Shown here: positions 1 to 64,000 of the stretch, in pieces
Position numbering within the stretch: the first letter of the stretch is position 1
Layout of the letters: the number at the start of each line of letters is the position of its first letter
DNA from: a virus
IMG/VR virus record: IMGVR_UViG_3300021478_000453
Location: 1-64,000 of that record
Length of the DNA stretch: 64,000 nucleotides
Direction: 5' to 3' (one strand)
Notes under the pieces: model-generated
Databases searched by the model: none
Seen by the model: only the letters and a program-made list of their open reading frames with translations
What the model was told of the DNA's origin: nothing
Program-made: the position numbers and the translations under genes

Positions 1-486
1 GCTGCCTCCGCCTTGACCACCGCCCGCGCCAGCTCCGCCCTCACCTGCACCAGCGCCTGCACCGCCCTCGCCCGAGCCACCGCCAAAGCCACCGCCCTCG
101 CCACCTGCACCGGCATCGCCAGCGCCTGCCGCACCAGCTCCGCCACCGGCGCCCGCATCACCGGCACCAGCTGCACCGGCGCCGCCTGCATCACCGGCAC
201 CCGCCCCAGCTCCTCCCTCGCCCGCGCCGCCAGCCGCCGCACCCGCGCCGCCGGCACCAGCGTCAGCACCGGAACCAGCGCCCCCGCCAGCACTCGAGCC
301 CGCGCCGCCTGCCGAACCCCCATCACCTCCGCCCGTACCGCCCCCATCACCTCCGCCCGCACCACCACCCCCACCTCCGCCGCCACCGCCGCAGCAGTAG
401 AAGCGGCTGTCGAACTCGCTGGGCTCGACAAGTGCGCCGAGCAGGAGCGCAAGCTTCAGTTCTGCAGCAGCTCCCTTGTCACGCAT
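1..486 (-). CDS. Glycine/alanine-rich protein, cut by the left edge
   Basis: The ATG at 486 opens a frame that runs off the window without a stop (162 codons). The first 32 residues are ordinary (MRDKGAAAELKL..., ending in FYCC). From about residue 33 it is almost pure Gly/Ala with occasional Asp, Ser and Glu, in short GGxGAG-like units. The opposite strand is also open here, but only as an equally simple Thr/Ala/Ser translation. The start overlaps the upstream gene by 31 bp. It is the last gene of the late operon visible on this side, so a virion role is plausible. The frame would continue in phase into the gene cut at the right edge if the molecule is circular. Function unknown. Confidence 0.6.
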   Translation of the reverse strand, partial: MRDKGAAAELKLALLLGALVEPSEFDSRFYCCGGGGGGGGGGAGGGDGGGTGGGDGGSAGGAGSSAGGGAGSGADAGAGGAGAAAGGAGEGGAGAGAGDAGGAGAAGAGDAGAGGGAGAAGAGDAGAGGEGGGFGGGSGEGGAGAGAGEGGAGAGGGQGGGS

Positions 487-893
487 GACGGCACCGGGAC
501 GAGCCACTTGGTTCTATAGGTTGGACCTTTGCGCCACTCGCCCTCCATCGCGCGCACCCAGCCATCACGTCCTCTGCCGGTGACACGCTGGCAGCCCTTC
601 CCCATCGCCCACAGCTCGATGCGTTCGTGCTTGGTACACAGCTCAGGCAGGTGACCACCCTGAAGCCAATAGTTGAAATCACGGAAACCGATCGGCCAAT
701 CGACGAACTCGCCCAAGACCGTGGAACGCTCGAACGCCCACAGGAATGCCTTGCCGTGGTAGATACGAAACCAAACCTGTTCTTTATTGTGCGTCGGGCC
801 AAACTCGCAAAGCGAGGCCCACAGCCAAGGCCAGCAACGATCGAACTCGGCCCTGGCATCATCGAGATTGCCCACCGGCTCAAGCATGTGCAT
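456..893 (-). CDS. Hypothetical phage protein, Trp-rich, 145 aa
   Basis: ATG at 893, with a possible TTG one codon upstream. The protein is rich in Trp and Phe (WPWLWASL, FLWAF, WVRAMEGEW) and soluble-looking, with no signal or membrane segment. It lies in the late operon between the PP-loop enzyme and the Gly-rich gene, but a cupin gene on the other strand separates it from the former. Codon use and strand match its late-gene neighbours. I do not recognise the family; a virion or virion-modifying role is only inferred from position. Confidence 0.65.
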   Translation of the reverse strand: MHMLEPVGNLDDARAEFDRCWPWLWASLCEFGPTHNKEQVWFRIYHGKAFLWAFERSTVLGEFVDWPIGFRDFNYWLQGGHLPELCTKHERIELWAMGKGCQRVTGRGRDGWVRAMEGEWRKGPTYRTKWLVPVPSCVTRELLQN

Positions 894-932
894 CAAATCG
901 CAGTATTCGGCGATTCCGTGCGAGAGGGCAAC

Positions 933-1361
933 ATGGACGTGAAGCGTAGCTGGCAGCTAGAGAAGCATCTTCGGCATCTGGCAGACGACCAATGGATCCC
1001 GATGCTGGACAGCGACGGCCATGTGCTCCCCGGCATCGACGGGATGCACGGCGTCCGCGGCGAGAAAGAAGACGGCACCTACATCGGCGCCGATTTTGTC
1101 CGCATGCAGCCGGGCACAGCGTTCCCGCTTCACACCCACCACGGCGATCACGAAATCTACGTCATCAAGGGCGCTGCCCTTATCCACATCGACGGCAAGG
1201 ACGTCGTGGTGAAATCCGGTCACCTGATCCACATCCCGGCGGAATATCCGCACGGCATCCGGGTGCCAGAACGCTTTGGCGCGCTCATCTTCGTCGCAAT
1301 GGGCCATCCGCATCAGCACGTCGATGCCCGCAACCGGATGAAATCGTTGTCCTCGACGTAG
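933..1361 (+). CDS. Single-domain cupin protein
   Basis: 142 aa. Residues about 50-120 hold both cupin motifs: motif 1 as PGTAFPLHTHHGDHE followed by YVIKG, giving the His-x-His...Glu metal ligands, and motif 2 as GHLIHIPAEYPHG with the last His ligand. Small cupins bind a metal and act as isomerases, dioxygenases or sugar and small-molecule binding proteins; the substrate here cannot be read. The start at 933 follows GAGAGGG; the longer frame upstream is antisense to the 456-893 gene and was not used. It is the only plus-strand gene in this part of the late block and converges with the PP-loop gene, overlapping its 3' end by 49 bp, which suggests a separately acquired accessory gene. Confidence 0.8.
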   Translation: MDVKRSWQLEKHLRHLADDQWIPMLDSDGHVLPGIDGMHGVRGEKEDGTYIGADFVRMQPGTAFPLHTHHGDHEIYVIKGAALIHIDGKDVVVKSGHLIHIPAEYPHGIRVPERFGALIFVAMGHPHQHVDARNRMKSLSST

Positions 1362-2416
1362 AACTCCTCCGGCGTGATGCTCTCGTGGCATTTGAAATTT
1401 TCGTCGATGATGAAAGGGATGTGCTTGACAGCGAGGTACTGCAGAGAACCACGCTTGAGCTTGTTGTCGCGGTAATCAGCATCCTTGGTGTACTCATAGA
1501 TGATCTCTTTCGCCGGCCACTTGTAGCTGCGCCAGCCGTCTCTTACCCGCTGCCTGGGGTTGCTCAGGCTCCAGAGCTGAAAGCTTTCCGTGCTGTAGAA
1601 CGGCGCATAGTAGGTTTTCACGTAATGCTCGGAGAGAAGATGCACGTTCCGCTTGGCCGTGAAGCTCAACATACGCATGTAGGCGGTCTGCCACTTCACA
1701 GCAAAGTTGATCCACCAAAACACATCGTAATTGGTCTTGAGCACGACAGGGGCACGCTCCTTCAACTCCTCGAACAGGCGCACATAGAGCCGTGCGGCGT
1801 GCTCGCCCATCTCGGTGGTGAAGAACACCATGAACAGCTCGCGGTTATACGGCTCAAGAACTGCGTCGAATCCGAAGCGGTTGATCACGCTTGCAATGAT
1901 ATCCGAGCCGAACAGCTGATCGTTGTTTTCGCCGCTGACGAGCACGCGATGTGTGCCGATGATGTAGGGGAACATCATCGCCGATTCGCGCCGTAGCTTG
2001 CCGCGGATATGCTGATGGTAGAACGCAGGATACTCGGCAATCGAATCCTCGGACATCACCACCACGATGCGCTCGCGCTGCGCCACGAAAGCATTCTTTA
2101 GCAACGAGACCAACACGCACGTACTGTCGATACCGCCTGACCAAAACACGTAGAGCGAGGTGTCCAGTTTTTCCGCCCGCGCGAGCAGCTCCTGGGCCCG
2201 TTCGTTGCACACCTCCTCATAGGTCGGCATGAACAAGCGCAGCTGCGGGAGAGGACACAACGATTTTGTACGCACCGGAAACTTGATCACGCCGGTCCGA
2301 TCGACGGGCGACATATTCGGATCTTCGTAAGCCCGAAAATAGAAAAGAAACTCCTTGATGCCCGGCAGATCCTGATACCGGGCAAGACAGTTTGCGTTGT
2401 AGCAGACGTACCGCAT
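1313..2416 (-). CDS. PP-loop ATPase resembling the asparagine synthetase C-terminal domain
   Basis: 367 aa from the ATG at 2416, four bases after the upstream stop. FWSGGIDST is the SGGxDS PP-loop of ATP pyrophosphatases, which adenylate a carboxyl or amide substrate. SGENNDQLFG further on resembles the SGEGxDELFG motif of AsnB synthetase domains. The N-terminal Ntn glutaminase domain of AsnB is absent; instead there are about 90 residues with a few Cys (CYNANC near the start, no clear zinc pattern). Its amine donor and acceptor are therefore unknown. AsnB-like enzymes also make amide bonds in peptide natural products, so modification of a virion protein or a small molecule is possible. ThiI/QueC-type PP-loop enzymes are an alternative, but the ENNDQLFG motif argues for the AsnB type. 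Confidence 0.75.
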   Translation of the reverse strand: MRYVCYNANCLARYQDLPGIKEFLFYFRAYEDPNMSPVDRTGVIKFPVRTKSLCPLPQLRLFMPTYEEVCNERAQELLARAEKLDTSLYVFWSGGIDSTCVLVSLLKNAFVAQRERIVVVMSEDSIAEYPAFYHQHIRGKLRRESAMMFPYIIGTHRVLVSGENNDQLFGSDIIASVINRFGFDAVLEPYNRELFMVFFTTEMGEHAARLYVRLFEELKERAPVVLKTNYDVFWWINFAVKWQTAYMRMLSFTAKRNVHLLSEHYVKTYYAPFYSTESFQLWSLSNPRQRVRDGWRSYKWPAKEIIYEYTKDADYRDNKLKRGSLQYLAVKHIPFIIDENFKCHESITPEEFYVEDNDFIRLRASTC

Positions 2417-2420
2417 GGGC

Positions 2421-3068
2421 CTAGAACAACGGCTTGCCGTAGGTCTCACGACGGAACGTGCGCAAGATGGGTTCGATCTCCTCTACCGTCGCAGCGTCCC
2501 TGAGCTGATTGAAATACTTCAGCCGCAGGAACTCGGTCCTTGCCAGCAGCTCGTCATCGAGCCGCCCCTTGAACAATATCTCGTCCGCAGCAGCTCGCGG
2601 CGTCAGCCCGGCAAGCTCAGCGTACTGCAGCACATAGGGGTATCTCAGGATGTCATGTTCCTCCCTGTACGCCAGTGCCTGCTGCCTCTTGGTGAGGTAG
2701 ACGGTCTCCTGCAAGATCGGCCCGCGCCACATCGCATAGCGCGACACCGATAGCTCGTAGACCATCTCCCACAGCGCCGAGCACTTCTTCACCGCCAGCA
2801 GCGAGCGCTGCTTCAGCTCGGGGGTGATCAGCTCTTCCGGCGTCGGCGAGAACCGCCGCGTGTGAGCATCCCAGGTCCAGCCGGGATAGGACAAATATCC
2901 CCCCTCTTTGATGGGGAATTTCTCTCGATAATGCGGCCAGTTAACGCCGTGGAACTCCTCCGCCTCAAGCGACGGCGATTTGGCGAGGTAGGAGACGACG
3001 TAGGGGTAGGAGCTAAGCACGAGGAGCGCCGACGTCGCGGCATCGACCAGCGCGCTATAGGGCGTCAC
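2421..3068 (-). CDS. Hypothetical tail-region protein, 215 aa
   Basis: Starts at a GTG whose last two bases form the stop of the upstream gene (GTGA), so it is probably translationally coupled. The C-terminal third (LARTEFLRLKYFNQLRDA, then EEIEPILRTFRRETYG) is helical and charged; the N-terminal part contains WPHYREKFPIKEGGYLSYPG. No signal or membrane segment. Family not recognised. It sits between small tail-operon genes and the PP-loop enzyme. Confidence 0.7.
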   Translation of the reverse strand: MTPYSALVDAATSALLVLSSYPYVVSYLAKSPSLEAEEFHGVNWPHYREKFPIKEGGYLSYPGWTWDAHTRRFSPTPEELITPELKQRSLLAVKKCSALWEMVYELSVSRYAMWRGPILQETVYLTKRQQALAYREEHDILRYPYVLQYAELAGLTPRAAADEILFKGRLDDELLARTEFLRLKYFNQLRDAATVEEIEPILRTFRRETYGKPLF

Positions 3069-3277
3069 CTATGCGATCCTGCAACGCGCGCACGCCGAAC
3101 ATGACGCAGCCTCGGCTGATCGACCTCCAAGCCAGAACGATGCACGACATGACGCAAGTGATGCGAGATCGAATGCCAAAGCTCCTCGTTGTCGCGATTG
3201 CGGCGCAACTTCCGGAAATCCTCATACGCATGGCAAGTGTGACGATGGATGGCGTCGTGATTGTTCCAACCCATCAT
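3065..3277 (-). CDS. Small His/Arg-rich hypothetical protein, 70 aa
   Basis: ATG at 3277 overlaps the upstream stop as ATGA, and its own TGA overlaps the next gene's GTG, so both ends support the frame. Basic and His-rich (HAYEDFRKLRRNRDNEELWHS), with no cysteine pairs. The C-terminal 20 residues are simple Arg/His sequence. Function unknown. Confidence 0.55.
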   Translation of the reverse strand: MMGWNNHDAIHRHTCHAYEDFRKLRRNRDNEELWHSISHHLRHVVHRSGLEVDQPRLRHVRRARVAGSHR

Positions 3278-3771
3278 TGGCTTCCAAGCCAATGGACCAT
3301 GCCGCCCAGCCAGTAACGCCGCAGCATCTCGCGTTGGACCGGGTGCATGGCGTTGAGCCGCTTCTGCCCCTCCAGAAGCCGCCGCATGGTCTGGATATAG
3401 GCCGGTTCCCGCTGCGGCTGCGTCTGATAATCCAGCATGTCGTGCAGCGAGGCGTCGTCCTGCACCCCCGGTAGGTCAGGATCGTTGTCGTGACGAACGA
3501 CGCCGCCGGTTTGAAAGTGCCTGCGCGCGGCATCGTAGGTCCCGCGCTGGAGGGCACCGAGGATGGATGTCGGATCGTGCAGCACCGGACCGCCCCGCTG
3601 GAGACCGTAGTAGACCGAGCCGCCGTCGGCACGTCCCGCGCGCTGCTTGGAATAGGCAATCGCCAGCGCCTGCTGGCGCGATTGGACGTGCGGGGATTTG
3701 CCGACCTCACCCATCAGGGTGCGGACGTTTTGCTTGAACGCGCCCGGGCTGGAGCCGCTAACTAGAGGCAT
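3274..3771 (-). CDS. Phage structural-type protein with GAFKQNVRT... N-terminus
   Basis: 165 aa. The N-terminus (SPGAFKQNVRTLMGEV, then QQALAIAYSKQR) matches a short basic module common in phage virion operons, where an aliphatic helix ends in ALAIAYSxxR; small proteins of this kind are often annotated DUF6496-like. The rest is Gln/Arg-rich and ends in LRRYWLGGMVHWLG. It overlaps its neighbours by 14 bp upstream and 4 bp downstream. Likely a minor virion or assembly protein; the exact role is not visible. Confidence 0.65.
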   Translation of the reverse strand: MPLVSGSSPGAFKQNVRTLMGEVGKSPHVQSRQQALAIAYSKQRAGRADGGSVYYGLQRGGPVLHDPTSILGALQRGTYDAARRHFQTGGVVRHDNDPDLPGVQDDASLHDMLDYQTQPQREPAYIQTMRRLLEGQKRLNAMHPVQREMLRRYWLGGMVHWLGSQ

Positions 3772-4168
3772 CGCGGCATTCCCATGGTAGCGGATGCGGT
3801 CGCGGCAGCGGGATGTCCTTGCTCGGCATCTCCATCAGCACGACGCCGCCGACCTCGATCCAGTACGGCATGACGTTGACGTCACTATCGGCCGTGCCAG
3901 GTCGGAAGTGCTCCAAGTGCCGGCGCATCGGCACCGGCTTCCAGCCGGCGCGGATCATGGCGAAGATATTGTCCATGTCGGGCTCGTCGGCGGTGATGAA
4001 GACGCGCTTCCACTGGTAGGTCATGCCCTCCGGCGGCGTGAGCAGCATTGTCGGTTTTGGCGACAGCGTGTCGGTTTTTGCGACAGCGGCGAGCGGGGCC
4101 ACACCGGCAACGCCGGCCGCAGCTCCAATCCCGAACATCTTGAGGATGTTACGTCGGTTCTCGTCCAT
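3758..4168 (-). CDS. Protein with Tat-like signal sequence
   Basis: 136 aa from the ATG at 4168, which overlaps the upstream gene by 20 bp; the longer frame upstream is antisense-like Arg/Ser sequence. The N-terminus reads MDENRRNILKMFGIGAAA followed by a hydrophobic Gly/Ala run ending near AVAK. The RR pair before an FG-containing hydrophobic segment resembles a twin-arginine export signal. The mature part (about 100 aa) contains WKRVFITADEPDMDNIFAMI and PVPMRRHLEHF and is soluble-looking. An exported protein inside a tail operon is unusual; alternatively the segment is a membrane anchor. Confidence 0.65.
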   Translation of the reverse strand: MDENRRNILKMFGIGAAAGVAGVAPLAAVAKTDTLSPKPTMLLTPPEGMTYQWKRVFITADEPDMDNIFAMIRAGWKPVPMRRHLEHFRPGTADSDVNVMPYWIEVGGVVLMEMPSKDIPLPRPHPLPWECRDASS

Positions 4169-4415
4169 TGGTCGCCTCCTGCTTCTGCGCAACTCTGAGC
4201 TTATCCCGCAACGCAACAAGCGCGCGCCGGTCCTGGTAGGAGGCAAAATCGCGATTGGCGAGGTGCGCGCCGAGCCCAAGCCTATCGATGGCCTTGATGC
4301 GCGCCTCCACGTCCGCCAGCACCTCGGGCCCAGGCATCTCGATCTCCACCGATTCGCCCATTACGTCCCGACGATAAGCCCGCACCAGATACTCCCTCAA
4401 GCGGTCATCATCCAT
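4149..4415 (-). CDS. Small acidic hypothetical protein, 88 aa
   Basis: The ATG at 4415 overlaps the upstream stop as TGATG. Helical and highly charged throughout (DDDRLREYLVRAYRRDVMG, then PEVLADVEARIKAID). No known motif. It belongs to the coupled chain of small genes downstream of the gp10-like gene. Confidence 0.6.
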   Translation of the reverse strand: MDDDRLREYLVRAYRRDVMGESVEIEMPGPEVLADVEARIKAIDRLGLGAHLANRDFASYQDRRALVALRDKLRVAQKQEATNGREPT

Positions 4416-4582
4416 CAATCGGTCCTTGTAATGAATCTGCCGGTAAAGGCCGCCTGCAGCTCCTGGAACGCTTGCGCCGTCAGCAGCATCTCCTGCCCCA
4501 GCTGATCAACCCACGCCAGCTCTGTCGTCGGGACTCGCTGCTCCGGTCGCGCCGGCTGAGTGTTTTGATCCGAAAAGGTCAT
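4415..4582 (-). CDS. Small Gln-rich helical protein, 55 aa
   Basis: The ATG at 4582 overlaps the upstream stop as ATGA, and its TGA overlaps the next ATG (TGATG). The protein begins MTFSDQNTQPARPEQRVP and continues with a predicted helix (WVDQLGQEMLLTAQAFQEL). Overlaps at both ends are the main evidence that it is a gene. Function unknown. Confidence 0.6.
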   Translation of the reverse strand: MTFSDQNTQPARPEQRVPTTELAWVDQLGQEMLLTAQAFQELQAAFTGRFITRTD

Positions 4583-4845
4583 TTCACCACCCAATGTGCC
4601 CCATCATAAAACCCAAGCACGATATTGCCGCCGCCCCCGGCTATGACAGCACCCCAGGTGTTAACGGTGCTGTCGCTGATGCAAGCCAACATCCCCGCCT
4701 TCGGACCTTCCGGCAGCGCATCCGCCAGCTCGGCGAATGTGATCGGGCGCAAATTCAAACCAACGCCTTGTTCCAGCACATGGGCAATACCAAAGACCGC
4801 CTGCGTGATCAGCCGCTGGTTATGGACGAGCGCGTCTCCCCTCAC
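4579..4845 (-). CDS. Small tail-associated protein of the AVVAGGGxN type, 88 aa
   Basis: The GTG at 4845 overlaps the stop of the gp10-like gene as GTGA; the longer frame is antisense to that gene's end. Its C-terminus (PITFAELADALPEGPKAG, then NTWGAVIAGGGGNIVLGFYDG, ending HWVVK) matches a short beta-rich domain found at the end of many phage tail fibre or baseplate proteins, where a Trp-x-Val strand closes the chain. Probably a small virion protein working with the neighbouring tail components. Confidence 0.65.
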   Translation of the reverse strand: MRGDALVHNQRLITQAVFGIAHVLEQGVGLNLRPITFAELADALPEGPKAGMLACISDSTVNTWGAVIAGGGGNIVLGFYDGAHWVVK

Positions 4846-7526
4846 GGGCGCCGCCCCGTTGGCTTCGCACGGTAGGTGACCGCGCCAACCCGCGCTGAAA
4901 AGCCAAGGAGCGGCGACCAATCGTAGCGGATCGCCACATAGCGAGCACGCAAGCGCGGATCGAAAAATTGCGTCGTCGGCGTCATCGAAAATGGACCAAA
5001 GGTATTCTCCGGGCCACCGGGATAGTTCTTGGTCTTGAGCCTGACCACCACCTCGCCGTTGTTGCCGAACCACTTGAAATCGGGATGGCATTGGCTGATC
5101 GAGGTCATGATCGAGCCATCGCCCAGCTCGGTGAAGCCGCTCTCGATGAACACGTCCATCATCGGATTGCCATCGTCGTCGAAGCCGCGCTCATGCTGCT
5201 GCACGAGCTGGTTCTCGTCCGCGCCCAGTGGCGTGCCCCAGATGGAGCTGTCGATCCAAGCCGTGCGCGTCAGCGTTCCGCTGTCCCACGCCTGCTGCAT
5301 CGTGTTGTACTTGATGTACTTCGTCGGCTCGTTGTTCGGCATCGAGGCGCCGGTCCGGTTGTACGGCTGCACCTGGCCGCCCTCATCGAGCTGCGCACCC
5401 CAGATATAGGCGAATTGATCGGCGCCCACGTAGGCACGCGCCGAACCGTTGGCGAGCGCATAGGCAAGCCGCAGGTTTCCAGTATCGTCGGTGTGGAACG
5501 TGACGGTGTAACGCAGCCAGCCATTGCCACCGAGGCCGGTGGCAAAGCTGTCGGTCACCGCACTCACGCTATCGACGTGAAATGTCGGGGTCCAAGTCGA
5601 AGTGCCGACCTGCGCGCCGGTGGTCGGATTGAAAATCACCACGAAGCCGGCGGCGCCGCTGCGCGTATCGCCGCGCAGGCACAGGTTCCGCGTCGAGTTC
5701 TTGTGCGCGTAGACCGAGAACGTGAACACCTCCGGCTCGCCGAACTTCTGGACGCTCTGCGTGACCTCGTGCACGCCGGCGACGTCCTGCTCCTTCAGGA
5801 GCGTGGTGTTGCCGGTGCCATCCGGCGCGAGCGGGGTTCCCGTTATCGCCGCGGTTACCGAGGTCGCCGTCCACACAGCGGTGAAATCCTCAGAGGACAG
5901 AAGCTGGTTCTGTCCCGCCGGGAATACTGCATCTTTCGGCGGGAAGTAGAACGCCACCTCGCTGGTCGTGGAGTTCGCCGCCCCGTGGCACTTGTTGATG
6001 TTGATCGTGTCCAGGTTCTCGAAAATGAAATCCCAGACCGAGCACGGGATTTGTTGGATGCCGCTGCTGCCAAAGGACCACACGGCTTTGAGCGAAATCC
6101 AGAACGTCGTTTGGTCCAGGGTGACGATGGCATGCGGCGCGAGCAGCCCGCACCCCGTCCCCATGATGGTGAAGCCGTAGACCAGCGGCGGCCCGATGTA
6201 CGACATCGACCACAAATCGACGTCGGTGAGCAGCAACGTCGTTTGCGGCGCCTGGATACCGCCGACGATCTTGGAACCGCGCGAGAGCCGGTAGCTGCCG
6301 GCCTGGTTGCTCACGGTCCCCTGCCAGACGTCATAGGTGCCGGCATCGGAGAACCGCACGAACAACGGATCGATGATGCCGCTCCCAAGGTGGGCCTCGG
6401 TGCCGAACAGGATCACCTGCGCCTGCGGCATGGTGGTGAACATGCCGTTCGAATGTTGCGGCGCCGTGGGCGCGCTGCCGCCGCCGACGATGTTCACGAA
6501 CGGCGCATTGCCGATCGGCGGGTTGTAAACCCACAGCGGACCGCCCGTGCTCAGCGCCAGCCCGTTCTGGCCTTGGTTGCCGAGGAACCAGGTGTTGACC
6601 TGCGGATTGCCAGGAGTGATCTGCTGCGCAACACCGAGCACCGTGGGGAGTGATGTGACGACAGAGCCGTCGGTGCCGTAGAGCAACGAGCTGCCCTCAA
6701 AGACCTGGTGGCTCGGGACCGGCGAAGCCACAGTGCCGCCCACGCCGTCGCCGAGACCAAACATCGCCATCGAGAACGTGAAGTGATCGGCGTCAATCAC
6801 GGTCGCCACCCCCGCCGAGGTGCTCCCCGCCGGCGCCGAGAAGCTGATCTGCTCCCAAACGCCGGGAGCGCCGAGGCGCAGTGTCGTCGTGGCCGCGAAA
6901 GCAAACGTCGCCCCTGGCGTGAGCCCGTGGTTGCGAAACGTACAGGTCATGCCGTTGACGATGTTGTTCAGAAATAGCCGGATGCCGTAAGTGTCCTCGG
7001 TGTAGAGCGCGTTCGACGGCATGTCGAAAGTGAAGCCGCCGGTCGCGAGCGCCTTGATCGTGTAGACAGCCTGCGCGGGAAGGATGACGCCGCCGATCGA
7101 GAGCGGCAGGAAAATCCTGAATTGTTGTCCCGGTGCAGCAAAAGCCCAGTTGATGTGGGCCGTGACGGTGGGTGAACCGACGTTGGCATGGAACGTCGTG
7201 CCGCTGGTCATGCCGGTTGTCGGGACCTGGGCGCCGGTCAGCGGGAATTGCGAGCCCATCGCGAAGTGCGTGTTCTGGACGAGAAGCTCCAGGCCAAAAT
7301 CGGTTCCGACCAGCAGGTTCTTGAGGTTGTCGAGATCGAGCCACGCGTGCATGCGCCGGATCAGCGCCAGGAACGGATCCTGCACGAGGCGCTCCCAGCC
7401 GCCCATCTTCTCCAGGAAACCGTAGCGCCAGCGCACGCGATTGCCGCGATACCAGGCGCCCTGCGCCTGCACCTGGCTGGCTTGTGAGAGAAAGCCCGGC
7501 TGCGCTTGCGGCTTGATCAGCGGCAT
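4842..7526 (-). CDS. P22 gp10-like packaged-DNA stabilisation (tail accessory) protein with inserted jelly-roll domain
   Basis: 894 aa, overlapping the upstream stop as TGATG. Residues 1 to about 530 are repetitive beta sequence, with NGxRWRYGFLEKMGGW-like and LLTDVDLWSMSYIGPP segments typical of the gp10 family that plugs the portal side of short-tailed virions. About 540-730 is an apparent insert starting LLSSEDFTAVWTATSV and ending AYIWGAQLDEGGQVQPYN; this matches the carbohydrate-binding-like jelly roll seen in phage head-fibre and spike proteins. After it the parental sequence resumes (YNTMQQAWDSG, then GENTFGPF-like). P22 gp10 is about 470 aa, so the insert and the extra strands explain the length. 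Late gene, acting at the neck of the particle. Confidence 0.7.
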   Translation of the reverse strand: MPLIKPQAQPGFLSQASQVQAQGAWYRGNRVRWRYGFLEKMGGWERLVQDPFLALIRRMHAWLDLDNLKNLLVGTDFGLELLVQNTHFAMGSQFPLTGAQVPTTGMTSGTTFHANVGSPTVTAHINWAFAAPGQQFRIFLPLSIGGVILPAQAVYTIKALATGGFTFDMPSNALYTEDTYGIRLFLNNIVNGMTCTFRNHGLTPGATFAFAATTTLRLGAPGVWEQISFSAPAGSTSAGVATVIDADHFTFSMAMFGLGDGVGGTVASPVPSHQVFEGSSLLYGTDGSVVTSLPTVLGVAQQITPGNPQVNTWFLGNQGQNGLALSTGGPLWVYNPPIGNAPFVNIVGGGSAPTAPQHSNGMFTTMPQAQVILFGTEAHLGSGIIDPLFVRFSDAGTYDVWQGTVSNQAGSYRLSRGSKIVGGIQAPQTTLLLTDVDLWSMSYIGPPLVYGFTIMGTGCGLLAPHAIVTLDQTTFWISLKAVWSFGSSGIQQIPCSVWDFIFENLDTININKCHGAANSTTSEVAFYFPPKDAVFPAGQNQLLSSEDFTAVWTATSVTAAITGTPLAPDGTGNTTLLKEQDVAGVHEVTQSVQKFGEPEVFTFSVYAHKNSTRNLCLRGDTRSGAAGFVVIFNPTTGAQVGTSTWTPTFHVDSVSAVTDSFATGLGGNGWLRYTVTFHTDDTGNLRLAYALANGSARAYVGADQFAYIWGAQLDEGGQVQPYNRTGASMPNNEPTKYIKYNTMQQAWDSGTLTRTAWIDSSIWGTPLGADENQLVQQHERGFDDDGNPMMDVFIESGFTELGDGSIMTSISQCHPDFKWFGNNGEVVVRLKTKNYPGGPENTFGPFSMTPTTQFFDPRLRARYVAIRYDWSPLLGFSARVGAVTYRAKPTGRRP

Positions 7527-8296
7527 CAGGGCGCCCTTGGCTGCGCGAGCGGCGCCGGCATTGCCGCGGTGAAGCCCGGGCCCTCGCCGCGCATGCGTGC
7601 CGCCTCAAGCGTGACGCCCATGCGCAGGTTACTGTACTGTGCTTCCCAGCTCGCCGCCCGCTGCGGATCATCGGCTTGCGCACCGAAATCGCGCTGGTAG
7701 CCAGCCGCGAAGATCATGCACGCACAGATGAACATCTCGGGATAAAAGACACTGAGGAAGGTCTCGGGGTTCGTGTTCGAGAGCGGCAGCGGCCGAATAT
7801 CCCCCAGGAACTCGACCGGATAGGCCTGATCCGGCGTCGGCATGAAGCGCACGCGCAGCTGCAGCGCCTGTGAGGGAACGGTCGGCGGCGGCACAGCCGG
7901 CGGCGCGAAGCCACCGACCACCGCGTACTTCTGCGGCGGTCCGCGGCGGAACGATTCCTGCGGCCAAAGATAATCCAGCACATCGGGTTGGATGCGCTCC
8001 AGCGGCGTGCGCTTGCCGCTGATCGTGATGACATTTCCGCTTGCGGCTGGCGTGATGAGATTGATGCTGCGCAGCGCCATCACCGAGATCGGCAAGAGCA
8101 CCTCGCGGTTGCGCGCGATCAGCGTGATCGGCTGCGTCTGCGTCATCAGCACCTGCAGGAAGACGATCTCGCGGTAGATGCGCCCATCGGCATAGGCGAA
8201 CATCGTAGGAAGGATGCGTCGGAAGTTCTCGTCGCTGTCGTTGAGCGGCACCTCGTTCATTGTTTTGAGCTGCTCGACCACCTCGTCGTAGGTCAT
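7526..8296 (-). CDS. Phage adaptor / tail accessory protein
   Basis: 256 aa from ATG 8296, with overlaps at both ends (ATGA and TGATG). The N-terminus, MTYDEVVEQLKTMNE followed by a helical stretch, resembles the small head-to-tail adaptor proteins of P22- and T7-like phages. The middle (PITLIARNREVLLPISVMAL) is beta-rich and the end (MFICACMIFAAGYQRDFGAQ) helical. It sits directly upstream of the gp10-like gene, where P22-type phages keep their tail accessory factors. It probably joins portal and gp10 or gp4 rings; the identification is by order and pattern only. Confidence 0.6.
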   Translation of the reverse strand: MTYDEVVEQLKTMNEVPLNDSDENFRRILPTMFAYADGRIYREIVFLQVLMTQTQPITLIARNREVLLPISVMALRSINLITPAASGNVITISGKRTPLERIQPDVLDYLWPQESFRRGPPQKYAVVGGFAPPAVPPPTVPSQALQLRVRFMPTPDQAYPVEFLGDIRPLPLSNTNPETFLSVFYPEMFICACMIFAAGYQRDFGAQADDPQRAASWEAQYSNLRMGVTLEAARMRGEGPGFTAAMPAPLAQPRAP

Positions 8297-8628
8297 ATGA
8301 TGGCCACTCCTTGGATGTGCGACCACAAGCTGCGCTGGTCGGTATCGCTGGTGATGACCAATGCCCGCACGCAATAGGTCACGCCAGGCTGGAGACCGCC
8401 AATTCGCTGCATCGTCGCTGTCGGTACGGCATTGCCCTGCGTCGTAAAAATGAACGGCGCGCCTTGCAGGCGGTGCATCACCTGGGGATCGTCGCCCTGT
8501 GTAATGGATATCGACCAGACCGCGCTGACGAGCTTCTCACCGCCAACGCCGAGATCATTCACGAAATCGAAGGCATAGACCAAGCTTTCATCTGGTTCTG
8601 CCGGATAGAAATCGCGCCCAACGTACAA
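8293..8628 (-). CDS. Beta-sandwich protein, possible fibre-tail adaptor
   Basis: 111 aa. The pattern DPD/DESLVYAFDFVNDLG, then SAVWSISI, then GLQPGVTYCVRALVIT followed by a Ser-rich end is that of the small Ig-like or fibronectin-like domain often labelled phage fibre-tail adaptor. It lies between the fibre gene and the tail accessory genes, as expected for a part that links a fibre to the tail. No signal peptide. Confidence 0.6.
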   Translation of the reverse strand: MYVGRDFYPAEPDESLVYAFDFVNDLGVGGEKLVSAVWSISITQGDDPQVMHRLQGAPFIFTTQGNAVPTATMQRIGGLQPGVTYCVRALVITSDTDQRSLWSHIQGVAII

Positions 8629-8637
8629 GGCCGCCTC

Positions 8638-8922
8638 CTACATGCTTCCTTCCAGAGGATATGTGCGCCGCACCTCGTTCTTGAGCACCTGATCCGGTTG
8701 GATGATCTGGAACACCCGCACGTCGAAGAACGTGACCGGGTTCTGAAAGAACGGCGGGGTGACGTGAAGGAGCGGAAGCAACGTCGCCGTCGTGCCGAAG
8801 AAGATGGCCGGGTTCTGCACGAAGGGCGGGGTGATGTGAAGGAGTGGGAGCACCGTCTCCGTCGGGGGAAAGAACGTGTTCGGGTTCGCAAAGAAGGGCG
8901 GCGTGAGGGTGAAGTTGGGCAT
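8638..8922 (-). CDS. Small virion-type protein with repeated PPFFxNPxxFF motif
   Basis: 94 aa. Residues 5 to about 67 hold three copies of a 27-residue unit built on LTPPFFANPNTFF (also TPPFVQNPAIFF and TPPFFQNPVTFF), separated by T(E/T)xVLPLLH. The C-terminal 25 residues are charged. The start overlaps the collagen-like gene's stop as TGATG. Proteins with such Pro/Phe repeats occur next to fibre genes in other phages; the function is not known. Confidence 0.65.
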   Translation of the reverse strand: MPNFTLTPPFFANPNTFFPPTETVLPLLHITPPFVQNPAIFFGTTATLLPLLHVTPPFFQNPVTFFDVRVFQIIQPDQVLKNEVRRTYPLEGSM

Positions 8923-10406
8923 CAGCGAACCCTCCTGGCGCGGATGAACCCGAATGCGCCGACGCTCCCGGGCGTGAAACCGACAAACACGTTGAGAAAG
9001 ACATCCTGGCTAGCTGTCACGTTCACGCGCAAGGTCGGCAAAGCGTATTTGATGTAGGAGATGAAGTTGAACGGCGTGTTGCCGTAGAGGGGTTCGAAGA
9101 TCGATGACGCGTTATCAGCCTGCGGTACCGCCCCCGACGTTGTTGCCAGCCCCGCGCTGATATATTGCACCGCGGTCGCTGCAGCCCCGCTGAAGCCGAC
9201 GTAACCATCGACATCCCAATCTCCGGCGGTGAGCGTCGCGCCTGCGGAGCCCAAGCTGAAGATCGGTGTGGCTGTGGAGTTCGCAATGTTAACAGCTGAC
9301 GCTTGGACGAGCTGGGCCGATTTGAACTCGCCGACATTTCCAGCCGCGGCATTGGAGCCATCGGCAACGCCAGCGATGCCGCCGCCCGGCGCCAGCAAGC
9401 CGCTGACATTCAGCGCCCTGGCAAAAGTGGCATTGCCGGTATTGCGACCGATCGTGAGGTCCGTCTCGATTAAGGTGCCGTTATCGTCGTAGCGCGCGAT
9501 GGTGAAATTCGAGCCAGCGTTGCTCCCGCCCTCAGCGAGAGTGTCTCCCAGATTGAGAGCCCAGCGTGCATTCGCTCCTGTGCGCCCGAAAATCGCGTTG
9601 GCTTGGCCGGCAGCTGCCTTGGTCAAATTCAGGATTGGAGCTGCCGCGCTGATGGTGAGAGTGCCCGTCAGCGTGCCGCCGGTCAGCGGCAAGAACGAGC
9701 CCGTCGCGTAGCCCTGCGCCTTGACGAACGCCGTCGTCGCGATCGATGTGGTGTTGTCCGCGGTCGCCGGTGTTGGCGCTTTCGGATTGCCCGTGAACGT
9801 CGGCGAGGCGAGCGTCGCGTAGGCGCTCAGATCGATGGTCATATTGCCGGCGGTGAGCGCAAGCGGCGCCGTGGCCGAGACCACGCCAGGCGGCCCTGTC
9901 GCCCCCGTCGGGCCTGTCGGTCCCGCCGGCCCTGTTGTCCCGGTTGTCCCTGCCGGCCCCTGCGGCCCTTGTGGGCCCTGTGATCCGGTCGTGCCGGTCG
10001 TTCCCTGCGGTCCTTGCGGGCCGGTCGCACCCGCCGGTCCTGTCGCTCCCGGTGGCCCCGGTACGGTGCTGTCGGCACCCGCGGGCCCTGTTGGCCCTGC
10101 TGGGCCCGTTGTCCCGGGCGGGCCTGGTACGGTGCTGGCTGGCCCTGTCGGTCCTGTTGGTCCCGCCGGGCCTGCCGGTCCTGTCACCCCCGGTGGTCCC
10201 GGCACGGTGCTGGCGGCGCCCGGAGGCCCCGGCGGTCCTGCCGGACCAGGTATCCCAGCCCCCGACGGTCCCGGCGGGCCGGGCGGCCCTTGAGGACCGA
10301 TATCGGTGACGAAGGAGATATCCGGCGGCCCCGGATCAACGATGAGATCGGCGGTGACCAGCGCCGCCGTTACCTCGATGTTGATGATCTGGACGGTTTC
10401 ATCCAT
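8922..10406 (-). CDS. Collagen-like tail fibre protein
   Basis: 494 aa. Residues about 38-190 are Gly-x-Pro repeats ([10 protein letters not shown]), with the spacer STVPGPPG recurring four times, forming a collagen-type trimeric stalk. About 195-495 is a fibre head with a typical phage motif ([20 protein letters not shown], then [15 protein letters not shown]). The ATG at 10406 was chosen over the GTG one codon upstream. The extreme base skew makes the opposite strand also open. A trimeric receptor-binding or decoration fibre is likely. Confidence 0.85.
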
Positions 10407-10412
10407 CACGCA

Positions 10413-10751
10413 TCACGGCGGAGTGCTGTCGGTGATATCCGGCGTGACGGTGACCGGGCCGGCAAGCGGCGTCTTCACGTCACCCGAGGTATAGGTGAGC
10501 TGCAGGTCCCAGAAGCCGGCCGGCGGCAGCTGCTGGCTATCCGGGGAGGCAAGAAACAGGTCGATGATGTTGGGCAGCGTGACGCTGCAGATCAGATCGG
10601 TGATCATCATGCCGGCCGGCCGATCGCGGATTTGCGATTTGGCAACGACGCCGGTGAGATCGAGTGGATTTTGCCCCTGATCCCAGAGCTTAAATTGCAG
10701 GCGTAGCGTGTCGCCGCGGTAGATATCCAACGGCAGGATTGCTGGCTGCAT
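10413..10751 (-). CDS. Small virion protein, 112 aa
   Basis: Begins MQPAILPLDIYRGDTLRL followed by FKLWDQGQNPLDLTGV; this YRGDT...G.P.DLTG pattern is a beta-sandwich found in many short phage tail-region proteins. It is directly upstream of the collagen-like fibre and in the same operon. Probably a structural connector. No membrane segment or catalytic motif. Confidence 0.65.
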   Translation of the reverse strand: MQPAILPLDIYRGDTLRLQFKLWDQGQNPLDLTGVVAKSQIRDRPAGMMITDLICSVTLPNIIDLFLASPDSQQLPPAGFWDLQLTYTSGDVKTPLAGPVTVTPDITDSTPP

Positions 10752-10757
10752 CGATGT

Positions 10758-11072
10758 TCACCACGGATCGAAGCTCTTGGATTCCTCGACGTGGAACGGC
10801 GCCTGGATCACCTGCGTATAGGGAAAGATCGAACGCCGATGGCCGGTCACGCTGTCGTAGTGGGCATCCAGCAGCAGGCTTTTGGCGCGTCCCATGATCT
10901 CGTCAAAGCTCGCCTCGGCATCCTTGCGCAGCGGCGTTCCCATGCGGATCGAGGACAGCAGCAGGCTCACGGCAACATCGCGGATGATCTCGAGCGGCGC
11001 GCCATCGCACAGCTTGCCGACCTCCTCAAAGAGCGCGCGGCCGTCGATTTGCTGCAGAGGATCCTTGGTCAT
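10758..11072 (-). CDS. Hypothetical helical protein, 104 aa
   Basis: ATG at 11072 gives MTKDPLQQIDGRALFEEVG. The longer frame upstream is antisense Arg-rich sequence and was rejected. Helical N-terminal half (LCDGAPLEIIRDVAVSLLLS) with a basic middle. Spaced 8 bp from the upstream gene. Family not recognised; structural operon context. Confidence 0.6.
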   Translation of the reverse strand: MTKDPLQQIDGRALFEEVGKLCDGAPLEIIRDVAVSLLLSSIRMGTPLRKDAEASFDEIMGRAKSLLLDAHYDSVTGHRRSIFPYTQVIQAPFHVEESKSFDPW

Positions 11073-11080
11073 CGCAACCC

Positions 11081-11536
11081 TCAGAACATGAATATGCCAT
11101 TTGGATTCCACGACACGACGAGATTGCCGCCGGCGGGCGTGACCGGCAAACCGGACGTAACCGTGTCGAGGTAGTAGACCAATCGCCAGGTCGTGTTGGC
11201 ACCGGGGTTGTGCCGATAAAGCACAACAGCCCCGATCGTCCCGGCGACGGAGATGAAGGTGCAATCGTTGCCGTCGAAGACGAGACCTGTGCTGCCAGCG
11301 ACCGTTGCGACACTGACCGTCGGCGCCGTGACCTGCAGCGGCACCCCCTGCACGTTGGCGCCGAGATCGGTGTAGAACTGGTGTGCCTGGGAGTAGACGT
11401 AGTTGGCGCCGCCGATGGTGACCAGCGCACAGTAGACGCCATTGGCAGCATCGCCCTGATCAAGCGATTTGAGCGTTAGCGCTTCCGTGACCAGCGCTTG
11501 CTTCCACTTCGGATAAAGAGCGTTCCCAGTAGCCAT
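11081..11536 (-). CDS. Virion-type protein, paralogue A (151 aa)
   Basis: The first half carries NALYPKWKQALVTEALTL, then VYCALVTIGG and SQAHQFYTDLG; the second half carries DTVTSGLPVTPAGGN and WNPNGIFMF. The same frame of motifs occurs in the upstream gene (11549-12097), so the two are tandem duplicates that have diverged. Similar single-copy proteins occur in other phage head-tail operons; they appear to be beta-rich structural parts. No known enzyme motif. Confidence 0.7.
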   Translation of the reverse strand: MATGNALYPKWKQALVTEALTLKSLDQGDAANGVYCALVTIGGANYVYSQAHQFYTDLGANVQGVPLQVTAPTVSVATVAGSTGLVFDGNDCTFISVAGTIGAVVLYRHNPGANTTWRLVYYLDTVTSGLPVTPAGGNLVVSWNPNGIFMF

Positions 11537-11548
11537 CTTCGCTCACTC

Positions 11549-12097
11549 TCAGAGCATGAATATCCCAGCCGCGTTCCAGTTGATGGTGATGTTGCCGCCG
11601 TTGGGCTGCACCGGGAAGCCAGCACCTGTGTCGCAGTAGTAGATCAGCCGCCAAGTGCTGTTCAGACCGGCATTGCGTCGGTAGAGCACGAGGGCATCGA
11701 CCGTGACAAAGCCCCCGGCCGTGGTTGTGACCTGTAGGAAGGTGGAATCGTCCCCGTCAAAGACGGGACCTGGAAAGGTCCCCGCCCCGATATTGACGGT
11801 CGGCGTCGTGATCTGCTTGTCCAGCGGCCCCGGATTGGATTGGGGGAAAGGGCCGTTGAAGACAGCCAATTCATGCCCGCTCCCGACCGTCGGCGCCATG
11901 AGGAGATCGGTGTAGAACTGGTGTGCTGCGCTATAGGTGTAGCCGAGCGCCTGAGTGGGGGTGCCGACGTTCAGCAGCGCGCAGTAGACGGCGTTGTTGA
12001 CATCGGTCTGATCGAGCGATTTGTTGGCCTGCGCCTCCTGTACCAGCGCCTGCTTCCATTTCGGATAGACAACATTTCCGGTTGGTCCAGTGCCCAT
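11549..12097 (-). CDS. Virion-type protein, paralogue B (182 aa)
   Basis: ATG 12097 gives MGTGPTGNVVYPKWKQALV; the longer frame is antisense to the zinc-ribbon gene. It shares the VYPKWKQAL...SLDQ, AHQFYTDL, VLYRRNAGLNSTWRLIYY and WNAAGIFML blocks with 11081-11536, but has about 30 extra residues in the middle (LLMAPTVGSGHELAVFNG). A tandem duplication within the structural operon; the extra residues may give a different surface. Confidence 0.7.
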   Translation of the reverse strand: MGTGPTGNVVYPKWKQALVQEAQANKSLDQTDVNNAVYCALLNVGTPTQALGYTYSAAHQFYTDLLMAPTVGSGHELAVFNGPFPQSNPGPLDKQITTPTVNIGAGTFPGPVFDGDDSTFLQVTTTAGGFVTVDALVLYRRNAGLNSTWRLIYYCDTGAGFPVQPNGGNITINWNAAGIFML

Positions 12098-12104
12098 AAC
12101 GTCC

Positions 12105-12407
12105 TCAAGGAATCTTCGGCGGCACGTATGACGGATCGGTCTGATCGGGCTCGGGCCGCTCTGCACGCGGATTGAGGATCGGCACCGGATCGGCCGGCAG
12201 CACGATCGGCCGCAAGGTCGGATTGGGGAGATCGTTGCAGGCCGGGCACACGAGCCAGCCGGTCCTGCGGATCTCGCGGCCGGCATACTGCATGTCCCAC
12301 GCCAGATCGCGATGATTGTAAAGGAAGCCGCAGCGATCACAGATCGCAAACGCCGCCGGCTTCTGCGGATCGAGCTTGGCGTGGCCTTTTGGTGCAAAGC
12401 TTCCCAA
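12105..12407 (-). CDS. Zinc-ribbon protein of the head-tail region, 100 aa
   Basis: Starts at TTG 12407, eight bases after AGGAG; the nearby ATG at 12412 is in another frame and only three bases from that site, so the TTG is preferred. Contains CDRCGFLYNHRDLAW and, about 30 residues on, WLVCPACND: a CxxC...CxxC pair that should bind zinc. The C-terminus is Pro-rich. Such small CxxC proteins occur among head-completion genes of many phages, with no assigned role. Confidence 0.7.
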   Translation of the reverse strand: MGSFAPKGHAKLDPQKPAAFAICDRCGFLYNHRDLAWDMQYAGREIRRTGWLVCPACNDLPNPTLRPIVLPADPVPILNPRAERPEPDQTDPSYVPPKIP

Positions 12408-12418
12408 CTCATGCGCTC

Positions 12419-13126
12419 CTAGTAGGCTGCATCCGTGTAGATCGCCATCGCCGGCACGATGCGCAGCGGCGCGTTCTCGACGTCGCGGTTCTTCGCCTTG
12501 GTGAACGCACCGACGGCGCGCGAGGCCAGCTCCTCCATCCGCGCCGGCGCATAGAGTTCGGCAAGCTTGAACGCGAGCCCCGAGACATACGCCTCAAGAA
12601 ACCGATAGGGCGTCTCCGGCGTGATGCCGCCCGGGATCACCGCGTCCTGTAGCTGGCGCGCACGGAAGTAGCACAGCTGCCGCGGCGCCCGGTCATCCGG
12701 CGGCTGCCACAACGTAATGGTGGGCAGGATCAGGTGGTTGAACCAGTAGACCGTCGGATCGCCCGGCGTCACCTTGTCGGGATAGCTTGCGTAGGTATCG
12801 CGATCGACCGAGGTGATGATGCGGTCGCGCTGCGGAGGATCGCCCGGAGGCGTGCCGGTCCTGATCCAGGCCGCCATGATCATCACGGTCGATGGATCGA
12901 CGTCATAGGTCGCCTTGAACGGCTCGATCGGCGTGGTCGTTTGTTCGACCGTCCAGAGATTGACCTGCTCGTTCGACCAATCGACCTGCAGCAGATTCGC
13001 CGCCATCGCCGCATCGAAGAGGTGATCGACGCTCAGCGCGTTGCGCCGGATTTGGCAGCGCCCATAGGCGTGGATGACGATATCGGCGAGCGCCGGATAC
13101 CATTGGTAGGTGTTGCTCGACGGCAT
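12419..13126 (-). CDS. P22 gp4-like tail accessory factor candidate
   Basis: 235 aa, helical N-terminal half (LADIVIHAYGRCQIRRNALS, then AMAANLLQVDWSN) and beta-rich centre (RDTYASYPDKVTPGDPTVYW), ending with a helix (FLEAYVSGLAFKLAELYAP). Position after the capsid and before the gp10-like gene is where P22 keeps gp4, which extends the portal. The assignment is from order and the all-helix start; the family match is moderate. P22 gp4 is about 166 aa, so this one is longer. Confidence 0.55.
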   Translation of the reverse strand: MPSSNTYQWYPALADIVIHAYGRCQIRRNALSVDHLFDAAMAANLLQVDWSNEQVNLWTVEQTTTPIEPFKATYDVDPSTVMIMAAWIRTGTPPGDPPQRDRIITSVDRDTYASYPDKVTPGDPTVYWFNHLILPTITLWQPPDDRAPRQLCYFRARQLQDAVIPGGITPETPYRFLEAYVSGLAFKLAELYAPARMEELASRAVGAFTKAKNRDVENAPLRIVPAMAIYTDAAY

Positions 13127-13129
13127 TTG

Positions 13130-13399
13130 CTACACCAGCACGACGGGGATCGGCGTGACCGGCGCCGCCTTCGTCGCATCGAAGGGGATCGAAAAGACCG
13201 TCTGCGTCTCGACCGGCGCGACCGGCACCGAGCCGTCGGTTATCACCACGACAGGAATCGCCGCGACCGGCGCCGCCGGAACGGTGCCGACAGCGACGAT
13301 ATGCACGGGCAGCGCAGCCACCGGCGCGAACGGCACCGGAGAGGACGGCACCGAGCCCACTTGCATCAGCGTCAGCGCACTGGTCGGAGCAATGGCCAT
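13130..13399 (-). CDS. Small Val/Pro-rich repeat protein, 89 aa
   Basis: ATG 13399 follows GAGGA; an in-frame TTG lies four codons upstream. Repeats of the form (V/T)VGSVPSSPVPxAPVAALPVHIV occur about three times. Such short Val/Pro repeat proteins are common between capsid and head-tail genes in phages. Probably a virion decoration or spacer; no function known. Confidence 0.6.
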   Translation of the reverse strand: MAIAPTSALTLMQVGSVPSSPVPFAPVAALPVHIVAVGTVPAAPVAAIPVVVITDGSVPVAPVETQTVFSIPFDATKAAPVTPIPVVLV

Positions 13400-13416
13400 A
13401 CCGTTCCTCAAAGGGC

Positions 13417-13478
13417 GAAGAGGCTGGACCTTGCCCGTGCGAAGAGGGACTCCCGTGGCAAGCCGGCCCAGCCTCTTC
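13417..13478. terminator. Long stem-loop after the 13505-14287 gene
   Basis: GAAGAGGCTGG (13417-13427) pairs with CCAGCCTCTTC (13468-13478); inside it CTTGCC pairs with GGCAAG. In the minus direction the stem is followed by CGCCCTTTGAGG, so the U-run is weak. It lies between two late genes and could attenuate transcription or stabilise mRNA ends. Confidence 0.5.
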
Positions 13479-13482
13479 TAAA

Positions 13483-13502
13483 TTCCCCCGTGGTAGGGGG
13501 AA
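13483..13502. terminator. Short GC stem-loop next to the long one
   Basis: TTCCCCC (13483-13489) pairs with GGGGGAA (13496-13502) around a six-base loop. In the minus direction it is followed by TTTAG. Together with 13417-13478 it forms a double hairpin directly after the stop at 13505, consistent with a partial terminator between capsid-proximal and tail-proximal genes. Confidence 0.5.
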
Positions 13503-13504
13503 CC

Positions 13505-14287
13505 TTATTTCCTGACGTTGAGCGCAAAGTTGACCTTGCGCATCATCTTGGTGTTGCCGGTGCGTTCGGCCTGCGCCTTCTTGGCCTGCAGGCTTGAGGT
13601 CGGGATTTTCTGTCCTTCCTTGGCGCCCATCGCCTTGCGCAGTGAACCGACGGTCCCTCTGCGTTCCATGCTTTCACGAGCACCAGCAATCCATCCGCCG
13701 GCCTTGCGTTTTGGCGGACCAACTTCTTTCACTGAGGGACGTAGATCGAGGTCGAGTTCTTTCACTGAGGGGCGCTCTAACTCCACATTGGGCAGCGCCG
13801 GCCTCTCCTCTTCACTATCGGTCGCGCGCTTGCCGGTGCCGCCATAGCCCCACTCTTTCGAGGGATGGCGCGTGAACTCCTGCTCGGAGTCCGTCCACGG
13901 CGGACGCGGAGCATTGAAGCTGCGGGCACGAAACCCTGGCGGAATAGCGCCGCCAGCCTGATAGGGACGGCCGGGATTGCGGCCGATCGATTCGACACCC
14001 CTCACCACATCACGGGCAACATCAGGCTTTTCGAGAGCAGGCTTGGGAGTCGGCGCAGGGAGCGCCTTGACCGCGCCACCGCCCTGAAACTTCTGGCGTA
14101 CGGCGCCATCTGGCGGCGCGTTCGGCGTGTTGGGATTGATCGGCTCCACGTCACCAGGCGGCCCGGGTTTGCGGAAGCTCGCCAGCCGATCGGCACGAGG
14201 ACGTGCTGTGCCGCCCTCAGCTTTGCCGTGGAACGGCAGCCGCGTTTTCTTCTTCTTCAGGCCGCGAAGGAGGTTCTTGCGTCTCAT
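13505..14287 (-). CDS. Lys/Arg-rich virion-type protein, 260 aa
   Basis: Begins MRRKNLLRGLKKKKTRLPF and is strongly basic. GGGAVKALPAP and QAGGAIPPGF are GG(A/G)-type motifs, also present in the Gly/Pro-rich gene at 18736-19857. The C-terminus (MERRGTVGSLRKAMG, then MMRKVNFALNVRK) fits a basic helical tail found in small phage DNA-associated proteins. It is coupled to 14284-14520 upstream by ATGA. It may bind DNA or the capsid lining; this is inference. Confidence 0.65.
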   Translation of the reverse strand: MRRKNLLRGLKKKKTRLPFHGKAEGGTARPRADRLASFRKPGPPGDVEPINPNTPNAPPDGAVRQKFQGGGAVKALPAPTPKPALEKPDVARDVVRGVESIGRNPGRPYQAGGAIPPGFRARSFNAPRPPWTDSEQEFTRHPSKEWGYGGTGKRATDSEEERPALPNVELERPSVKELDLDLRPSVKEVGPPKRKAGGWIAGARESMERRGTVGSLRKAMGAKEGQKIPTSSLQAKKAQAERTGNTKMMRKVNFALNVRK

Positions 14288-14520
14288 TTGCGCGCCCCCT
14301 TCATGAAGTGGCCGCGGCGAAACGTGGGCGAGCGGTCGGCGCGCTTGCTCGATGCGCCGCCACTCACCTTGGCGTGGAAGGTGTTGCCGGTGATGCGCTT
14401 GGGGTTGGGCGGCCAGCGTGGGGGCTTGCCGCCCTTGCAGGGGTCGGCCTCTTCGCCGACGAAATCGTCACGCAGGTCGCGCGGCGAATTGCCGATCGGA
14501 CCAGAAGGCGGTCGTGCCAT
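14284..14520 (-). CDS. Small basic protein, 78 aa
   Basis: Rich in Pro, Lys and Arg (GKPPRWPPNPKRITGNTF, then RSPTFRRGHFMKG). Stop overlaps the next ATG as ATGA. Immediately downstream of the major capsid gene. Function unknown; composition suggests an accessory virion protein. Confidence 0.6.
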   Translation of the reverse strand: MARPPSGPIGNSPRDLRDDFVGEEADPCKGGKPPRWPPNPKRITGNTFHAKVSGGASSKRADRSPTFRRGHFMKGARK

Positions 14521-14545
14521 CGGTAACCTCCATGCGCGCGCCGCC

Positions 14546-15457
14546 TTACGCCGTCGGGAACGATCCGTACACGGACCTCCAATCGAAATACGAGAAGGTG
14601 TAGCGCTCGCGGCCCTTCACCTTGAGGTTATCCGTGTCGAAATCGACATACATGTCCATCTCGAACGCAACACGGTCATAGTAGATCAGGCCGCGCTTGT
14701 CGGTCTTGACGTACCAGGCGAAGTTCGACGTCAGGAACTCGTTGACGATGTAATCGCGCAAGCCGCCGCCGACGTGCTGAATTGCGTTGACATCGTTGTC
14801 GTTGGTTCCCGGACGCAATTCGGTGCGCAGGAGTCGCACGATAATGGGTTCCAGCGCGGCAGGGACCAGCACCAGCTCCGCGCGTGCCGCAATCTTGATG
14901 TTGCGCTCGTCCACCCACGTGTTGCGGATGGTCGTCATCGCGTTGAGCAGCGTGCTCTCATTGAGATCTACGTCGGCCGCCGGCCGGTTGCCGACCACGC
15001 CGACATCAACCGGATGGTTCGTTGCAAAGAGCGCAACCTGGTCGCCGCCGACGGTCTGGTCGAACACAGTGCCGTTGTTGAAGATGTTCGCCGCGTAGAT
15101 TTCCTTGGTGACAGCGAACACATCCTGCAGGCCGAGGTTCGACGGATTGAACTCCGCCTTGTACTGATTGTCCTCCACCGCCTTGCGGGTGATGACGTAG
15201 CCGAGGCTCAGCTCCTTCATCTCCGCGCTGTAGAGCCAGCGCTCGCCCGCTTTCGTGTCGAAGTAGGTCGATGCGCCCTCATTCTTCTCGCGCGCCAGAG
15301 GCAGATACGCCATCTGCGTGCGGCGCTCCAAAGCCATCTTGGAATTGCGCTTTTCAAAGAGGCGCGACCACTTCGTTTCGATCTTGCGATAGCGACCTTC
15401 GACCGCGGCCAAGCCGGGGAAAAGCTCGTTCTTGATCGATGCAAGGTTGATAGCCAT
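14546..15457 (-). CDS. Major capsid protein, gpT-like
   Basis: 303 aa with a strong ribosome site (AAAGGAGTTGAGCT before ATG 15457). The sequence ELVLVPAALEPIIVRLL, then RPGTNDNDVNAIQHVGGGLRDY and YYDRVAFEMDMYVDFD is the core of Mu gpT-type HK97-fold capsid proteins. Length is normal for this family. It follows the scaffold (16790-17815) and a decoration-type protein, the usual head gene order. No cleavage protease gene was recognised. Confidence 0.85.
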   Translation of the reverse strand: MAINLASIKNELFPGLAAVEGRYRKIETKWSRLFEKRNSKMALERRTQMAYLPLAREKNEGASTYFDTKAGERWLYSAEMKELSLGYVITRKAVEDNQYKAEFNPSNLGLQDVFAVTKEIYAANIFNNGTVFDQTVGGDQVALFATNHPVDVGVVGNRPAADVDLNESTLLNAMTTIRNTWVDERNIKIAARAELVLVPAALEPIIVRLLRTELRPGTNDNDVNAIQHVGGGLRDYIVNEFLTSNFAWYVKTDKRGLIYYDRVAFEMDMYVDFDTDNLKVKGRERYTFSYFDWRSVYGSFPTA

Positions 15458-15486
15458 AGCTCAACTCCTTTACGAGCTTGCCCGCG

Positions 15487-16062
15487 TTAGATGCCGATGC
15501 CCTTGGTGAGGAACCACTCGTTCGGCATCACCTCGACGATATTGTTCGCCGAGGTGACGTCGTAGCCGTCGCCAATGAACACCCCGTTATTGGAAGGGCC
15601 GAGGATTCTGAATGGGACGGTGGCGCTCGCGCCCGGCACGCCGAGCGACCATTTGGAGAAGCCGGTGGTGGAAGCTGCCACCACGACGTCGGCGGTAGCG
15701 CCGACATCGGCCAGCGTGATCGGACCGGCGGATGCCTGCACCTCGAACACGACGTTGGGATCGTCAATGACAAAGGCGTCAACCAGCCCGACGGCACCGG
15801 CGCCGGGCCAATAGTTGGTCCAGATCGGGTAGCCCATCACGGCGGAGAGGAAGTGGCAGCCGATAAAGATGCCACGAAAAACGTGCCCGGCGGCTGGAGC
15901 AGCAACGGCAACCGTGCCGTCGGCGAGCGCCACCACACCGTCGCCGCGGTTGAGCGCGCCGGCGGTGTTCTGCATCTTGCACTGGGTAAAATTGCCGGTC
16001 CAAGCGGCGCCATCGAAGCGACGGATGGGCTTGAAGCCAAAAGGCGCGATGGTGTTCGTCAT
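15487..16062 (-). CDS. Head decoration-type structural protein, 191 aa
   Basis: Small, Gly/Ala/Val-rich, beta-type protein starting MTNTIAPFGFKPIRRFDGAA. The APFGFxPxR N-terminus followed by GVFRGIFIG-like strands occurs in short proteins encoded just before capsid genes in many phages, annotated as structural or capsid-stabilising. Two stem-loops (16103-16157) lie before its start. Confidence 0.65.
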   Translation of the reverse strand: MTNTIAPFGFKPIRRFDGAAWTGNFTQCKMQNTAGALNRGDGVVALADGTVAVAAPAAGHVFRGIFIGCHFLSAVMGYPIWTNYWPGAGAVGLVDAFVIDDPNVVFEVQASAGPITLADVGATADVVVAASTTGFSKWSLGVPGASATVPFRILGPSNNGVFIGDGYDVTSANNIVEVMPNEWFLTKGIGI

Positions 16063-16102
16063 GAGCTGACGCTCCTAGCCGTGCGGGATCAGGTGGATTT
16101 CC

Positions 16103-16157
16103 CGCCCGAGCATCGGGCGCAGCTTGCGGCGCGCTTACCCGCGTCCGAGCATCGGAC
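16103..16157. other. Two near-identical GAGCATCGG stem-loops
   Basis: CGCCCGA-GCA-TCGGGCG (16103-16119) and GTCCGA-GCA-TCGGAC (16143-16157) share the CCGAGCATCGG core, with a three-base loop. They fill a 109-bp gap in an operon that otherwise has almost no gaps, directly before the decoration and capsid genes. They could be RNA-processing sites, attenuators or protein-binding hairpins; there is no U-run, so simple termination is less likely. Confidence 0.6.
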
Positions 16158-16171
16158 ACGGGGCCGGAAGG

Positions 16172-16765
16172 CTATTCGTCGCCGGGGATCTCGATCGCCT
16201 CGCGCGTGGTGCGGTCGGCGAACACTACCCGGGGCGCACTTCCCTCCGGCGTCGCGGCCAATGTCGTCTGGTTGACGCGCATGGCGCGAGTCGCCGCCTT
16301 AATCTCCTCACTTCTTGCCTTCACTGTCAAGCGCATCGGCCGTTCCATCAGGATCATGTCCTTGACCAGGACCGGCCCTTCCGCGCCGTCGGGACCAAAA
16401 CGTCCAGGGAAATTGTTGTGGTGCACCTCGCGCCAACCCTGGTTGTGGTACTCGCGCATCTCGGCAAAATCGCGCTTGCCGTAGGTCTCGAACCTCTTCC
16501 AGTTGAAATCGATCTCGAGGTCGATTCTGGCCGGATCGCCGCCGTTGGTCGGCGCATACTGCGCCATGATATCGGCGATATCGAACGGATCGATGTTGGC
16601 GTTGCCCTCGCGTAGCCGCTCGCGTGTCGGATCGACGGTCAACCGGACAGCGCCGCGCGGGCCATCCCCGGTGCGCGGGAGATCGCGGGGAGAGGGCACA
16701 CGCCCGTTCGGTTGCTGGGCTGGAGATGATGCCAGGCCCGCCGTTGGCTCGTTAAGCTCGTTCAT
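16172..16765 (-). CDS. Hypothetical head-region protein, 197 aa
   Basis: N-terminal 45 residues are Pro/Arg-rich; the rest is a compact domain with PARIDLEIDFNWKRFETYG, then GWREVHHNNFPGRFG and MERPMRLTVKARSEE. It lies between scaffold and decoration genes. Not recognised; position suggests a capsid-assembly or minor head protein. Confidence 0.65.
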   Translation of the reverse strand: MNELNEPTAGLASSPAQQPNGRVPSPRDLPRTGDGPRGAVRLTVDPTRERLREGNANIDPFDIADIMAQYAPTNGGDPARIDLEIDFNWKRFETYGKRDFAEMREYHNQGWREVHHNNFPGRFGPDGAEGPVLVKDMILMERPMRLTVKARSEEIKAATRAMRVNQTTLAATPEGSAPRVVFADRTTREAIEIPGDE

Positions 16766-16789
16766 TGAACCTCTCCTCTAAAGTATCTG

Positions 16790-17815
16790 TCAGGTGATCG
16801 GCGTGACGCGGCCCTCTTTGAGCAGCCGCACGTAGTTGGTCACCCACTCCTTGATCGGCACGCCCTGCTCCTCGGCGAGGCGGCGCATCTTTGGCGTCAC
16901 GTTGATCGTGCCGTCGGCGTTGGGCAAGCCAGGCCCTGCGCGCTCGGGGCCACCGCCGCGCGACACCGGAGCCGCCGTTGACGGCGCCCGCCCAGGTCGG
17001 GGGGCCGCCCCACCGCCATCCCCCGCGGGGGCTCTGCCGAGGATGCCCTCGATGTACTCAAAATAGCCCGCGGTATCGACAATATGGCCCTCGTCCAGGG
17101 CACGCTCGTGCGCATCGATGGCGGTGCGCTTGAGCGAGCCGTCGCCGCGCACCAGCTCGGGATGCTTGCGCAGGAACGCCTGGGTTGACGGGGTGCGGTT
17201 CATGATCGCGCGTTCGAGCGGATCGGTCGGCAGCTGCGCCGGCTGTGCCGCCGGCCGCGTCGTCGTCGGCCGCGCGTGCTGCTGCTTCATCGTCTCGCGC
17301 TGCTCGGCGAGCGTCTGCTTGTCACGCTCGAGAATCGCCAGCTGGCCGCCGAGCTTGTTCAAGCGCTTGTTGATGTCGGCGACGGTCTTGAAATCGCCGT
17401 CGGCGTAGGCACCCTCCTGCTGCGACGTCAGCGCGTCCATCTGCTCGGTCGCGGCGGTGATCTGGTTCTCGGTATAAAGCTCGTAGGTGGTCATGCCGCG
17501 CGCTTCGGCCTCGCGGGCAAAGCGGATGGCGTTGTCGCGCTCCTGCTGCAACCGCTGGTTTTCCTGGGCAGTGGTAGCGCGCGCTCGGCGTTCGTCGTCG
17601 ATCTGGCGTTCGAGGGCCTTAAGCCCGTCCGCCGCAACAGGCACAGGCTTAGCCGAGGAGGGACCGGGGACAGGCGCGGGCTTACCCCCAGGCTGGGGCG
17701 CGCGCTGCTGCTTCTCCTCCTCGCTCAGGGCTCCCTCTTCAGCCTCTTTCTCAAGATCGGCGAGATTGAGCGTCAGCTCCTCACCCTCGTCCTCTGCGGT
17801 TGCTGCTTCAGGCAT
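16790..17815 (-). CDS. Scaffolding protein
   Basis: 341 aa, acidic N-terminus (EDEGEELTLNLADLEKEAEE), a long central coiled coil (QIDDERRARATTAQENQRLQ, then ITAATEQMDALTSQQEGAYA), a Pro/Gly linker and a short basic C-terminus (MRRLAEEQGVPIKEWVTNYV). This coiled-coil plus basic tail arrangement just before the capsid gene is typical of phage scaffolds, whose C-terminus docks onto the capsid. No protease motif, so it is probably recycled rather than cleaved. Confidence 0.75.
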   Translation of the reverse strand: MPEAATAEDEGEELTLNLADLEKEAEEGALSEEEKQQRAPQPGGKPAPVPGPSSAKPVPVAADGLKALERQIDDERRARATTAQENQRLQQERDNAIRFAREAEARGMTTYELYTENQITAATEQMDALTSQQEGAYADGDFKTVADINKRLNKLGGQLAILERDKQTLAEQRETMKQQHARPTTTRPAAQPAQLPTDPLERAIMNRTPSTQAFLRKHPELVRGDGSLKRTAIDAHERALDEGHIVDTAGYFEYIEGILGRAPAGDGGGAAPRPGRAPSTAAPVSRGGGPERAGPGLPNADGTINVTPKMRRLAEEQGVPIKEWVTNYVRLLKEGRVTPIT

Positions 17816-17839
17816 AATGATTCCTCGTGGTGTCCCTCG

Positions 17840-18328
17840 TTAGTAAACGAACCTCGGATCATCCCACTTGCCGATGATCGCCGTGTCTTTGACGTAGCGG
17901 CAATGGATGCGGTTGAGCGTCGCCTGGCGCGCGTCGTGGATGTCCCACTGCACCCAATCGCCGATCTCCACGTTCTGATCGTGGAAATAAACCCCCAGCG
18001 CCGGCTCGTCACGGAAGGCCAGTGGGCCTTTCCCCACCACAAGCCCGACCTTGCCTTGCCACAGCGCCTCGTTGTGGCTCGTGTCGGTGCGGTAGAACTT
18101 GGTGCCGTTGGGCAGGATGTCGAACGCCGGGAGATAATAGGTGGCGCAGCACACAAGGCTGCCCATGAAGCTGCAATGCGGCGTCCAGAGATCGCACCGC
18201 TCCATCAGGAACGCCTTGGGATCGCGGGCATACTCCTCGGCCAGCTCCTCGTTGTTGCCCCACGGCGTCACCGGCGCCTGGTGCATCGTGCCGAGGTTTC
18301 CAGCAGCAACTCCTCCGACCTGCAGCAT
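17840..18328 (-). CDS. Hypothetical head-region protein, 162 aa
   Basis: ATG 18328 overlaps the upstream stop as TGATG; the longer frame is antisense. Contains NNEELAEEYARDPKAFLMER near the N-terminus, a central CSFMGSLVCCATYY and a C-terminal beta segment with VQWDIHDARQATLNRIHCRY. Not recognised. Located between portal-side proteins and the scaffold. Confidence 0.6.
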   Translation of the reverse strand: MLQVGGVAAGNLGTMHQAPVTPWGNNEELAEEYARDPKAFLMERCDLWTPHCSFMGSLVCCATYYLPAFDILPNGTKFYRTDTSHNEALWQGKVGLVVGKGPLAFRDEPALGVYFHDQNVEIGDWVQWDIHDARQATLNRIHCRYVKDTAIIGKWDDPRFVY

Positions 18329-18558
18329 CAGCGTCCTCTTTGCGGCTCGTTCATCTCGCGCGCGATATCGCGCATGGCCTTGAGCACCTCCTCGTAGGTG
18401 AAGATGATGCCCTTGATGCGAACGAAGGTTTCCCAATCGTTCGCGGCGAGGACCTGCCGAAGGAGCCCCTCCTCCTTGGCATCGCCGTCAAGCCGCTTGC
18501 GGATTTCCCGCGCAAGCCGGTCCGCAAAGGCGACGTCGATCTGATCGAGCAAGCTCAA
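18328..18558 (-). CDS. Small helical protein, 76 aa
   Basis: Begins at a TTG that overlaps the upstream stop (TTGA). Entirely helical and charged: LLDQIDVAFADRLAREIRKR, then FTYEEVLKAMRDIAREMNE. Family not recognised. Both gene ends overlap neighbours, which supports it. Confidence 0.6.
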   Translation of the reverse strand: MSLLDQIDVAFADRLAREIRKRLDGDAKEEGLLRQVLAANDWETFVRIKGIIFTYEEVLKAMRDIAREMNEPQRGR

Positions 18559-18749
18559 AGCTCCGTCTTGTCCGGCACCTTGGCTGCCGCCCTACTAGCG
18601 CGCAGCCGACCGAGGCCGGAGCCGGAACCGCCTTTAACGCTACCGCCGCGCTGATAGCCGACACCTTGATTGTGATGGATTGGCGCAACAAGGCCGCCGC
18701 GCCGGGGCGCCGCCTTCTGCACGGAATCGCCGCCTTTATGTTTTTTCAC
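18555..18749 (-). CDS. Small basic Gly-rich protein, 64 aa
   Basis: GTG start at 18749; overlaps the end of the Gly/Pro-rich gene by 14 bp and is coupled downstream. KKHKGGDSVQKAAPRRGGL and YQRGGSVKGGSGSG resemble the GG-S-V-K motif of the adjacent large protein, suggesting that it derives from or interacts with it. Confidence 0.55.
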   Translation of the reverse strand: MKKHKGGDSVQKAAPRRGGLVAPIHHNQGVGYQRGGSVKGGSGSGLGRLRASRAAAKVPDKTEL

Positions 18750-19857
18750 CCTTCTCCTCCTGCTTGATCATCCGCTTGAAGAGTTTGCGATCCTGCGCCT
18801 CGTCGTCATGCTTGGCGCTGCCGCCGCGCTTGAAGCCGACCGTTGTCCCTGGCGCCGGGCGCAGGCGCTGTGACGCCAGCGTATTCGGCGCCGGGATCAT
18901 CTGCGGCTGGGCCGGGATCGCGGGGCGACCGGAGATCGTCCTGGCGCCCTGTTGCGCCGGCTGGGGCGTCTGGATGCCGGGCCGAGGCCCGATCAAGCCG
19001 CCATAGGGGAGCGTCCCGCCGGCCTGGCGCCGCTTGACCGCCCCACCGCGCCGCTGCGTTGAGGGTGGCGCCAAATCCGCCGCAGGAGGCGGCGCATCGC
19101 CGGCACTGACGCCGGCACTACCAGCATCGCCGCCGCCCAGGTTTACCTCTTCAGCCGCACTCCCGTCCGCGTCGCTGTCGTCATCGTCGCCCTTCTTCTT
19201 GACCGCGCCACCGTTGGCGCGCTTGCTCACCCGGCCGCCCTTCCTGTGCGCCGACACGGCGTCCTCGACATCGGTCGTCGGCGAGTGGGGGAAGCCGCGG
19301 TAAGCGCGACCGACATCGCCGCCGGCCTGCTTCTTCACCACGCCGCCACTTTTCATCCCGGGCATGCCGGCGCCGAGCGGACGTGGCGGCAGACCGCCGG
19401 CCATCGGGCCCATCGGCGGCCGCGGGAGCATGGGTGGCGCGCCACCGCCCATCGGCGGGGCGACCGGCGGTGCACCTCCCGCCATCGGGGGCGCCATCGG
19501 GGGCGCCATCGGTGGCCGCACCGGGACCGGGACCGGCATGGGATGACCGCGGCCGCTGCCGCCGCCGCCGCCGAAGCCGCGACCGCCGGAGCCGCCGGGC
19601 GCGGCGATGACGATGTTCGTGGTGTGGTGCGGCTTGTGCTTGCCCTTGACACGACCGCCGGCAGCCATCCGATCGGGGCGCTTCCTGCCCTTGCCGCCGG
19701 AGATCGTCATCGGGGTGGAGCTGCCGGCGTGGGTGCCGGGATAGCTCGTCTTCTTATACATTTTCGAGTAGCCCCAGGATTTGCCGGCGGTCGCGCCAAG
19801 CTTCCCCAGACGCCGCTTCACTGACGCTTTCGCTTCGCCTGCCATCGGGTGGGCCAT
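18736..19857 (-). CDS. Gly/Pro/Lys-rich virion-type protein with KxGGxVxKRxxGG repeats
   Basis: 373 aa from ATG 19857. Pro/Gly-rich centre (MAPPMAPPMAGGAPPVAPP), then recurring basic motifs: KSGGVVKKQAGGD, RKGGRVSKRANGGAVKKKGD, RRGGAVKRRQAGG, FKRGGSAKHDD. This GG(V/A)(V/K)K-RR-GG motif occurs in minor virion proteins of many phages next to the portal gene. An acidic patch (DDDDSDADGSAAEE) sits between repeats. Probably internal or portal-associated; the role is not established. Confidence 0.65.
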   Translation of the reverse strand: MAHPMAGEAKASVKRRLGKLGATAGKSWGYSKMYKKTSYPGTHAGSSTPMTISGGKGRKRPDRMAAGGRVKGKHKPHHTTNIVIAAPGGSGGRGFGGGGGSGRGHPMPVPVPVRPPMAPPMAPPMAGGAPPVAPPMGGGAPPMLPRPPMGPMAGGLPPRPLGAGMPGMKSGGVVKKQAGGDVGRAYRGFPHSPTTDVEDAVSAHRKGGRVSKRANGGAVKKKGDDDDSDADGSAAEEVNLGGGDAGSAGVSAGDAPPPAADLAPPSTQRRGGAVKRRQAGGTLPYGGLIGPRPGIQTPQPAQQGARTISGRPAIPAQPQMIPAPNTLASQRLRPAPGTTVGFKRGGSAKHDDEAQDRKLFKRMIKQEEKGEKT

Positions 19858-19871
19858 AGTTTGCCTCCATT

Positions 19872-22133
19872 CTAAAGAATGCGTTGAACCGGCCACATTT
19901 GCGCGAACTGCTGAGCGACCGGGGTCGCCAGCGGGTGCACCATTGCGCTCTCGGCGAGCTGCATGCGCTCCAGCTGGAGCTTGTTGCCCTCGATCAGCTC
20001 GCGTGAGGAGCGCTCCTCGCGACGATCCTGCAGCTGCAGCATCTCGGTCATCGCTTTGATGCGCTCGCTCAGGACCTGCAGCTCGGCTTTCTGGGCGCTG
20101 TCCTGCGTCTTTTGCTGCAATTCGGCGAGCTTGGTCTGGATGTCGCCCATCGCCTTGATGGCTTTGGGATCCTGCTGCTGCCCTTGCTGCGGCGCAAACA
20201 GGTCATCGACCGAGCCCATGCCGACCATCGTCGTAATCCTGCGCGCGACCGCGTGCAAATCCCACATGGCGGGGTTCATCTGCACCAGCTGCACCAGGGC
20301 GACCGCTTTCATCACCCGGATCGTGTGCGACGGCGTGTTCGGATCAGCCTGCGGCTCCAGCGTGCAATCTTCCAGCGCGCGCTTGATATCCTCCAGCTCC
20401 CACTGCGCCGAAGGTGTCGGCACCGCGCACATCAAAGCTTGCGGTTCTTCCCGGAACAGGTCGCGCAGGAGCGAAAATTCCTCGGCCTGGGCGATGTGCA
20501 TGCCTTTGTGCACGGAGTCCAAAATTTTGACGGCTTGATCCAACATGGCCAAGGTGGTTCCCACCGGCACGTCCTGCCGGCCCTCGCCGACCATCAGCTC
20601 CGGTGTGCCCCCAACTCGACGGGCCTCATCTTCAATATGTTTGGTCACCTGGACCAGGCCGGCGGTGACGTCCTTGTATGGCAGCGGCATCACCATGCCG
20701 CGGATATCCTGGCCGCCGGTGTTGACCTTGACGCCGGCGCCGAGGCCCACCCGAAACGTCATGGTGTCCTGCCGGGCGACGGTCTCGGAATAAAGGAAGC
20801 CCGGCCAGCTGGAGAACCCGGCGCTATCGAGGGCGAGCCGCCATGCCGTCGTCACCGCGGCGGTGGCATTGCCCATGATGTTGAGCAGGCCGATGCCGTA
20901 GAAGCCCAAGCCATCGACGAAGGGATACTTCACGATCGGCATGTGCTTGAGGTAGCGATCGTCGTCCTCGTCCCAATTCCGGCGAACCTCCATCACCTCC
21001 TGGCTGTCTTTATCTATTGAGACACGGTACGGGAGGGGGAGACCTGTGTAGTGGCCATCTTCCTTGTGTTCGAAGCCGGCGATGTCCAGCTCGCAATAAC
21101 ATTCGTAGACCGTGTGCTTGTAATCCTCCGGGCGTTGCGACCAGGCGGTCAACCCGGCGACGTCATCGGTCGCCTGCTCGGCGGCGTCCTGCTCGGGCGG
21201 CATCGGCGGCGTGAGATCAACCTTCCGATAGCTGCCGGCGAGCTGCATGCGCCGCATCACGCTCTGTCGCATCTCGATACGGTGCGTGACGCGACCGCAT
21301 TCCTGCAGCGACACTTCATTGTCAGAGACGATGATGTCCTCGGCATCGACCGAGCGTGAGACCGGCCGGCGCCTGATCGGACAGCGATAGACCTTCTTGA
21401 AGCCGCAGCCGCCGAAGCCCTGCATCAAAAACATACGATTGGTGTCGGGGTAATATTCCTTGTCCGCGACCGTCAGGTAGCGGTTGAGCAAGGTCTGCAG
21501 ATCCTCGGCGAGGATGTCGTTATCGGCGCCGGTTTCCTCGCGCGGGCGCTGCATCTGCTTTTCGAGGAATTGCCGCCGCGGTGTCTTGATGGTGGTGGAG
21601 CTTGAGACCTTGACCGGCCCACCCGCCGGCAGCATCTCGCCGCGGGCGTTGGCCTGGAAGCGCAGCACCGCGTCCAGGAGGATGGGGGTGCGAACCGTGG
21701 TCTGCCCCTCGACCGCCGTGTCGGCGTCGGCGGAGGGCGAGCGCGGGTTTTCCACCTTCAGGGCGAGATGCTTGATGCCGGCGGCGCGGCGCTCGATCCA
21801 TTCGCGCCTGGTCTGGATATCGGCGTCGATGCCGTTGAGGAGATCGTCGCAAATGCGCGCGAGTTCGCGCTCGTCGATAAATTCGGCGAGGTTGGCGCCG
21901 TGCGCCTTGGCGCTCGCGCGGCTCTCTGGCTTGACAAGTTTCCGGCCGTCGAGGCGGATCAGCAGCGAGCCGTCGGCCTGCTCGATACCGATGCTCTCCG
22001 GCGGCGCGTCGGCGTCTTCCTGGATAACGATGGTGAGGGGGCCGCGATCGTCGGTCGGGCCGGGCCCCAAGCCCATCACATCGCTTTCGTTGCGATAATG
22101 ATCCGCGGGCGCGATGCCGTTCCCGTTCGCCAT
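19872..22133 (-). CDS. Portal protein, P22 gp1-like
   Basis: 753 aa, the usual length for P22-type portals. A long helical N-terminal half contains KHLALKVENPRSPSADAD, FGGCGFKKVYRCPIRRRPVS and SVDAEDIIVSDNE, the characteristic wing segment. The middle YPFVDGLGFYGIGLLNIMGN and the C-terminal coiled coil (IQTKLAELQQKTQDSAQKAE) fit the stem and barrel. It follows terminase in the operon, forming the ring through which DNA enters and leaves. The ribosome site is weak (GGATAG). Confidence 0.85.
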   Translation of the reverse strand: MANGNGIAPADHYRNESDVMGLGPGPTDDRGPLTIVIQEDADAPPESIGIEQADGSLLIRLDGRKLVKPESRASAKAHGANLAEFIDERELARICDDLLNGIDADIQTRREWIERRAAGIKHLALKVENPRSPSADADTAVEGQTTVRTPILLDAVLRFQANARGEMLPAGGPVKVSSSTTIKTPRRQFLEKQMQRPREETGADNDILAEDLQTLLNRYLTVADKEYYPDTNRMFLMQGFGGCGFKKVYRCPIRRRPVSRSVDAEDIIVSDNEVSLQECGRVTHRIEMRQSVMRRMQLAGSYRKVDLTPPMPPEQDAAEQATDDVAGLTAWSQRPEDYKHTVYECYCELDIAGFEHKEDGHYTGLPLPYRVSIDKDSQEVMEVRRNWDEDDDRYLKHMPIVKYPFVDGLGFYGIGLLNIMGNATAAVTTAWRLALDSAGFSSWPGFLYSETVARQDTMTFRVGLGAGVKVNTGGQDIRGMVMPLPYKDVTAGLVQVTKHIEDEARRVGGTPELMVGEGRQDVPVGTTLAMLDQAVKILDSVHKGMHIAQAEEFSLLRDLFREEPQALMCAVPTPSAQWELEDIKRALEDCTLEPQADPNTPSHTIRVMKAVALVQLVQMNPAMWDLHAVARRITTMVGMGSVDDLFAPQQGQQQDPKAIKAMGDIQTKLAELQQKTQDSAQKAELQVLSERIKAMTEMLQLQDRREERSSRELIEGNKLQLERMQLAESAMVHPLATPVAQQFAQMWPVQRIL

Positions 22134-22483
22134 CTATCCAGCCAAAAGGTTTCACGTGAAACCAATCTAGCCGAATGCCTACGATTCGCCAGGGTAGGAG
22201 TGAAGTTAGCGACAGGCAGGGCTGCAAGCGAACGCCCGAGTGGTGATGAAATCCACATCCCAGGGCCGCGGACGCCGGCTACGCCTGCCTCGGTTCCGCC
22301 GGTTCATATTCGGGGGAGCATCACTCCCCGTCTATGCGCCCCTTTCGAGTGCCCTGTCTGCCGCTAACCTCGCTCACATATCCAGGCACGGCGCCCAGAG
22401 CAGGCTCCACGCCCAAATGCCATGGTCCTCGTGAAACGTCTGCCCGATGCAGATCGAAAACCCGACCTTGATCCTCATGGCGT
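22134..22483 (-). other. Gap between terminase-side genes and portal
   Basis: 350 bp without a convincing gene. It holds a parS-like palindrome (22148-22163), a further half site CGTGAAAC (22430-22437) and a GGGGAG-CATCA-CTCCCC hairpin (22313-22329). Two very short minus-strand frames exist: 22374-22478 (34 aa, MRIKVGFSICIGQTFHEDHG start) and 22206-22307 (33 aa, Arg-rich, MNRRNRGRRSRRPRPW start). Neither has a clear ribosome site, so neither is called. This may be a regulatory or partition-type region. Confidence 0.5.
22148..22163. promoter_or_regulatory. parS-like palindrome GGTTTCACGTGAAACC
   Basis: A perfect 16-bp palindrome whose inner 14 bases equal the core of the bacterial parS consensus (TGTTTCACGTGAAACA); only the two outermost bases differ. 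It sits about 15 bp before the portal gene start. ParB of the host chromosome could bind it, or a related phage-encoded protein could. No ParB gene was found in the window. Confidence 0.6.
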
Positions 22484-22699
22484 TTAGACACTGACCGTGG
22501 CTTTGCGCCGCTTCTTATTTGTCTTCACCAAATGTTGCGCCCCCTCCGATCTGGCAAAATCCGCTAATTGCTTGGCCGTTTCAGGATGCTCCATCGCATC
22601 GATGAGCTGCGCCGCGATGATCTCGCCGAGCAGGCCCGGGCGATCTGCCAGGCCGTGTGCCGCGAGCACTTCCATGAGCTTGCTGGGCTTTGCCGTCAT
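22484..22699 (-). CDS. Small protein after TerL, 71 aa
   Basis: ATG 22699 overlaps the terminase stop as ATGA; the longer frame is antisense. One helical bundle (KLMEVLAAHGLADRPGLLGE, then AKQLADFARSEGAQHLVK) with a basic end (KTNKKRRKATVSV). Not recognised; could be a packaging co-factor. Confidence 0.6.
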   Translation of the reverse strand: MTAKPSKLMEVLAAHGLADRPGLLGEIIAAQLIDAMEHPETAKQLADFARSEGAQHLVKTNKKRRKATVSV

Positions 22700-24381
22700 T
22701 GCTGGACCCCCATCGCCGGATAGAGCGGGACCGGCGCGCGCCGGTATTTGTTCTCCTCGATGTCGTCGAGGTCGTCCTCGTCCGGGAGCTGCGCCAGCCC
22801 GAGAAGCCGCATGTGGGCAAGCGCCTGCGCCATCGCATCGGCCAGATCGTCGTGCGTGCCCTTGGGCATCTCCGCACACTCGGTCATCACCCGATCGGCC
22901 CAATCCTTGAACAGATAATCCGTGCCGCTCAGCTCAGCCGGCGCGTAGATAAGCCCGCACTCAAAGAGGTTCTGCACCGCGTACATGCGGGCGATCTTGT
23001 CGCCCTCCGGGGTGACGAGCTGGACGCCGAAATCGGCACGGTCCTGGGTTTTCGGGTTCTGCGCCAGGACGTCGGAAATAACTCTTCCTCGACGGCGCAG
23101 CTCCTGAGAGACCGGATAGCCTGACGCTTTGTCCTCGATGAGCACCCGGTCCACTTTGAACTTCTTGCAGGTTTCCTCGATTTTGCGAATGAGTTCATAG
23201 AGTTCGAAGCGCTCCGCCCACGCCCACATGAGGATCAATCTACGGTTCCCCCACATATCGCGGCAGACGCCAAGGACCACCGCGGCCGAGGGATCGTTCT
23301 GCTTTTTTTCGGTCTGCGCCGTGTCCAGGCTCAAGACCGTGTAGCTCATGATCGGGAACTTGGGCCACGGGACGCCGAACTTGCCGCATTCGTCAGCAGT
23401 GTAAGGTCGCCAGTGCTCGCGCTTGATAATTCCACCACCACGAGGGGCGGGACGCTGCTGATACTGTCCGGCGTAAGCCCAGCTGCCTTTTTCTCTTGCA
23501 ATATTGCCAACGGCCTCGGGTGAGAATCTTTCAGGCCACGCCAGGTCACCATCCTCGGTGCGCGGATCTTTCCATCCCAGGGCATTGAACGGCTCCCGTC
23601 CTGCCTCGAACTCCATCGGCACCATCAGGTGCGTGTAGGCCCAGCCCTGTTCCAGAATGAAGCCGGAGATATCACTTTGATGCACGCGCTGCATGATGAT
23701 GACGATGGCGCTGTCATCCAGATTATTGAGCCGGTCCGTAATCGTTTCGCGAAACCAGCGGACCGTATCTGTGCGAACAACGTCCGATTCGCTTTTGTGG
23801 ACATCGTGCGGATCATCGATGACAACGCGGTCGCCGCGTTCTCCGGTGCCGATGCCCTTGACCGACGAGGCGAATTTGCTCCCCGTCTTGTCGTTGGTGA
23901 TCTTGATCTCGCCTTCCTTTTCGAGATTGAACTTCTCACCCCACAGCTCCTTATACCTGTCGCTCATCACGAGCTTTCTAAACTTCGTGTTGTCTCGCTC
24001 GGTCAACCCCGAAGAGTAGGAAAAACTCACGTAGCGCATGTGCGCCATGCCCATCGGCCCCCACTCCCAGGCGGGCCAAAAGACGTTGACCATCAATGAT
24101 TTCATGCTTCCGGGCGGGACGTTGATCAGCACCCGGGTGATCTTGCCCCAGGTCACCGCCTCCAGATGCTCGCCGATCGCATCGAGAAGCCAGCCCTCGA
24201 CCAGCTTCGTCTCCGGCTCCAGCACGTTCCAAAAGTAGCGCACGAACGCGATCAGCCCGCCGGCGCGCGCCTGGTTCTTGCGCTCGCTGCGGATACGCTG
24301 CTCGTCCTGCAGCGCCTTGAGCGCGCTCTCCGCCATCTCGTCCGTGAGCAGCTTGGGATCGAGGACGTCACTCTTCGTCAT
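22696..24381 (-). CDS. terL: Terminase large subunit
   Basis: 561 aa. The ATPase half has a Walker A variant NVPPGSMKS (about 87-95) and Walker B VVIDDPH (about 186-192), with motif SAIVIIMQRVHQSDISG. The nuclease half has the three acidic motifs: LSLDTAQTEKKQNDPSA, IEDKASG and THDDLADA. This is a full-length packaging motor and headful or cos nuclease. It is coupled to small genes at both ends and precedes the portal, the standard packaging order. Confidence 0.92.
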   Translation of the reverse strand: MTKSDVLDPKLLTDEMAESALKALQDEQRIRSERKNQARAGGLIAFVRYFWNVLEPETKLVEGWLLDAIGEHLEAVTWGKITRVLINVPPGSMKSLMVNVFWPAWEWGPMGMAHMRYVSFSYSSGLTERDNTKFRKLVMSDRYKELWGEKFNLEKEGEIKITNDKTGSKFASSVKGIGTGERGDRVVIDDPHDVHKSESDVVRTDTVRWFRETITDRLNNLDDSAIVIIMQRVHQSDISGFILEQGWAYTHLMVPMEFEAGREPFNALGWKDPRTEDGDLAWPERFSPEAVGNIAREKGSWAYAGQYQQRPAPRGGGIIKREHWRPYTADECGKFGVPWPKFPIMSYTVLSLDTAQTEKKQNDPSAAVVLGVCRDMWGNRRLILMWAWAERFELYELIRKIEETCKKFKVDRVLIEDKASGYPVSQELRRRGRVISDVLAQNPKTQDRADFGVQLVTPEGDKIARMYAVQNLFECGLIYAPAELSGTDYLFKDWADRVMTECAEMPKGTHDDLADAMAQALAHMRLLGLAQLPDEDDLDDIEENKYRRAPVPLYPAMGVQQ

Positions 24382-24679
24382 GCTCTCTCCGCAATCGATC
24401 TACGGCATTAGACCAACCCTCGTAGACGCGCAGCACGGCATGTGCCTCCTTGGGGCTGGCAACCATCCCGAGCGAGATCGGCTCGGCGCCCCAATCGTAG
24501 GTCTCGCCGGGCGTGAAGGCAGCAGTGGTAAAGACCGTAGTGAATAGCTCGAAACGGCCGTCGCCGCTGCGCTCGACATAGCTCCAGGGAAAATCCTTCT
24601 CCGCCGGATCATGCCATTCGATGACGCGCACGATCTTGCGCATGAGCAGGCGCATCTCCAGCTGGTCTTGCCTGGTCAT
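24368..24679 (-). CDS. Hypothetical protein before terL, 103 aa
   Basis: ATG 24679 overlaps the upstream small gene's stop as TGATG, and the 3' end overlaps terL by 14 bp. Helical start (QDQLEMRLLMRKIVRVIEWH), beta middle (FELFTTVFTTAAFTPGETYD) and helical end (EAHAVLRVYEGWSNAVDRLR). Not a recognised small terminase. Confidence 0.6.
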   Translation of the reverse strand: MTRQDQLEMRLLMRKIVRVIEWHDPAEKDFPWSYVERSGDGRFELFTTVFTTAAFTPGETYDWGAEPISLGMVASPKEAHAVLRVYEGWSNAVDRLRREHDEE

Positions 24680-24828
24680 CACCGGAACTCCTTCCCGCAT
24701 TGGCAGAACACGCGATAGACGCGAAAGCCGAGGTGGCTGTAGAGCCGCCAGATACGGCAGCCGTCACGCGGGAAGATGAAACGGACGTGCCACAAGGCTT
24801 GGGCGCGCGCCCACAGCATCAGCCGCAT
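24679..24828 (-). CDS. Small Trp/Arg-rich protein with CxC, 49 aa
   Basis: Reads MRLMLWARAQALWHVRFIF, then CRIWRLYSHLGFRVYRVFCQ and ends CGKEFR. The stop overlaps the next ATG (TGATG). Basic and aromatic, with CQCG near the end. Too short for assignment; context and overlap support it. Confidence 0.5.
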   Translation of the reverse strand: MRLMLWARAQALWHVRFIFPRDGCRIWRLYSHLGFRVYRVFCQCGKEFR

Positions 24829-24836
24829 TTTCCTAC

Positions 24837-25022
24837 TTAACCCCCCCTTTTAGGTAGCTGGTTTTTGTGCTGGGCGTCGGCCCGATCGAGCAGCATCATC
24901 CGCATCCAGGACGAGAGCGCCAGCCCCCGTTCCGCCGCGCAATGCTTGAACAACGTCCGCTCCGCCTCGCTCACGCGAAGCATCACACCAATGTCGCGCC
25001 GATCGCGCGCTCGCTTGCCCAT
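24837..25022 (-). CDS. Ribbon-helix-helix DNA-binding protein, 61 aa
   Basis: ATG 25022. RRDIGVMLRVSEAERTLFKH (strand plus helix) followed by ERGLALSSWMRMMLLDRA fits the RHH/Arc-MobC fold, which binds DNA as a dimer through the strand. It is divergent from the plus-strand islet (25173 on), so it could repress the shared promoter region. It might also help terminase choose its site, as some RHH small terminase-like factors do. Confidence 0.65.
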   Translation of the reverse strand: MGKRARDRRDIGVMLRVSEAERTLFKHCAAERGLALSSWMRMMLLDRADAQHKNQLPKRGG

Positions 25023-25172
25023 CGTCAACCTCGTGCATTTGGTAGGACCGAGGCGGAACACGCCGGCTGCGGAAAACCGGCCGGAGGCGCTTACACTCCG
25101 TCCCGCCTCGATCCCGCTTGCAAGCTTACAGCAAAATGTAATACAAACGCAACATGCCATCGCGGAGGGAAA
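25023..25172. promoter_or_regulatory. Divergent promoter region
   Basis: 150 bp between the RHH gene and the plus-strand islet. On the plus strand TTGCAA (25118) and TAATAC (about 25139) could form a promoter, though the 15-bp spacing is short. The ribosome site GGAGGGA lies just before ATG 25173. TTGCAAGCTTA (25118-25128) recurs at 30273-30283 before the first early gene. Confidence 0.4.
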
Positions 25173-25454
25173 ATGAGCGGAGATTGGGCGGCCCAGAATG
25201 AAGCCTTTCAGCTAGAGGCTGTTGTGAAAGAGCGCGACGAGCTGCGCGCCGAGATCGCGCGGCTCACCGCCGAGAATGCTCGAATGCGGGAGTGGATTGA
25301 AAGCACAATCGCGTTTCTGCGCCGCGCCCTGGAACGCCAAGCCAAGGTGGGCGATGCCGGCCATCTTTCGTCAGGCGCGGGCTCGGGCGCGGGCGATGCC
25401 GGCAACGATGGTTCCGGCGATGGGGCACCCTCAAGATTGCAGTGGGATTTTTGA
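25173..25454 (+). CDS. Short coiled-coil protein, 93 aa
   Basis: Start fixed by GGAGGGA. Residues about 8-60 form a heptad-rich helix (VVKERDELRAEIARLTAENA) and the C-terminal third is a Gly/Ser/Asp linker. First gene of the four-gene plus-strand islet. Could be a multimerising regulator; unknown. Confidence 0.65.
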   Translation: MSGDWAAQNEAFQLEAVVKERDELRAEIARLTAENARMREWIESTIAFLRRALERQAKVGDAGHLSSGAGSGAGDAGNDGSGDGAPSRLQWDF

Positions 25455-25458
25455 CATC

Positions 25459-25728
25459 ATGCCGGAACGATTAGGCGACGCACCGATCGAGCCACAGCTC
25501 ATCGAGATGATGAACACCATCGCCCGCGGGCTCGACCGGATGCTCAACGGCGAGAGGCGCGGCAAGGACCGCCAGACCGGCTTCGTGCTGCTGGTCTTCC
25601 CCTACGGCGAGAAAGAAGGGCGCTGCAACTACATCTCCAACGGCGCCGATCGTCGCGATATCGTTACGATGATGAAGGAGCAGATCAAACGCTTCGAAGG
25701 CCAGCCAGACATCACGGGACACGCTTAA
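25459..25728 (+). CDS. Hypothetical protein, 89 aa
   Basis: Four bases after the upstream stop. Contains LVFPYGEKEGRCNYISNGAD, DRRDIVTMMKEQIKRF. The beta-turn-helix layout with GRCNYISN recurs in small phage proteins of unknown function. The stop overlaps the next ATG as TAATG. Confidence 0.65.
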   Translation: MPERLGDAPIEPQLIEMMNTIARGLDRMLNGERRGKDRQTGFVLLVFPYGEKEGRCNYISNGADRRDIVTMMKEQIKRFEGQPDITGHA

Positions 25729-26375
25729 TGCGGAAGACCATGATGCCCAACCATCATCCCGCGGAACTCATCGATATCTACCAGAAGGAATGCGCGGACC
25801 TGCGCGAGGAACTCTACAAAAAGATCCACGAGCTGGGCGAGATCAAAAGCAACGGCGGCCTCGTCGTGCACGCGTTGGATTGTGCCCTCGCCCTCACCGA
25901 GCAGCTGTTCATCTTCCTGCCCGAGGGGACGTCGCTGCCGTCGGCCGTCGCGACCTGCAAGCACAACCTCGATGCCGCCATGACGAAACTCCATCGGCCG
26001 CCCGCGCCGCAGCAGTTCGTGGTGGGCGATAACGCTTTGACCGGGCTGCCCGATCGCCGCGAGGAAACTCTGGTTGATGTGAACCAGATCATCACCGCCG
26101 AGGTCGAGCCCGGCGAGGAAACCCAGCGGCTGCGCAGGGCCCTGGTCGTCGCCGCCGCCAATATCGCGACGCTGAGCGATCAGGCGCACGAGATGGTCCG
26201 CGCGCTGAACGCCGCCATCCAGCTGGTCGATGGCGTGATCGGCGAGATGGCCGCCAAGGGCGTGCAACCCACCCCCGTGCTCATTGCGCTGCACAATCAA
26301 TTCACCCGGGAAATGAACACCGTGTTCAAGGTCCCCGGCGTGCAAAAACACGCCCAGCGCAAGCTCATCAGCTAA
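25728..26375 (+). CDS. Helical hypothetical protein, 215 aa
   Basis: Coupled at both ends (TAATG). Mostly helical: IDIYQKECADLREELYKKIH at the start and QLVDGVIGEMAAKGVQPTPV late. It contains TLSDQAHEMVRALNAAIQLV. No catalytic motif. The reverse frame over the same bases is His/Asp-rich simple sequence and was rejected. Confidence 0.7.
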   Translation: MRKTMMPNHHPAELIDIYQKECADLREELYKKIHELGEIKSNGGLVVHALDCALALTEQLFIFLPEGTSLPSAVATCKHNLDAAMTKLHRPPAPQQFVVGDNALTGLPDRREETLVDVNQIITAEVEPGEETQRLRRALVVAAANIATLSDQAHEMVRALNAAIQLVDGVIGEMAAKGVQPTPVLIALHNQFTREMNTVFKVPGVQKHAQRKLIS

Positions 26376-26521
26376 TGATCACCGAGCTTCAAGGTCTGGC
26401 GATCTTCCTCGCCATCATCCTCGCCGGCACGCTGCTCATGTGGCTGATCCTGCCAGAGCGCAATCCTTGTGCCTGGCAAACCGACCGCACCAGCTACGAG
26501 AATTGCCTCAATAGTTATTAG
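26375..26521 (+). CDS. Small membrane protein, 48 aa
   Basis: The ATG overlaps the upstream TAA. One membrane helix (LAIFLAIILAGTLLMWLIL) followed by a short Cys-containing tail (ERNPCAWQTDRTSYENC). It ends facing the 26518-27228 gene, sharing 4 bp. Could be a small inner-membrane or superinfection-type protein; nothing specific visible. Confidence 0.6.
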   Translation: MITELQGLAIFLAIILAGTLLMWLILPERNPCAWQTDRTSYENCLNSY

Positions 26522-27228
26522 CGATGCCTGCCACTGTGCGGCGGGGCGGTGCGCGAACGTGCCGTCGGGCGCGAGGTCGTCACCGAACGATGCGGCTGAT
26601 CGCCCGCGCCCTCGCCGTCATCGTCCCCGTCGTCGTCATCCTCGGGCAGCGTCTCATCCTCACCGTTCTCGCCCTCCCCGTCGGGCTTGACAGCTAGCTT
26701 GGGCGCCGTCATCGCCGCAACCCCCGTGTCCGTCGCCCCCGGCATCACCGTCGCCGTACTCTCAAAGATGCGCTGGTAGGTGCACCAGGCACCGCTCGAC
26801 CAGGTGAGATTGAAGGTCGCCCCCGTGCCAGCCCCGCTCGAGGAGACCTGCGCAACCGGATTGGCCGGCGGCGCACCCGCCTGCGAGGCGCCAGCGTTGA
26901 CGATCGCCGCCGTCGCAACCGCCGTGGTCGATAACGTCAAGACCTTCAACACCACGCCGTTCGGCAAGTTGATCAGGTCGTTGACCGCATACCCCGCGCC
27001 ACCCGCCTGCACCGCAGCCACCGTCACCGATTGCGCGACCCCACCGCCCTCCGTATAGAGCACGCCAAGCACGGCACTCCCGACCGCCACGCCGCTGAGC
27101 ACAAACAAGTTGAAGTGCGTTTGATCAACCGTCAGCGTCACAATCGCTGCCTGCGGTATCGCCGGCCCAGGATTGGCGTAGTACCAAACGATCGAGCCAA
27201 CTTGCGGCGTCTTGATGCTCTTGGGCAT
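26518..27228 (-). CDS. Virion-type protein with GGxGYxVxDxI repeat domain
   Basis: 236 aa, ATG 27228 preceded by GGAGT. A beta domain at about 70-165 carries AVQAGGAGYAVNDLINL, then NAGASQAGAPPANPVAQ and GAGTGATFNLTW. This GGSGY...NPVA...GTGATFNLTW pattern is widespread in phage tail and fibre proteins. The acidic segment DETLPEDDDDGDDDGEG precedes a basic Arg/Ser tail. It is convergent with the plus-strand islet. Confidence 0.7.
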   Translation of the reverse strand: MPKSIKTPQVGSIVWYYANPGPAIPQAAIVTLTVDQTHFNLFVLSGVAVGSAVLGVLYTEGGGVAQSVTVAAVQAGGAGYAVNDLINLPNGVVLKVLTLSTTAVATAAIVNAGASQAGAPPANPVAQVSSSGAGTGATFNLTWSSGAWCTYQRIFESTATVMPGATDTGVAAMTAPKLAVKPDGEGENGEDETLPEDDDDGDDDGEGAGDQPHRSVTTSRPTARSRTAPPHSGRHR

Positions 27229-27278
27229 TTTGCTACTCCGGGTGCGAGGGAAAGCTACGCCGATTCTCTGCCGCGAGC

Positions 27279-27728
27279 TTAACACGCACCGCCCGCGCCT
27301 GCCGATCGGGAAGACGCGGGCGTGAGGTTATTTTCTCCTTCCACGTCTTGATCTGGCACCACCCCCTCTCTCACAGCAAATCCCCCAGCACGCGCCAATC
27401 CCGCCCGCATCACCGCATCCCCCGCGTAGCCCTCCAGCAACTCCACCATCAGCCCGGGAGAACCAAAACCCAGCACCAGCTTGCGACAATCAAACCGCCG
27501 ACATACCCAAGGCGCCCGCGCATGAATGGTGCACCCAGCTTCGCCCAAATACACACAGCTCCCATCCTCCTTGCGCGCCAACATCAACCTCGTCTGCCCG
27601 TCCGACATTAACGTGGGCACCGTCCGGTACGCACCCACATCGTCACCATGCTCGGGATAGAGCGGCGCCTTCTGCGTCCGACAACACGCCACACAGCCAT
27701 TGCACGGGACGACGTTGCGCTCGCCCAC
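27279..27728 (-). CDS. YkgJ-type cysteine-cluster protein
   Basis: 149 aa, GTG start. CNGCVACCRTQ, then DGSCVYLGEAGCTIHARA, VCRRFDCRKL: the conserved Cys pattern of the YkgJ/zinc- or iron-chelating family (PF03692). Such proteins may bind a metal cluster, but their function is unsettled. The C-terminal 30 residues are variable. An unusual guest in a late phage operon. Confidence 0.75.
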   Translation of the reverse strand: MGERNVVPCNGCVACCRTQKAPLYPEHGDDVGAYRTVPTLMSDGQTRLMLARKEDGSCVYLGEAGCTIHARAPWVCRRFDCRKLVLGFGSPGLMVELLEGYAGDAVMRAGLARAGGFAVREGVVPDQDVEGENNLTPASSRSAGAGGAC

Positions 27729-27733
27729 GATCT

Positions 27734-28057
27734 TTAATCCAGGTCCAACACCCGCCCCTTACGCGTCACGTCCACACCTACCCTCTCCCTTGCCTTGGGG
27801 GCGACCGGCGCACCACGTATCCACTCCGCCGGCTCATCCCTCACCATGTCCAAAAACTGGTTCGGCTGATCAAGCAGCAACCGCTTCACCGCCGCCACCG
27901 AGCCAGCATTCTCAAGCTTCTCCCGCGTCACCCGAAAATTCTGCCCCCCAGGCCCAATCACCAACAATACGTCACACGCATAATCCCAGCGCGCCTCCCA
28001 CCCGGCAGGCCAATCGGCTACCCCATCCCCCGCTCTCATCGCGCGTAACACCGCCAT
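27734..28057 (-). CDS. Hypothetical protein, 107 aa
   Basis: ATG 28057 is six bases after AGGAGG, which decides the start over the ATG at 28099. Contains ARWDYACDVLLVIGPGGQNF, then SVAAVKRLLLDQPNQFLDMV. Five bases separate it from the YkgJ gene. Not recognised. Confidence 0.65.
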   Translation of the reverse strand: MAVLRAMRAGDGVADWPAGWEARWDYACDVLLVIGPGGQNFRVTREKLENAGSVAAVKRLLLDQPNQFLDMVRDEPAEWIRGAPVAPKARERVGVDVTRKGRVLDLD

Positions 28058-28102
28058 CCTTCGCCTCCTGGTCGAAGGAGCTATGCGCGCATGTGGCATA
28101 GC

Positions 28103-28309
28103 TCACCCCCGCCGCAGCGCCACCACCCGGTCGCGCAGCTGCATCAACCGCCCCATGTCCTGCATAAATTGCGCCTTCGCTGCATCGCTCGGACGCCGGG
28201 GAAGCCGCGCAACACCCCGCACCGCAACCTCGTATGCGCGCACAGCTTGAGATAACTGCCGCTCTAAATCAGATGGTGGGGCCGTGCCTCCGGCGCGAAT
28301 AACCATCAT
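28103..28309 (-). CDS. Small helical protein, 68 aa
   Basis: ATG 28309 (or 28306) after GGGG. One helical hairpin: SDLERQLSQAVRAYEVAVRG and QFMQDMGRLMQLRDRVVALR. First gene downstream of the repeat-rich gap. Possible promoter on the minus strand: TTGTGT-17 bp-TAGAGT around 28403-28431. Confidence 0.55.
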   Translation of the reverse strand: MMVIRAGGTAPPSDLERQLSQAVRAYEVAVRGVARLPRRPSDAAKAQFMQDMGRLMQLRDRVVALRRG

Positions 28310-28584
28310 CAGCCGTGCCCCTTGCTCGACCTGATCGCTCCCACTGTCGCCGCCCGCTTCCCTTGGCCGGACCAGACGTGATGGGCAGGCTCCGCAAGGC
28401 TTCACTCTACCCCGTTGCAATCCGCAACACAAAATCACGCAAGAACAAACACCGTCTGTTCACGGTAAAAACCACCACCGAAAAACACCCGTTTGTTTCC
28501 GGAATTGACCTCCCCGCACCTCCCCGTCACCCAAAAGCAACATTGCTTAGGCGTTGATGCCTGACACCCGCTCCCGCGAAACCA

Positions 28585-28617
28585 GTTTCACGCGGGTTTC
28601 ACGTGGGTTTCACGCGC
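28585..28617 (+). repeat. Three tandem 11-bp repeats GTTTCACG(C/T)G(G/C)
   Basis: GTTTCACGCGG, GTTTCACGTGG and GTTTCACGCGC follow each other without a gap, one helical turn apart. The same GTTTCACGTG half occurs in the parS-like palindrome at 22148-22163. Just before lies an imperfect inverted copy (CCGCGAAAC). Likely binding sites for one DNA-binding protein. Confidence 0.7.
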
Positions 28618-28676
28618 CAACCACAGCAATTTTTATGCACAGGCTATGTTCCCCAATAAGGCCAGGGGGTTAGCGG

Positions 28677-28711
28677 CCCATGAAATTATCCGTATCCCCA
28701 TGAAATTATCC
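28677..28711 (+). repeat. Two 15-bp direct repeats CCCATGAAATTATCC
   Basis: Copies at 28677-28691 and 28697-28711 are identical and start 20 bp apart, about two helical turns. They sit in the AT-rich part of the gap and look like iterons or operator pairs. Confidence 0.7.
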
Positions 28712-28920
28712 CCAAGGGAAATTCACCAGTAAAGCCAGTGGGCTGGGGGAGAGAGCCGAATTTGGCACGGCGTTTCTGAGAGGGGCCAGGAAAAACTTCT
28801 CAGTTCGAGCCGGGCCCTCCCCCCCCCCTCGGGGGCGCCCGGGGCCTGTGCTGCCTGTGCCTGCCTGCGCCGATGCTGTGATGTCTCATCACAAGCTAAA
28901 TGGCTAAAAGCCCAATGATG

Positions 28921-29448
28921 TCAACGGCTTAATGGCTTGCTATCGTCCGTGGGTAACGGTGAGGGTAACGCCTTCCGTCGTTGGCGCTTGGCCGGCGTCA
29001 CATCGATGGTCTTCGCCTCCCGCGCGGCGAGCATGGTCTTTATCGCCTCGATGGCTTGCTCGATCTGCTCATCGCTCATCCCCTTAACGCCAGCCGAATG
29101 GGTAACCTCGAGTTCCCGCGGCACGAGGAGAACCAGCATCTTGAGAAACATCGCCGGCTGCGTTCGCATCACCTGATCGATGGCTTTGCGCCCTCCGCGG
29201 TCAAAAGCGGCCTGCAATTCCCGCATAGTGGAGAGATTTAGCGCTCGCCGGGTGCGGCCAGCGTCGGCGCCGGGGTTTCCAGGTAACCCCACCAAACCTC
29301 GAATACCGCGGTTCCTGCGCTTCGACCTAGCGCTTTTCGATTGGCTTTTGGCTGAGATCAGCTGGCCGGCGCTATCGCGTTCTCGCTTGGCGAGGTTAGC
29401 CTTAGCCTTAGCGGATGCGATGGCCCGTTGTTCGGGTGTCCATGCCAT
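28921..29448 (-). CDS. DUF5681-like protein, possible small terminase subunit
   Basis: 175 aa from ATG 29448 (MAWTPEQRAIASAKAKAN). Basic N-terminus with NLAKRERDSAGQL, a core NLSTMRELQAAFDRGGRKAI, then QPAMFLKMLVLLVPRELEV and DEQIEQAIEAIKTMLAARE. The MFLKMLxLLVPRELEVTH segment is typical of DUF5681-type proteins in phages and their hosts, which may be small terminases. It is the second gene of the late block, upstream of terL but with several genes between. Function not proven. Confidence 0.6.
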   Translation of the reverse strand: MAWTPEQRAIASAKAKANLAKRERDSAGQLISAKSQSKSARSKRRNRGIRGLVGLPGNPGADAGRTRRALNLSTMRELQAAFDRGGRKAIDQVMRTQPAMFLKMLVLLVPRELEVTHSAGVKGMSDEQIEQAIEAIKTMLAAREAKTIDVTPAKRQRRKALPSPLPTDDSKPLSR

Positions 29449-29505
29449 GGCTGGAAGATGCCCCAAGGGTTAGGGATAAGGCTAGGGCATTCCCTTAGAG
29501 ATTTG

Positions 29506-29901
29506 CTAGACCGCGGCCTTTCCATCCCCTGCCGCGGCGCCCTCTCGACGCCTGGACCGTTGCCACATTCGACCGTTGCGGGTGGCTGTGAACTGGTCAC
29601 CGAGGAGCGGCACGCGGTCGGCTGGGGTTACCTCTTGCCAGGGAGACCAGCCGGCGCCGTCGTCCCAAGGTGGCGCAGTGGTGGATTTGATCTTGCCTCC
29701 CTTCGCCAGGTACGCTTCGACGGCGGAAGCGCCTTCCTGTCGGAGATCAGCCTTGGAGGGACGTGGAGGGAGCGCGGCCCACCTCGCTGCCTCTCGCTCT
29801 CGCAGGTAGGCCTTTTCCTCGCGTTCGGCCCTTTCCTCCCGTCCCGCTCGCAGCCGCAGCCCGCGCTGCCTGTGCCTGTCCCAATCTCGACCGCTACTCA
29901 T
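29506..29901 (-). CDS. Charged hypothetical protein, 131 aa
   Basis: Strongly charged N-terminal helix (ERAEREEKAYLREREAAR), then EGASAVEAYLAKGGKIKSTT and DGAGWSPWQEVTPADRVPL. The AVEAYLAKGGK motif occurs in small phage and proteobacterial proteins of unknown function. First gene of the late block; the long opposite-strand frame here is simple antisense sequence. Confidence 0.6.
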   Translation of the reverse strand: MSSGRDWDRHRQRGLRLRAGREERAEREEKAYLREREAARWAALPPRPSKADLRQEGASAVEAYLAKGGKIKSTTAPPWDDGAGWSPWQEVTPADRVPLLGDQFTATRNGRMWQRSRRREGAAAGDGKAAV

Positions 29902-30304
29902 CGCGCCGTGCTCCTCGACCGCGTTCCCCTTCGGAAGGCCCGCTTTGTTGCAGCGCTCGCCTGGAGCCGCGCGCGAGGCTCAAGTGATTCGCGCCGACCT
30001 CCAAATCAAAAATGATTTCAGCCGCTTAGGCTGTGGATAAGCCTAGACCTAGCGGTGCGGCATGCGCGCACCCACGAGCCCTGGCGTTGTGGCTGTTCTG
30101 CAACAGGAACGATAGTTACAGACGCAACCAATTTTAGCGGATTTAGACCACTTCTAAAGTTAATCAGTTTCATCGGTAACTACTTACGAAAACTTAATGT
30201 TGTGACGTATCAAAGGGATACTGGCAGCATACCATACTCGCATCTTGCCATGTTCTGCAAGATGTGCCCATGTTGCAAGCTTAACTCGCATATGGAGTCT
30301 GATC
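29902..30304. promoter_or_regulatory. Divergent control region between late and early blocks
   Basis: 403 bp, partly AT-rich, between the first minus-strand late gene and the first plus-strand early gene. It contains the inverted repeat CATCTTGC-8-GCAAGATG (30241-30264), TTGCAAGCTTA (30273-30283, also at 25118), and GGAGTCTGA (30294-30302) before the first ATG. No single promoter is convincing by eye, but the position and the base shift make it the best candidate for the genetic switch of the phage. Confidence 0.55.
30241..30264. promoter_or_regulatory. Inverted repeat, possible operator
   Basis: CATCTTGC (30241-30248) and GCAAGATG (30257-30264) are perfect inverse copies eight bases apart, about 40 bp before the first early ATG. 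It could be a repressor site or an RNA hairpin in the leader. Confidence 0.5.
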
Positions 30305-30949
30305 ATGAATTACTGGACGAAACTAACCGGCGACGCCTGGGGCGTCTCCTGTGATACCGAGCGCCAGCCCGGCGAGCAGGTGACCGTGACCACGAAGGCC
30401 GGGAAAACCTCCCTCGTGACGCTTGGCGAGCGGCAGAACCGGCTTGGATATGTCTACGCCGTGGCGCGGCAGAACCCGGAGGCCCGCAGCGTCGGCGACC
30501 TTTCCGGCATTCTCGCCCTCTTCGACAAGGCGGCGCAGCATCTGAAGCGGCCGGCCATTGTGCTTGCGGTGCCCGAGGTGGGGCCGGCCGGCGCCCTCAA
30601 TAGGGGCATGTGGACAATCCGGCTTTCCATTGCCGGCGGGCGCGCCAAGGTTCCTGGGAGCGTGACCGTGCTCGATGGCGAGCGCGGGGACGAGGGCCGC
30701 GATTGGCTAGGGCGCATCACGGTTGACGGCACCTACCAGCCCGGCCGCGCCGCCAATGGGCGCACCGAGGCGATCACCGCACGCCTACGCGCTTTCGCCG
30801 CCACGCCCGCGCTCGTGGCCAAGGACAGCGCCCGCCTCACCGGGCGCTGTTGCTTTTGCAACCTCGCATTGACCGACGAGCGCTCGACCGCCGTCGGCTA
30901 TGGCGCGACCTGTGCGGACCATTACGGCCTGCCGTGGGGCGCCCGATGA
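30305..30949 (+). CDS. DUF6011-domain protein
   Basis: 214 aa from ATG 30305, with GGAGTCTGA before it. The C-terminus (LTGRCCFCNLALTDERST, then VGYGATCADHYGLPWG) is the DUF6011 zinc-knuckle-like module: CxFC...GYG..C..H/YGLPW. The N-terminal 170 residues are beta-rich (QVTVTTKAGKTSLVTLGE). First gene of the early block; DUF6011 proteins often accompany replication or recombination genes, but their role is unknown. Confidence 0.8.
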   Translation: MNYWTKLTGDAWGVSCDTERQPGEQVTVTTKAGKTSLVTLGERQNRLGYVYAVARQNPEARSVGDLSGILALFDKAAQHLKRPAIVLAVPEVGPAGALNRGMWTIRLSIAGGRAKVPGSVTVLDGERGDEGRDWLGRITVDGTYQPGRAANGRTEAITARLRAFAATPALVAKDSARLTGRCCFCNLALTDERSTAVGYGATCADHYGLPWGAR

Positions 30950-31128
30950 CCGTCGTTCTTTACAACCGCGGCACCTATTGGGGCGCCTTCTTCTACGGCT
31001 TCGCGCGCATGCCCGAAGACGTGGAAATCCCGCTCCCGTTTCACGGCAGCGCCCCCCTCGCCAAGGTGAAGGCCGACCTCGCCCGGCGCTTCCCGAACGC
31101 GACCGTTCGCGAGGGCACATGGTCATGA
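30946..31128 (+). CDS. Hypothetical protein, 60 aa
   Basis: ATGA overlap with the upstream gene. Reads MTVVLYNRGTYWGAFFYGFA, then FPNATVREGTWS at the end. Not recognised. Confidence 0.6.
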   Translation: MTVVLYNRGTYWGAFFYGFARMPEDVEIPLPFHGSAPLAKVKADLARRFPNATVREGTWS

Positions 31129-31202
31129 GCGCGCATCACCTCGACCTCGCCATGCTCGCCATCTCGCTGGCCGTGATCGCCTTGATTGTGGCGCTGCATT
31201 GA
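31125..31202 (+). CDS. Tiny membrane peptide, 25 aa
   Basis: MSAHHLDLAMLAISLAVI then ALIVALH: one membrane helix after a His-rich start. ATGA overlap with the gene before. Early-block miniproteins of this kind may act on the host membrane or be leader peptides. Confidence 0.45.
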   Translation: MSAHHLDLAMLAISLAVIALIVALH

Positions 31203-31210
31203 AGCTCGAA

Positions 31211-31246
31211 ACCGGGCGCTTGCCCGGTCGCGGCGTGACGCGCCGC
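31211..31246. terminator. Two hairpins before the AAA+ gene
   Basis: ACCGGGC-GCTT-GCCCGGT (31211-31228) and GCGGCG-TGACG-CGCCGC (31230-31246). There is no U-run; they separate the first early cistrons from the AAA+ gene and may cause attenuation or processing. Confidence 0.45.
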
Positions 31247-31274
31247 CTGATGAGAGCAAAGGAGTCTAATCATC

Positions 31275-32846
31275 ATGACCAAGAGCCAAACCATGGCGGC
31301 TGACATCGCCGCTCTGATCCGCGCTCGCAATCCGCTTCTATGGATTGTGACCAAGGAAGAAGCGAGAACCGAGGGCTACCTCATCGAGAGCGCCGCGAGC
31401 GCCGGCTATGCGCCCATCTTTTGGGACTGCGCGGCTGGCGTGACCGACGCAACCGGGCGCCGGGTGCCGCTGGGCGGTAACGATCCGGGCGAGACGCTCG
31501 ACGCGATCCGCGCCCAGGCCGAGAGCGGCAACGATCGCCGCGTGTGGATCATGCGCGACCTCCCCGCCTGGCTTGACGGTCCGGTGGGCATCGCCACGAA
31601 ACGCGCGCTGCGCAACTTCTGCCGCAATCCTGGCCGCGGGGCGAGCGCGCAAACCGTGGTTATCCTTACGCCTTCCGGAGACGTGCCTCCCGAGCTCGCC
31701 GGCCATGCGACCGTTATTGATTGGCCGCTGCCCGACCGCGAGGAGATTGCCGCGCTCTTGGACGTTGCGGTGCGCAATGGTGGCGACAAGATCGCCGCGC
31801 CGACCAACGGCACGAGGGACGCCGCGGTGGATGCTGCCATTGGGCTATCGGGCGAGGAGGCGGAGTCCTGCTACGCGCGCAGCCTCGTACAGCTCCGCAA
31901 GATCGACCCCGTGCTTGTGGGAGGTGAAAAGAAGCGCATCATCACCCGCGAGCGCGTCTTGGAATGGATGGAGCCCTTGCCCGGAGGCTTCGACTCTGTC
32001 GGCGGTCTCGACGTAATCAAGGGATGGGTAACAACGCGCAAGACAGCCTACGGTCCGCGCGCCCGCGCCTACGGCTTGCCAACACCTAAAGGCATTTTCT
32101 TAGTTGGCTTTTCCGGGTGCGGCAAAACCTTCATCGCCAAGGCGATTGCGTGGGCGCTGGGACAGCTCCCGTTACTCCGCTATGACGCCGGCGCCCTCAA
32201 ATCCAAGTTCGTGGGCGAGAGCGAGCAACTTACCCGCAAGGCATTTCGCACGATTGAGGCGGTGGGCCCTTGCGTCGTTTTGATTGACGAAATCGAAAAG
32301 GCGCTTGCCGGCGCAACGCAAGGCGCCGCCGATGGTGGCGTTAGTGCCGACGCCTTGGGCGCCCTCCTGACGTGGATGCAGGAGCGCACCTCACCGGCTT
32401 TCATCGTGGCTACCGCAAACGATGTGAGCAACTTGCCTCCCGAGCTTTTGCGCAAAGGCAGATGGGACGAACTTTTCTTTGTTGATCTGCCGACCGTGAC
32501 GGAACGCGCGCAAGTGCTATTCGCCACGCTCCTAACCCACAAGCGCAATCCCAATGGCGTGGACCTGGGCGCCATCGCCGATGCAACGGAAGGCTTTAGC
32601 GGTGCCGAGATTGCTTCACTCGTACCCGAAGCGATGTTTAGCGCCTTTGCCGATGGCGAGCGCGAGCTTGCGACCGACGACCTAATCAGGGCCGCCGAGT
32701 CGGTGGTCCCGCTGTCCAAGACCAGCGCAGAGAAGCTCAACGCCTTGCGCGCATGGTCGAAGGGCCGCACCCGGCCGGCAACCACGCCCTTGGGCGCTCG
32801 CGAAACCGTTGCCCAGGGGCGCGTCCTGGACCTCGGCATTGATTGA
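31275..32846 (+). CDS. AAA+ ATPase, Ycf46-like
   Basis: 523 aa. The first 230 residues are a distinct domain (NPLLWIVTKEEARTEGYLIE and PGETLDAIRAQAESGNDRRV). Walker A GFSGCGKT (278-285), Walker B VVLIDEIE (334-341), sensor 1 ATAND (379-383) and arginine finger RKGRWDE (393-399) form a complete AAA+ module with the FtsH-like C-lid (EGFSGAEIASLVPEAMFSAF). This matches Ycf46 proteins, whose N-domain starts with the same LLWIxTxEE pattern. Ycf46 is little studied; a role in stress or CO2 response has been proposed in cyanobacteria. GGAGTCTAA precedes the start. Confidence 0.85.
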   Translation: MTKSQTMAADIAALIRARNPLLWIVTKEEARTEGYLIESAASAGYAPIFWDCAAGVTDATGRRVPLGGNDPGETLDAIRAQAESGNDRRVWIMRDLPAWLDGPVGIATKRALRNFCRNPGRGASAQTVVILTPSGDVPPELAGHATVIDWPLPDREEIAALLDVAVRNGGDKIAAPTNGTRDAAVDAAIGLSGEEAESCYARSLVQLRKIDPVLVGGEKKRIITRERVLEWMEPLPGGFDSVGGLDVIKGWVTTRKTAYGPRARAYGLPTPKGIFLVGFSGCGKTFIAKAIAWALGQLPLLRYDAGALKSKFVGESEQLTRKAFRTIEAVGPCVVLIDEIEKALAGATQGAADGGVSADALGALLTWMQERTSPAFIVATANDVSNLPPELLRKGRWDELFFVDLPTVTERAQVLFATLLTHKRNPNGVDLGAIADATEGFSGAEIASLVPEAMFSAFADGERELATDDLIRAAESVVPLSKTSAEKLNALRAWSKGRTRPATTPLGARETVAQGRVLDLGID

Positions 32847-32957
32847 GGCTTGCAGCCTAGGCGCCGCCCTCCACAAGCGGCGCCTAATCGGCAAGCTACC
32901 GCTTGACCGTATCCTGGCAAGGTGCCATGATAGCAAATCGCAACAGGAGTCTGATAC

Positions 32958-33740
32958 ATGCAAGTTTCACCCCTACGCCCCGGATTGCTGGTAGCCGTGC
33001 GCACCAGCATCAAGGGAAACTGCCGCTACAACGTCACCGAGATCGAAGCCGACCACCTCACCGAGGAGGGCGCACGCCGCGCCCGCTGGGAAACCGAGCG
33101 CGAGATTACCGACCCCGCAGAGCACGAGCGCGCGACCAAGGCCCGCAGCAAAGCCCGGTCCGTGCTCGCCAGCGTTTGCGCGCATAGCGATTTCGGCTTG
33201 CTGTGCCCGCTCGACAAGAAGGGCGCCTTTGAGCGCGCCGAGCAAGACGCCTTGGCCATCGTCGCCGATTTCAACGCGACGGCGCAGGTTTCGCGTCTGG
33301 TCTTTAACGTGCTCACCGGCGAGGTAATGCAAGACGATGCCCGCGCCATCCGCGCAATCAACTCCGAGATGCGCGACCTCATGGAGAGCATGGAGAACGG
33401 TCTCCGCAATCTCGACGTGGAGGCGGTACGCGAAGCGGCCAACAAAGCCCGCAGCGTTTCGCAGATGCTGGAGCCTGGCACGCAGGAGCGGGTTGAGAAG
33501 GCAATCGCGGTTGCCCGTTCTGCCGCGCGCCAGATCGTGAAGGCGGCCGAGGAGGGCGCGGCCGAAATCGACCGCGCTGCAATCGCGCGGATCGCCGAAG
33601 CCCGCACGTCATTCCTCGACCTGGACGACAACGGGCAAGCCATCGGCGAGGTGGCCGCACCGGGGCGCGCCGTCGATTTCGAGCCTGTGCCCGAGATCAA
33701 GGCCGCGGCGCCCGTGCAGCCGCGCATGTTCGACCTGTGA
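32958..33740 (+). CDS. Hypothetical protein next to the AAA+ gene, 260 aa
   Basis: Reads VRTSIKGNCRYNVTEIEADH near the N-terminus, then SVCAHSDFGLLCPLDKKGAF. The second half is coiled and Ala/Glu-rich (NAGLRNLDVEAVREAANKAR-like). Strand-rich start with conserved Cys pairs. It forms a trio with the AAA+ ATPase and 33751-34095; similar trios occur in other phages. Substrate or partner of the ATPase is a reasonable guess. Confidence 0.7.
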   Translation: MQVSPLRPGLLVAVRTSIKGNCRYNVTEIEADHLTEEGARRARWETEREITDPAEHERATKARSKARSVLASVCAHSDFGLLCPLDKKGAFERAEQDALAIVADFNATAQVSRLVFNVLTGEVMQDDARAIRAINSEMRDLMESMENGLRNLDVEAVREAANKARSVSQMLEPGTQERVEKAIAVARSAARQIVKAAEEGAAEIDRAAIARIAEARTSFLDLDDNGQAIGEVAAPGRAVDFEPVPEIKAAAPVQPRMFDL

Positions 33741-33750
33741 GGGTGAACCC

Positions 33751-34095
33751 ATGCCCTGCGATACGAGGTTGAAACCTAAGCAAACAATCTCCGAGCGCGC
33801 GGCCGAGGTACGCGAGGCGACGGCACGTCTAGCCGTCGCCATCGCCGCCGGCCGGGTGCGCGTCAAGATCGGCCCGCAAGGCGCAATCGCCTTTGAGAAC
33901 TGGGACACACAATCGCGCGACGGGATAACCGACGCTTGTGCCTATCGCCGCATCATGGCGACGGGCTCAGCGATGGCCCGCATGGCGATAGCCAAGGCCG
34001 AGCAACTCGCCGGCCGCGGCGTGAACAAGCAAGCGGTTGCCCACGGGCATCACTCGCACGATGGGGGCGCCACATGGCACAGCCACAAGGGCTAA
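33751..34095 (+). CDS. Small conserved phage protein, 114 aa
   Basis: Begins MPCDTRLKPKQTISERAAEV, then IGPQGAIAFENWDTQSRDGI, ending HHSHDGGATWHSHKG. The MPCDTRLKPGQT start and HSHDGG-TWHxHKG end are a family pattern I have seen in phage and host genomes next to Ycf46-like ATPases. His-rich C-terminus may bind a metal. Role unknown. Confidence 0.7.
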   Translation: MPCDTRLKPKQTISERAAEVREATARLAVAIAAGRVRVKIGPQGAIAFENWDTQSRDGITDACAYRRIMATGSAMARMAIAKAEQLAGRGVNKQAVAHGHHSHDGGATWHSHKG

Positions 34096-34337
34096 ATCCG
34101 CATCACCCCGATTGTGTGTGTGGTTGCAACGATCCGCGCACCGACCGCGAGGCCCGCATGGTCGAAGCACACAAGGCCGGCCGCCTCGCAGCGGCTGAGG
34201 TATTCGCCGAGGCTTGCAGGAAGGCAATGAACCGCTGGTCTGACGATCCCGAGGTTCAGTTTTCCTACTTGGCCGGGCTCTTTGGCGAGCTTCGACGCAT
34301 CGCAACGCGGAAGCAGAACAAGGGATTCCGGCTATGA
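34074..34337 (+). CDS. Hypothetical protein with CxCN motif, 87 aa
   Basis: Overlaps the previous gene by 22 bp. HHPDCVCGCNDPRTDREARM near the N-terminus, then FAEACRKAMNRWSDDPEVQF. The His/Cys cluster may hold zinc. Coupled downstream by ATGA. Confidence 0.6.
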   Translation: MAQPQGLNPHHPDCVCGCNDPRTDREARMVEAHKAGRLAAAEVFAEACRKAMNRWSDDPEVQFSYLAGLFGELRRIATRKQNKGFRL

Positions 34338-34549
34338 CCTTCTACAGCGTCCATCGCACCACCGATGGCGGAAGCAGCGCCGGCTATGAGTGGTTCACAA
34401 GCGAGCGCGCGGCAAAGAAGGCCGCCGCACAATGGCGCGTCGGCACGCCCGAGGAGTCGGCGACCGTCAACCGTTGGAAGATCAAGCCGACGAAACGGGG
34501 AATCCTGCGCGCCCTGAACATTCACGCAAGCCACCCGGATAACGGTTGA
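34334..34549 (+). CDS. Hypothetical protein, 71 aa
   Basis: MTFYSVHRTTDGGSSAGYEW then TSERAAKKAAAQWRVGTPEE: a small alpha/beta domain like many phage early proteins. Coupled upstream (ATGA). Function unknown. Confidence 0.6.
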   Translation: MTFYSVHRTTDGGSSAGYEWFTSERAAKKAAAQWRVGTPEESATVNRWKIKPTKRGILRALNIHASHPDNG

Positions 34550-34551
34550 AC

Positions 34552-34836
34552 ATGACCATCCGCACGGAGCCGCTCAACCAAACCGAGCGCGACCTAAACA
34601 AGTACGCGAGCGGCAAGGCTTACACCCTCATGCGCGACGTGAAGCAAGCCTTTGAGATCGCCGGCCTAGGACCGGCGCACGCTGGCGCCTGTTGCGGCGC
34701 CTTGTTCCTACGGCTGGCGGCGACTATCGCCGCGGCCGCCGGCCACGACAAGTTAAGTTTTATCCGCTGGTGCTCGGAATGCTTCGACCTCGCCAGCGAC
34801 GACGACCAACCATCGAAGCCAACCAAAGGAGTCTGA
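34552..34836 (+). CDS. Hypothetical protein, 94 aa
   Basis: ATG 34552; a TTG at 34546 that overlaps the upstream stop is the alternative. TIRTEPLNQTERDLNKYASG, then HAGACCGALFLRLAATIAAA and SFIRWCSECFDLASDD. Family not recognised. Confidence 0.55.
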   Translation: MTIRTEPLNQTERDLNKYASGKAYTLMRDVKQAFEIAGLGPAHAGACCGALFLRLAATIAAAAGHDKLSFIRWCSECFDLASDDDQPSKPTKGV

Positions 34837-34838
34837 CA

Positions 34839-35105
34839 ATGAAAAGCTGGAAACCTGAAGTGATCGCCGACAGCACCGGCAAGTGGTGCGGCAATCAACT
34901 GCGCTTTGAAACCAGGAGGGAAGCGGAGGAGAACGTGGCCGACCTCGCCGGCCGCTGGTTCGCGGTAACGGAGACGCGCGTTGTCGAGAGCGACGAGCCC
35001 GTGAACTACACCTACCACAACCGCGAACTGCGCCCGGTTGAGGCCGCTCGCGATCCTGATGTGGGATTCGGTCCTGTGTTTGATCGGCTTGACCGCAACG
35101 GCTGA
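34839..35105 (+). CDS. Small conserved protein with RFETRREAE motif, 88 aa
   Basis: GGAGTCTGA precedes it. W-x-G-N-Q-LRFETRREAEENVADL, then RWFAVTETRVVESDEPVNY: a compact fold found in many phages and hosts (rFaT..EA...dL..RW..v...rVvesd.pvNy). Function unknown. Confidence 0.7.
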   Translation: MKSWKPEVIADSTGKWCGNQLRFETRREAEENVADLAGRWFAVTETRVVESDEPVNYTYHNRELRPVEAARDPDVGFGPVFDRLDRNG

Positions 35106-35117
35106 CGTTTCGGCCGG

Positions 35118-35146
35118 ACCGCTGGAGTCGTTTCGACTCTGGCGGT
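35118..35146. terminator. Stem-loop in the early block
   Basis: ACCGC-TG-GAGTC (35118-35129) pairs with GACTC-TG-GCGGT (35135-35146), with a two-base mismatch and a GTTTC loop. No U-run. Lies in an 86-bp gap just before the next GGAGTCTGA gene. Confidence 0.5.
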
Positions 35147-35191
35147 CTCCCGAAGCGCCAATAGCGGACGCTTCAAGCAAGGAGTCTGACA

Positions 35192-35455
35192 ATGAGCAAA
35201 CGCAAACTTTACGCCGTTGATCTGAAACTATGTGCGACGGCTTACATCAAGGCCCGCAATTCAGCGGAGGCGATGAGCATTGCCAAATCGCTCGCGAACC
35301 AAAGCCCCAGCCTTCTCGACAGCGAGGGCGACATCCCAGTGAGCGGCTTGCAGTACCGCGACCCCGCCCTCCCCGATGTGAGCCTATCTCCCGCTATGAC
35401 CATCCACGGAGTCTGGGAAGGCGGCACGTTCGAACTGATGGAACACGGAATCTAG
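35192..35455 (+). CDS. Hypothetical protein, 87 aa
   Basis: KLYAVDLKLCATAYIKARNS, then EAMSIAKSLANQSPSLLDSE and a beta end. GGAGTCTGA three bases before the ATG region fixes the start. Resembles small alpha/beta phage proteins of unknown role. Confidence 0.65.
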   Translation: MSKRKLYAVDLKLCATAYIKARNSAEAMSIAKSLANQSPSLLDSEGDIPVSGLQYRDPALPDVSLSPAMTIHGVWEGGTFELMEHGI

Positions 35456-35457
35456 CC

Positions 35458-35547
35458 ATGACCATCACCCTAAGCGACATCGCACTCGTGACGGCGTGCC
35501 TCGCGTTTCTCATTTCGTTGGCAACGCTCGTCATCACGATGAGATAA
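35458..35547 (+). CDS. Tiny membrane peptide, 29 aa
   Basis: MTITLSDIALVTACLAFLIS then LATLVITMR: one membrane helix. It follows the previous stop by two bases. Similar in style to 31125-31202. Confidence 0.4.
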   Translation: MTITLSDIALVTACLAFLISLATLVITMR

Positions 35548-35559
35548 GGAGTCTGAGCC

Positions 35560-36015
35560 ATGACACTGCAAGAGCTGTTTGATTTTAGCACCAAGCAAGC
35601 CGCCGTGATGTTCAACAAAACCGGAAGCGTGATGCCCATGTGGCACGCCCATCCGGCCAGCGGCCACGATCTTGTCATCGCCACGCCTTGGGAGAGCGCC
35701 GAGGATAAACGGATCATCACGGCCAAGCTGCGCGAGCTGTTCAAGCATGAGCGCGTCAAGTGCTACGCCTTCATGGGCGAGGCGTGGAGCGCCGCCACTC
35801 CCACAATGTCCGAGGTGCGCAAGTGGGCTGGCAATTTGGAGCACCACCCCGACCGCCGCGAAATCCTCGCCATCCACGCCGAGGACGACGAGGGCCACGC
35901 AATCATGGGCTGGTATTACATCCTGCGCCCGGAGCACGGCCCGCCGAAACTCTCGCCGCTGATGATAAGCCAAGCGACCGAGAACAAGGGCCAGCTGATG
36001 GGGATGCTGCGATGA
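35560..36015 (+). CDS. Hypothetical protein, 151 aa
   Basis: GGAGTCTGA precedes it. MTLQELFDFSTKQAAVMFNK, then MPMWHAHPASGHDLVIATPW, AEDKRIITAKLRELFKHERV and EILAIHAEDDEGHAIMGWYY. Beta-alpha layout of a small conserved phage domain; no catalytic residues recognised. Confidence 0.65.
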   Translation: MTLQELFDFSTKQAAVMFNKTGSVMPMWHAHPASGHDLVIATPWESAEDKRIITAKLRELFKHERVKCYAFMGEAWSAATPTMSEVRKWAGNLEHHPDRREILAIHAEDDEGHAIMGWYYILRPEHGPPKLSPLMISQATENKGQLMGMLR

Positions 36016-36068
36016 GGGCGCTCGCCCTCTTCGCTCTCGCCTGCGATAGGAAGGAGAAACACCTGTGA
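36012..36068 (+). CDS. Very short coupled frame, 18 aa
   Basis: MRALALFALACDRKEKHL, starting in an ATGA overlap and ending in a GTGA overlap with the HTH gene. It may be a translational-coupling leader rather than a functional peptide. Confidence 0.25.
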   Translation: MRALALFALACDRKEKHL

Positions 36069-36289
36069 AGCCCGCACAGTACAAGGCCGCACGTGATGCG
36101 CTGGGCTGGACGCATGCCAAGGTCGCCGAGATCATCGGCGTCGATGAGTCCACCGTCTACCGCTACCAACGCGGCGAGGTAGAGATACCGGGGCCAGCCG
36201 CGCGGCTGCTGCGGGCGCTCGTGTGGCTACGCCTCACCGAGAGCACGCGCAAATTCGACCAGCTGGTCAAGGAATTGAACCATGAATAA
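36065..36289 (+). CDS. XRE-type helix-turn-helix protein, 74 aa
   Basis: GTG start in a GTGA overlap. YKAARDALGWTHAKVAEIIG, then DESTVYRYQRGEVEIPGPAA is a classic Cro/CI-type HTH (about residues 6-45); the rest is one helix. Probably a small repressor or activator of the early block; no dimerisation domain. Confidence 0.8.
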   Translation: MKPAQYKAARDALGWTHAKVAEIIGVDESTVYRYQRGEVEIPGPAARLLRALVWLRLTESTRKFDQLVKELNHE

Positions 36290-36617
36290 GCCGAAGCTGC
36301 GCGTGACCTGGTTCGACGCCAACCGCGAGCCGCAGTGTCCGCCAAATCCAGCCTATCCCAAGGGCGTGGACATCGACCTGCGGCTACCGAGCCGCAAGCC
36401 CGTCGCGTCGTGCTCCACCGATTTGCCCTATCCGGCGAAGCGATGCGGCGCCTTTATCGTCGAATGTTTGCGCTGCGGCATGCGTGTCGCGCTGACCACC
36501 GCTGGCCGCCCGGACGACCCCCGCTCCGTCATCGTCCCGTGCAAGCTCCGCGATATGCCGCCGCTGGAGGCGCTGACCATCGACGACGACGAGCATAACC
36601 CGGGGGCGGTGCACTGA
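36282..36617 (+). CDS. Hypothetical zinc-finger-like phage protein, 111 aa
   Basis: LRVTWFDANREPQCPPNPAY, then ASCSTDLPYPAKRCGAFIVE and CLRCGMRVALTTAGRPDDPR. Cys pairs and the VALTTAGRxDDPRSV end match a common small early-phage family of unknown role. Overlaps the next gene's ATG by one base. Confidence 0.7.
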   Translation: MNKPKLRVTWFDANREPQCPPNPAYPKGVDIDLRLPSRKPVASCSTDLPYPAKRCGAFIVECLRCGMRVALTTAGRPDDPRSVIVPCKLRDMPPLEALTIDDDEHNPGAVH

Positions 36618-38182
36618 TGGCCAAGCTGCGCCCATACCAGGACGATGCCCTCGCAGCCATTAGGCAGACCGTGGGGCAAGGCGTTCGCCGGCTCGTGTGC
36701 CAGGCCCCGACCGGCGCAGGAAAGACGCTCCTTGCCGCTGCCATCGTCGAGGGAGCCCGTCGTAAATCGAACCGAATATGCTTTGTCGTGCCGGCGATCA
36801 GCTTGATCGACCAAACCGTGGAGATGTTCTGGAGCCAGGGCATTCGCGAGATCGGCGTCATCCAGGCAAACCACCCGCTGACCGATTGGTCGCGTCCCGT
36901 ACAAGTTGCCAGCATCCAGACCGTGCGCTCCCGCGGCGTCTACCCGGAGGCTGCCGTCGTCGTCTTCGACGAGGTGCACCAACTCCACAAAGAGCATGTG
37001 AAATGGCTCACCCATCCCGATTGGCAGGCCACGCCCATCATCGGGCTAAGCGCCACACCCTGGACTCGCGGGCTGGGGAGACATTTCGAATCGCTACTGA
37101 TTATGAGCACGACCAAGGAATTGATCGCGCAGGGCTATCTGTCCAAGTTCAAGGTGTACGCCGCCGACCACCCAGACCTGACCGGCGTCCGTATCGTGGC
37201 CGGCGATTACCACGAGGGCCAGCTCTCGACCGTGATGCAGCAGCAAGGGCTAATCGCCAACATCGTGGAGACGTGGCGAGAAAAGTGGAACAAGGACAAG
37301 ACGTTCCTATTCGGTGTCGATTGCGCGCACGCCCAGATGCTTCAAGAGCGGTTTCGTTCGTGCGGCATCAACTGCGCCTATCAGGATGCCAACACCTCGA
37401 TGGCCGAACGCGCGGAGATTAAGCGCGGGTTTCATTCCGGCGAGATTAAGATCATCGCCAACGTGGGCACACTCACCACCGGCGTGGATTACGACGTGCG
37501 ATGCCTGATCCTGGCACGACCGACCAAGAGCGAGATGCTTTTCGTGCAGATTATCGGCCGCGCGCTGCGCACCGCCGAGGGCAAGGATCACGCACTGATC
37601 CTCGACCATACCGACACGACGGCGCGGCTTGGCATGGTGACGGACATCCACCACGAGCACCTCGATGACGGGCGCTCGCGGACCAAGACGGCGGCGAAGC
37701 CTCGCCGCGCGCCATTGCCCAAGCCTTGCCCCAAGTGCGCCTACATCATCCCGGTCAACGCGAAGACGTGCCCGGAGTGTGGTTTCGAGCGCAAGGTTGT
37801 CAGCAAGGTTTTCGAGCGCGACGGCGAGCTGGTTGAGCTGGACGGACGGCCGAGGGCGAAGACCAACCCGCACCTATTCCCCTACACCCAGAACGAGAAG
37901 CGCGCGTTCTTCGCGCAGCTGCGCACCCACGGCTTGAAGAAAGGCTACAAGCCCGGCTGGGCTGCGGTGCAGTACCGCGAGAAATTCAAGGATTGGCCGC
38001 CACGTTCCTGGGAATACGACGCGCCGCTCCCCGTCGGCGCCGAGGTGGCGAACTTCATCCGCTCTCGCATCATCGCATGGGCAATGCAGGTCAATGATCG
38101 ATCCAAGAAAGCGGGCAAGGCTGCATCTGGAGCTGCTGGCGCTGCGCCTGGAAGTTCACGGCCCGGAAGCGGCAACGCCTAA
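36617..38182 (+). CDS. SF2 helicase with C-terminal zinc ribbon
   Basis: 521 aa. Walker A APTGAGKT (30-37), DEVH box (118-121), motif III LSATP (144-148), motif VI QIIGRALR (311-318). A CPKC...CPEC zinc ribbon lies at about 371-388, and the C-terminus holds a short basic extension. The layout is that of RadD/UvsW-type repair and recombination helicases, with this zinc ribbon typical of the phage and RadD branch. It probably unwinds or remodels DNA or RNA during phage replication and recombination with ERF and RusA. Confidence 0.88.
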   Translation: MAKLRPYQDDALAAIRQTVGQGVRRLVCQAPTGAGKTLLAAAIVEGARRKSNRICFVVPAISLIDQTVEMFWSQGIREIGVIQANHPLTDWSRPVQVASIQTVRSRGVYPEAAVVVFDEVHQLHKEHVKWLTHPDWQATPIIGLSATPWTRGLGRHFESLLIMSTTKELIAQGYLSKFKVYAADHPDLTGVRIVAGDYHEGQLSTVMQQQGLIANIVETWREKWNKDKTFLFGVDCAHAQMLQERFRSCGINCAYQDANTSMAERAEIKRGFHSGEIKIIANVGTLTTGVDYDVRCLILARPTKSEMLFVQIIGRALRTAEGKDHALILDHTDTTARLGMVTDIHHEHLDDGRSRTKTAAKPRRAPLPKPCPKCAYIIPVNAKTCPECGFERKVVSKVFERDGELVELDGRPRAKTNPHLFPYTQNEKRAFFAQLRTHGLKKGYKPGWAAVQYREKFKDWPPRSWEYDAPLPVGAEVANFIRSRIIAWAMQVNDRSKKAGKAASGAAGAAPGSSRPGSGNA

Positions 38183-38360
38183 AGCCTGCCGCCCGCTGAG
38201 ACGGAGCGTGCTGCTCCTCGAGGCGCGAAACCTCCTGCGCTCACACGGGTTTACCCGCACCGAGATCGCCGACCTCCTGGGCGAATCCCACCCCCCCGGC
38301 TGCGTCTGCTGGCCATGCGTGCTGCGGCTCCACAGAGCTGTGCGCCTTACGCGAGCCTGA
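38094..38360 (+). CDS. Small helical protein overlapping the helicase end, 88 aa
   Basis: Starts 89 bp inside the helicase gene in another frame. RARLHLELLALRLEVHG at the start, then SHGFTRTEIADLLGESHP (HTH-like) and GCVCWPCVLRLHRAV. The long overlap is unusual, but composition outside it is protein-like. Moderate confidence. Confidence 0.5.
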   Translation: MIDPRKRARLHLELLALRLEVHGPEAATPKACRPLRRSVLLLEARNLLRSHGFTRTEIADLLGESHPPGCVCWPCVLRLHRAVRLTRA

Positions 38361-38372
38361 TATAAAATCCCG

Positions 38373-38399
38373 TTGCGAATCCGCTGCGAATGCTATACG
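38373..38399 (+). promoter_or_regulatory. Promoter-like sequence TTGCGA-15-TATACG
   Basis: TTGCGA at 38373, TATACG at 38394, 15 bp apart. The stretch TGCGAATGCTATAC (38385-38398) occurs again on the minus strand (44169-44182), upstream of the RHH gene. An extended -10 (TGC before TATAC) supports promoter activity. A small AACTCC-7-GGAGTT hairpin follows (about 38407-38425). Confidence 0.5.
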
Positions 38400-38454
38400 T
38401 GTATGGAACTCCTGTGCAGGGAGTTAGTTAGACGCGAGCAATGGGAGGTGGGCC

Positions 38455-38664
38455 ATGTCCCGTCTCACTGGGCAAGCCGAATACTGTCGCTGGCAAGCGA
38501 CAATTTGCAAGCAGAAGGCGAGCCGAGGGGCGCGCGAATACGCCAAGCTGGCGCGGCATTGGGCGACGCTCGCCCGCAAGTTCGAGCTGGCCGAGCAGAT
38601 CAGCGGCTTCATTCAATGGAACGCGCAACGGCTTGAGCCGCCGGAATACTTCGATGCTCGATGA
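38455..38664 (+). CDS. Hypothetical helical protein, 69 aa
   Basis: GGGAGGTGGGCC before the ATG gives a strong start. SRLTGQAEYCRWQATICKQK, then YAKLARHWATLARKFELAEQ is a helical pair. The overlapping longer frame 38373-38636 was rejected. Function unknown. Confidence 0.65.
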   Translation: MSRLTGQAEYCRWQATICKQKASRGAREYAKLARHWATLARKFELAEQISGFIQWNAQRLEPPEYFDAR

Positions 38665-38902
38665 GGGGCTCACGGTCGATCCCAAGCGCATGGATTTTCC
38701 GCCGACCGGCATCTTTGTGCGCGCTCGAGTGCCCGCCGGCGGCTACGGGAGCTTCGACATCGTGCAGCTAGACGCGCCGAGCTTGCAGCGTTGGTTGCGT
38801 TCGCGTGGTGGAAATAATGAATGGGCTGAGGCTGTTGTTGCGTTGTTGCTCGGTCATCGTGTAGATACTCGGCTTGAAGGTATGAAAACTTCCTCTGTTT
38901 GA
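38654..38902 (+). CDS. Small conserved phage protein, 82 aa
   Basis: Overlaps the previous gene by 11 bp. GSFDIVQLDAPSLQRWLRSR, then GGNNEWAEAVVALLLGH is a widespread phage pattern (LD..SL..WLRSRGG.N.WAE..V..LLGH). A strong terminator follows it. Confidence 0.75.
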   Translation: MLDEGLTVDPKRMDFPPTGIFVRARVPAGGYGSFDIVQLDAPSLQRWLRSRGGNNEWAEAVVALLLGHRVDTRLEGMKTSSV

Positions 38903-38905
38903 GAT

Positions 38906-38945
38906 CGCCCGCCCCAGCAGACTCCGGGGCGGGCGGTTTCGTTTT
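38906..38945 (+). terminator. Rho-independent terminator
   Basis: CGCCCGCCCC (38906-38915) pairs perfectly with GGGGCGGGCG (38926-38935) over a ten-base loop, followed by GTTTCGTTTT. It ends the main early transcript and isolates the gene at 38959. Confidence 0.8.
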
Positions 38946-38958
38946 AAGGAGCAGAACA

Positions 38959-39201
38959 ATGTCACTGCATGGAGAGACGTTCCAATATCTGAGGCCCACC
39001 CAAGATCAGATGGAGGCGATGCAGAAGCTACGCGACGCGGCGCAAAAGTACGCCGAGGCGCTCGATGAGCTGCTCGCCGACGGCGCCGACAAGACCTACA
39101 CGCTGCGCAAGTTGCGCGAGGTGGCAATGTGGGCCAACGTCGCTGTGACGCGCCACCAGGACGGCACGCCGCGAACCGACGGCTATCCCAGCCCAGAATG
39201 A
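38959..39201 (+). CDS. Acb2/Tad1-hairpin-like protein (candidate anti-CBASS/anti-Thoeris sponge)
   Basis: 80 aa, start after AAGGAGC. FQYLRPTQDQMEAMQKLRDA, then KYAEALDELLADGADKTYTL and RKLREVAMWANVAV. The order F-x-Y-x-x-P ... helix ... GADxxxxxRKLREVxMWANxA matches the Acb2 helical-hairpin family. Acb2 proteins form hexamers that bind cyclic nucleotides and so block CBASS, and in some cases Thoeris, defence. It stands alone between a terminator and the next small genes, as accessory anti-defence genes often do. Binding has not been shown here. Confidence 0.65.
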   Translation: MSLHGETFQYLRPTQDQMEAMQKLRDAAQKYAEALDELLADGADKTYTLRKLREVAMWANVAVTRHQDGTPRTDGYPSPE

Positions 39202-39216
39202 TTGGCATTGATGCTG

Positions 39217-39540
39217 ATGAAGACGACCAAGCTACCGCGATCCGAGTGCTTGAACTGCGGCCACCCGCTGGACCGCGCGACGCACGTTGACGGCGCCCGG
39301 CGCGCTAAGCCGGGCGACGTGACGCTTTGCATCCGTTGCAGCCACATTATGATCTTCACGGAGGACATGAGCTTCCGCAATCCGACCGACGAGGAGCTGA
39401 CGGAGATCGCCGCCGACGCCGACGTGATGCGCGCTGCTGTTGCACTGGCCCGCATGCGGGAGGAAATGCCCTATGAAGACGACGACAAAAGTGACCTTTC
39501 GCGCTGGCTCACCGCCAATCGTTTGGGGCGCCCCCAATAG
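39217..39540 (+). CDS. Small zinc-binding-type protein, 107 aa
   Basis: ATG 39217; 39211 is an alternative. CLNCGHPLDRATHVDG...LCIRCSHIMIFTEDM: two CxxC pairs, then a helical region TDEELTEIAADADVMRAAVA. This CxxCG..LD.AT...GD...CI.C pattern is common in phage early genes, without a known role. Confidence 0.7.
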   Translation: MKTTKLPRSECLNCGHPLDRATHVDGARRAKPGDVTLCIRCSHIMIFTEDMSFRNPTDEELTEIAADADVMRAAVALARMREEMPYEDDDKSDLSRWLTANRLGRPQ

Positions 39541-39676
39541 CCCGCGTCGGCCGCTGTGCGCGCTCTGCCACGGTGCGTTGCCCGAGGTGCCGCTGATGAT
39601 GTGGAAGGACGATGGCAGCGGCGCGAGCTTCTGTGACGAGTGCATCGAGCGCTGGATAAACTTTGAGCATGAGTGA
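39473..39676 (+). CDS. Small zinc-finger protein, 67 aa
   Basis: ATG 39473 inside the previous gene (68-bp overlap). CALCHGALPEVPLMMWKDD, then SFCDECIERWINF: CxxC...CxxC. A family of tiny phage proteins; DNA, RNA or protein binding is possible. Confidence 0.6.
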   Translation: MKTTTKVTFRAGSPPIVWGAPNSPRRPLCALCHGALPEVPLMMWKDDGSGASFCDECIERWINFEHE

Positions 39677-39767
39677 TTCCTTCCTACTTGGCGTGGCGAT
39701 AGCCGCTGCCATCCTCGTGCCACCCTTGGTCATGCTCGCGTTGTGGGCTGTGGCTCACGGTGGCTGA
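39669..39767 (+). CDS. Small membrane protein, 32 aa
   Basis: MSDSFLLGVAIAAAILVPPL then VMLALWAVAHGG: one membrane segment. It starts in the preceding gene's last codons. Role unknown. Confidence 0.5.
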   Translation: MSDSFLLGVAIAAAILVPPLVMLALWAVAHGG

Positions 39768-39772
39768 GTGTG

Positions 39773-39913
39773 ATGAGCCGCGGCGTTTCCGTTCTCTTGC
39801 TTGTCCTGGCGGTCGCGATCATCCTGCTGCTAATGATGTATGAGATCGTCTCCTGGCAGCAATGCTTGGGCAACGATCCGTGGTGGTATTGCCTGCGGAT
39901 CCTAGCGCACTGA
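39773..39913 (+). CDS. Small membrane protein, 46 aa
   Basis: SRGVSVLLLVLAVAIILLLM (membrane helix), then EIVSWQQCLGNDPWWYC with two Cys. Together with 39669-39767 it forms a pair of tiny membrane proteins at the end of a short operon. Possible superinfection or membrane-sensing role. Confidence 0.55.
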   Translation: MSRGVSVLLLVLAVAIILLLMMYEIVSWQQCLGNDPWWYCLRILAH

Positions 39914-40067
39914 TCACATACAAAAACCGCACCTAATCACGAATTGTTACATTGATTGAAAACGATAATCCGACTCAAAGTGCCCGCTAACCCATTGACG
40001 GTTGCTAACTAACAAAACTCGATGTGCTACGATGTGTTTGTTGAATGTCAAACACATGGAGTCTGAT
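39914..40067 (+). promoter_or_regulatory. Leader with promoter-like and hairpin elements
   Basis: TTGACG (around 39997) is followed by AT-rich sequence and TGTGCTACGAT, an extended -10-like block. GTGTTTG (40034-40040) and CAAACAC (40049-40055) are inverse copies around eight bases, directly before GGAGTCTGA (40058-40066). The hairpin could hide or expose the ribosome site. Confidence 0.45.
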
Positions 40068-40634
40068 ATGACGAAACGAGAGAAGGAGCTTCAGCTGCTG
40101 CGCAACCGGATTGCGCGTCTGGAGAAGCTACGCGACCAGGCGATCCGCGACCTGGTAATGACGGAGACCAGATTGCCGGCGCTGCGCAAGCAAGCGAAGC
40201 GGGCGGTTGGCAGGATACTGGCGACTCAAGTTGAGTCACCACACCACCTCGATCCGATTGCTCCCACGCCGGAAGTAGTGCAGCAGCCGCTGCCGATGCC
40301 AGCCGAGCGTGAAGCGCAGGATGGGCGCAGCCTTGACAACGATGTCGTTCTCCAGAACGAGGCCGGCGCAGAAGTAGAGCGTGGTGACCTGGACAAGCAC
40401 GGCGGCATCCCGACGTTCCTGCGCCGCGGACAAGCGGCGCAAGCGGCTGCCGATGCGGCGATCAGCGAGGCAGCGCGCAAGCTCGGCGCATTGCCCGATC
40501 CGAAGGCGCCCGAGCGCAAGGCTGTGCGCAAGGAGGTTGAGCAGCAGGTGCGCCAGGCCGAGCTGACCGGCAAGCGGCGCAAGCTCCCGCTCACCGGGAA
40601 ACAAGCGCTGGCGGAAATCAACCGGCAGCGTTAA
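40068..40634 (+). CDS. Coiled-coil protein, 188 aa
   Basis: EKELQLLRNRIARLEKLRDQ, then a Gln/Pro linker (VVQQPLPMPAEREAQDG) and a basic C-terminal part (GKRRKLPLTGKQALAEINRQ). The start follows GGAGTCTGA. It has its own terminator and probably its own promoter, so it may be a separately regulated early gene. Function unknown. Confidence 0.7.
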   Translation: MTKREKELQLLRNRIARLEKLRDQAIRDLVMTETRLPALRKQAKRAVGRILATQVESPHHLDPIAPTPEVVQQPLPMPAEREAQDGRSLDNDVVLQNEAGAEVERGDLDKHGGIPTFLRRGQAAQAAADAAISEAARKLGALPDPKAPERKAVRKEVEQQVRQAELTGKRRKLPLTGKQALAEINRQR

Positions 40635-41458
40635 GCTCCCCTCACCTGTCCTTTCCAACTCAAGCCGTGCCTTCGGGCACGGCTTTTTTTCGTTGCCGCC
40701 CAGATCAAGCCCGCAGCAGCGAGCAAGCCCGGGAGCCCGGCGCCGACCATAGGGCCGGGGACAAACGTGGGCGCCTGGAGCGTGGTCTCAATGACGGCAC
40801 CGACGTCGCCTTGGGCAAAGGGCGGATGCGTCCCGCCCATGAAGGCGAAGACCTCGGTGATCTTGAATTGCTGGCCGGGCAGGATCGCGGTGAGCGTCGT
40901 GTCGTCGATCCGCAGCCCGTTGCTGAACTGGTCCTGTCCAGCGAACGAGGAGGTGCCCCCCACAAACGGCCCGCAGAACGGGTTGCTGGTCCCGCACACT
41001 AAGACCTGCGTGGTGACGGTGTAACCCGGGTTTGCGGGCGGCGATTCGATGGTCCCCCATGCCGTCGGCATGGTGATCTGCCCGGCGCCGGTGAAGGTTC
41101 CTTGCCAGGTGGCGTAGAGATAGCTGGTCCCGCCTTGGGGCGGCGCGAACCCGTTATTGAAAGTGAACTCGAACGTAGGGAAGGAACCGCCCAGGCCGCC
41201 GCTAAACTGGTTGCCACCAGGCGGGACGACCAGCGCGAGGATCTGATCGAATCCAAATCCGGTTACGCCGGTCGGCAGGATAGGATTGCCGAGGAGCTGC
41301 ACGATCGGAGATGTGCCGGTGTTCGTGCCGAGAACCTGGATACCGCTCATGCCGGCGGCGGGATCGAAGTAGCCGATGGTGACCGTATCGGCGAGAGCCA
41401 TCTCGTAACAACCGGCCGGCTCTGCAGCCAACGCCAGCGCTAACAGCAGCTTACGCAT
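40631..41458 (-). CDS. Exported protein with PEP-CTERM-type sorting signal
   Basis: 275 aa. Signal peptide MRKLLLALALAAEPAGC, mature part rich in Gly/Thr beta sequence (VTIGYFDPAAGMSGIQVLGT, FTFNNGFAPPQGGTSYLYAT). Near the C-terminus PGPMVGAGLPGLLAAAGLIW is a membrane helix, followed by KKSRARR. GPxVGAGLPGLL...RRR is the form of PEP-CTERM signal common in Bradyrhizobium and relatives, where exosortase cleaves and sorts surface proteins. The Shine-Dalgarno site is GGAGG. A host-type surface protein on a phage is probably a moron gene changing the lysogen or infected cell surface. It ends inside the facing terminator. Confidence 0.75.
   Translation of the reverse strand: MRKLLLALALAAEPAGCYEMALADTVTIGYFDPAAGMSGIQVLGTNTGTSPIVQLLGNPILPTGVTGFGFDQILALVVPPGGNQFSGGLGGSFPTFEFTFNNGFAPPQGGTSYLYATWQGTFTGAGQITMPTAWGTIESPPANPGYTVTTQVLVCGTSNPFCGPFVGGTSSFAGQDQFSNGLRIDDTTLTAILPGQQFKITEVFAFMGGTHPPFAQGDVGAVIETTLQAPTFVPGPMVGAGLPGLLAAAGLIWAATKKSRARRHGLSWKGQVRGA
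40662..40690 (+). terminator. Rho-independent terminator with TTCG loop
   Basis: AAGCCGTGCC (40662-40671), TTCG, GGCACGGCTT (40676-40685), continuing to a run of seven T (40684-40690). A textbook terminator for the plus-strand gene 40068-40634. It lies inside the coding end of the converging gene 40631-41458. Confidence 0.85.
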
Positions 41459-41473
41459 GTTACTCCTCCGTTG

Positions 41474-41926
41474 TTATCGCGCGTCAGCGTAATCGTGGTC
41501 GCGTCCCGTCTCCACAGGCAACGACTCCCTTCTCTCGTCAATCGCCTTGATCGCGGTCCGGGCAGCCAGCAGGCCGCTGCTCACGCGGTCGTGCCGCTCC
41601 GCCTCTTGCTTGCCGATCTTTAATAGCTCGGCGGCGGTCTGCTCCGCCATCTCTTTCGGCATCGCCCGCATGTCGCGGACCTGCTTGGCCATCTCCTGGC
41701 ACATCTCGTTGAGGTTTTTGCCGATGCCCTCGATGTGCTTGGCCAGCGTCTCGCTCTCGCTGGCGTGGACAGTGTGGATGTCGCGGATCATTGCAGCCGC
41801 CTTCCTGCACGCCTCCTCCATAGCGTCTCGCTGCGGCGACGACGGCGGCGGCGCACCGTTGCCCTTGATGGTGGTGCGTGTGAGCTGGGCGATGTCCTTC
41901 TCTAATGCCTCGAACGGCCTTTCCAT
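41474..41926 (-). CDS. Coiled-coil protein, 150 aa
   Basis: MEEACRKAAAMIRDIHTVHA, then LAKHIEGIGKNLNEMCQEMA and EMAEQTAAELLKIGKQEAER: long heptad repeats between a Pro/Ser linker and an acidic tail. No motif. In the minus-strand recombination/accessory block. Confidence 0.65.
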   Translation of the reverse strand: MERPFEALEKDIAQLTRTTIKGNGAPPPSSPQRDAMEEACRKAAAMIRDIHTVHASESETLAKHIEGIGKNLNEMCQEMAKQVRDMRAMPKEMAEQTAAELLKIGKQEAERHDRVSSGLLAARTAIKAIDERRESLPVETGRDHDYADAR

Positions 41927-41939
41927 TGTCCTCTCTCCT

Positions 41940-42221
41940 CTAGTTATCCTTGCCGAAGTGTGCAGCCACTTTCATTAGTGTCTCGATTATCTGCTGCTCG
42001 CTGACCGGGATCAGCGCGCGCACGGCCTGTATGTGCTCCTGGAGCAGGCCCTCCCGTAGCCGATCCGTTGCCTCACGGTCGCCGACGACGTTATGGCCGG
42101 CCAACCACATACTGAGCAGGTCGGCCAGGACGGCGCCTTGCACGTAGGTCTCGTGCCCAACAAGCGCCTTGGAACACTCGTCCAACATCTTGGCCGCCTC
42201 GGGGCCGGATATCTTGCTCAT
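41940..42221 (-). CDS. Hypothetical helical protein, 93 aa
   Basis: AKMLDECSKALVGHETYVQG, then LADLLSMWLAGHNVVGDREA. ATGA overlap with the upstream gene. Not recognised. Confidence 0.6.
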   Translation of the reverse strand: MSKISGPEAAKMLDECSKALVGHETYVQGAVLADLLSMWLAGHNVVGDREATDRLREGLLQEHIQAVRALIPVSEQQIIETLMKVAAHFGKDN

Positions 42222-42817
42222 CGTGCGACCTCAAACATCGAGCGCCGGCGCGGCGGTATCCAAAGTGAAGGCCGGCGGATTAACTCTTTGCGCAGCTCAA
42301 ACATGGGCTTGTGGCACGGCGCATCGTTGGGGACGAAATGCGCCGGCCCTTCGTATCTGTCATCCCAATAGAGCGGCTTCCCCTTCTGGTCTCTCTCTTT
42401 GGCCTCACGCCCCCAGCACCAAAGATGCAGCCAGATGCAAGGGAAATCCTCAACGGTCGCATGCACGTAAGCCCATTCGTCCGGCTCGTTTGGCTGCACC
42501 ACAAGCCGGAAGTGGTTCAAACGCCCGGTCTTGACGTCGATGAAATCATCAAGATCGACCTGCCCCCGCGGATCATCGAGCGGCTCAAAGTGCCATTTCA
42601 GGTCGGGCTTGACCGCGCTCAGGTAGAGCATGCAGGCGGCTTCGCCGTGCAGGCTCATGACGATCCTTCGGAGCGCCTCCTTCTCTTCGGTGGGGTTTCC
42701 GTTGCGCGGTATGGCGCCGCGGGCGAGCGCCTTCTCATAGCGCTTCAGCCCCCAGAACTCATTGAACTCAATCCGCTCGGGGATAAGCACGATCTTTTCC
42801 GGCACCCACAGCCGCAT
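42218..42817 (-). CDS. Hypothetical protein, 199 aa
   Basis: ATG 42817 (MRLWVPEKIVLIPERIEFNE), overlapping the methyltransferase end by 50 bp. FIDVKTGRLNHFRLVVQPNE, then CIWLHLWCWGREAKERDQKG: Trp-rich alpha/beta protein. No nuclease or methyltransferase motif seen. Family not recognised. Confidence 0.6.
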   Translation of the reverse strand: MRLWVPEKIVLIPERIEFNEFWGLKRYEKALARGAIPRNGNPTEEKEALRRIVMSLHGEAACMLYLSAVKPDLKWHFEPLDDPRGQVDLDDFIDVKTGRLNHFRLVVQPNEPDEWAYVHATVEDFPCIWLHLWCWGREAKERDQKGKPLYWDDRYEGPAHFVPNDAPCHKPMFELRKELIRRPSLWIPPRRRSMFEVAR

Positions 42818-43391
42818 CACCACCCTCCCAATAAATCCGATCGATCGACGCCGGCCCAACGTGGCCGCGCTGCCACACGAACCACGCGAACGCCATGCCG
42901 CTGTTGGCCTTGCGGCCCTCCCATCCCGCCCGGTGCATCATGGGCAGGCGATTAGCGAAGACGTGGATACGGGCGAGCCCGGCGTTGTCGAGGATGTGCG
43001 AGCGGCGATCGCTTTCCATGAAGGCGAGCCGTAACAACATGATCACCAGCGGCGCACGTTCCAGCGCAGCCGCAACGAAGCTCTCGGCTAACGCAAACGG
43101 GGGATTGGTGACGATTGCGTCGCAATCGATGCGCGGCATAAACAGCAAAAAATCAACACCGAATTGGCTGTCGTAGCAGCCGCGATTATTCAGATCCGTG
43201 GCGATGACGTCGTGCCCGGCAGCACGCAACACCTTGACGATGTTGCCGGTTCCGCACGCCGGTTCCCAGACACGCTTGGGCAGGCTCTCGACCTTGAGCA
43301 GTGCGGAAATCGCCACTGGCGGCGTGTCGTAGCAATCGCCGCGGTGCTCCTTGAGCGGCGCGCGCTGCACCTGGGAGCTGTGATCAAGCAT
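42768..43391 (-). CDS. DNA methyltransferase-like protein (NPPF type)
   Basis: 207 aa; ATG 43391 overlaps the rusA-like stop as TGATG. Motif I VWEPACGTGNI with VLRAAGHDVIATDL, and motif IV IVTNPPFAL: an amino-methyltransferase of the (N/D)PP(F/Y) class that adds a methyl group to adenine (N6) or cytosine (N4). No target-recognition domain is visible, so it may be small, non-specific or a partner protein. It could protect phage DNA from restriction. It is downstream of rusA. Confidence 0.8.
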   Translation of the reverse strand: MLDHSSQVQRAPLKEHRGDCYDTPPVAISALLKVESLPKRVWEPACGTGNIVKVLRAAGHDVIATDLNNRGCYDSQFGVDFLLFMPRIDCDAIVTNPPFALAESFVAAALERAPLVIMLLRLAFMESDRRSHILDNAGLARIHVFANRLPMMHRAGWEGRKANSGMAFAWFVWQRGHVGPASIDRIYWEGGDAAVGAGKDRAYPRAD

Positions 43392-43735
43392 CACGTCCAA
43401 ACCCTAATCTCTACCAAACCTTCCAGGCCAGGCTTCACGCTGAGCACCAGGCCGCCGAGGTGCTTGTCGTCAGGCGTTATCCCGCGCGAGACCATCCAAT
43501 CGAGCAGGAGCTTTGCGCGACCGTCCAAATCTCCGCGGAGCTGGGGGAAATCCATCCGACAATAGAACGGTGTCGTGGTGATCTTGGCATCCTGCAGCCG
43601 CTGCACCATGTAAAAGCCATCAGCTTGCTTGAGCCATGCCCGATAGCGGCTGCTCTTAACTCGTCCATAGCCCTTCCCCCCCTTCCGATTCGTGAAAGCA
43701 TTGTTCGCGGTCGGCGCGACAGGGAGGACAAACAT
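43391..43735 (-). CDS. rusA: RusA-like Holliday junction resolvase
   Basis: 114 aa from ATG 43735 (TGATG overlap). PVAPTANNAFTNRKGGKGYG, then SSRYRAWLKQADGFYMVQRL and GDLDGRAKLLLDWMVSRGIT, DDKHLGG. The GRV-xx-xxY and DLDxxxK...DD pattern is that of RusA, which binds and cuts Holliday junctions; the acidic residues of DLD and DD fit the active site. Works with ERF and the helicase in phage recombination. Confidence 0.8.
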   Translation of the reverse strand: MFVLPVAPTANNAFTNRKGGKGYGRVKSSRYRAWLKQADGFYMVQRLQDAKITTTPFYCRMDFPQLRGDLDGRAKLLLDWMVSRGITPDDKHLGGLVLSVKPGLEGLVEIRVWT

Positions 43736-43977
43736 CACGGCTTCGCCTCCATCCTCTTGATCATGCACTCCATGCAGATTTTTGGCGGCTTCCTGGGAGC
43801 ATGCCAGCGGTGGATGACCTTGATCCCGCACGCACAGCAGAAGCCGGTCAGGTTGTCCTTGAAGGGGCTCGGCGTGCTCGCCGGCATGCACACGACGTAT
43901 TCGACAGCCTCCGCCTCCTCGTCAGAGACGACCTCTACCTCCAGATCGCCGATCTTAACCTTCTCTGCCACGAGCAT
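43735..43977 (-). CDS. Zinc-knuckle protein before rusA, 80 aa
   Basis: GDLEVEVVSDEEAEAVEYVV, then GFCCACGIKVIHRWHAPRKP and ICMECMIKRMEAKP: CxxC...CxxC near the C-terminus. Coupled to rusA by TGATG; co-factor of the resolvase is possible. Confidence 0.65.
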   Translation of the reverse strand: MLVAEKVKIGDLEVEVVSDEEAEAVEYVVCMPASTPSPFKDNLTGFCCACGIKVIHRWHAPRKPPKICMECMIKRMEAKP

Positions 43978-44146
43978 TTTCCTCCAACCTTTTCAGCATC
44001 GTCTCGATGCCTTCGATAACGACAGCGGTCTGTGATGGAGGCGGCGGCCACACGCGCTTGCTGTTGCGTGTTGCTTTGCGCAGACGCACAACAAGTTGCG
44101 TCGGTAACCGAAAGCTGACCGAGACCGTTTTCTCTTGCGCGTTCAT
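43955..44146 (-). CDS. Ribbon-helix-helix regulator, 63 aa
   Basis: TVSVSFRLPTQLVVRLRKAT, then QTAVVIEGIETMLKRLEENA: strand-helix-helix typical of RHH repressors. It is divergent from the plus-strand block at 44187, over a promoter-sized gap, so it may control that block. Confidence 0.7.
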   Translation of the reverse strand: MNAQEKTVSVSFRLPTQLVVRLRKATRNSKRVWPPPPSQTAVVIEGIETMLKRLEENARGREG

Positions 44147-44186
44147 TCTTGACGCCCTATCTGTACCTGTATAGCATTCGCATTGC
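44147..44186. promoter_or_regulatory. Divergent promoter between RHH and HNH genes
   Basis: 40 bp with TTGACG (44149-44154) and TATAGC (44170-44175) on the plus strand, 15 bp apart. On the minus strand the block TGCGAATGCTATAC (44169-44182), also found at 38385-38398, gives a second -10. The plus ATG at 44187 is almost leaderless. Confidence 0.5.
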
Positions 44187-44624
44187 ATGAGCCGCAAGAG
44201 GATATCGGACAGGACGAAACTCGCGGCGGCGCTGCTCGCCCGGGGGGATGTACCCTATGACCACGCCAAGTTGATGCACGAGGATCAGCTGATCAGCCTC
44301 TACCAATTCGACCACGGCATTCTGCACGAGACGGAGCACGAGGATCGCGACAAGTTTTGGAACATCGCACCGCTGCTGATCCGAACGCACCGTGCAAAGA
44401 CCAAGCTGGACCTGCGCGCAATCGCCAAGAGCCGGCGCCTTCGCAAGGCGCATGAGCAGTTTCGCAAGAGCTTTGCCATGATGGAGGCGTTTCAGCGCGA
44501 GGAGAACGAGAAGATCGCCGCGCGGATATTCAACGAGGGCATAACCCGCAAGATACGCTCGCGCGGCTTCGACAAGACGCGACGGCGCAAGATGGACGGC
44601 ACTGTGGAGAGCAGAAAGCGATGA
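44187..44624 (+). CDS. HNH-nuclease-like phage protein, 145 aa
   Basis: MHEDQLISLYQFDHGILHET, then HEDRDKFWNIAPLLIRTHRA, ending the core with KTKLDLRAIAKSRRLRK. The LYQFDHxxxH...N..PL...H..K..xD...IAKxRR series resembles a degenerate HNH motif common in Rhizobiales phages. Enzymatic activity is uncertain because the second His of HNH is not clear. Confidence 0.6.
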   Translation: MSRKRISDRTKLAAALLARGDVPYDHAKLMHEDQLISLYQFDHGILHETEHEDRDKFWNIAPLLIRTHRAKTKLDLRAIAKSRRLRKAHEQFRKSFAMMEAFQREENEKIAARIFNEGITRKIRSRGFDKTRRRKMDGTVESRKR

Positions 44625-45523
44625 CCGAATGGGATTGGTGGCAAGCGAGGCTCGCCGGCGAATTGGTGCCGATGCACCCCGATATACCACACGCCGGATT
44701 CTACCGAGAGCAATTCAAAGAGCACTACGGCGCGCGCAAGACGTTCATGCCGGTCGCATATTGGCCAGGTGACGATGGTCAGCTGTACTGCCGTATCGGC
44801 GACGAGGATGTATCTCCCGAGCGTGGGCAAGCCATCTGGACGCGCGTCGGCAATCATCCGGTCACCGAGGAAGCCTACCGTGAGGTTGCCGAGAAGGGCG
44901 GCCTATGGCCCGACGAGCATGAAGCGGTTGGGATGCAGGGCGACAACAAGCCGCCGGAGCCCGAGACCTTTGAGGAGATACGGGACGCGATCGAAGACCT
45001 GGCACGTGAAGCAGCCGAGCGCATCGAGGGGATGCCGATCGTTGACCAGGACGAGGCGAACCGGATCGCTAATCTCGCCGACCGGCTGGCCGAGCTGCAC
45101 AAGAGGGCCGAGGAACTCAAGAAGGCCGAGCGCAAGCCGCATACCGAGGCGCTGGAGGTCATTCAAAAGCGCTGGGCGCCGCTCCTCCTGCTCGCTGAGA
45201 CCTACAAGAACCTGAAGTACAAGCTGCTGACGCCGTGGCTGCGCAAGCTGGACACAGCCAAGAAGAAAGAGGCGGAGGCTGCAGCAGCGCAGGGCGAACC
45301 CCCGCCGGCTGAGACACCTCGGCCGCGCGCCGGCACGCGCGGTCGCGCTATGACGCTCAAGAGCACCAAGCGCGCCGAGATCACCGATTACGGTATGGCG
45401 CTCGCATTCTTCGCCGACAGCCCCGACGTGCGCCAGGTCGTACAGGATTTGGCAAACCGCGCCGCGCGTACCGGCATCACTGTGCCCGGCACCAAGATCA
45501 TCGAGGAGCAGCAGGCCGTGTAA
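44621..45523 (+). CDS. Hypothetical recombination-region protein, 300 aa
   Basis: ATGA overlap. W-W-Q-A-R-LAGELVPMHPDIPHAGFYR at the start, then a central coiled coil (IANLADRLAELHKRAEELKK) and a C-terminal domain with AEITDYGMALAFFADSPDVR. Adjacent to the alpha-CTD protein and the ERF gene; could be a recombination or ssDNA-binding accessory protein. Confidence 0.65.
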   Translation: MTEWDWWQARLAGELVPMHPDIPHAGFYREQFKEHYGARKTFMPVAYWPGDDGQLYCRIGDEDVSPERGQAIWTRVGNHPVTEEAYREVAEKGGLWPDEHEAVGMQGDNKPPEPETFEEIRDAIEDLAREAAERIEGMPIVDQDEANRIANLADRLAELHKRAEELKKAERKPHTEALEVIQKRWAPLLLLAETYKNLKYKLLTPWLRKLDTAKKKEAEAAAAQGEPPPAETPRPRAGTRGRAMTLKSTKRAEITDYGMALAFFADSPDVRQVVQDLANRAARTGITVPGTKIIEEQQAV

Positions 45524-46113
45524 TGAGCAACAATCTCGACACGCCGATTGACGAGCTTCCGATCGGGATACGGGTTTATAACTGTCTGAAAAACCAAAAC
45601 ATCGCGACAGTGGGAGACCTGCTGCAAAGAACGGAAGATGACCTGTTGCGGACGCCGAACTTCGCCGGCGTCTCGCTGAGAGAGCTTAAAAGCGTCCTTG
45701 ACTCGATGGGGCTTGAGCTTCCGCGGACCCCGCCTCCGGTTCCCGGCCCTACGTCATCGGGCAATCTACCGAGCTACATCGTGAAGGAAATCGATCGGGC
45801 AACTGCGCAATTCCGCAACAAGCGCGTCGGGATTGAGACACGCAGGTGGGCACAAAGGCAAAGCAAAGAGCAACGCGAGCGGCGCAAGAAGACCGGGAGC
45901 GAGCAATCCATCGCTATAGCAGAGAAACGCGCCATGTATCTGGAGCGCGATCGAATCATAGTGCTGCTGCGCGAGGCAGGCCAGACCTTCCGCTGGATTG
46001 GAAAGCTACTTTCAATCAGCAGCGCCCGTGCCAGCCAGATTTATTTCGTGACGAAGCGCCGCCAAGCACGTTTGAACATGTCGCCTGAAGCGCGCGACGC
46101 GAATCGACGTTAA
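45523..46113 (+). CDS. RNA polymerase alpha-CTD-like protein with HTH
   Basis: 196 aa, TAATG overlap. Residues 7-66 align with the alpha subunit C-terminal domain: DELPIGIRVYNCLKNQNIAT, then VGDLLQRTEDDLLRTPNF and SLRELKSVL. The DNA-contact residues of E. coli alpha (R265, N268, C269, K271, S299, E302) correspond to R17, N20, C21, K23, S51, E54; K298 is replaced by Val. The second half is basic and holds a possible HTH (about 140-180: RDRIIVLLREAGQTFRWIGK, then ISSARASQIYFV). It may bind promoters or host activators and redirect host polymerase. It is not an alpha subunit: there is no N-terminal dimerisation domain. Confidence 0.85.
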   Translation: MSNNLDTPIDELPIGIRVYNCLKNQNIATVGDLLQRTEDDLLRTPNFAGVSLRELKSVLDSMGLELPRTPPPVPGPTSSGNLPSYIVKEIDRATAQFRNKRVGIETRRWAQRQSKEQRERRKKTGSEQSIAIAEKRAMYLERDRIIVLLREAGQTFRWIGKLLSISSARASQIYFVTKRRQARLNMSPEARDANRR

Positions 46114-46138
46114 TAGGCGGCTTCCGGGAGAGCAGAAC

Positions 46139-47251
46139 ATGAGCATGGAACAAGAACAGCCGCGGCGCCGGGTGCCGATGGTGCCGAGCCCGGGCAAGCA
46201 GCAGCCGATGCTGCGCCCGGGCGCAATCACCCCGGTTAAGGAAGAAGGGCGACACCCCCAGCTCTATGCGATTGGGCCGGTCGGCAACATCGGCAAGGCT
46301 ATCGCTACTGTCATGCGTGATGTTGGGACCATTCCCAAGAACGGTTACAACGCCTTTCACAAATACCATTACGTGAGGATGGAAGATTTGCTGCACGCCG
46401 TCACGCCGTTGATGGGTGCGGCCGGCATGGCGATCATCCAGAGTGAGGTAGACATCAAACAGGTCGAGAACCGCGTTGCTGTTACTTACGAGTTCACGAT
46501 CGTGCACGAGAGCGGTGAGACCTGGCCGCCAGCGCGCCAGACCGGCATGTCAAACGCTAGAGATTCCAAGGGAAACTGGGACGACAAGTGCCTCAACAAA
46601 TGCCACACCAGCGCGAGGAAGTATTTCCTTTCGGCCTTGTTCCAGGTTCCTGCCGGCGATTTTGACGATGCCGACGAGACCCCTCCTGAGAAGGCCGACG
46701 CGAATCGACGTGTGCCAGGGCCAGTTCAAAAGGAGCGGCTTCAATCTGCACCAGGAACTCGTGAGAGTGTACCTGGGCAATCGACCAAACCCACTGAGGT
46801 GGTGGGGCCGCACAAGATAAACCTCGGTCCCGGTGCCGGCGCCGACCAATGGGGCGGCGCGTACATACGCGCAATCGGCAAGGCGAAATCCAAGGACGAG
46901 ATCATCGCGTGGGACCAGGCCAACGATGCCACGCTGCAGATGCTGAGCGAGCAATTCCCCAAGGTCTACGAGATGCTGACGACAGCGGTGCAGAGCCGGC
47001 TTGCTGAGCTGGCGCCCGCCGATGTGCCTAGCGGGATGCCCGATCCGAAGACCGATGCGCAAGAGGCAATGAACTGGGCGGCATCGCAGCTCGCGCAGTT
47101 CCGGGAATACAAGGCCGCCGAGATGTTCTGGAACGAGTTCGTGGCTCCGCACGAGGGTGAGTTCGACGAAGTGGATTGGTCGATGCTGCTAGAGGAGTGG
47201 AAGCGCACCGAGAACCGGCTGGCACAAGACGACACAGGAGGGCAAGCATGA
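46139..47251 (+). CDS. erf: ERF-family single-strand annealing recombinase
   Basis: 370 aa. NIGKAIATVMRDVGTIPKNG, then YNAFHKYHYVRMEDLLHAV, GAAGMAIIQSEVDIKQVENR and YEFTIVHESGETWPPARQTG is the ERF core (about 43-175), which forms rings on single-stranded DNA and anneals complementary strands. The C-terminal 190 residues add a Pro linker and a helical region (QFREYKAAEMFWNEFVAPHE) that may bind partners. Near rusA-type genes, as expected for phage recombination. Confidence 0.85.
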   Translation: MSMEQEQPRRRVPMVPSPGKQQPMLRPGAITPVKEEGRHPQLYAIGPVGNIGKAIATVMRDVGTIPKNGYNAFHKYHYVRMEDLLHAVTPLMGAAGMAIIQSEVDIKQVENRVAVTYEFTIVHESGETWPPARQTGMSNARDSKGNWDDKCLNKCHTSARKYFLSALFQVPAGDFDDADETPPEKADANRRVPGPVQKERLQSAPGTRESVPGQSTKPTEVVGPHKINLGPGAGADQWGGAYIRAIGKAKSKDEIIAWDQANDATLQMLSEQFPKVYEMLTTAVQSRLAELAPADVPSGMPDPKTDAQEAMNWAASQLAQFREYKAAEMFWNEFVAPHEGEFDEVDWSMLLEEWKRTENRLAQDDTGGQA

Positions 47252-47523
47252 CACCGCCGCTGCGGCAATCGCTACTCAACGAGCAGATCAGTTTGCAAGC
47301 GAGACGCATCGCGCACCAGGCGACGCACACATGCAAGGGCGATTCCGCGCCCAACGAAAGCGTGTACCACACGAAAAACTGCAACACTCTCAAGGAGCAG
47401 ATCGAGAACCTCGGTCTACAAATCAAACTTGCAGCGACACAGCCGAAGCGCGAGGCGGACAAGCAGCCCGAGTACCCGGCTGATTTCCCGGCGCCCGGTG
47501 ACCTCGGGAGCGTGCCGCTATGA
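47248..47523 (+). CDS. Hypothetical protein, 91 aa
   Basis: ATGA overlap with erf. LRQSLLNEQISLQARRIAHQ, then ENLGLQIKLAATQPKREADK: helical, with two Cys in between. Possible recombination accessory protein. Confidence 0.6.
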   Translation: MTPPLRQSLLNEQISLQARRIAHQATHTCKGDSAPNESVYHTKNCNTLKEQIENLGLQIKLAATQPKREADKQPEYPADFPAPGDLGSVPL

Positions 47524-48170
47524 CCAACTACAATCCAGCAATCAACAAGCTCGATATCCCCCGACGCATCCTGAAGCTCCCGATCGATGAGCGCGGCTAC
47601 CCCGTCCCCAAGTTCATCAAATGGATCGACGGCAAGCCGGATTTCCGCGTTGCCGACCAGAAGTTTCTCCAGCGCGCGATGATGCAGCGGCTGTGCTGGC
47701 TGTGCGGCGAGCAACTCGGCCGACACATGGCGTTTGTCATTGGTCCGATGTGCTGCATCAACCGGGTGAGTTCCGAGCCACCCTCGCACCTCGATTGCGC
47801 GACCTTCGCGGTGCGCGCCTGCCCGTTCCTGACGCAGCCAAAGCGGCGGCGCAACGACGAAGGGTTGCCGGAAGATCGCATCGACGCGCCAGGCATCCCG
47901 TTCAACCGCAATCCGGGTGTGTCGCTGATCTGGGTGACCGAGAGTTACCAGCTCATGTCGGCCCACAACGGCACGCTATTCCGCCTCGGCGAGCCCAGCC
48001 TGCTCAAGTGGTACGCACACGGTCGCACCGCCACACATGAGGAGATCATGGAGTCGATCGATGGCGGGCTGCCGTTGCTGCAGGCGGCGGCGCGGGCCGA
48101 GGGACCGGAGGCGCTGGCAGCGCTTAACCTGGCGGTCGCCCATGGCCTCGCCTTGGTGCCCGGGGCATGA
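47520..48170 (+). CDS. Conserved phage protein with CWLCG and FVIGPMC motifs, 216 aa
   Basis: ATGA overlap. GYPVPKFIKWIDGKPDFRVA, then RLCWLCGEQLGRHMAFVIGP, CCINRVSSEPPSHLDCATFA and RACPFLTQP. This long Cys-rich pattern is widespread in phages and prophages but unassigned. A metal-binding site is likely. Confidence 0.75.
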   Translation: MTNYNPAINKLDIPRRILKLPIDERGYPVPKFIKWIDGKPDFRVADQKFLQRAMMQRLCWLCGEQLGRHMAFVIGPMCCINRVSSEPPSHLDCATFAVRACPFLTQPKRRRNDEGLPEDRIDAPGIPFNRNPGVSLIWVTESYQLMSAHNGTLFRLGEPSLLKWYAHGRTATHEEIMESIDGGLPLLQAAARAEGPEALAALNLAVAHGLALVPGA

Positions 48171-48391
48171 GCGAAAACTTGGACATGTGGACGGTCTACG
48201 ATCATCCACGCGATTATCCCGACAAGTACGTCGCACGGCGCTGCACGGTCGGACGCGGTGGCCTGACGATGACAAACGATATGTTCGTTGCCGACACGAT
48301 CAACGAGGTGCGTTCGCTGCTACCACTCGGGCTCTTCTGCCTACCGCGCGATCCGAAGGACGACCCCTGCATTGTGGAAGTGTGGTTGTGA
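48167..48391 (+). CDS. Small conserved protein, 74 aa
   Basis: ATGA overlap. WTVYDHPRDYPDKYVARRCT, then INEVRSLLPLGLFCLPRDPK, ending VEVWL. A common companion of the previous gene in phages; function unknown. Confidence 0.7.
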   Translation: MSENLDMWTVYDHPRDYPDKYVARRCTVGRGGLTMTNDMFVADTINEVRSLLPLGLFCLPRDPKDDPCIVEVWL

Positions 48392-48846
48392 CCATCGAGA
48401 CCGTCCTGATGAAGCGCCGCGCGCTCTACGCCGGCGAGATCGGTTTCTTCCCGACGAGCCCCGGTGCACAGGAAGACGTCGCGCTGGCCAAGATGGACAG
48501 CGAGGTGGTGTGCAGCTTCTATTCGCCTAGGAACCTGGAAGCACTCAAGTTTCTCTGGGCTCTCGTGCACAAGGTTGCAGACAACACCGACCGCTACCTG
48601 GACAAGGACGAGGCGATGGAGGACCTCAAACTTCGCGCCGGCTTCACCAAGGTGGTCTACAATAGCCAGCAGAAGGAGCTGGAACTCCGCCCCAAATCCC
48701 TCAAGCGGGTGGGCAATGAGCAGCTCCGCGCCCTGACGGACAAGGTTATCGGCATTATCTGCGGTGAGATCCTCCCGGGCATGGACCGCAACGTGCTGCG
48801 CCGCGAGATCGAGGAGATGACCAGTGACCAAGGCCGAGCGCGCTAG
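48388..48846 (+). CDS. Hypothetical DUF1367/NinB-like protein, 152 aa
   Basis: GTG start in a GTGA overlap; the longer frame is antisense-free but lacks a good start. ALKFLWALVHKVADNTDRYL, then DEAMEDLKLRAGFTKVVYNS, LELRPKSLKRVGNEQLRALT, VIGIICGEILPGMD. The helical order resembles DUF1367/NinB-type recombination modulators. Match tentative. Confidence 0.55.
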   Translation: MTIETVLMKRRALYAGEIGFFPTSPGAQEDVALAKMDSEVVCSFYSPRNLEALKFLWALVHKVADNTDRYLDKDEAMEDLKLRAGFTKVVYNSQQKELELRPKSLKRVGNEQLRALTDKVIGIICGEILPGMDRNVLRREIEEMTSDQGRAR

Positions 48847-49075
48847 GCTGCGCAAGGACATTGGTATGGCTGTGCTCGATATCCAGAACCGCAATCGCGA
48901 TCGCTTCTCTCCCGAGATACTGGTCCCCGAGATCGTCGCGACGCTTGTTTCCCTGTCAGCCTTCTTCGCGCACCAGGGCGGCGGCCTCGACCGCGGGCAA
49001 TTCGAGGAGCTGTGCGAGGAAGTGGTGGATGACGAGTGGCGATTCAGCTATGATGTGAGCGCGTCCCCCGGATGA
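48824..49075 (+). CDS. Small helical protein, 83 aa
   Basis: GTG start, 23 bp inside the previous gene. RLRKDIGMAVLDIQNRNRDR, then EIVATLVSLSAFFAHQGGGL and ELCEEVVDDEW. Last gene of the second early block. Not recognised. Confidence 0.55.
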   Translation: MTKAERARLRKDIGMAVLDIQNRNRDRFSPEILVPEIVATLVSLSAFFAHQGGGLDRGQFEELCEEVVDDEWRFSYDVSASPG

Positions 49076-49107
49076 CGATCCCAGCCCCCCTGATGTCTTC
49101 GCCGGTC

Positions 49108-49128
49108 GATCCCCCCGATCGAGGGGAC
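49108..49128. terminator. Weak convergent stem-loop
   Basis: TCCCC-CCGATCG-AGGGGA lies between the converging early and late ends (plus stop 49075, minus stop 49158). No U-run either way, so only a possible bidirectional stop. Confidence 0.35.
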
Positions 49129-49157
49129 CAACCCTCCCCCGGGACGCACATTTCCTC

Positions 49158-49298
49158 TTACGGCACCGTCCCGTAGCCGCTCGGCTCCGGCTTATCGTCC
49201 CAGCCACTGCGGAAGCAGCTATAGAGGCTGAGCGCAGCCAGCCCGAGAATAAACCCGATCAATACCCCCACGGCACGGCGCTTGTTAGCTGGCTTCAC
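49158..49298 (-). CDS. Small membrane protein, 46 aa
   Basis: GTG 49298 with GGGGAG eight bases before it. KPANKRRAVGVLIGFILGLA then ALSLYSCFRSGWDDKPEPSG: basic start, one membrane helix, short acidic tail. Last gene of the late block; might help lysis or alter the membrane. Confidence 0.6.
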   Translation of the reverse strand: MKPANKRRAVGVLIGFILGLAALSLYSCFRSGWDDKPEPSGYGTVP

Positions 49299-49321
49299 GG
49301 CAATGCTCCCCTGAAAGAGCA

Positions 49322-49399
49322 GGGAGGGAGCGCCCAGGAGCTAACTCCCTCCCCTCTACCTTCTGCACCTAGGACGCAGAAGAAGCCGTGTGCTTCTTC
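49322..49399 (-). terminator. Two perfect hairpins ending the tailspike/Pro-rich transcript
   Basis: GAAGAAGC-CGTGT-GCTTCTTC (49379-49399) lies just after the minus-strand stop at 49409; GGGAGGGAG (49322-49330) pairs with CTCCCTCCC (49345-49353) further on and is followed in that direction by TGCTCTTT. Together they probably terminate most late transcripts before the last small gene. Confidence 0.6.
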
Positions 49400-49408
49400 A
49401 GCTCCCCC

Positions 49409-49996
49409 TTACTTCTTCGATGGCGTCGGCACGCCGGGATGCTCCGCCGACGGTACGATCGCCACCATCCAGCCGGTCTGTTCCGACCAAGCCGTCTTCA
49501 CGTCCCAGTTTTCCAAGATTTCAGGCTTTTGATCCGGCGGGCTGCCGGGCGGCGGCAGCACAATCGGATGAGTGGGCACGCCCGGCACTCCACTGCTTGG
49601 CGGAATGTAGATGGGATGCTCGGGCTTCAGCCCTGGAATAGTTCCCGGCGGCAGATAGATCGGTGGCGTCGGCATCGGCACGTTACCGCCGCCCCAGATG
49701 CCCGGAGGGCGTCCACCAGGCGCGATGGGATGCGACACCCAAGGCGGCGCGACACCGCCCCAATAGCCCGGAGGTGGACCACCGGGCGCGATCGGATGCG
49801 ATGGGTGCGGCGGTGCAACCCCACCCCAGTAACCGGGAGGAGGACCACCGGGCGCGATCGGATGCGTCGGCCACGGAGGCGCGACGCCGCCCCAATAGCC
49901 GGGCGGGGCGCCTGGCGACGGGGGCACCCACGGATGCGTCGGCGTGCCTCCGCCGCCGCCATCGAGAACAGTTATCAACGCAAGATATGTCGTCAT
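49409..49996 (-). CDS. Pro/Gly/Trp repeat protein
   Basis: 195 aa. Four copies of a unit of about 21 residues: PPGYWGGVAPPWPTHPIAPG and close variants (APPHPSHPIAPG, APPWVSHPIAPG, GIWGGGNVPMPTPPIYLP). The C-terminus is different (ENWDVKTAWSEQTGWMVAIV). Such PPGYWGGVAPP repeats recur in phages of Proteobacteria; a virion or lysis-related role has been suggested only by position. Confidence 0.75.
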   Translation of the reverse strand: MTTYLALITVLDGGGGGTPTHPWVPPSPGAPPGYWGGVAPPWPTHPIAPGGPPPGYWGGVAPPHPSHPIAPGGPPPGYWGGVAPPWVSHPIAPGGRPPGIWGGGNVPMPTPPIYLPPGTIPGLKPEHPIYIPPSSGVPGVPTHPIVLPPPGSPPDQKPEILENWDVKTAWSEQTGWMVAIVPSAEHPGVPTPSKK

Positions 49997-50046
49997 GATC
50001 GTCTCCTAGGCTTGTGCCAGGCAGGCCCGGCTGGCGCGGGTATTCG

Positions 50047-52023
50047 TCATTTGCTCACCAAGGTCCACGCCGCTCCATTCCAGGTGACGTAGCCTTTGGT
50101 GTTGCCGCCGCCGCCCGTGACGTTCGCTCCGATGACCGACGTGTTGGCGTCCACGATGTAGTAAAGCTCGCTGCTGACGGGGGGTTTAGGATTGGCGCTG
50201 ACACCAGGCAACATATTGTAGGTCAGACCAAGATCAGCCCATGACGGCTGCGAATTGAAGATCCTGATGCCTGCCGCATTGTTAGAGGCGGTCGCCACGC
50301 GACCGAGCGACGAATTAAGAAGCAGCAAGTTGGTGATGCTGTTGTAGGCGCTGCTCAGATCAAGGCTAACCCCGTTGATGGATGACGTCGAACAGCTTGT
50401 GTTTGTTATCGTGACATTTTGCGCGGATCCCCAAGGACCCCCAAGGATACAGGTCTGCTGAATCGGAGCAATGGTCGCATAGCCGTTAACCCATGCACCG
50501 GGATCGCCGCCGGTGCCTGTGACGGTGACGGTCCTTCCGTTCCAATTGCAAGTGATGTGATAGCCCTTGGCATAGGCGGGATTGGAGAACCCGTCCATGC
50601 TGCAATCGTTGTTGCCTTGCGTGTATCCCGGCGAGGGGTAATTCAGCGTGTAGGTGATCGTGCCGCCGTTGGCGGACGTCCACGACGCAGTATCGACCTG
50701 AATGCCCACGCCAAGCGTTCCGGTCAAAACCCCGTTGTTGATTGACGTGAACGTCGCCTGCACGATGTTCACGCTGATGTTGTCGCGCTCCGTCTGGAAG
50801 GAATTGATCGTAACTCCAGCGCTCTGGAGCCCGTTGAAGTAAGCGGCCATCCGTTGCGCGGCAACGTTCTGCGCGGTGTTGACCGTGTAGGTGCCTTCCT
50901 TGCCTGCATCGCCCCGCGCATTGGTGTTGGTCAATTGTCCGGTGATTTGCGTGCCATCGGCGCAGGGCTGATTGAACGGACATCCGAGCCACCAATTGCT
51001 CTGCCCCCACCAGTTCAGACGATGGCCGACGTGCCACTGGCTGATGGTGAGCGTGGTGCCGCTGATGCTGCCGGTGAAGATCGCCGGGCGGTCGTAACCG
51101 ATAATCAAGCCGGTGTTCGTTGTCTCGACGCCGACGCTGTTGATCGTCCCGCCCGGGCCGTTGAGGCTGATGCCGATGTCGTAGCCGCCGATCTTGAGGT
51201 TCGAGAGCCCCACCTGTGACGCATAGACCGCCACGTTCATCGGATAGCCGGAATGCGTGACCGAATTGAAATCGCAACGGCTGATCTCGGCCGTGAAAAG
51301 GTTCCACTGCGCGTCGATCCCGGTCATCCCGTTTATGCTGCAATCGCGGATGTAGCTGCCGGGATTCATGTTGTCGAAAAGAATCGCCCCGGACGCCCAA
51401 TCGAGCGAGAAGTTCTTGACAGCGAGATTCTCGATTCCGGCGGTGATGCAGCAACTATAATCATCGTCGCTGTGAGCGAGAATGAAGCCGGGGAAACTGC
51501 CCTGCAACACGGCGTTCACCCTGCTTCCTCCGATGATACGCACGCCGTTGCAGAGGTAGACGGTCGCTCCGATCTTGTAGATGCCCCCTGGAATGAAGAC
51601 CGGATTGCCGTCGGCGCACGAAGCATTGACCGCAGCCTGAACGGCGTCGTGATCATCCGTAATGTTATTGCCGACAGCGTTGTACGGAGATTGCCTGACG
51701 TTATGGACCGCCATGCCGCCGCCGCCCGTGCCAGTACCGGGAGGTCCCTGCGGCCCCGCTGGTCCCGCTGGTCCCGGCGGTCCTGTAGCGCCGGCTGGCC
51801 CAGGCGGCCCCGCCGGTCCTTGCGACCCCGTACCCGAACCCGCTGGTCCTTGCGGTCCCGCTGGCCCTACATCGCCCTTCGCTCCTTGCGGTCCCGCTGG
51901 ACCTATAACGCCTTGCGGGCCTACTGGTCCCTGCGGCCCAGGCGCTACAACCTGAGCCCACGCAAACTGCAACGAGAGGGCTAGAACGAAAACGACAAAG
52001 ATCATTCGTGCCCCATTTGTCAT
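50047..52023 (-). CDS. Tailspike with signal-like N-terminus, collagen stalk and pectate-lyase-type beta-helix
   Basis: 658 aa from ATG 52023. [18 protein letters not shown] is a hydrophobic signal-like segment; then [19 protein letters not shown] (about 75 residues of Gly-x-Pro), then [54 protein letters not shown]: the start of a pectate-lyase/P22-tailspike beta-helix that binds and often cuts surface polysaccharide. The C-terminal 200 residues are further beta strands. A virion spike normally needs no export signal, so the hydrophobic start may anchor it to the particle, or this is a spike used from the cell. It follows the spanin-like gene (ATGA). Confidence 0.75.
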
Positions 52024-52409
52024 GGCTTCTTCTCCTGCCACCGTGGAAGCTGCTCTCGCTTTTCAATTGATTCCATACTCCGAATGTACGCGTCTCTGGC
52101 ATTGCGCGCGCCTGTCAGTGCCTTCGGCGGAATCCTAGGCTCATAATTATCCGTCACCCAAACGCTGTAGAGAGCCATTATGTGCTTCTTGAACGCCTCA
52201 TCGAGCGCCTGTCTTTCCAACGCATCGATGTGATCATCCCATTTCGACGGCACCCACGTTGGATTACTCTGTTGAGTCTGCGCCGCCCCGGCCTGTTCCC
52301 AGCCACCGGAAAGCCAGCCGATCAGTGCCAGGATAAACAGCACGAGGACGATGATCAGGAACGCCAGGATGGCACGATGCAGCAGCGGAACCTGGTCAGG
52401 CGGTTTCAT
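52020..52409 (-). CDS. Single-pass membrane protein, possible i-spanin
   Basis: 129 aa from ATG 52409, overlapping the tailspike start (ATGA). [20 protein letters not shown] is a membrane helix near the N-terminus, then a periplasm-type helical part ([20 protein letters not shown]). This layout, next to holin-like and endolysin genes, fits an inner-membrane spanin. The partner outer lipoprotein was not found, so the role is inferred. Confidence 0.5.
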
Positions 52410-52539
52410 TTTGCTGAACCCGCCGCTGCCGAATCTTCTCTGCCATGCGGACAACAACGGCACGCAACGCTACCTCGGCGCGATCACCAGTTTTCATCGC
52501 GGAATCAATCGCGAGGATGAACTCCTCGAACTCGCTCAT
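52396..52539 (-). CDS. Short helical protein in the lysis group, 47 aa
   Basis: ATG 52539 overlaps the holin-like stop (ATGA). SEFEEFILAIDSAMKTGDRA then ALRAVVVRMAEKIRQRRVQQ: two helices, basic end. May be an antiholin-like or regulatory peptide, but has no membrane segment. Confidence 0.55.
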   Translation of the reverse strand: MSEFEEFILAIDSAMKTGDRAEVALRAVVVRMAEKIRQRRVQQNETA

Positions 52540-52757
52540 TGTTTGCTTGGACAAAAAGCCATCGCCTTCTCGACCATCTGCTCCCAGATTTTCTGATTGT
52601 CGGTGAAGCGATCGGCTTGTTTGATCTGCAGCCACGTCGTCATGCCGATGTAGAAGAGATTGAACAGCACGAGCGCCAGCACCAATGGCGTTGACGCCAG
52701 CGACGAGATCAGCGTGCGTGCTGTCGAGCCTGCTTCCTCGGTCACGCCAGGATTCAT
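52536..52757 (-). CDS. Holin-like membrane protein, 73 aa
   Basis: TPLVLALVLFNLFYIGMTTW is one strong membrane helix; SSLASTP before it and QADRFTDNQKIWEQ after it are polar. ATG 52757 overlaps the endolysin stop (TGATG). Small membrane proteins at this place usually time lysis by permeabilising the membrane. A single helix suggests a class III-type or pinholin-like holin. Confidence 0.6.
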   Translation of the reverse strand: MNPGVTEEAGSTARTLISSLASTPLVLALVLFNLFYIGMTTWLQIKQADRFTDNQKIWEQMVEKAMAFCPSKQ

Positions 52758-54457
52758 CAGCTCACTACCGCGGTCTCGCTCAAGATGTCATCGACGGTGG
52801 TGAAGAGATCGTTGGCTTCCTGGGTAAGCTCAAGCTCCTTGCGGTTGATCGGCCCCCAGTGTTGGCGGACATTGCGGACGCCAACAGCGGCGCTCTCGAC
52901 CGCAAACGCCGGGCACTCCTTCGACAACGCCTGGAAATCATGGCCTCGGCCGCTACCGATGTTCTCCCAATCGGTCGAGCCGCATTGGACCTCACGTTGA
53001 AATGCTCTGAGCTGGCATTGCGGCGGCGAGGGGCCGTCGCCGAGGCCGGGAAGGTACTGATCGAGCAGCTCGTCGGCGTCGGTGGCGCAGACGTGGTAGT
53101 TGTACGAGGTCTGGAACAAGCCCGCCTCGCAGGTGTCGCTGGTCTGGCTCGAGGAGCCGGCCGAGGTATCCCGCCCGCAGCAATACTCTCCTGAGCTTTC
53201 CCGAATACCAAGGCCCAGTAACAGGACGAAGACGTGCCGCAGCGTGCGCCGGCCCGGCTTGCTGTTGTCCATGCCAAGCTTCTGGAACTCAGGACGAAAC
53301 CAGGCCAGCGCATCTTTCTCGGTGTTGCCGGTATCGGCCTTGGCCATCTCGGCGGCGTTGAGATCGCCGGCCTCGTACTTGCGCACGCAGGTGGCGTAGG
53401 CAAGCGCAATGCCCTGAATGTAGCCCAGAGGTGCCTCGCCTCTGTCGTCCCCCCATAGGAACGAGGCGGCGTCGCTACTGGCGGCGGCGTCCTCGATCTG
53501 CTGCACGGTCTCGGCGTCCAGCGGCGCCAGGAACGGCGTCGGGTAAGGCGGCAGGTCGAACTCCGCATCCAGCCTGGCCCACGTCGCCGGGCCGACCACG
53601 CCATCGGCATCGAGCAGCTGCTTGCGCTGGAAAGCCTCTACCGCCGTTGCGGTTTGGTTTCCGAAATCACCGTCAACCGGGGCGATCTCGAGCGCATCCT
53701 GCAGCACGCGCACCAGCGAGCCGTAATCGCCTTCCTCGATGGTCGGCCGGGTGATCGCGTCGGGCTCCGGCGTCGGCGTCGGCGGTGGCTCCGGCGGAAC
53801 TGGCTGCGCTCCAGCTCCGCTCCAGGTGCTACGCAGTTCCTCGTCGCCTTCGGTGTAGCTGTTGGTGTCCACGTCACCGGACACGCCGGGACAACCATGC
53901 GGCGAGGGCCCGACGTTGCCGTCGGAATACTGCCATAACCAGCAATCATCCCACGAAGCTTGCACCTTGATGTTGCTCGAAGAGTATTGCGCTAGCCAGA
54001 GACGATGCAGGCCGAAGAAGGGGTCCTGGCGGTTGCCGAGCTTCTGCTTCGCGGTGTTGCCGGAATAGACCACGCAGCGGCCCTGCCCGATGCGCTGGCC
54101 GATCAGCTCGAGGAACTGCTTCGCCTGGTCGGCCGACATCGTGTTGCCGTTGGGATCGTCCTCCCAATCAAGTGCATAGAGCGTGGCGTCATCGATGCCG
54201 ACGACCTCAAGGAAGTGATCGACCTGCGCTTGCACGTTCGATCCGTTGGCAAAATGGTAGGCACCCCACACGAGGCCGGCCGCGAGCGCTCCGCCGCGCC
54301 GCTTGGCGTACTGGTCATCGACGTAGCTGGTGCCCTCGGTCGCCTTGTGGATGATGCCGACGATGCCGGCGCCCACGATCTGTGACCATGATGTGACGTC
54401 GTTGTGATGTGAGATGTCGAGAACCTTGCGGACAATTTTTGCCACATCCATCCTCAT
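52757..54457 (-). CDS. Two-domain endolysin: GH25 muramidase plus lysozyme/SLT-like domain
   Basis: 566 aa. GH25 fold at about 8-210: LDISHHND with Asp14 and YALDWEDD with Asp97 and Glu99 supply the acidic catalytic residues; LWLAQYSS and WLWQYSDG are family strands. A peptidoglycan-binding domain follows (about 238-300: YGSLVRVLQDALEIAPVDGD). The C-terminal 250 residues contain GIRESSGEYCCGRD and CEAGLFQTSYNY, like the ESSG...GLFQTS motif of lytic transglycosylases. It cuts the glycan strands of the wall. Start at ATG 54457 or 54451; neither has a strong ribosome site. Operon with holin- and spanin-like genes. Confidence 0.85.
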   Translation of the reverse strand: MRMDVAKIVRKVLDISHHNDVTSWSQIVGAGIVGIIHKATEGTSYVDDQYAKRRGGALAAGLVWGAYHFANGSNVQAQVDHFLEVVGIDDATLYALDWEDDPNGNTMSADQAKQFLELIGQRIGQGRCVVYSGNTAKQKLGNRQDPFFGLHRLWLAQYSSSNIKVQASWDDCWLWQYSDGNVGPSPHGCPGVSGDVDTNSYTEGDEELRSTWSGAGAQPVPPEPPPTPTPEPDAITRPTIEEGDYGSLVRVLQDALEIAPVDGDFGNQTATAVEAFQRKQLLDADGVVGPATWARLDAEFDLPPYPTPFLAPLDAETVQQIEDAAASSDAASFLWGDDRGEAPLGYIQGIALAYATCVRKYEAGDLNAAEMAKADTGNTEKDALAWFRPEFQKLGMDNSKPGRRTLRHVFVLLLGLGIRESSGEYCCGRDTSAGSSSQTSDTCEAGLFQTSYNYHVCATDADELLDQYLPGLGDGPSPPQCQLRAFQREVQCGSTDWENIGSGRGHDFQALSKECPAFAVESAAVGVRNVRQHWGPINRKELELTQEANDLFTTVDDILSETAVVS

Positions 54458-54492
54458 TTGCGGCTCGAATCAGGGCTACATGCTAACACGTA

Positions 54493-54526
54493 GGGGCGCC
54501 GGCGAGTGGTTCCGCGCCGGCGCCCC
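54493..54526. terminator. Strong 12-bp GC stem-loop before the lysis genes
   Basis: GGGGCGCCGGCG (54493-54504) and CGCCGGCGCCCC (54515-54526) pair perfectly around ten bases. It sits in the 171-bp gap between the small membrane gene and the endolysin on the minus strand. No U-run; could attenuate read-through from the virion genes into lysis genes. Nothing else was seen in this gap. Confidence 0.6.
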
Positions 54527-54628
54527 GTCTCTGTGCAGGCGTCAGTTTTCCCGCGTAAACGGGAGGGATGGGGTCCTTCTGTTATCGCCGGCGGGCGCGG
54601 CCGGCGCGCGGTCCTCTTTGCACGGGCC

Positions 54629-54793
54629 TTAGTGGAAAACCCTTCCCAATCCTCCGAGCAGCTCGCTGGCAATCCAGAAGGCGACGGCCAGCCAGCCGAA
54701 ATGCCAGCGCGGCGCAAGCTGCGTCACGAAGCATGCAGCGATACAGGCGAACACGAAGGCGAACACCAGCAGGATAAGCCCGATATTTTGCAT
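54629..54793 (-). CDS. Small membrane protein, 54 aa, possible second holin
   Basis: GGGAGG seven bases before ATG 54793. LILLVFAFVFACIAACFVTQ and WHFGWLAVAFWIASELLGGL form two membrane helices joined by a short loop. This two-helix layout and its position before the endolysin fit a class II-type holin, although similar small phage membrane proteins have no tested function. Confidence 0.6.
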   Translation of the reverse strand: MQNIGLILLVFAFVFACIAACFVTQLAPRWHFGWLAVAFWIASELLGGLGRVFH

Positions 54794-54804
54794 TGAAAGC
54801 CTCC

Positions 54805-57800
54805 CTAGTAAACCTGCACCAGGCCGCCGACAGCGAAGGTCGGCTCGCGTCCCTCCGCTCGCGCCTTGTTGCGCTCCAACACCCGGCGCGCATTCAGCAT
54901 GTGACGCAGCTCATTCTGCTCCAGCTCCTTGACCAGATCATCCTTCTCTGCCGGTTCAAGATCGGTGCGAGCATTGATCGCGTCGGTCTGCTTCTGTAGC
55001 CCCTTGCGCGCCTTCTCCGTGTTCTTGAACGCTTCCGCGGCTCCCATCCCCGGCCCTGGCGTCTTGCGCTGGACCGCCGCATCGACCTCTTTCTTTGCCT
55101 CATAGTAGAGCTGCTTGTCGGCTTGCGGCTTTGGCTCACCGTAGAAGCGGCGCGCGAACGGGAACTTCTCCGGCACCCACTCCTGCCCCTGGTAGAGACG
55201 CGTGCCTGAGTTCCACATGTTGAGAGCGAAGCGCCCGAGGCCGCCGCTCGCGTAGCCCATCAGATAATCGATGTTGCCCGGAGCGGTATCGAGCAGCCCG
55301 GGTGTCGTCTTGGTGCCACCGGATAGCTCGTTGAGCTGCTTGGCAAAGCCCTGAGAGAATTGTGAGGTGCTTCTGAAAGGGCGCCGCTCGGACTCCGGCA
55401 AGTGTTTGTTCCAAGGCATGGCGTCCGGTCTGATCGGCGTGCCGAACGGCCCGACATTGGTGTAGAGCTGGACGGCAGGCTTCAAGAGCGTCGGGAAGAA
55501 ATGCGCCAAGCCCTGGTCTTGGCCTAGCGGATCGACAGCCTGCAGCATGTTCCAGCCGATCGCACTTGCCGTTTTGCCGAGGCTCTGCTGATCCCACATC
55601 CAGCTGGCGAGGTGCTCGCCCATGCCGGCGAACATGCCGAACACGAACGGCTTCGGGATCTTGGCGTAGCTGCCGCTCCCATCGGGAGACATCAGGATGA
55701 AATTGAGGTCCCGTTCCCATTCCGGGATCTTGGAATACTTCGACCGGCCGTCCTCGTCCGTGCCGCCAGCCATGATGTTATACATCGCGAGCGTCGCACC
55801 GCTCGCCGCCAGCCACGCTGCAGCCTTGCGCGCGCGAGGGCTCGTCTTGAGCGCCTGAGCTGATCGCACCGTTCCCTGCAAACCGGCATTGGCAAACATA
55901 TACAGGCCGGAGAGCCATCTCGCTTGGCCTCTGCGGTTGAAGTTGACCGTGCTCTCCCGTGCCATGAAGGCGGCTTTCCCCTCGCTCAAGCCGGCATCAA
56001 GCGCGGCGATGTAGACCGCCAGACGTGTTCCGTTCTCAACGCCGGTATTGGCGATATCGATAGCGTTGAGCGTCTTGTCCCTCCACTTCGCGAGCGTGTT
56101 GATGGTGCCGCCCTGCAGCCGTTGCAGCTGGCGTTGGACATCAGCGCCGGCTTCCTCCACCGTCCTCGCACCATAGAAGCCGATGCGACCGCCGGCTCGC
56201 TCGAACTCACGGAAATACTGCGCGTACTTGCCGCCGCCCGTGGGCCACTGTCCGTGCATCGCCCCGTACATCGCGCCCGGGAGGTTCTTGATAAAGCTCG
56301 CGCTGAATTTCCGCTGGGTGTCGCCAGGCAGATTGATGAATGCCTCGCCAGCGTCGCGGATAAAGTTCGACAACATGAACTCGGGGTTCCAGGAGGTCGA
56401 TAGCCTTGCCAGCAGGCGCGTCGTTCCACTAAGCGCGCGCATGACCACGTTCTGTCGGGGCTCGTCCAGGCTCTTTAGAGCACGCACGATCTTCGCGCCG
56501 TAATCCTTGTCGCTGAACCAAACTGATTTCTCTACGCCGTTCTCCTTCCAAGTGAAGGCTTGGTTATCGCTGCGCCAGTTAGGTTTAATTCTCTCCTCAA
56601 CTTGTCCTGTTTGCGTGTTGAGATATCTCTCCTTTGGACCTTGATTGTATTGCCACAGATCAGGCTCAGGAGTGTTGCGGACGAACTCACCAAGCGTTTG
56701 CCCTACGCGGTTGTGCTCGCCGCGGATGATGGCGCGCTCCAGCTGATGCACGGCAAACTGAATCGGATTTTCTGCCGGCGTGAGCCGTCCGAACGCCTGC
56801 TTATATTCTTTGCCCCGCACCTCCAGGCCCTTGCCGACGCCTATCCAGCGCTCGCCGGTCTCGGTGTGGCGCAGGGGCACATAATCCGGCCAGCGTTGCC
56901 GCCACGCCGCCGCCATCTGTGGGCTAAGCAGCCCGTCCCGCACCTGCATGTCGATGGTCGCGTCGATGAGCTTGCGCAGCGCAGTGTAGGCCGCATCGAA
57001 ATTGCCTTGGCGCGGGCGAGCGGCTGCCAAGATGCTTTGCGCAGCGGCATCACTCATGCCGGCCGGATCAGGAGAGAAGAGGTTGGGATTGATCCTGCGC
57101 AGGTCGCGATTGCGCTCCTGTGCATGCTTGGCCTTCGCATACTCGCCGATCTCATCCCACGTCAGACCGTTGCCGTTAATCTCCTTGACCAGCGGCTCGA
57201 TCAGATCGCGCTTGGCGTCGCGCATTCGCTTATCGATCTTGCCGTGAGACAGCGCCTCCGCCTGATAGGTGTCCATGTTCTCGGGAAGCGGCTGACCGGG
57301 ATTGTCGCGCAGCCACTGTTCTTGCATGCGCTTGATGCGCAGGAACTTGTCCTGGAGATACTCCCGGATCGCGGTCGGATTGATTTTGGTGCCACCGAGA
57401 TAGCCGGCAATCTTGGAAAGCGTGGAATGATTGTGCAGGATCAGCTTATCCGTGAGCACCTCGTCGGCAGCGTCGCGGATCAAAGGCTCGATTCCCGGTT
57501 CCCGTGGCTCGCCTTTCGGGCCGGTCGCTCTTTCATATCCCTTTTCTAGGATCGCTTCCTCAGTTCCAATCGGAAGTGGTTTGGTTTTAACGAGGCGCCC
57601 ACTACGACCACGCTTACCCTCACGCCGTAGCTTGCTGACAGGACGTCCAAATATATCAAGTTGCGCGGCCTCATCGCCAAACAACCCGACGTCCATGGGC
57701 TTCTGCGGTGCTTTGGGCTTGAGCGGTGCTTCAGCTTTGCGCTGTAGCATCCCCGCTACGTCGCGCTCAGTACCGGGGATGACCGCTTGCGGCTTGCCCT

Positions 57801-59913
57801 CAGCGCCGGGCTCGAACAAGCCACCAGGCTCCGCGGGCTTACGCGCCATCGCTTGGCGCTTAGGTACGGCAGCTAGGCCTTCTTGCGGGATTTCTTTTCG
57901 AGGAGGTTCGCCAGCCTCGCGAGCGCGCGATGGTTCTGCGCGTGCCGCAGGAAGCGCTTCTTCCACACGGGGTCCTGCTCCCGGTTCGCCTGGCGCAGGC
58001 ACCTCCTCGCCGCCTCTGCGCACTCCTGTGCGGTCCGCAAAATCCCGCTCCTCTCGTCTCACTACCGCCTGATCATAAGCCGCGACCGGATCAGTAGCCT
58101 CACCACGATAAAGCGAATCGGCCGCCTCGTACACCGCTTCGGGATCGACGTCGGCATCGCGGAAGCCAGCCTCTTTCATGCTGTCACGGACGCGCTGAGC
58201 GTTGGCCTCCATCTCCGGGGCGCGCTCGTCAGCTCGCGGCGGCGCGGCAGCCGCTTCCTCACCCCTCGGGATTTGCCTGACGCCCCGGTTCTCGTTGTCG
58301 ATCGCGTCTAGCAGGTCGCGGATGGTGGTGGTGCGCGGGACGTTCTGCTGCCAGAAGCCGGGGTCCTCGATGTAACGGCCCTCGACCGCGTTCTCCAGGA
58401 TGCGATCGAGCGGCCTGCCATTCTCCCGGATGAGTGAGCCATAGCCGGGAATGAGCTTGTTCTTCTTGCCGATGATGGCACGCACGTCGGCGACCATCGG
58501 ATCCTTGGCGCTGATGCCGCCGTTCATGGCGATGAACTGGAGGAGCGATTGCGGCTGCTTCTCTTTCCTGGTCCTGCGCGCGAGCGGCTCTGCCGGCGCA
58601 GCGGGCGCTGCCGGCTCCTGCGCGCGAGGCCGCTCTGCCGGGGGCTCGGCAGGTCTCGCCTCCTCCGGTATGCGCTCGGTCACCCACGCCGGCGGCTCGC
58701 CTGTGATGTCATCGAAAAGCCCGGCGGGCCGCTCAGGAGGAGCGGCGCGCTCGGGTACACGGGGCTCCGCGGGAGCCACTGAAACCTCTGGCGGCGTCGG
58801 GGTCGGGGCCGACGGTGCCGGGGGCTCAGCTCGTGTCGGCTCCCGCGGAATCTCTGGTCTGACACGAGGCGCCGGCCCGCGCACCGCTTCTGGCGCTGCA
58901 GGCGGCTCGCCCTCGCCACCTCGAATCATCCAATCGAACAGGTCAGGAGGCACCCCCGGCGTCGGGGGTGGGGGGGCCCCAGCTTGGGGCGGCTCAGCTG
59001 GTGCAGCAGGTGTTTCACCAGGCTTTTGCGTCACCTCCTCCGCAGGAGGGGTAGGTGAAGCCGAAGGTGGCTCGGCAGGCGGCTCAGCTGGAGGTGCCTC
59101 CGGGACCTTGGCTTCACCCTTCAGCTTGTCTCGAACCGCTCGGATACCCCTGGTGACGCCCTTGGCTCCAATCACGGGAACCGCACCGGCAAGGCCCCCT
59201 AACAGGGCCTCCTCAATGCCCTCTGTCAGTGGCCTGCCGGCGAGGTAGTTCTGGATAACCAGCTCGCCGGCGCCGACGGTCGGCTGCAGCAGGACCTGCT
59301 TGAGAACCGTCAGCGGCACACCGAACGAGGCGCCCGTTGCAGCCGCCGACACGCCGGAACTTTTCAGAGCCGCCCGGAGCGCCTGGTCCTCGGGCATCCC
59401 CGCATCCACGTTCTCGCGAAACCGCGGACCGTAATCGGTGACGAACTGCGACAGAGCACCCCCGCCGATCTCTCCCAGCAAACCGAAGGCAGCACCGCCG
59501 CTAACGGCACCGATCGCTGCCGGCGCGCTGCGTCCCAGCATGTAGCCGGCCCAGGACGGAAACTTTTCCCCGCTCGTCAGGGCCTCGGACGGCTTGATCT
59601 CCTCCACTCTGGGATCGCCGATCGTCTCCGTCGGCTCGGCCATCGGCTGCCCACGCAGCCGATTGAGCATGTCCTCGGCGGTCTCGGCACCGCCTCGCAG
59701 CGTGGTCCCGAGTCCCTGTATTACGGATTCCCCAAAGCCCGGGAGCGGGCGCTCAGGCGCTGCCTCGCCCTGGCGCACGAAGCGCGTCACGGGTGTCGAA
59801 GGTCCGCGCGGCGGCTCGGGCTCGGGTTCAGGCTGTGGCGCGGTGATATCGTCAAAGAGGCCGCCACTCGGCTGACCTCCGGCGATATCGGAGAAGAGGC
59901 CGTCATCGGCCAT
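54805..59913 (-). CDS. Large polyvalent protein with LPD38-type C-terminus
   Basis: 1702 aa. The N-terminal part carries recurring GLFDDI motifs (GLFSDI at 5-10, GLFDDI at 18-23 and 398-403, and DLFDWMIRGG near 324), separated by hydrophobic Ala/Gly helices (120-260) and long Pro/Glu/Ala linkers. About 456-545 holds SLLQFIAMNGGISAKDPMVA and IIGKKNKLIPGYGSLIRENG, a small module of polyvalent proteins. The C-terminal 450 residues match LPD38 (FMLSNFIRDAGEAFINLPGD, then NFNRRGQARWLSGLYMFANA). Such giant proteins travel in the virion and are injected; the domains act on the host or its membrane. No catalytic motif is certain. Confidence 0.75.
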   Translation of the reverse strand: MADDGLFSDIAGGQPSGGLFDDITAPQPEPEPEPPRGPSTPVTRFVRQGEAAPERPLPGFGESVIQGLGTTLRGGAETAEDMLNRLRGQPMAEPTETIGDPRVEEIKPSEALTSGEKFPSWAGYMLGRSAPAAIGAVSGGAAFGLLGEIGGGALSQFVTDYGPRFRENVDAGMPEDQALRAALKSSGVSAAATGASFGVPLTVLKQVLLQPTVGAGELVIQNYLAGRPLTEGIEEALLGGLAGAVPVIGAKGVTRGIRAVRDKLKGEAKVPEAPPAEPPAEPPSASPTPPAEEVTQKPGETPAAPAEPPQAGAPPPPTPGVPPDLFDWMIRGGEGEPPAAPEAVRGPAPRVRPEIPREPTRAEPPAPSAPTPTPPEVSVAPAEPRVPERAAPPERPAGLFDDITGEPPAWVTERIPEEARPAEPPAERPRAQEPAAPAAPAEPLARRTRKEKQPQSLLQFIAMNGGISAKDPMVADVRAIIGKKNKLIPGYGSLIRENGRPLDRILENAVEGRYIEDPGFWQQNVPRTTTIRDLLDAIDNENRGVRQIPRGEEAAAAPPRADERAPEMEANAQRVRDSMKEAGFRDADVDPEAVYEAADSLYRGEATDPVAAYDQAVVRREERDFADRTGVRRGGEEVPAPGEPGAGPRVEEALPAARAEPSRAREAGEPPRKEIPQEGLAAVPKRQAMARKPAEPGGLFEPGAEGKPQAVIPGTERDVAGMLQRKAEAPLKPKAPQKPMDVGLFGDEAAQLDIFGRPVSKLRREGKRGRSGRLVKTKPLPIGTEEAILEKGYERATGPKGEPREPGIEPLIRDAADEVLTDKLILHNHSTLSKIAGYLGGTKINPTAIREYLQDKFLRIKRMQEQWLRDNPGQPLPENMDTYQAEALSHGKIDKRMRDAKRDLIEPLVKEINGNGLTWDEIGEYAKAKHAQERNRDLRRINPNLFSPDPAGMSDAAAQSILAAARPRQGNFDAAYTALRKLIDATIDMQVRDGLLSPQMAAAWRQRWPDYVPLRHTETGERWIGVGKGLEVRGKEYKQAFGRLTPAENPIQFAVHQLERAIIRGEHNRVGQTLGEFVRNTPEPDLWQYNQGPKERYLNTQTGQVEERIKPNWRSDNQAFTWKENGVEKSVWFSDKDYGAKIVRALKSLDEPRQNVVMRALSGTTRLLARLSTSWNPEFMLSNFIRDAGEAFINLPGDTQRKFSASFIKNLPGAMYGAMHGQWPTGGGKYAQYFREFERAGGRIGFYGARTVEEAGADVQRQLQRLQGGTINTLAKWRDKTLNAIDIANTGVENGTRLAVYIAALDAGLSEGKAAFMARESTVNFNRRGQARWLSGLYMFANAGLQGTVRSAQALKTSPRARKAAAWLAASGATLAMYNIMAGGTDEDGRSKYSKIPEWERDLNFILMSPDGSGSYAKIPKPFVFGMFAGMGEHLASWMWDQQSLGKTASAIGWNMLQAVDPLGQDQGLAHFFPTLLKPAVQLYTNVGPFGTPIRPDAMPWNKHLPESERRPFRSTSQFSQGFAKQLNELSGGTKTTPGLLDTAPGNIDYLMGYASGGLGRFALNMWNSGTRLYQGQEWVPEKFPFARRFYGEPKPQADKQLYYEAKKEVDAAVQRKTPGPGMGAAEAFKNTEKARKGLQKQTDAINARTDLEPAEKDDLVKELEQNELRHMLNARRVLERNKARAEGREPTFAVGGLVQVY

Positions 59914-59917
59914 GACA

Positions 59918-62443
59918 TCACCGCGCTGGTGCAGCTGGTGCAGATTGCGAGATCAGGTCGCTGAAATCTATCTTCCATTGCTTCAGGCGGTCAAAGATCG
60001 CCTGCCGTTTCACCGGATCGTTCCCGACCTTGGCCAATGCAGCGCGGGCCTGTTCCTTGGCCTGCTGTGGGGAGGTGCCTGACGGGAGGGCCGAGGGCGG
60101 TGCCGGCGCGGGCGGGGCTGCGGGCGCGGGAGCCGCGGGAGCTTGCCGGGCGCCCCTCGCCCCGGTTTCAGGTACAGCCTCGTCGGGAGGAGGGGCGGTT
60201 GCTTCTGGGGCTGCCGCGGCACTACCTGTGATTTTTGTCCATTGACGCTCAAGCCAACCGGGCGAGGTATCCTTTTTCTTCGCGCTCGGTGTGGGTTTCT
60301 CAGGCACCTCCGGGAGCGGATAGTTCGTACCGTACCTCTTGTTGTACCGATCGATCTCCTCACGCGCCACGGTATCGCGGTCCAGCGTCGCATCGTTGGT
60401 GAGGCGCGTCTTGATCTGGCCCTCGATGTTGCGGATATCGGACCGTCGATTGAGCCCCTCTTGAGTGACCGAGGTTCTGCCAGGCTGATTGAGCTTCATC
60501 TCTGCCCGCCTCATCCGGCCTTGTTCTTTCATCTCCTCGATCGATCGGCGCTCCTCGGCAGCCGCTTGGCCCTTCGTCTTGAGCCCCATGTTGACGATCT
60601 TGTTGCCAATGCGCCAGCTGCCATCCGGGAGCATCTGCGGCTTGGTATCGAGCAGATCCTCTTTGCGCCGGCTCTCCACCGCGCCCGCCGCCGCGCTGAT
60701 GCCAGCACCGATGCCGGCACCGAAATAGGGGCTGCGGCTCGCCAACATCGCCGCGCCTGCTGCCGTCAGAGGATTGGTCGCCCAGCGCTCGGCAAAGTTC
60801 CGCGGGCGTTGCGCAAGACCGGGGATCGTCTGCACACTCGGCGCACCAATCGTCCGCATGGTCGGCGCCAGGCTCGGTCGGGAGCCGGCTGGCGCAGCAC
60901 CGACGTCAGACGGACCGCCGGCCGGTTCACCGCCGGCATCGCCGCTCGCCCCGACCACCGGCGGTATGACAGGTGCAGCAGCCGGTGCGGCAGGGGTCGC
61001 CGTTGGCGGTGCGGTAGCTGAAGCAGCCGGCATGGGAGCGACGCTATCCGTGTCGTCCGTGGTGTCGGTGTCGTCGGTCTCATCGTCATCGTCGGTGTCG
61101 CCACCGGCCTGGTAGGAGCGCACGACGCCGCCGCGCTCCAGAAGTCCGAACAGCGGGACCGCCTTCTTCGCGACATTGGCAGCGGCCTTGATCGCGCCAG
61201 CAATGCTGTTGTCCGGTTGCGTAGTGCTGCTCCGTCGTGCGTCCCTCATTTGCTGCTGCAGCATCGTGCCGGCATCGGCGGGAGCTTGTGGCTTTGGCAG
61301 GTTGAGCTGGCCGATGTTGAAGCCGCGGTTCTGCTGCGGTTGTTGCTGCTGGCCGTCGGTATCGTCATCGCTGCCGACGTAGGTCCCGTCACCCAGGAAG
61401 CCGCCCGAGAGCATCCGCACCGGGCCGCCAAAGCGCAGCGGGATCACGAGACCGCCGGTGCGGTACATTGGGACAATGCCGCCGGTGCGCAGCCTCACCA
61501 TCGGCACCGCACCGGCAAACCGCATCCGCGGGACCGGCACGAGACCGCCGACCTTGCGGCCCACAACGCCGCCATCCTTGCCGAACAGCGAGGTGCCCAG
61601 CCCCGCAAGCGACGTGGCGATGCCGGCCGCTTGCGTGATTGCATTCGGCGGCGGTGGCGTGGTGTAGCCCTGCGCGAACGAGCCCGTTAGCGGGCCCAGG
61701 CCGCCGAGCGCCGAGCCGTACCAATTTGCAATCTGGAACGGATAGGCGCTCGACATCATCGCGTTCTGCTGCGCGACGTCCAGCTCACGCTGCCCCTGCT
61801 GCTGCAGCATGTTGCCGTAGGTCATGCCGGCGCCCGCGCCGCTGATGCCGGCAAGCTCGCCTTGCAGACCAGCCTGCGCTCCGGTCAACCCCAGTTGCTT
61901 GAGCTGGTTGTACTCGTTGAGCGCTTGCCCGTAGCCAGCTTGATAGAGCCCGGCGATAACAGGGGCCTGCGCTTGCTGCTGCTGCCCGGCGAGCTGCGCC
62001 TGCGCAATGCCGGCACGGTCGCCGCCGAAGGCGTTGCCCGAGCGGATCGCGCCGCTGAGCAGATCGTTGCCCTGGATCGCGTTCTGATTGTTGAACCAAT
62101 CTTGCGTCGCGTTCACCACGTCTTGGGTGAACGGCGATTCGATCGCCTGCACTTGGCTCGGATCGAACGTCCCCGCATTGGCACCTGCGGTGTTGAGGTT
62201 CTGGACGGCTGTCGGCAGATTGAGCGCCGTGCCGTACATCACGTTGCCGAGGTCGGTCTGATTTGCGTTGAGCGGCGCGACCTGGCCTTCCATCGCCGGA
62301 TTGAACGGCGTCCCCGAAAGCCCCGCTGCTTGTTGCATGTACTGTTGGTAGTACGGCATCGCGAACGCGCTAGGCGACGATGCCGATTGGAAGGCGGTCG
62401 ATGTTGCGTTTGGAACGGGAGGGCTGCCGCCCTTATTGCACAT
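59918..62443 (-). CDS. Gln/Gly-rich internal virion-type protein, 841 aa
   Basis: ATG 62443 overlaps the GNAT gene by 11 bp. A Gln-rich N-terminal third (QVQAIESPFTQDVVNATQDW, then AGIAQAQLAGQQQQAQAPVI) is followed by a VGGLVPVPRMRFAGAVPMVR repeat block (GG-V/I-VP-M-R) and an acidic Asp/Thr run, then a C-terminal helical domain. GG(V/I)VxxMxxGG repeats are common in phage internal and head proteins. Part of the ejection-protein group with 54805-59913. Confidence 0.7.
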   Translation of the reverse strand: MCNKGGSPPVPNATSTAFQSASSPSAFAMPYYQQYMQQAAGLSGTPFNPAMEGQVAPLNANQTDLGNVMYGTALNLPTAVQNLNTAGANAGTFDPSQVQAIESPFTQDVVNATQDWFNNQNAIQGNDLLSGAIRSGNAFGGDRAGIAQAQLAGQQQQAQAPVIAGLYQAGYGQALNEYNQLKQLGLTGAQAGLQGELAGISGAGAGMTYGNMLQQQGQRELDVAQQNAMMSSAYPFQIANWYGSALGGLGPLTGSFAQGYTTPPPPNAITQAAGIATSLAGLGTSLFGKDGGVVGRKVGGLVPVPRMRFAGAVPMVRLRTGGIVPMYRTGGLVIPLRFGGPVRMLSGGFLGDGTYVGSDDDTDGQQQQPQQNRGFNIGQLNLPKPQAPADAGTMLQQQMRDARRSSTTQPDNSIAGAIKAAANVAKKAVPLFGLLERGGVVRSYQAGGDTDDDDETDDTDTTDDTDSVAPMPAASATAPPTATPAAPAAAPVIPPVVGASGDAGGEPAGGPSDVGAAPAGSRPSLAPTMRTIGAPSVQTIPGLAQRPRNFAERWATNPLTAAGAAMLASRSPYFGAGIGAGISAAAGAVESRRKEDLLDTKPQMLPDGSWRIGNKIVNMGLKTKGQAAAEERRSIEEMKEQGRMRRAEMKLNQPGRTSVTQEGLNRRSDIRNIEGQIKTRLTNDATLDRDTVAREEIDRYNKRYGTNYPLPEVPEKPTPSAKKKDTSPGWLERQWTKITGSAAAAPEATAPPPDEAVPETGARGARQAPAAPAPAAPPAPAPPSALPSGTSPQQAKEQARAALAKVGNDPVKRQAIFDRLKQWKIDFSDLISQSAPAAPAR

Positions 62444-63077
62444 CGCCGGTCTCCCGCTGGCTTGCGCGGATAACGGCCTCGACCACCGGAACAACACCCC
62501 TGTTGTACGGCGCCGGCATTCCGCGAACCTTTCGATTGACCTCTTCGATCTTGAGCGCTGCGTCGCGATATTTCCAGGGCTGCAGCGGCGGCTCACCGTA
62601 AATGAAGTAGGCGCCGATGCAGGTCATGTGGCGCGCGTACAAGCGCACCTTCGCCTCCGTCCGATCGAAGCTGTTGATGCCGGCCTGGAACACCATGTTC
62701 TTGCCGTTGCGCTTGAACCAGGCGTGCGCCCACTTGCCCTGCTCAAGCAGCCTGCGCGCGTAATCGCTCTGTCGATGGTGCGGATGGACAAAGTTCCAGC
62801 GCTCCAACAAATACTCGTCGTCGGAATACCAATCGCAAGCGATGCACATCCCCAGCGTCGCGACGACATGGCTGTCTTTGTCGATGCAGAAGATGATGCC
62901 GCCCTTGCGCTCGGTCGCCCATTGGATGCCGGCGATCACCTTGTCCGGGTTGAGCCCGAACATCCCGTTCTCATGATGCAGCATGCGCAAGAGCGCAAAG
63001 ATTTCGCCCTCGTCCACTTTGGTTGCGAGCCGCACGCCAGGCACGCCGCTGTCCATGTCGTAGAGCACTTTGCTCAT
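62433..63077 (-). CDS. GNAT-like acetyltransferase
   Basis: 214 aa, ATGA overlap with the upstream gene. VRLATKVDEGEIFALLRMLH at the start, then IFCIDKDSHVVATLGMCIAC (strands beta4-5) and a helix HHRQSDYARRLLEQGKWAHA where GNAT enzymes bind acetyl-CoA; the classic Q/RxxGxG/A loop is only loosely present (HRQSDYARR). It likely acetylates a protein or small molecule. GNAT genes occur among internal virion genes of several phages; here it sits between two internal-protein genes. Confidence 0.7.
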   Translation of the reverse strand: MSKVLYDMDSGVPGVRLATKVDEGEIFALLRMLHHENGMFGLNPDKVIAGIQWATERKGGIIFCIDKDSHVVATLGMCIACDWYSDDEYLLERWNFVHPHHRQSDYARRLLEQGKWAHAWFKRNGKNMVFQAGINSFDRTEAKVRLYARHMTCIGAYFIYGEPPLQPWKYRDAALKIEEVNRKVRGMPAPYNRGVVPVVEAVIRASQRETGDVQ

Positions 63078-64000
63078 GACACTGGCCTCGGGAGCTTCTT
63101 CATCTCCGCCAGCACTTGCTTGCGCACCCCCATCGATGAGGCGCCCAATATCCGCTTGCCCTCTTCGGCGTCGCCGCCACCCAGCTCGGCAACGATCTCG
63201 GGATCGATGATCATCTCGCCACCAGCGGTGATGATCGGCGTGTACTCGTCGCCTTCATAGACGCCGCCGTCCGCGTACTTCACGTTGGGCGTTGGCATCC
63301 GCAGCGATGGCATCTTGAGCGTGCGCTGCTTGATCGCGTTCTTGATGCCCATCGGGCCGATCGCATGCGAGATGGATTGCCCCCACATCTTCGCGCCGGC
63401 CGCGGTGTTGCCTTGTCCCAGCCCGGACACGACGTCGGCCGGCAGGACGAACGAGCCGGTGCGCGCTTGCATGGGGATGCGATCGGTGCGCCCGGGGACG
63501 GTGGAGTGAATGAGATGCGCGCCTGGCACCTTGAGGATGGGTGTCGGCTTAGGGATGGAAGCGCGCGTGTTAAGCCCGGTGAAATGCGCTTGCTTGAAAG
63601 CGGTGTTCATTTGCGGGATGCCGAGACCGCCGACCGCCAGACGGACAGGACCTCCGCGCGCAAGGTTGCTCTCGCGCTCCCAATCCGATTGGCCCTTCGG
63701 ATTGATGACCGTCATCGGATATCGGTCTTGCGGTGCGGGCGGGGGCGCCCATTCTGACGGGTTGCCCTTGAACACCTCCCGATTCATGGCCCACGGCAGC
63801 ATTGGCTGATTCTGCGGCTCTATCGGATGCGCAAGATCGCGCGCCCGTAGTTCGTCCACCCCCATTTCCCGTTTTTTTGGCAACCTTGTTGGCGGATAAC
63901 TTAAATAAGTTCGCGGGATCGGCCGCATTGGCTGCGGCGACGGACGCAAGCGCTCCCGCGCCTGCAGCTCATCCTCTCCCTCCGCGCCACGCCAATCGGT
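63074..64000 (-). CDS. Virion-type protein with GG-repeat and Met/Pro-rich segments, cut by the right edge
   Basis: The frame is open from the right edge: 308 codons are visible, with no stop upstream of the TTG at 63949, so the real start lies beyond 64000. Contains DELQARERLRPSPQPMRPIP, KGNPSEWAPPPAPQDRYPMT, then ARTGSFVLPADVVSGLGQGN, and MPTPNVKYADGGVYEGDEYT. GG-V/I-motifs link it to other internal virion proteins. If the molecule is circular it continues in phase from the Gly-rich frame at 1-486. Confidence 0.65.
   Translation of the reverse strand, partial: TDWRGAEGEDELQARERLRPSPQPMRPIPRTYLSYPPTRLPKKREMGVDELRARDLAHPIEPQNQPMLPWAMNREVFKGNPSEWAPPPAPQDRYPMTVINPKGQSDWERESNLARGGPVRLAVGGLGIPQMNTAFKQAHFTGLNTRASIPKPTPILKVPGAHLIHSTVPGRTDRIPMQARTGSFVLPADVVSGLGQGNTAAGAKMWGQSISHAIGPMGIKNAIKQRTLKMPSLRMPTPNVKYADGGVYEGDEYTPIITAGGEMIIDPEIVAELGGGDAEEGKRILGASSMGVRKQVLAEMKKLPRPVS

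Follow-up and report, generated by a model that had tools for sequence, protein, structure and literature searches.

What use might a phage have for the C-terminal domain of a bacterial RNA polymerase alpha subunit (alpha-CTD) when the domain sits in a protein that lacks the alpha N-terminal domain (alpha-NTD)? The question is raised by a 196-residue protein encoded in the 64,000-nucleotide stretch of viral DNA analysed here (the window), which an earlier note had described as an N-terminal alpha-CTD joined to a possible helix-turn-helix (HTH). The reading we favour, to which we give a probability of about one half, is that this fusion protein is a promoter-proximal, site-specific phage DNA-binding transcription regulator working on host RNA polymerase.

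Layout of the gene and its phage setting

The open reading frame, its coordinates and its N-terminal alpha-CTD are all as the earlier note had them, and the ATG shares one base with the stop codon of the upstream 300-codon frame (TAATG). In an AlphaFold2 model built from the window protein and one homologue, residues 7-66 form four helices in an arrangement resembling that of an alpha-CTD (pLDDT ~85), residues 71-82 are a disordered linker, two long helices span 84-119 and 125-151, and a confident HTH follows at 156-184 (helices 156-163 and 167-184, pLDDT ~90). The alpha-NTD (PF01193) is found neither in the protein nor elsewhere in the phage record, in a search that was positive for control genomes, and so the absence of this domain, already pointed out in the earlier note, holds for the entire record. 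A Pfam scan of the protein returned no sigma region besides region 4 and hence no region 2, the region of −10 recognition and core binding. Lacking an alpha-NTD and any other sigma region, the protein is neither a full alpha subunit (RpoA) nor a full sigma factor.

Table 1. The fusion gene, its parts and its operon neighbours, in window coordinates.
Feature	Position	Strand	Evidence or remark
Sigma70-type promoter-like site before operon, TTGACG-17-TAGCAT	44149..44177	+	Consensus scan; suggestive only
First operon ORF, 145 aa	44187..44624	+	Homologue adjoins fusion gene in L025
300-aa ORF, exonuclease-labelled phage family phrog_10477	44621..45523	+	60% identical homologue in L025
Alpha-CTD/sigma4-like HTH fusion gene	45523..46113	+	196 aa; ORF, Pfam and AlphaFold model
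RNA polymerase alpha-CTD, residues 7-66	45541..45720	+	PF03118 E 8e-18; Foldseek 0.6-0.8 Å to alpha-CTDs
Pro-rich flexible linker, residues 67-82	45721..45768	+	pLDDT <50 at 71-82; 19% identity to L025 homologue
Long basic helices, possible coiled coil, residues 83-151	45769..45975	+	Helices 84-119 and 125-151; net charge +9
Probable sigma70 region 4-like helix-turn-helix, residues 152-184	45976..46074	+	Profile matches and model superposition
ERF-type single-strand annealing protein	46139..47251	+	PF04404 E 3e-18; 57% identical in L025

The phage carries genes for a terminase, portal, endolysin, helicase, methyltransferase and ERF protein and looks podovirus-like; its portal is closest to that of an uncultured 61-kb phage and, farther off, to those of Roseobacter, Pelagibacter and Caulobacter phages. 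Its host is probably an alphaproteobacterium. No match to a T7-type polymerase was obtained in the phage (a search run without a positive control), no RNA family or tRNA was found, and the direct repeats that we examined yielded no candidate binding site. The promoter-like site ahead of the operon is the only consensus match between 43 and 50 kb, where 1.5 would be expected by chance, and because its −10 hexamer ends about ten bases ahead of the first ATG, operon transcripts could be leaderless. Elsewhere in the window, on the minus strand, positions 49409-49996 encode a small Pro/Gly-rich protein in which a 66-bp repeat (PPGYWGGVAPPxPTHPIAPGG) occurs about three times, and positions 54805-59913 encode a 1702-residue protein with matches, over its C-terminal half, to very large proteins of phages (phrog_14770 and phrog_616).

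The fusion protein has a full-length homologue, with 52% identity across 180 residues, on a 70-kb IMG/VR contig (L025) that shares the neighbourhood: identity is 57% for the ERF protein, 60% for the 300-residue protein, 68% for the helicase and 75% for the methyltransferase. Within the fusion protein conservation is uneven: the second long helix is 70% identical, the alpha-CTD 55%, the HTH 48% and the linker 19%. Gene order in L025 is shifted by one place, with the fusion gene standing before the 308-residue gene. Scans for close relatives with the single protein and with the alignment returned one phage homologue (L025/L046), and from genomes only RpoA or non-homologous fusions; PHROGs holds no alpha-CTD family that matches the fusion protein. 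A further contig of 27.5 kb with portal and terminase genes (L007) encodes a protein with an N-terminal alpha-CTD and a weak C-terminal HTH. The tblastn matches in INPHARED were rejected as relatives, two of them (MT835508 and MT836419) being full rpoA genes, likely from bacterial contamination, and others being annotated rpoA, and the plasmid matches, judged from the match table, resembled rpoA on large replicons.

Since the gene lies among recombination genes, a role outside transcription is permitted: the protein might be a DNA binder of the recombination module, its alpha-CTD serving merely as a helix-hairpin-helix grip on DNA. Its position between a member of an exonuclease-labelled family and an ERF annealing protein speaks for such a role, and alpha-CTDs elsewhere are joined to unrelated partners such as the Ruegeria phage 'pyrophosphatase' and an AAA+-like bacterial protein. 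We nevertheless hold this to be unlikely, given that the gene and its neighbour stand in a different order in L025 and that phage alpha-CTDs are repeatedly paired with sigma4-like HTHs specifically, as described below.

The alpha-CTD and the probable sigma region 4-like module

PF03118 covers residues 3-60 of the fusion protein (E 8e-18, 64.4 bits against a gathering cut-off of 23.8), and this is the only match to the family in the 65,448-bp viral record. The top phmmer matches in the PDB are RNA polymerase alpha subunits, down to 4.8e-17, the first two being Caulobacter entries, and Foldseek superimposes the N-terminal part of the model on alpha-CTD structures at 0.6-0.8 Å over 62 residues. 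CAP-bound and DNA-bound structures are among these, and the first match is the Caulobacter alpha-CTD on AT-rich DNA. The predicted fold thus agrees with the one proposed in the earlier note, the E value together with the model superposition rules out a chance resemblance, and by profile and predicted structure the N-terminal module is a genuine RNA polymerase alpha-CTD.

Residues were numbered by an E. coli alpha-CTD sequence that we assume to be correct; the Caulobacter sequence was taken from the phmmer alignment to the PDB. In this numbering R265, N268, C269, K271, S299 and E302 are kept (R17, N20, C21, K23, S51 and E54 of the phage protein), while G296 is changed to Ala48, K298 to Val50 and E261 to proline. 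From the E. coli alpha literature we take G296 and K298 to contact DNA and E261 to meet sigma region 4. Four of the six residues in the DNA-contact set (R265, N268, G296, K298, S299, E302) are therefore retained, which falls short of the full set. Where the earlier note listed R, N, C, K, S and E as kept contact residues, R, N, C, S and E stand, and the lysine does not: the one kept is K271, and the contact lysine K298 is lost. At the K298 position L025 has Ala and L007 has Leu, and proline occupies the E261 position in L025 as well. Compared with bacterial RpoA, of which the nearest examined is that of Caulobacter, the module shares the fold, about 55% identity and the equivalents of R265, C269, N268, S299 and E302; it differs in the three substitutions, in the missing alpha-NTD and in standing at the N-terminus of another protein. 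The G296 and K298 changes may weaken DNA binding and the proline alters the known contact surface between alpha-CTD and sigma region 4, so that the protein need not be a straightforward competitor for every UP element. R265 and N268 of the alpha-CTD have been found critical for DNA binding (PMC11434276).

The surface of the alpha-CTD that faces activators is present in the equivalents of T285, E286 and E288 (the last being Asp in the window protein and Glu in L025). The HTH could bind DNA ahead of middle or late promoters of the phage while this surface recruits host sigma region 4, alpha or a host activator. An early-region gene would suit such a tether, as would a phage without a match to a T7-type polymerase, which must redirect the host enzyme. 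An alpha-CTD without an alpha-NTD, however, has no covalent link to polymerase, and the residue at the E261 position is proline; recruitment of this kind is somewhat improbable in our estimate.

At the other end of the protein, the HTH that the earlier note had called possible is present in the model and appears sigma70 region 4-like by profile and by model. Single-family matches are weak: Pfam Sigma70_r4 (PF04545) gives E 0.026 and 14.5 bits against a cut-off of 24.1, and an NCBIfam sigma70-ECF model gives 0.0086. When PF04545 was run over the whole phage genome and its L025 relative, the fusion gene was the sole match in each, below the curated cut-off (16.0 bits). When a profile built from two HTH sequences was run against the whole PDB, the top five distinct sequences, at E values from 0.0013 to 0.072, were sigma factors, with FliA (E 0.0013) and WhiG (0.014) among them, and hhalign scored the HTH against a sigma4 alignment at E 2e-5. 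A model of the HTH on its own lies on sigma region 4 chains, at 0.7 Å over 47 residues for 3n97 chain A, with Foldseek E values above 0.3 that are not significant for a short all-helical piece in a PDB redundant in Thermus sigma. The 3n97 entry is a crystal structure of an alpha-CTD and sigma4 bound to UP/−35 DNA, and both halves of the fusion protein thus match chains of one complex.

The likeness to sigma70 region 4 extends to the HTH architecture and to the R586/Q589-type positions, with the Q589 position retained. It stops at the equivalents of R584 and E585, which we take to be the −35-reading residues of sigma70: these are Ser and Ala in the window protein and Gly and Asn in L025, and reading of the host −35 box by the HTH is therefore unlikely. 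On these comparisons the HTH appears region 4-like with, probably, a target sequence different from the host −35 box.

These residues also bear on whether the protein might coat the UP and −35 regions of host promoters and so shut off host transcription, a shut-off that T4 ModA brings about by chemical means. The R265 and N268 equivalents are retained, and most clear sigma4/alpha-CTD fusions of other phages keep the −35-reading residues, which are largely intact in L038 and L093. In phage T4, AsiA and MotA appropriate sigma, and the same alpha surface is attacked by Alt and ModA, which modify R265, ModA doing so by ADP-ribosylation (PMC2988021). The R584 and E585 equivalents of the window protein and L025, together with the changes at K298 and G296, weigh against such general coating, which we judge improbable. 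The likeness of T4 to the role we favour, site-specific regulation at promoters, is that host polymerase is controlled through sigma4 and alpha-CTD contacts; the difference is that T4 uses unrelated proteins and enzymes and not captured polymerase modules.

Recurrence of the module pair among phages

Using degenerate DNA patterns and local HMM searches we assembled 89 distinct alpha-CTD domains, about 80 of which lie in phage proteins other than RpoA. The patterns fixed or limited R, N, C, K271, G279 and the D/E280 position; N294, G296, S299 and E302 were left free in the first patterns and are mostly retained across the proteins gathered with these. By identity to five reference alpha-CTDs the phage domains sit near different bacterial groups, a spread that, as an identity comparison and not a phylogeny, fits several separate captures.

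At least 12 of the non-RpoA phage proteins contain a sigma4-like HTH at E 1e-3 or better by local HMM (L022, L027, L030, L037, L038, L058, L069, L082, L086, L091, L093 and L100). Three of them, L027, L030 and L038, were among the sequences from which that HMM was built, so that their scores with it are circular; these three lie above the Pfam cut-offs for both PF03118 and PF04545, and in L038, L069, L091 and L093 NCBIfam sigma-factor and RpoA models match separate parts of the protein. In these proteins the alpha-CTD is the last module, the reverse of the window order, and several of the genes have neighbours that encode phage terminases, portals, polymerases, primases or integrases. Among 196 bacterial genomes belonging to a single order, searched without a positive control, no close relative of a reverse-order fusion was found at E 1e-24.

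When the HTH profile of the window protein and L025 was run against 7,993 frames, the two family members were followed by L011, L024, L086, L076, L082, L091 and L038. All seven are alpha-CTD proteins, with only the first two or three individually significant. The frames come from loci chosen for their alpha-CTDs; with dozens of frames per locus, retrieval of alpha-CTD proteins by the HTH alone exceeds a selection effect. Since this HTH-only search returns proteins of reverse order, the module pair seems to exist in both orders.

Phage alpha-CTDs outside RpoA have been annotated before, in uncultured Caudovirales entries of BFVD, in Bacillus phage Goe8_c00050 and in Microbacterium phage Mazun gp26, and ORF40 of Erythrobacter phage vB_EliS-L02 has already been named as an alpha-CTD protein (PMC9127768). 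Unlike the window protein, the examples from cultured phages that we scanned gave no sigma4 match. A literature search, outside which lay most subscription journals and bioRxiv preprints, returned no functional study of phage alpha-CTD proteins and no description of an alpha-CTD/sigma4 fusion. Phage alpha-CTD proteins are thus known from databases and from at least one phage paper.

The searches brought up several other arrangements. Two neighbouring alpha-CTD genes lie at L011:9289-10317, the first encoding an HTH and alpha-CTD protein and the second, directly after it, a protein whose alpha-CTD follows an N-terminal part that looks like a remnant. The proteins of L012 (6047-6529), L010, L016, L018 and L081 are shrunken alpha subunits; L012 has a weak alpha-NTD dimerisation piece ahead of its alpha-CTD (RNA_pol_L, E 3e-4), and the alignment of L010 to RpoA spans most of its length. 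In Lachnospiraceae MAG proteins (L050:5080-7047 and L051:5167-7047) a mid-protein alpha-CTD is followed by an AAA+-like ATPase region, a bacterial case outside RpoA, and gp23 of Ruegeria phage vB_RpoS-V16 (L057:1923-2786) joins an alpha-CTD to a C-terminal region named pyrophosphatase in RefSeq. INPHARED entries MT835508.1 and MT836419.1, labelled Bacteriophage sp., each have an rplQ-like frame after the full bacterial rpoA, and are likely bacterial contamination. Finally, positions 795-896 of the NCBIfam model for the BREX kinase PglW (NF033442) weakly match residues 4-105 of the window protein (E 2e-4), which suggests that this defence protein contains a domain resembling an alpha-CTD.

A proposed action at host-polymerase promoters

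The reading of the fusion protein as a site-specific regulator is built on the two folds (by prediction and homology), the co-occurrence of the modules across phages, the operon position and the missing alpha-NTD; from these we infer DNA binding, site specificity and an effect on polymerase that may be activating or repressive. One polypeptide would supply two module types that the host holoenzyme uses for reading upstream promoter DNA, and the presence of two DNA-facing holoenzyme modules in one early-region protein points to action at promoters of the host polymerase. The sigma4-like HTH would pick the site. Its recognition-helix residues differ from the host −35-reading ones, so this site is probably phage-specific; with the helix altered in this way, particular sites, perhaps those of the phage, are favoured over host −35 boxes at large. 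The alpha-CTD, tethered through the flexible linker and the long basic helices, would grip adjacent minor-groove DNA and show its alpha-CTD surface. At a target promoter the protein would then occupy or reshape the region from about −30 to −60, which serves the sigma4 and alpha-CTD of the host, and the promoter would be switched off, or polymerase access changed, during the early programme.

Counted in favour are the alpha-CTD matches, the region 4-like HTH, the recurrence of the pair and a homologue in which the domains are kept while the linker has diverged. Counted against are the G296 to Ala, K298 to Val and E261 to Pro changes and the Pfam score of the HTH below its cut-off; the missing E261 and K298 equivalents speak against the protein imitating host alpha-CTD faithfully. 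A broader proposition, which we put forward tentatively, is that phages have repeatedly captured both modules, alpha-CTD and sigma region 4, and joined them, in one order or the other, into stand-alone mimics of polymerase modules that re-address the host enzyme. The recurrent pairing suggests a widespread phage route for rewiring host transcription. If this is confirmed, phages would control promoter recognition with captured pieces of host polymerase and not with unrelated proteins.
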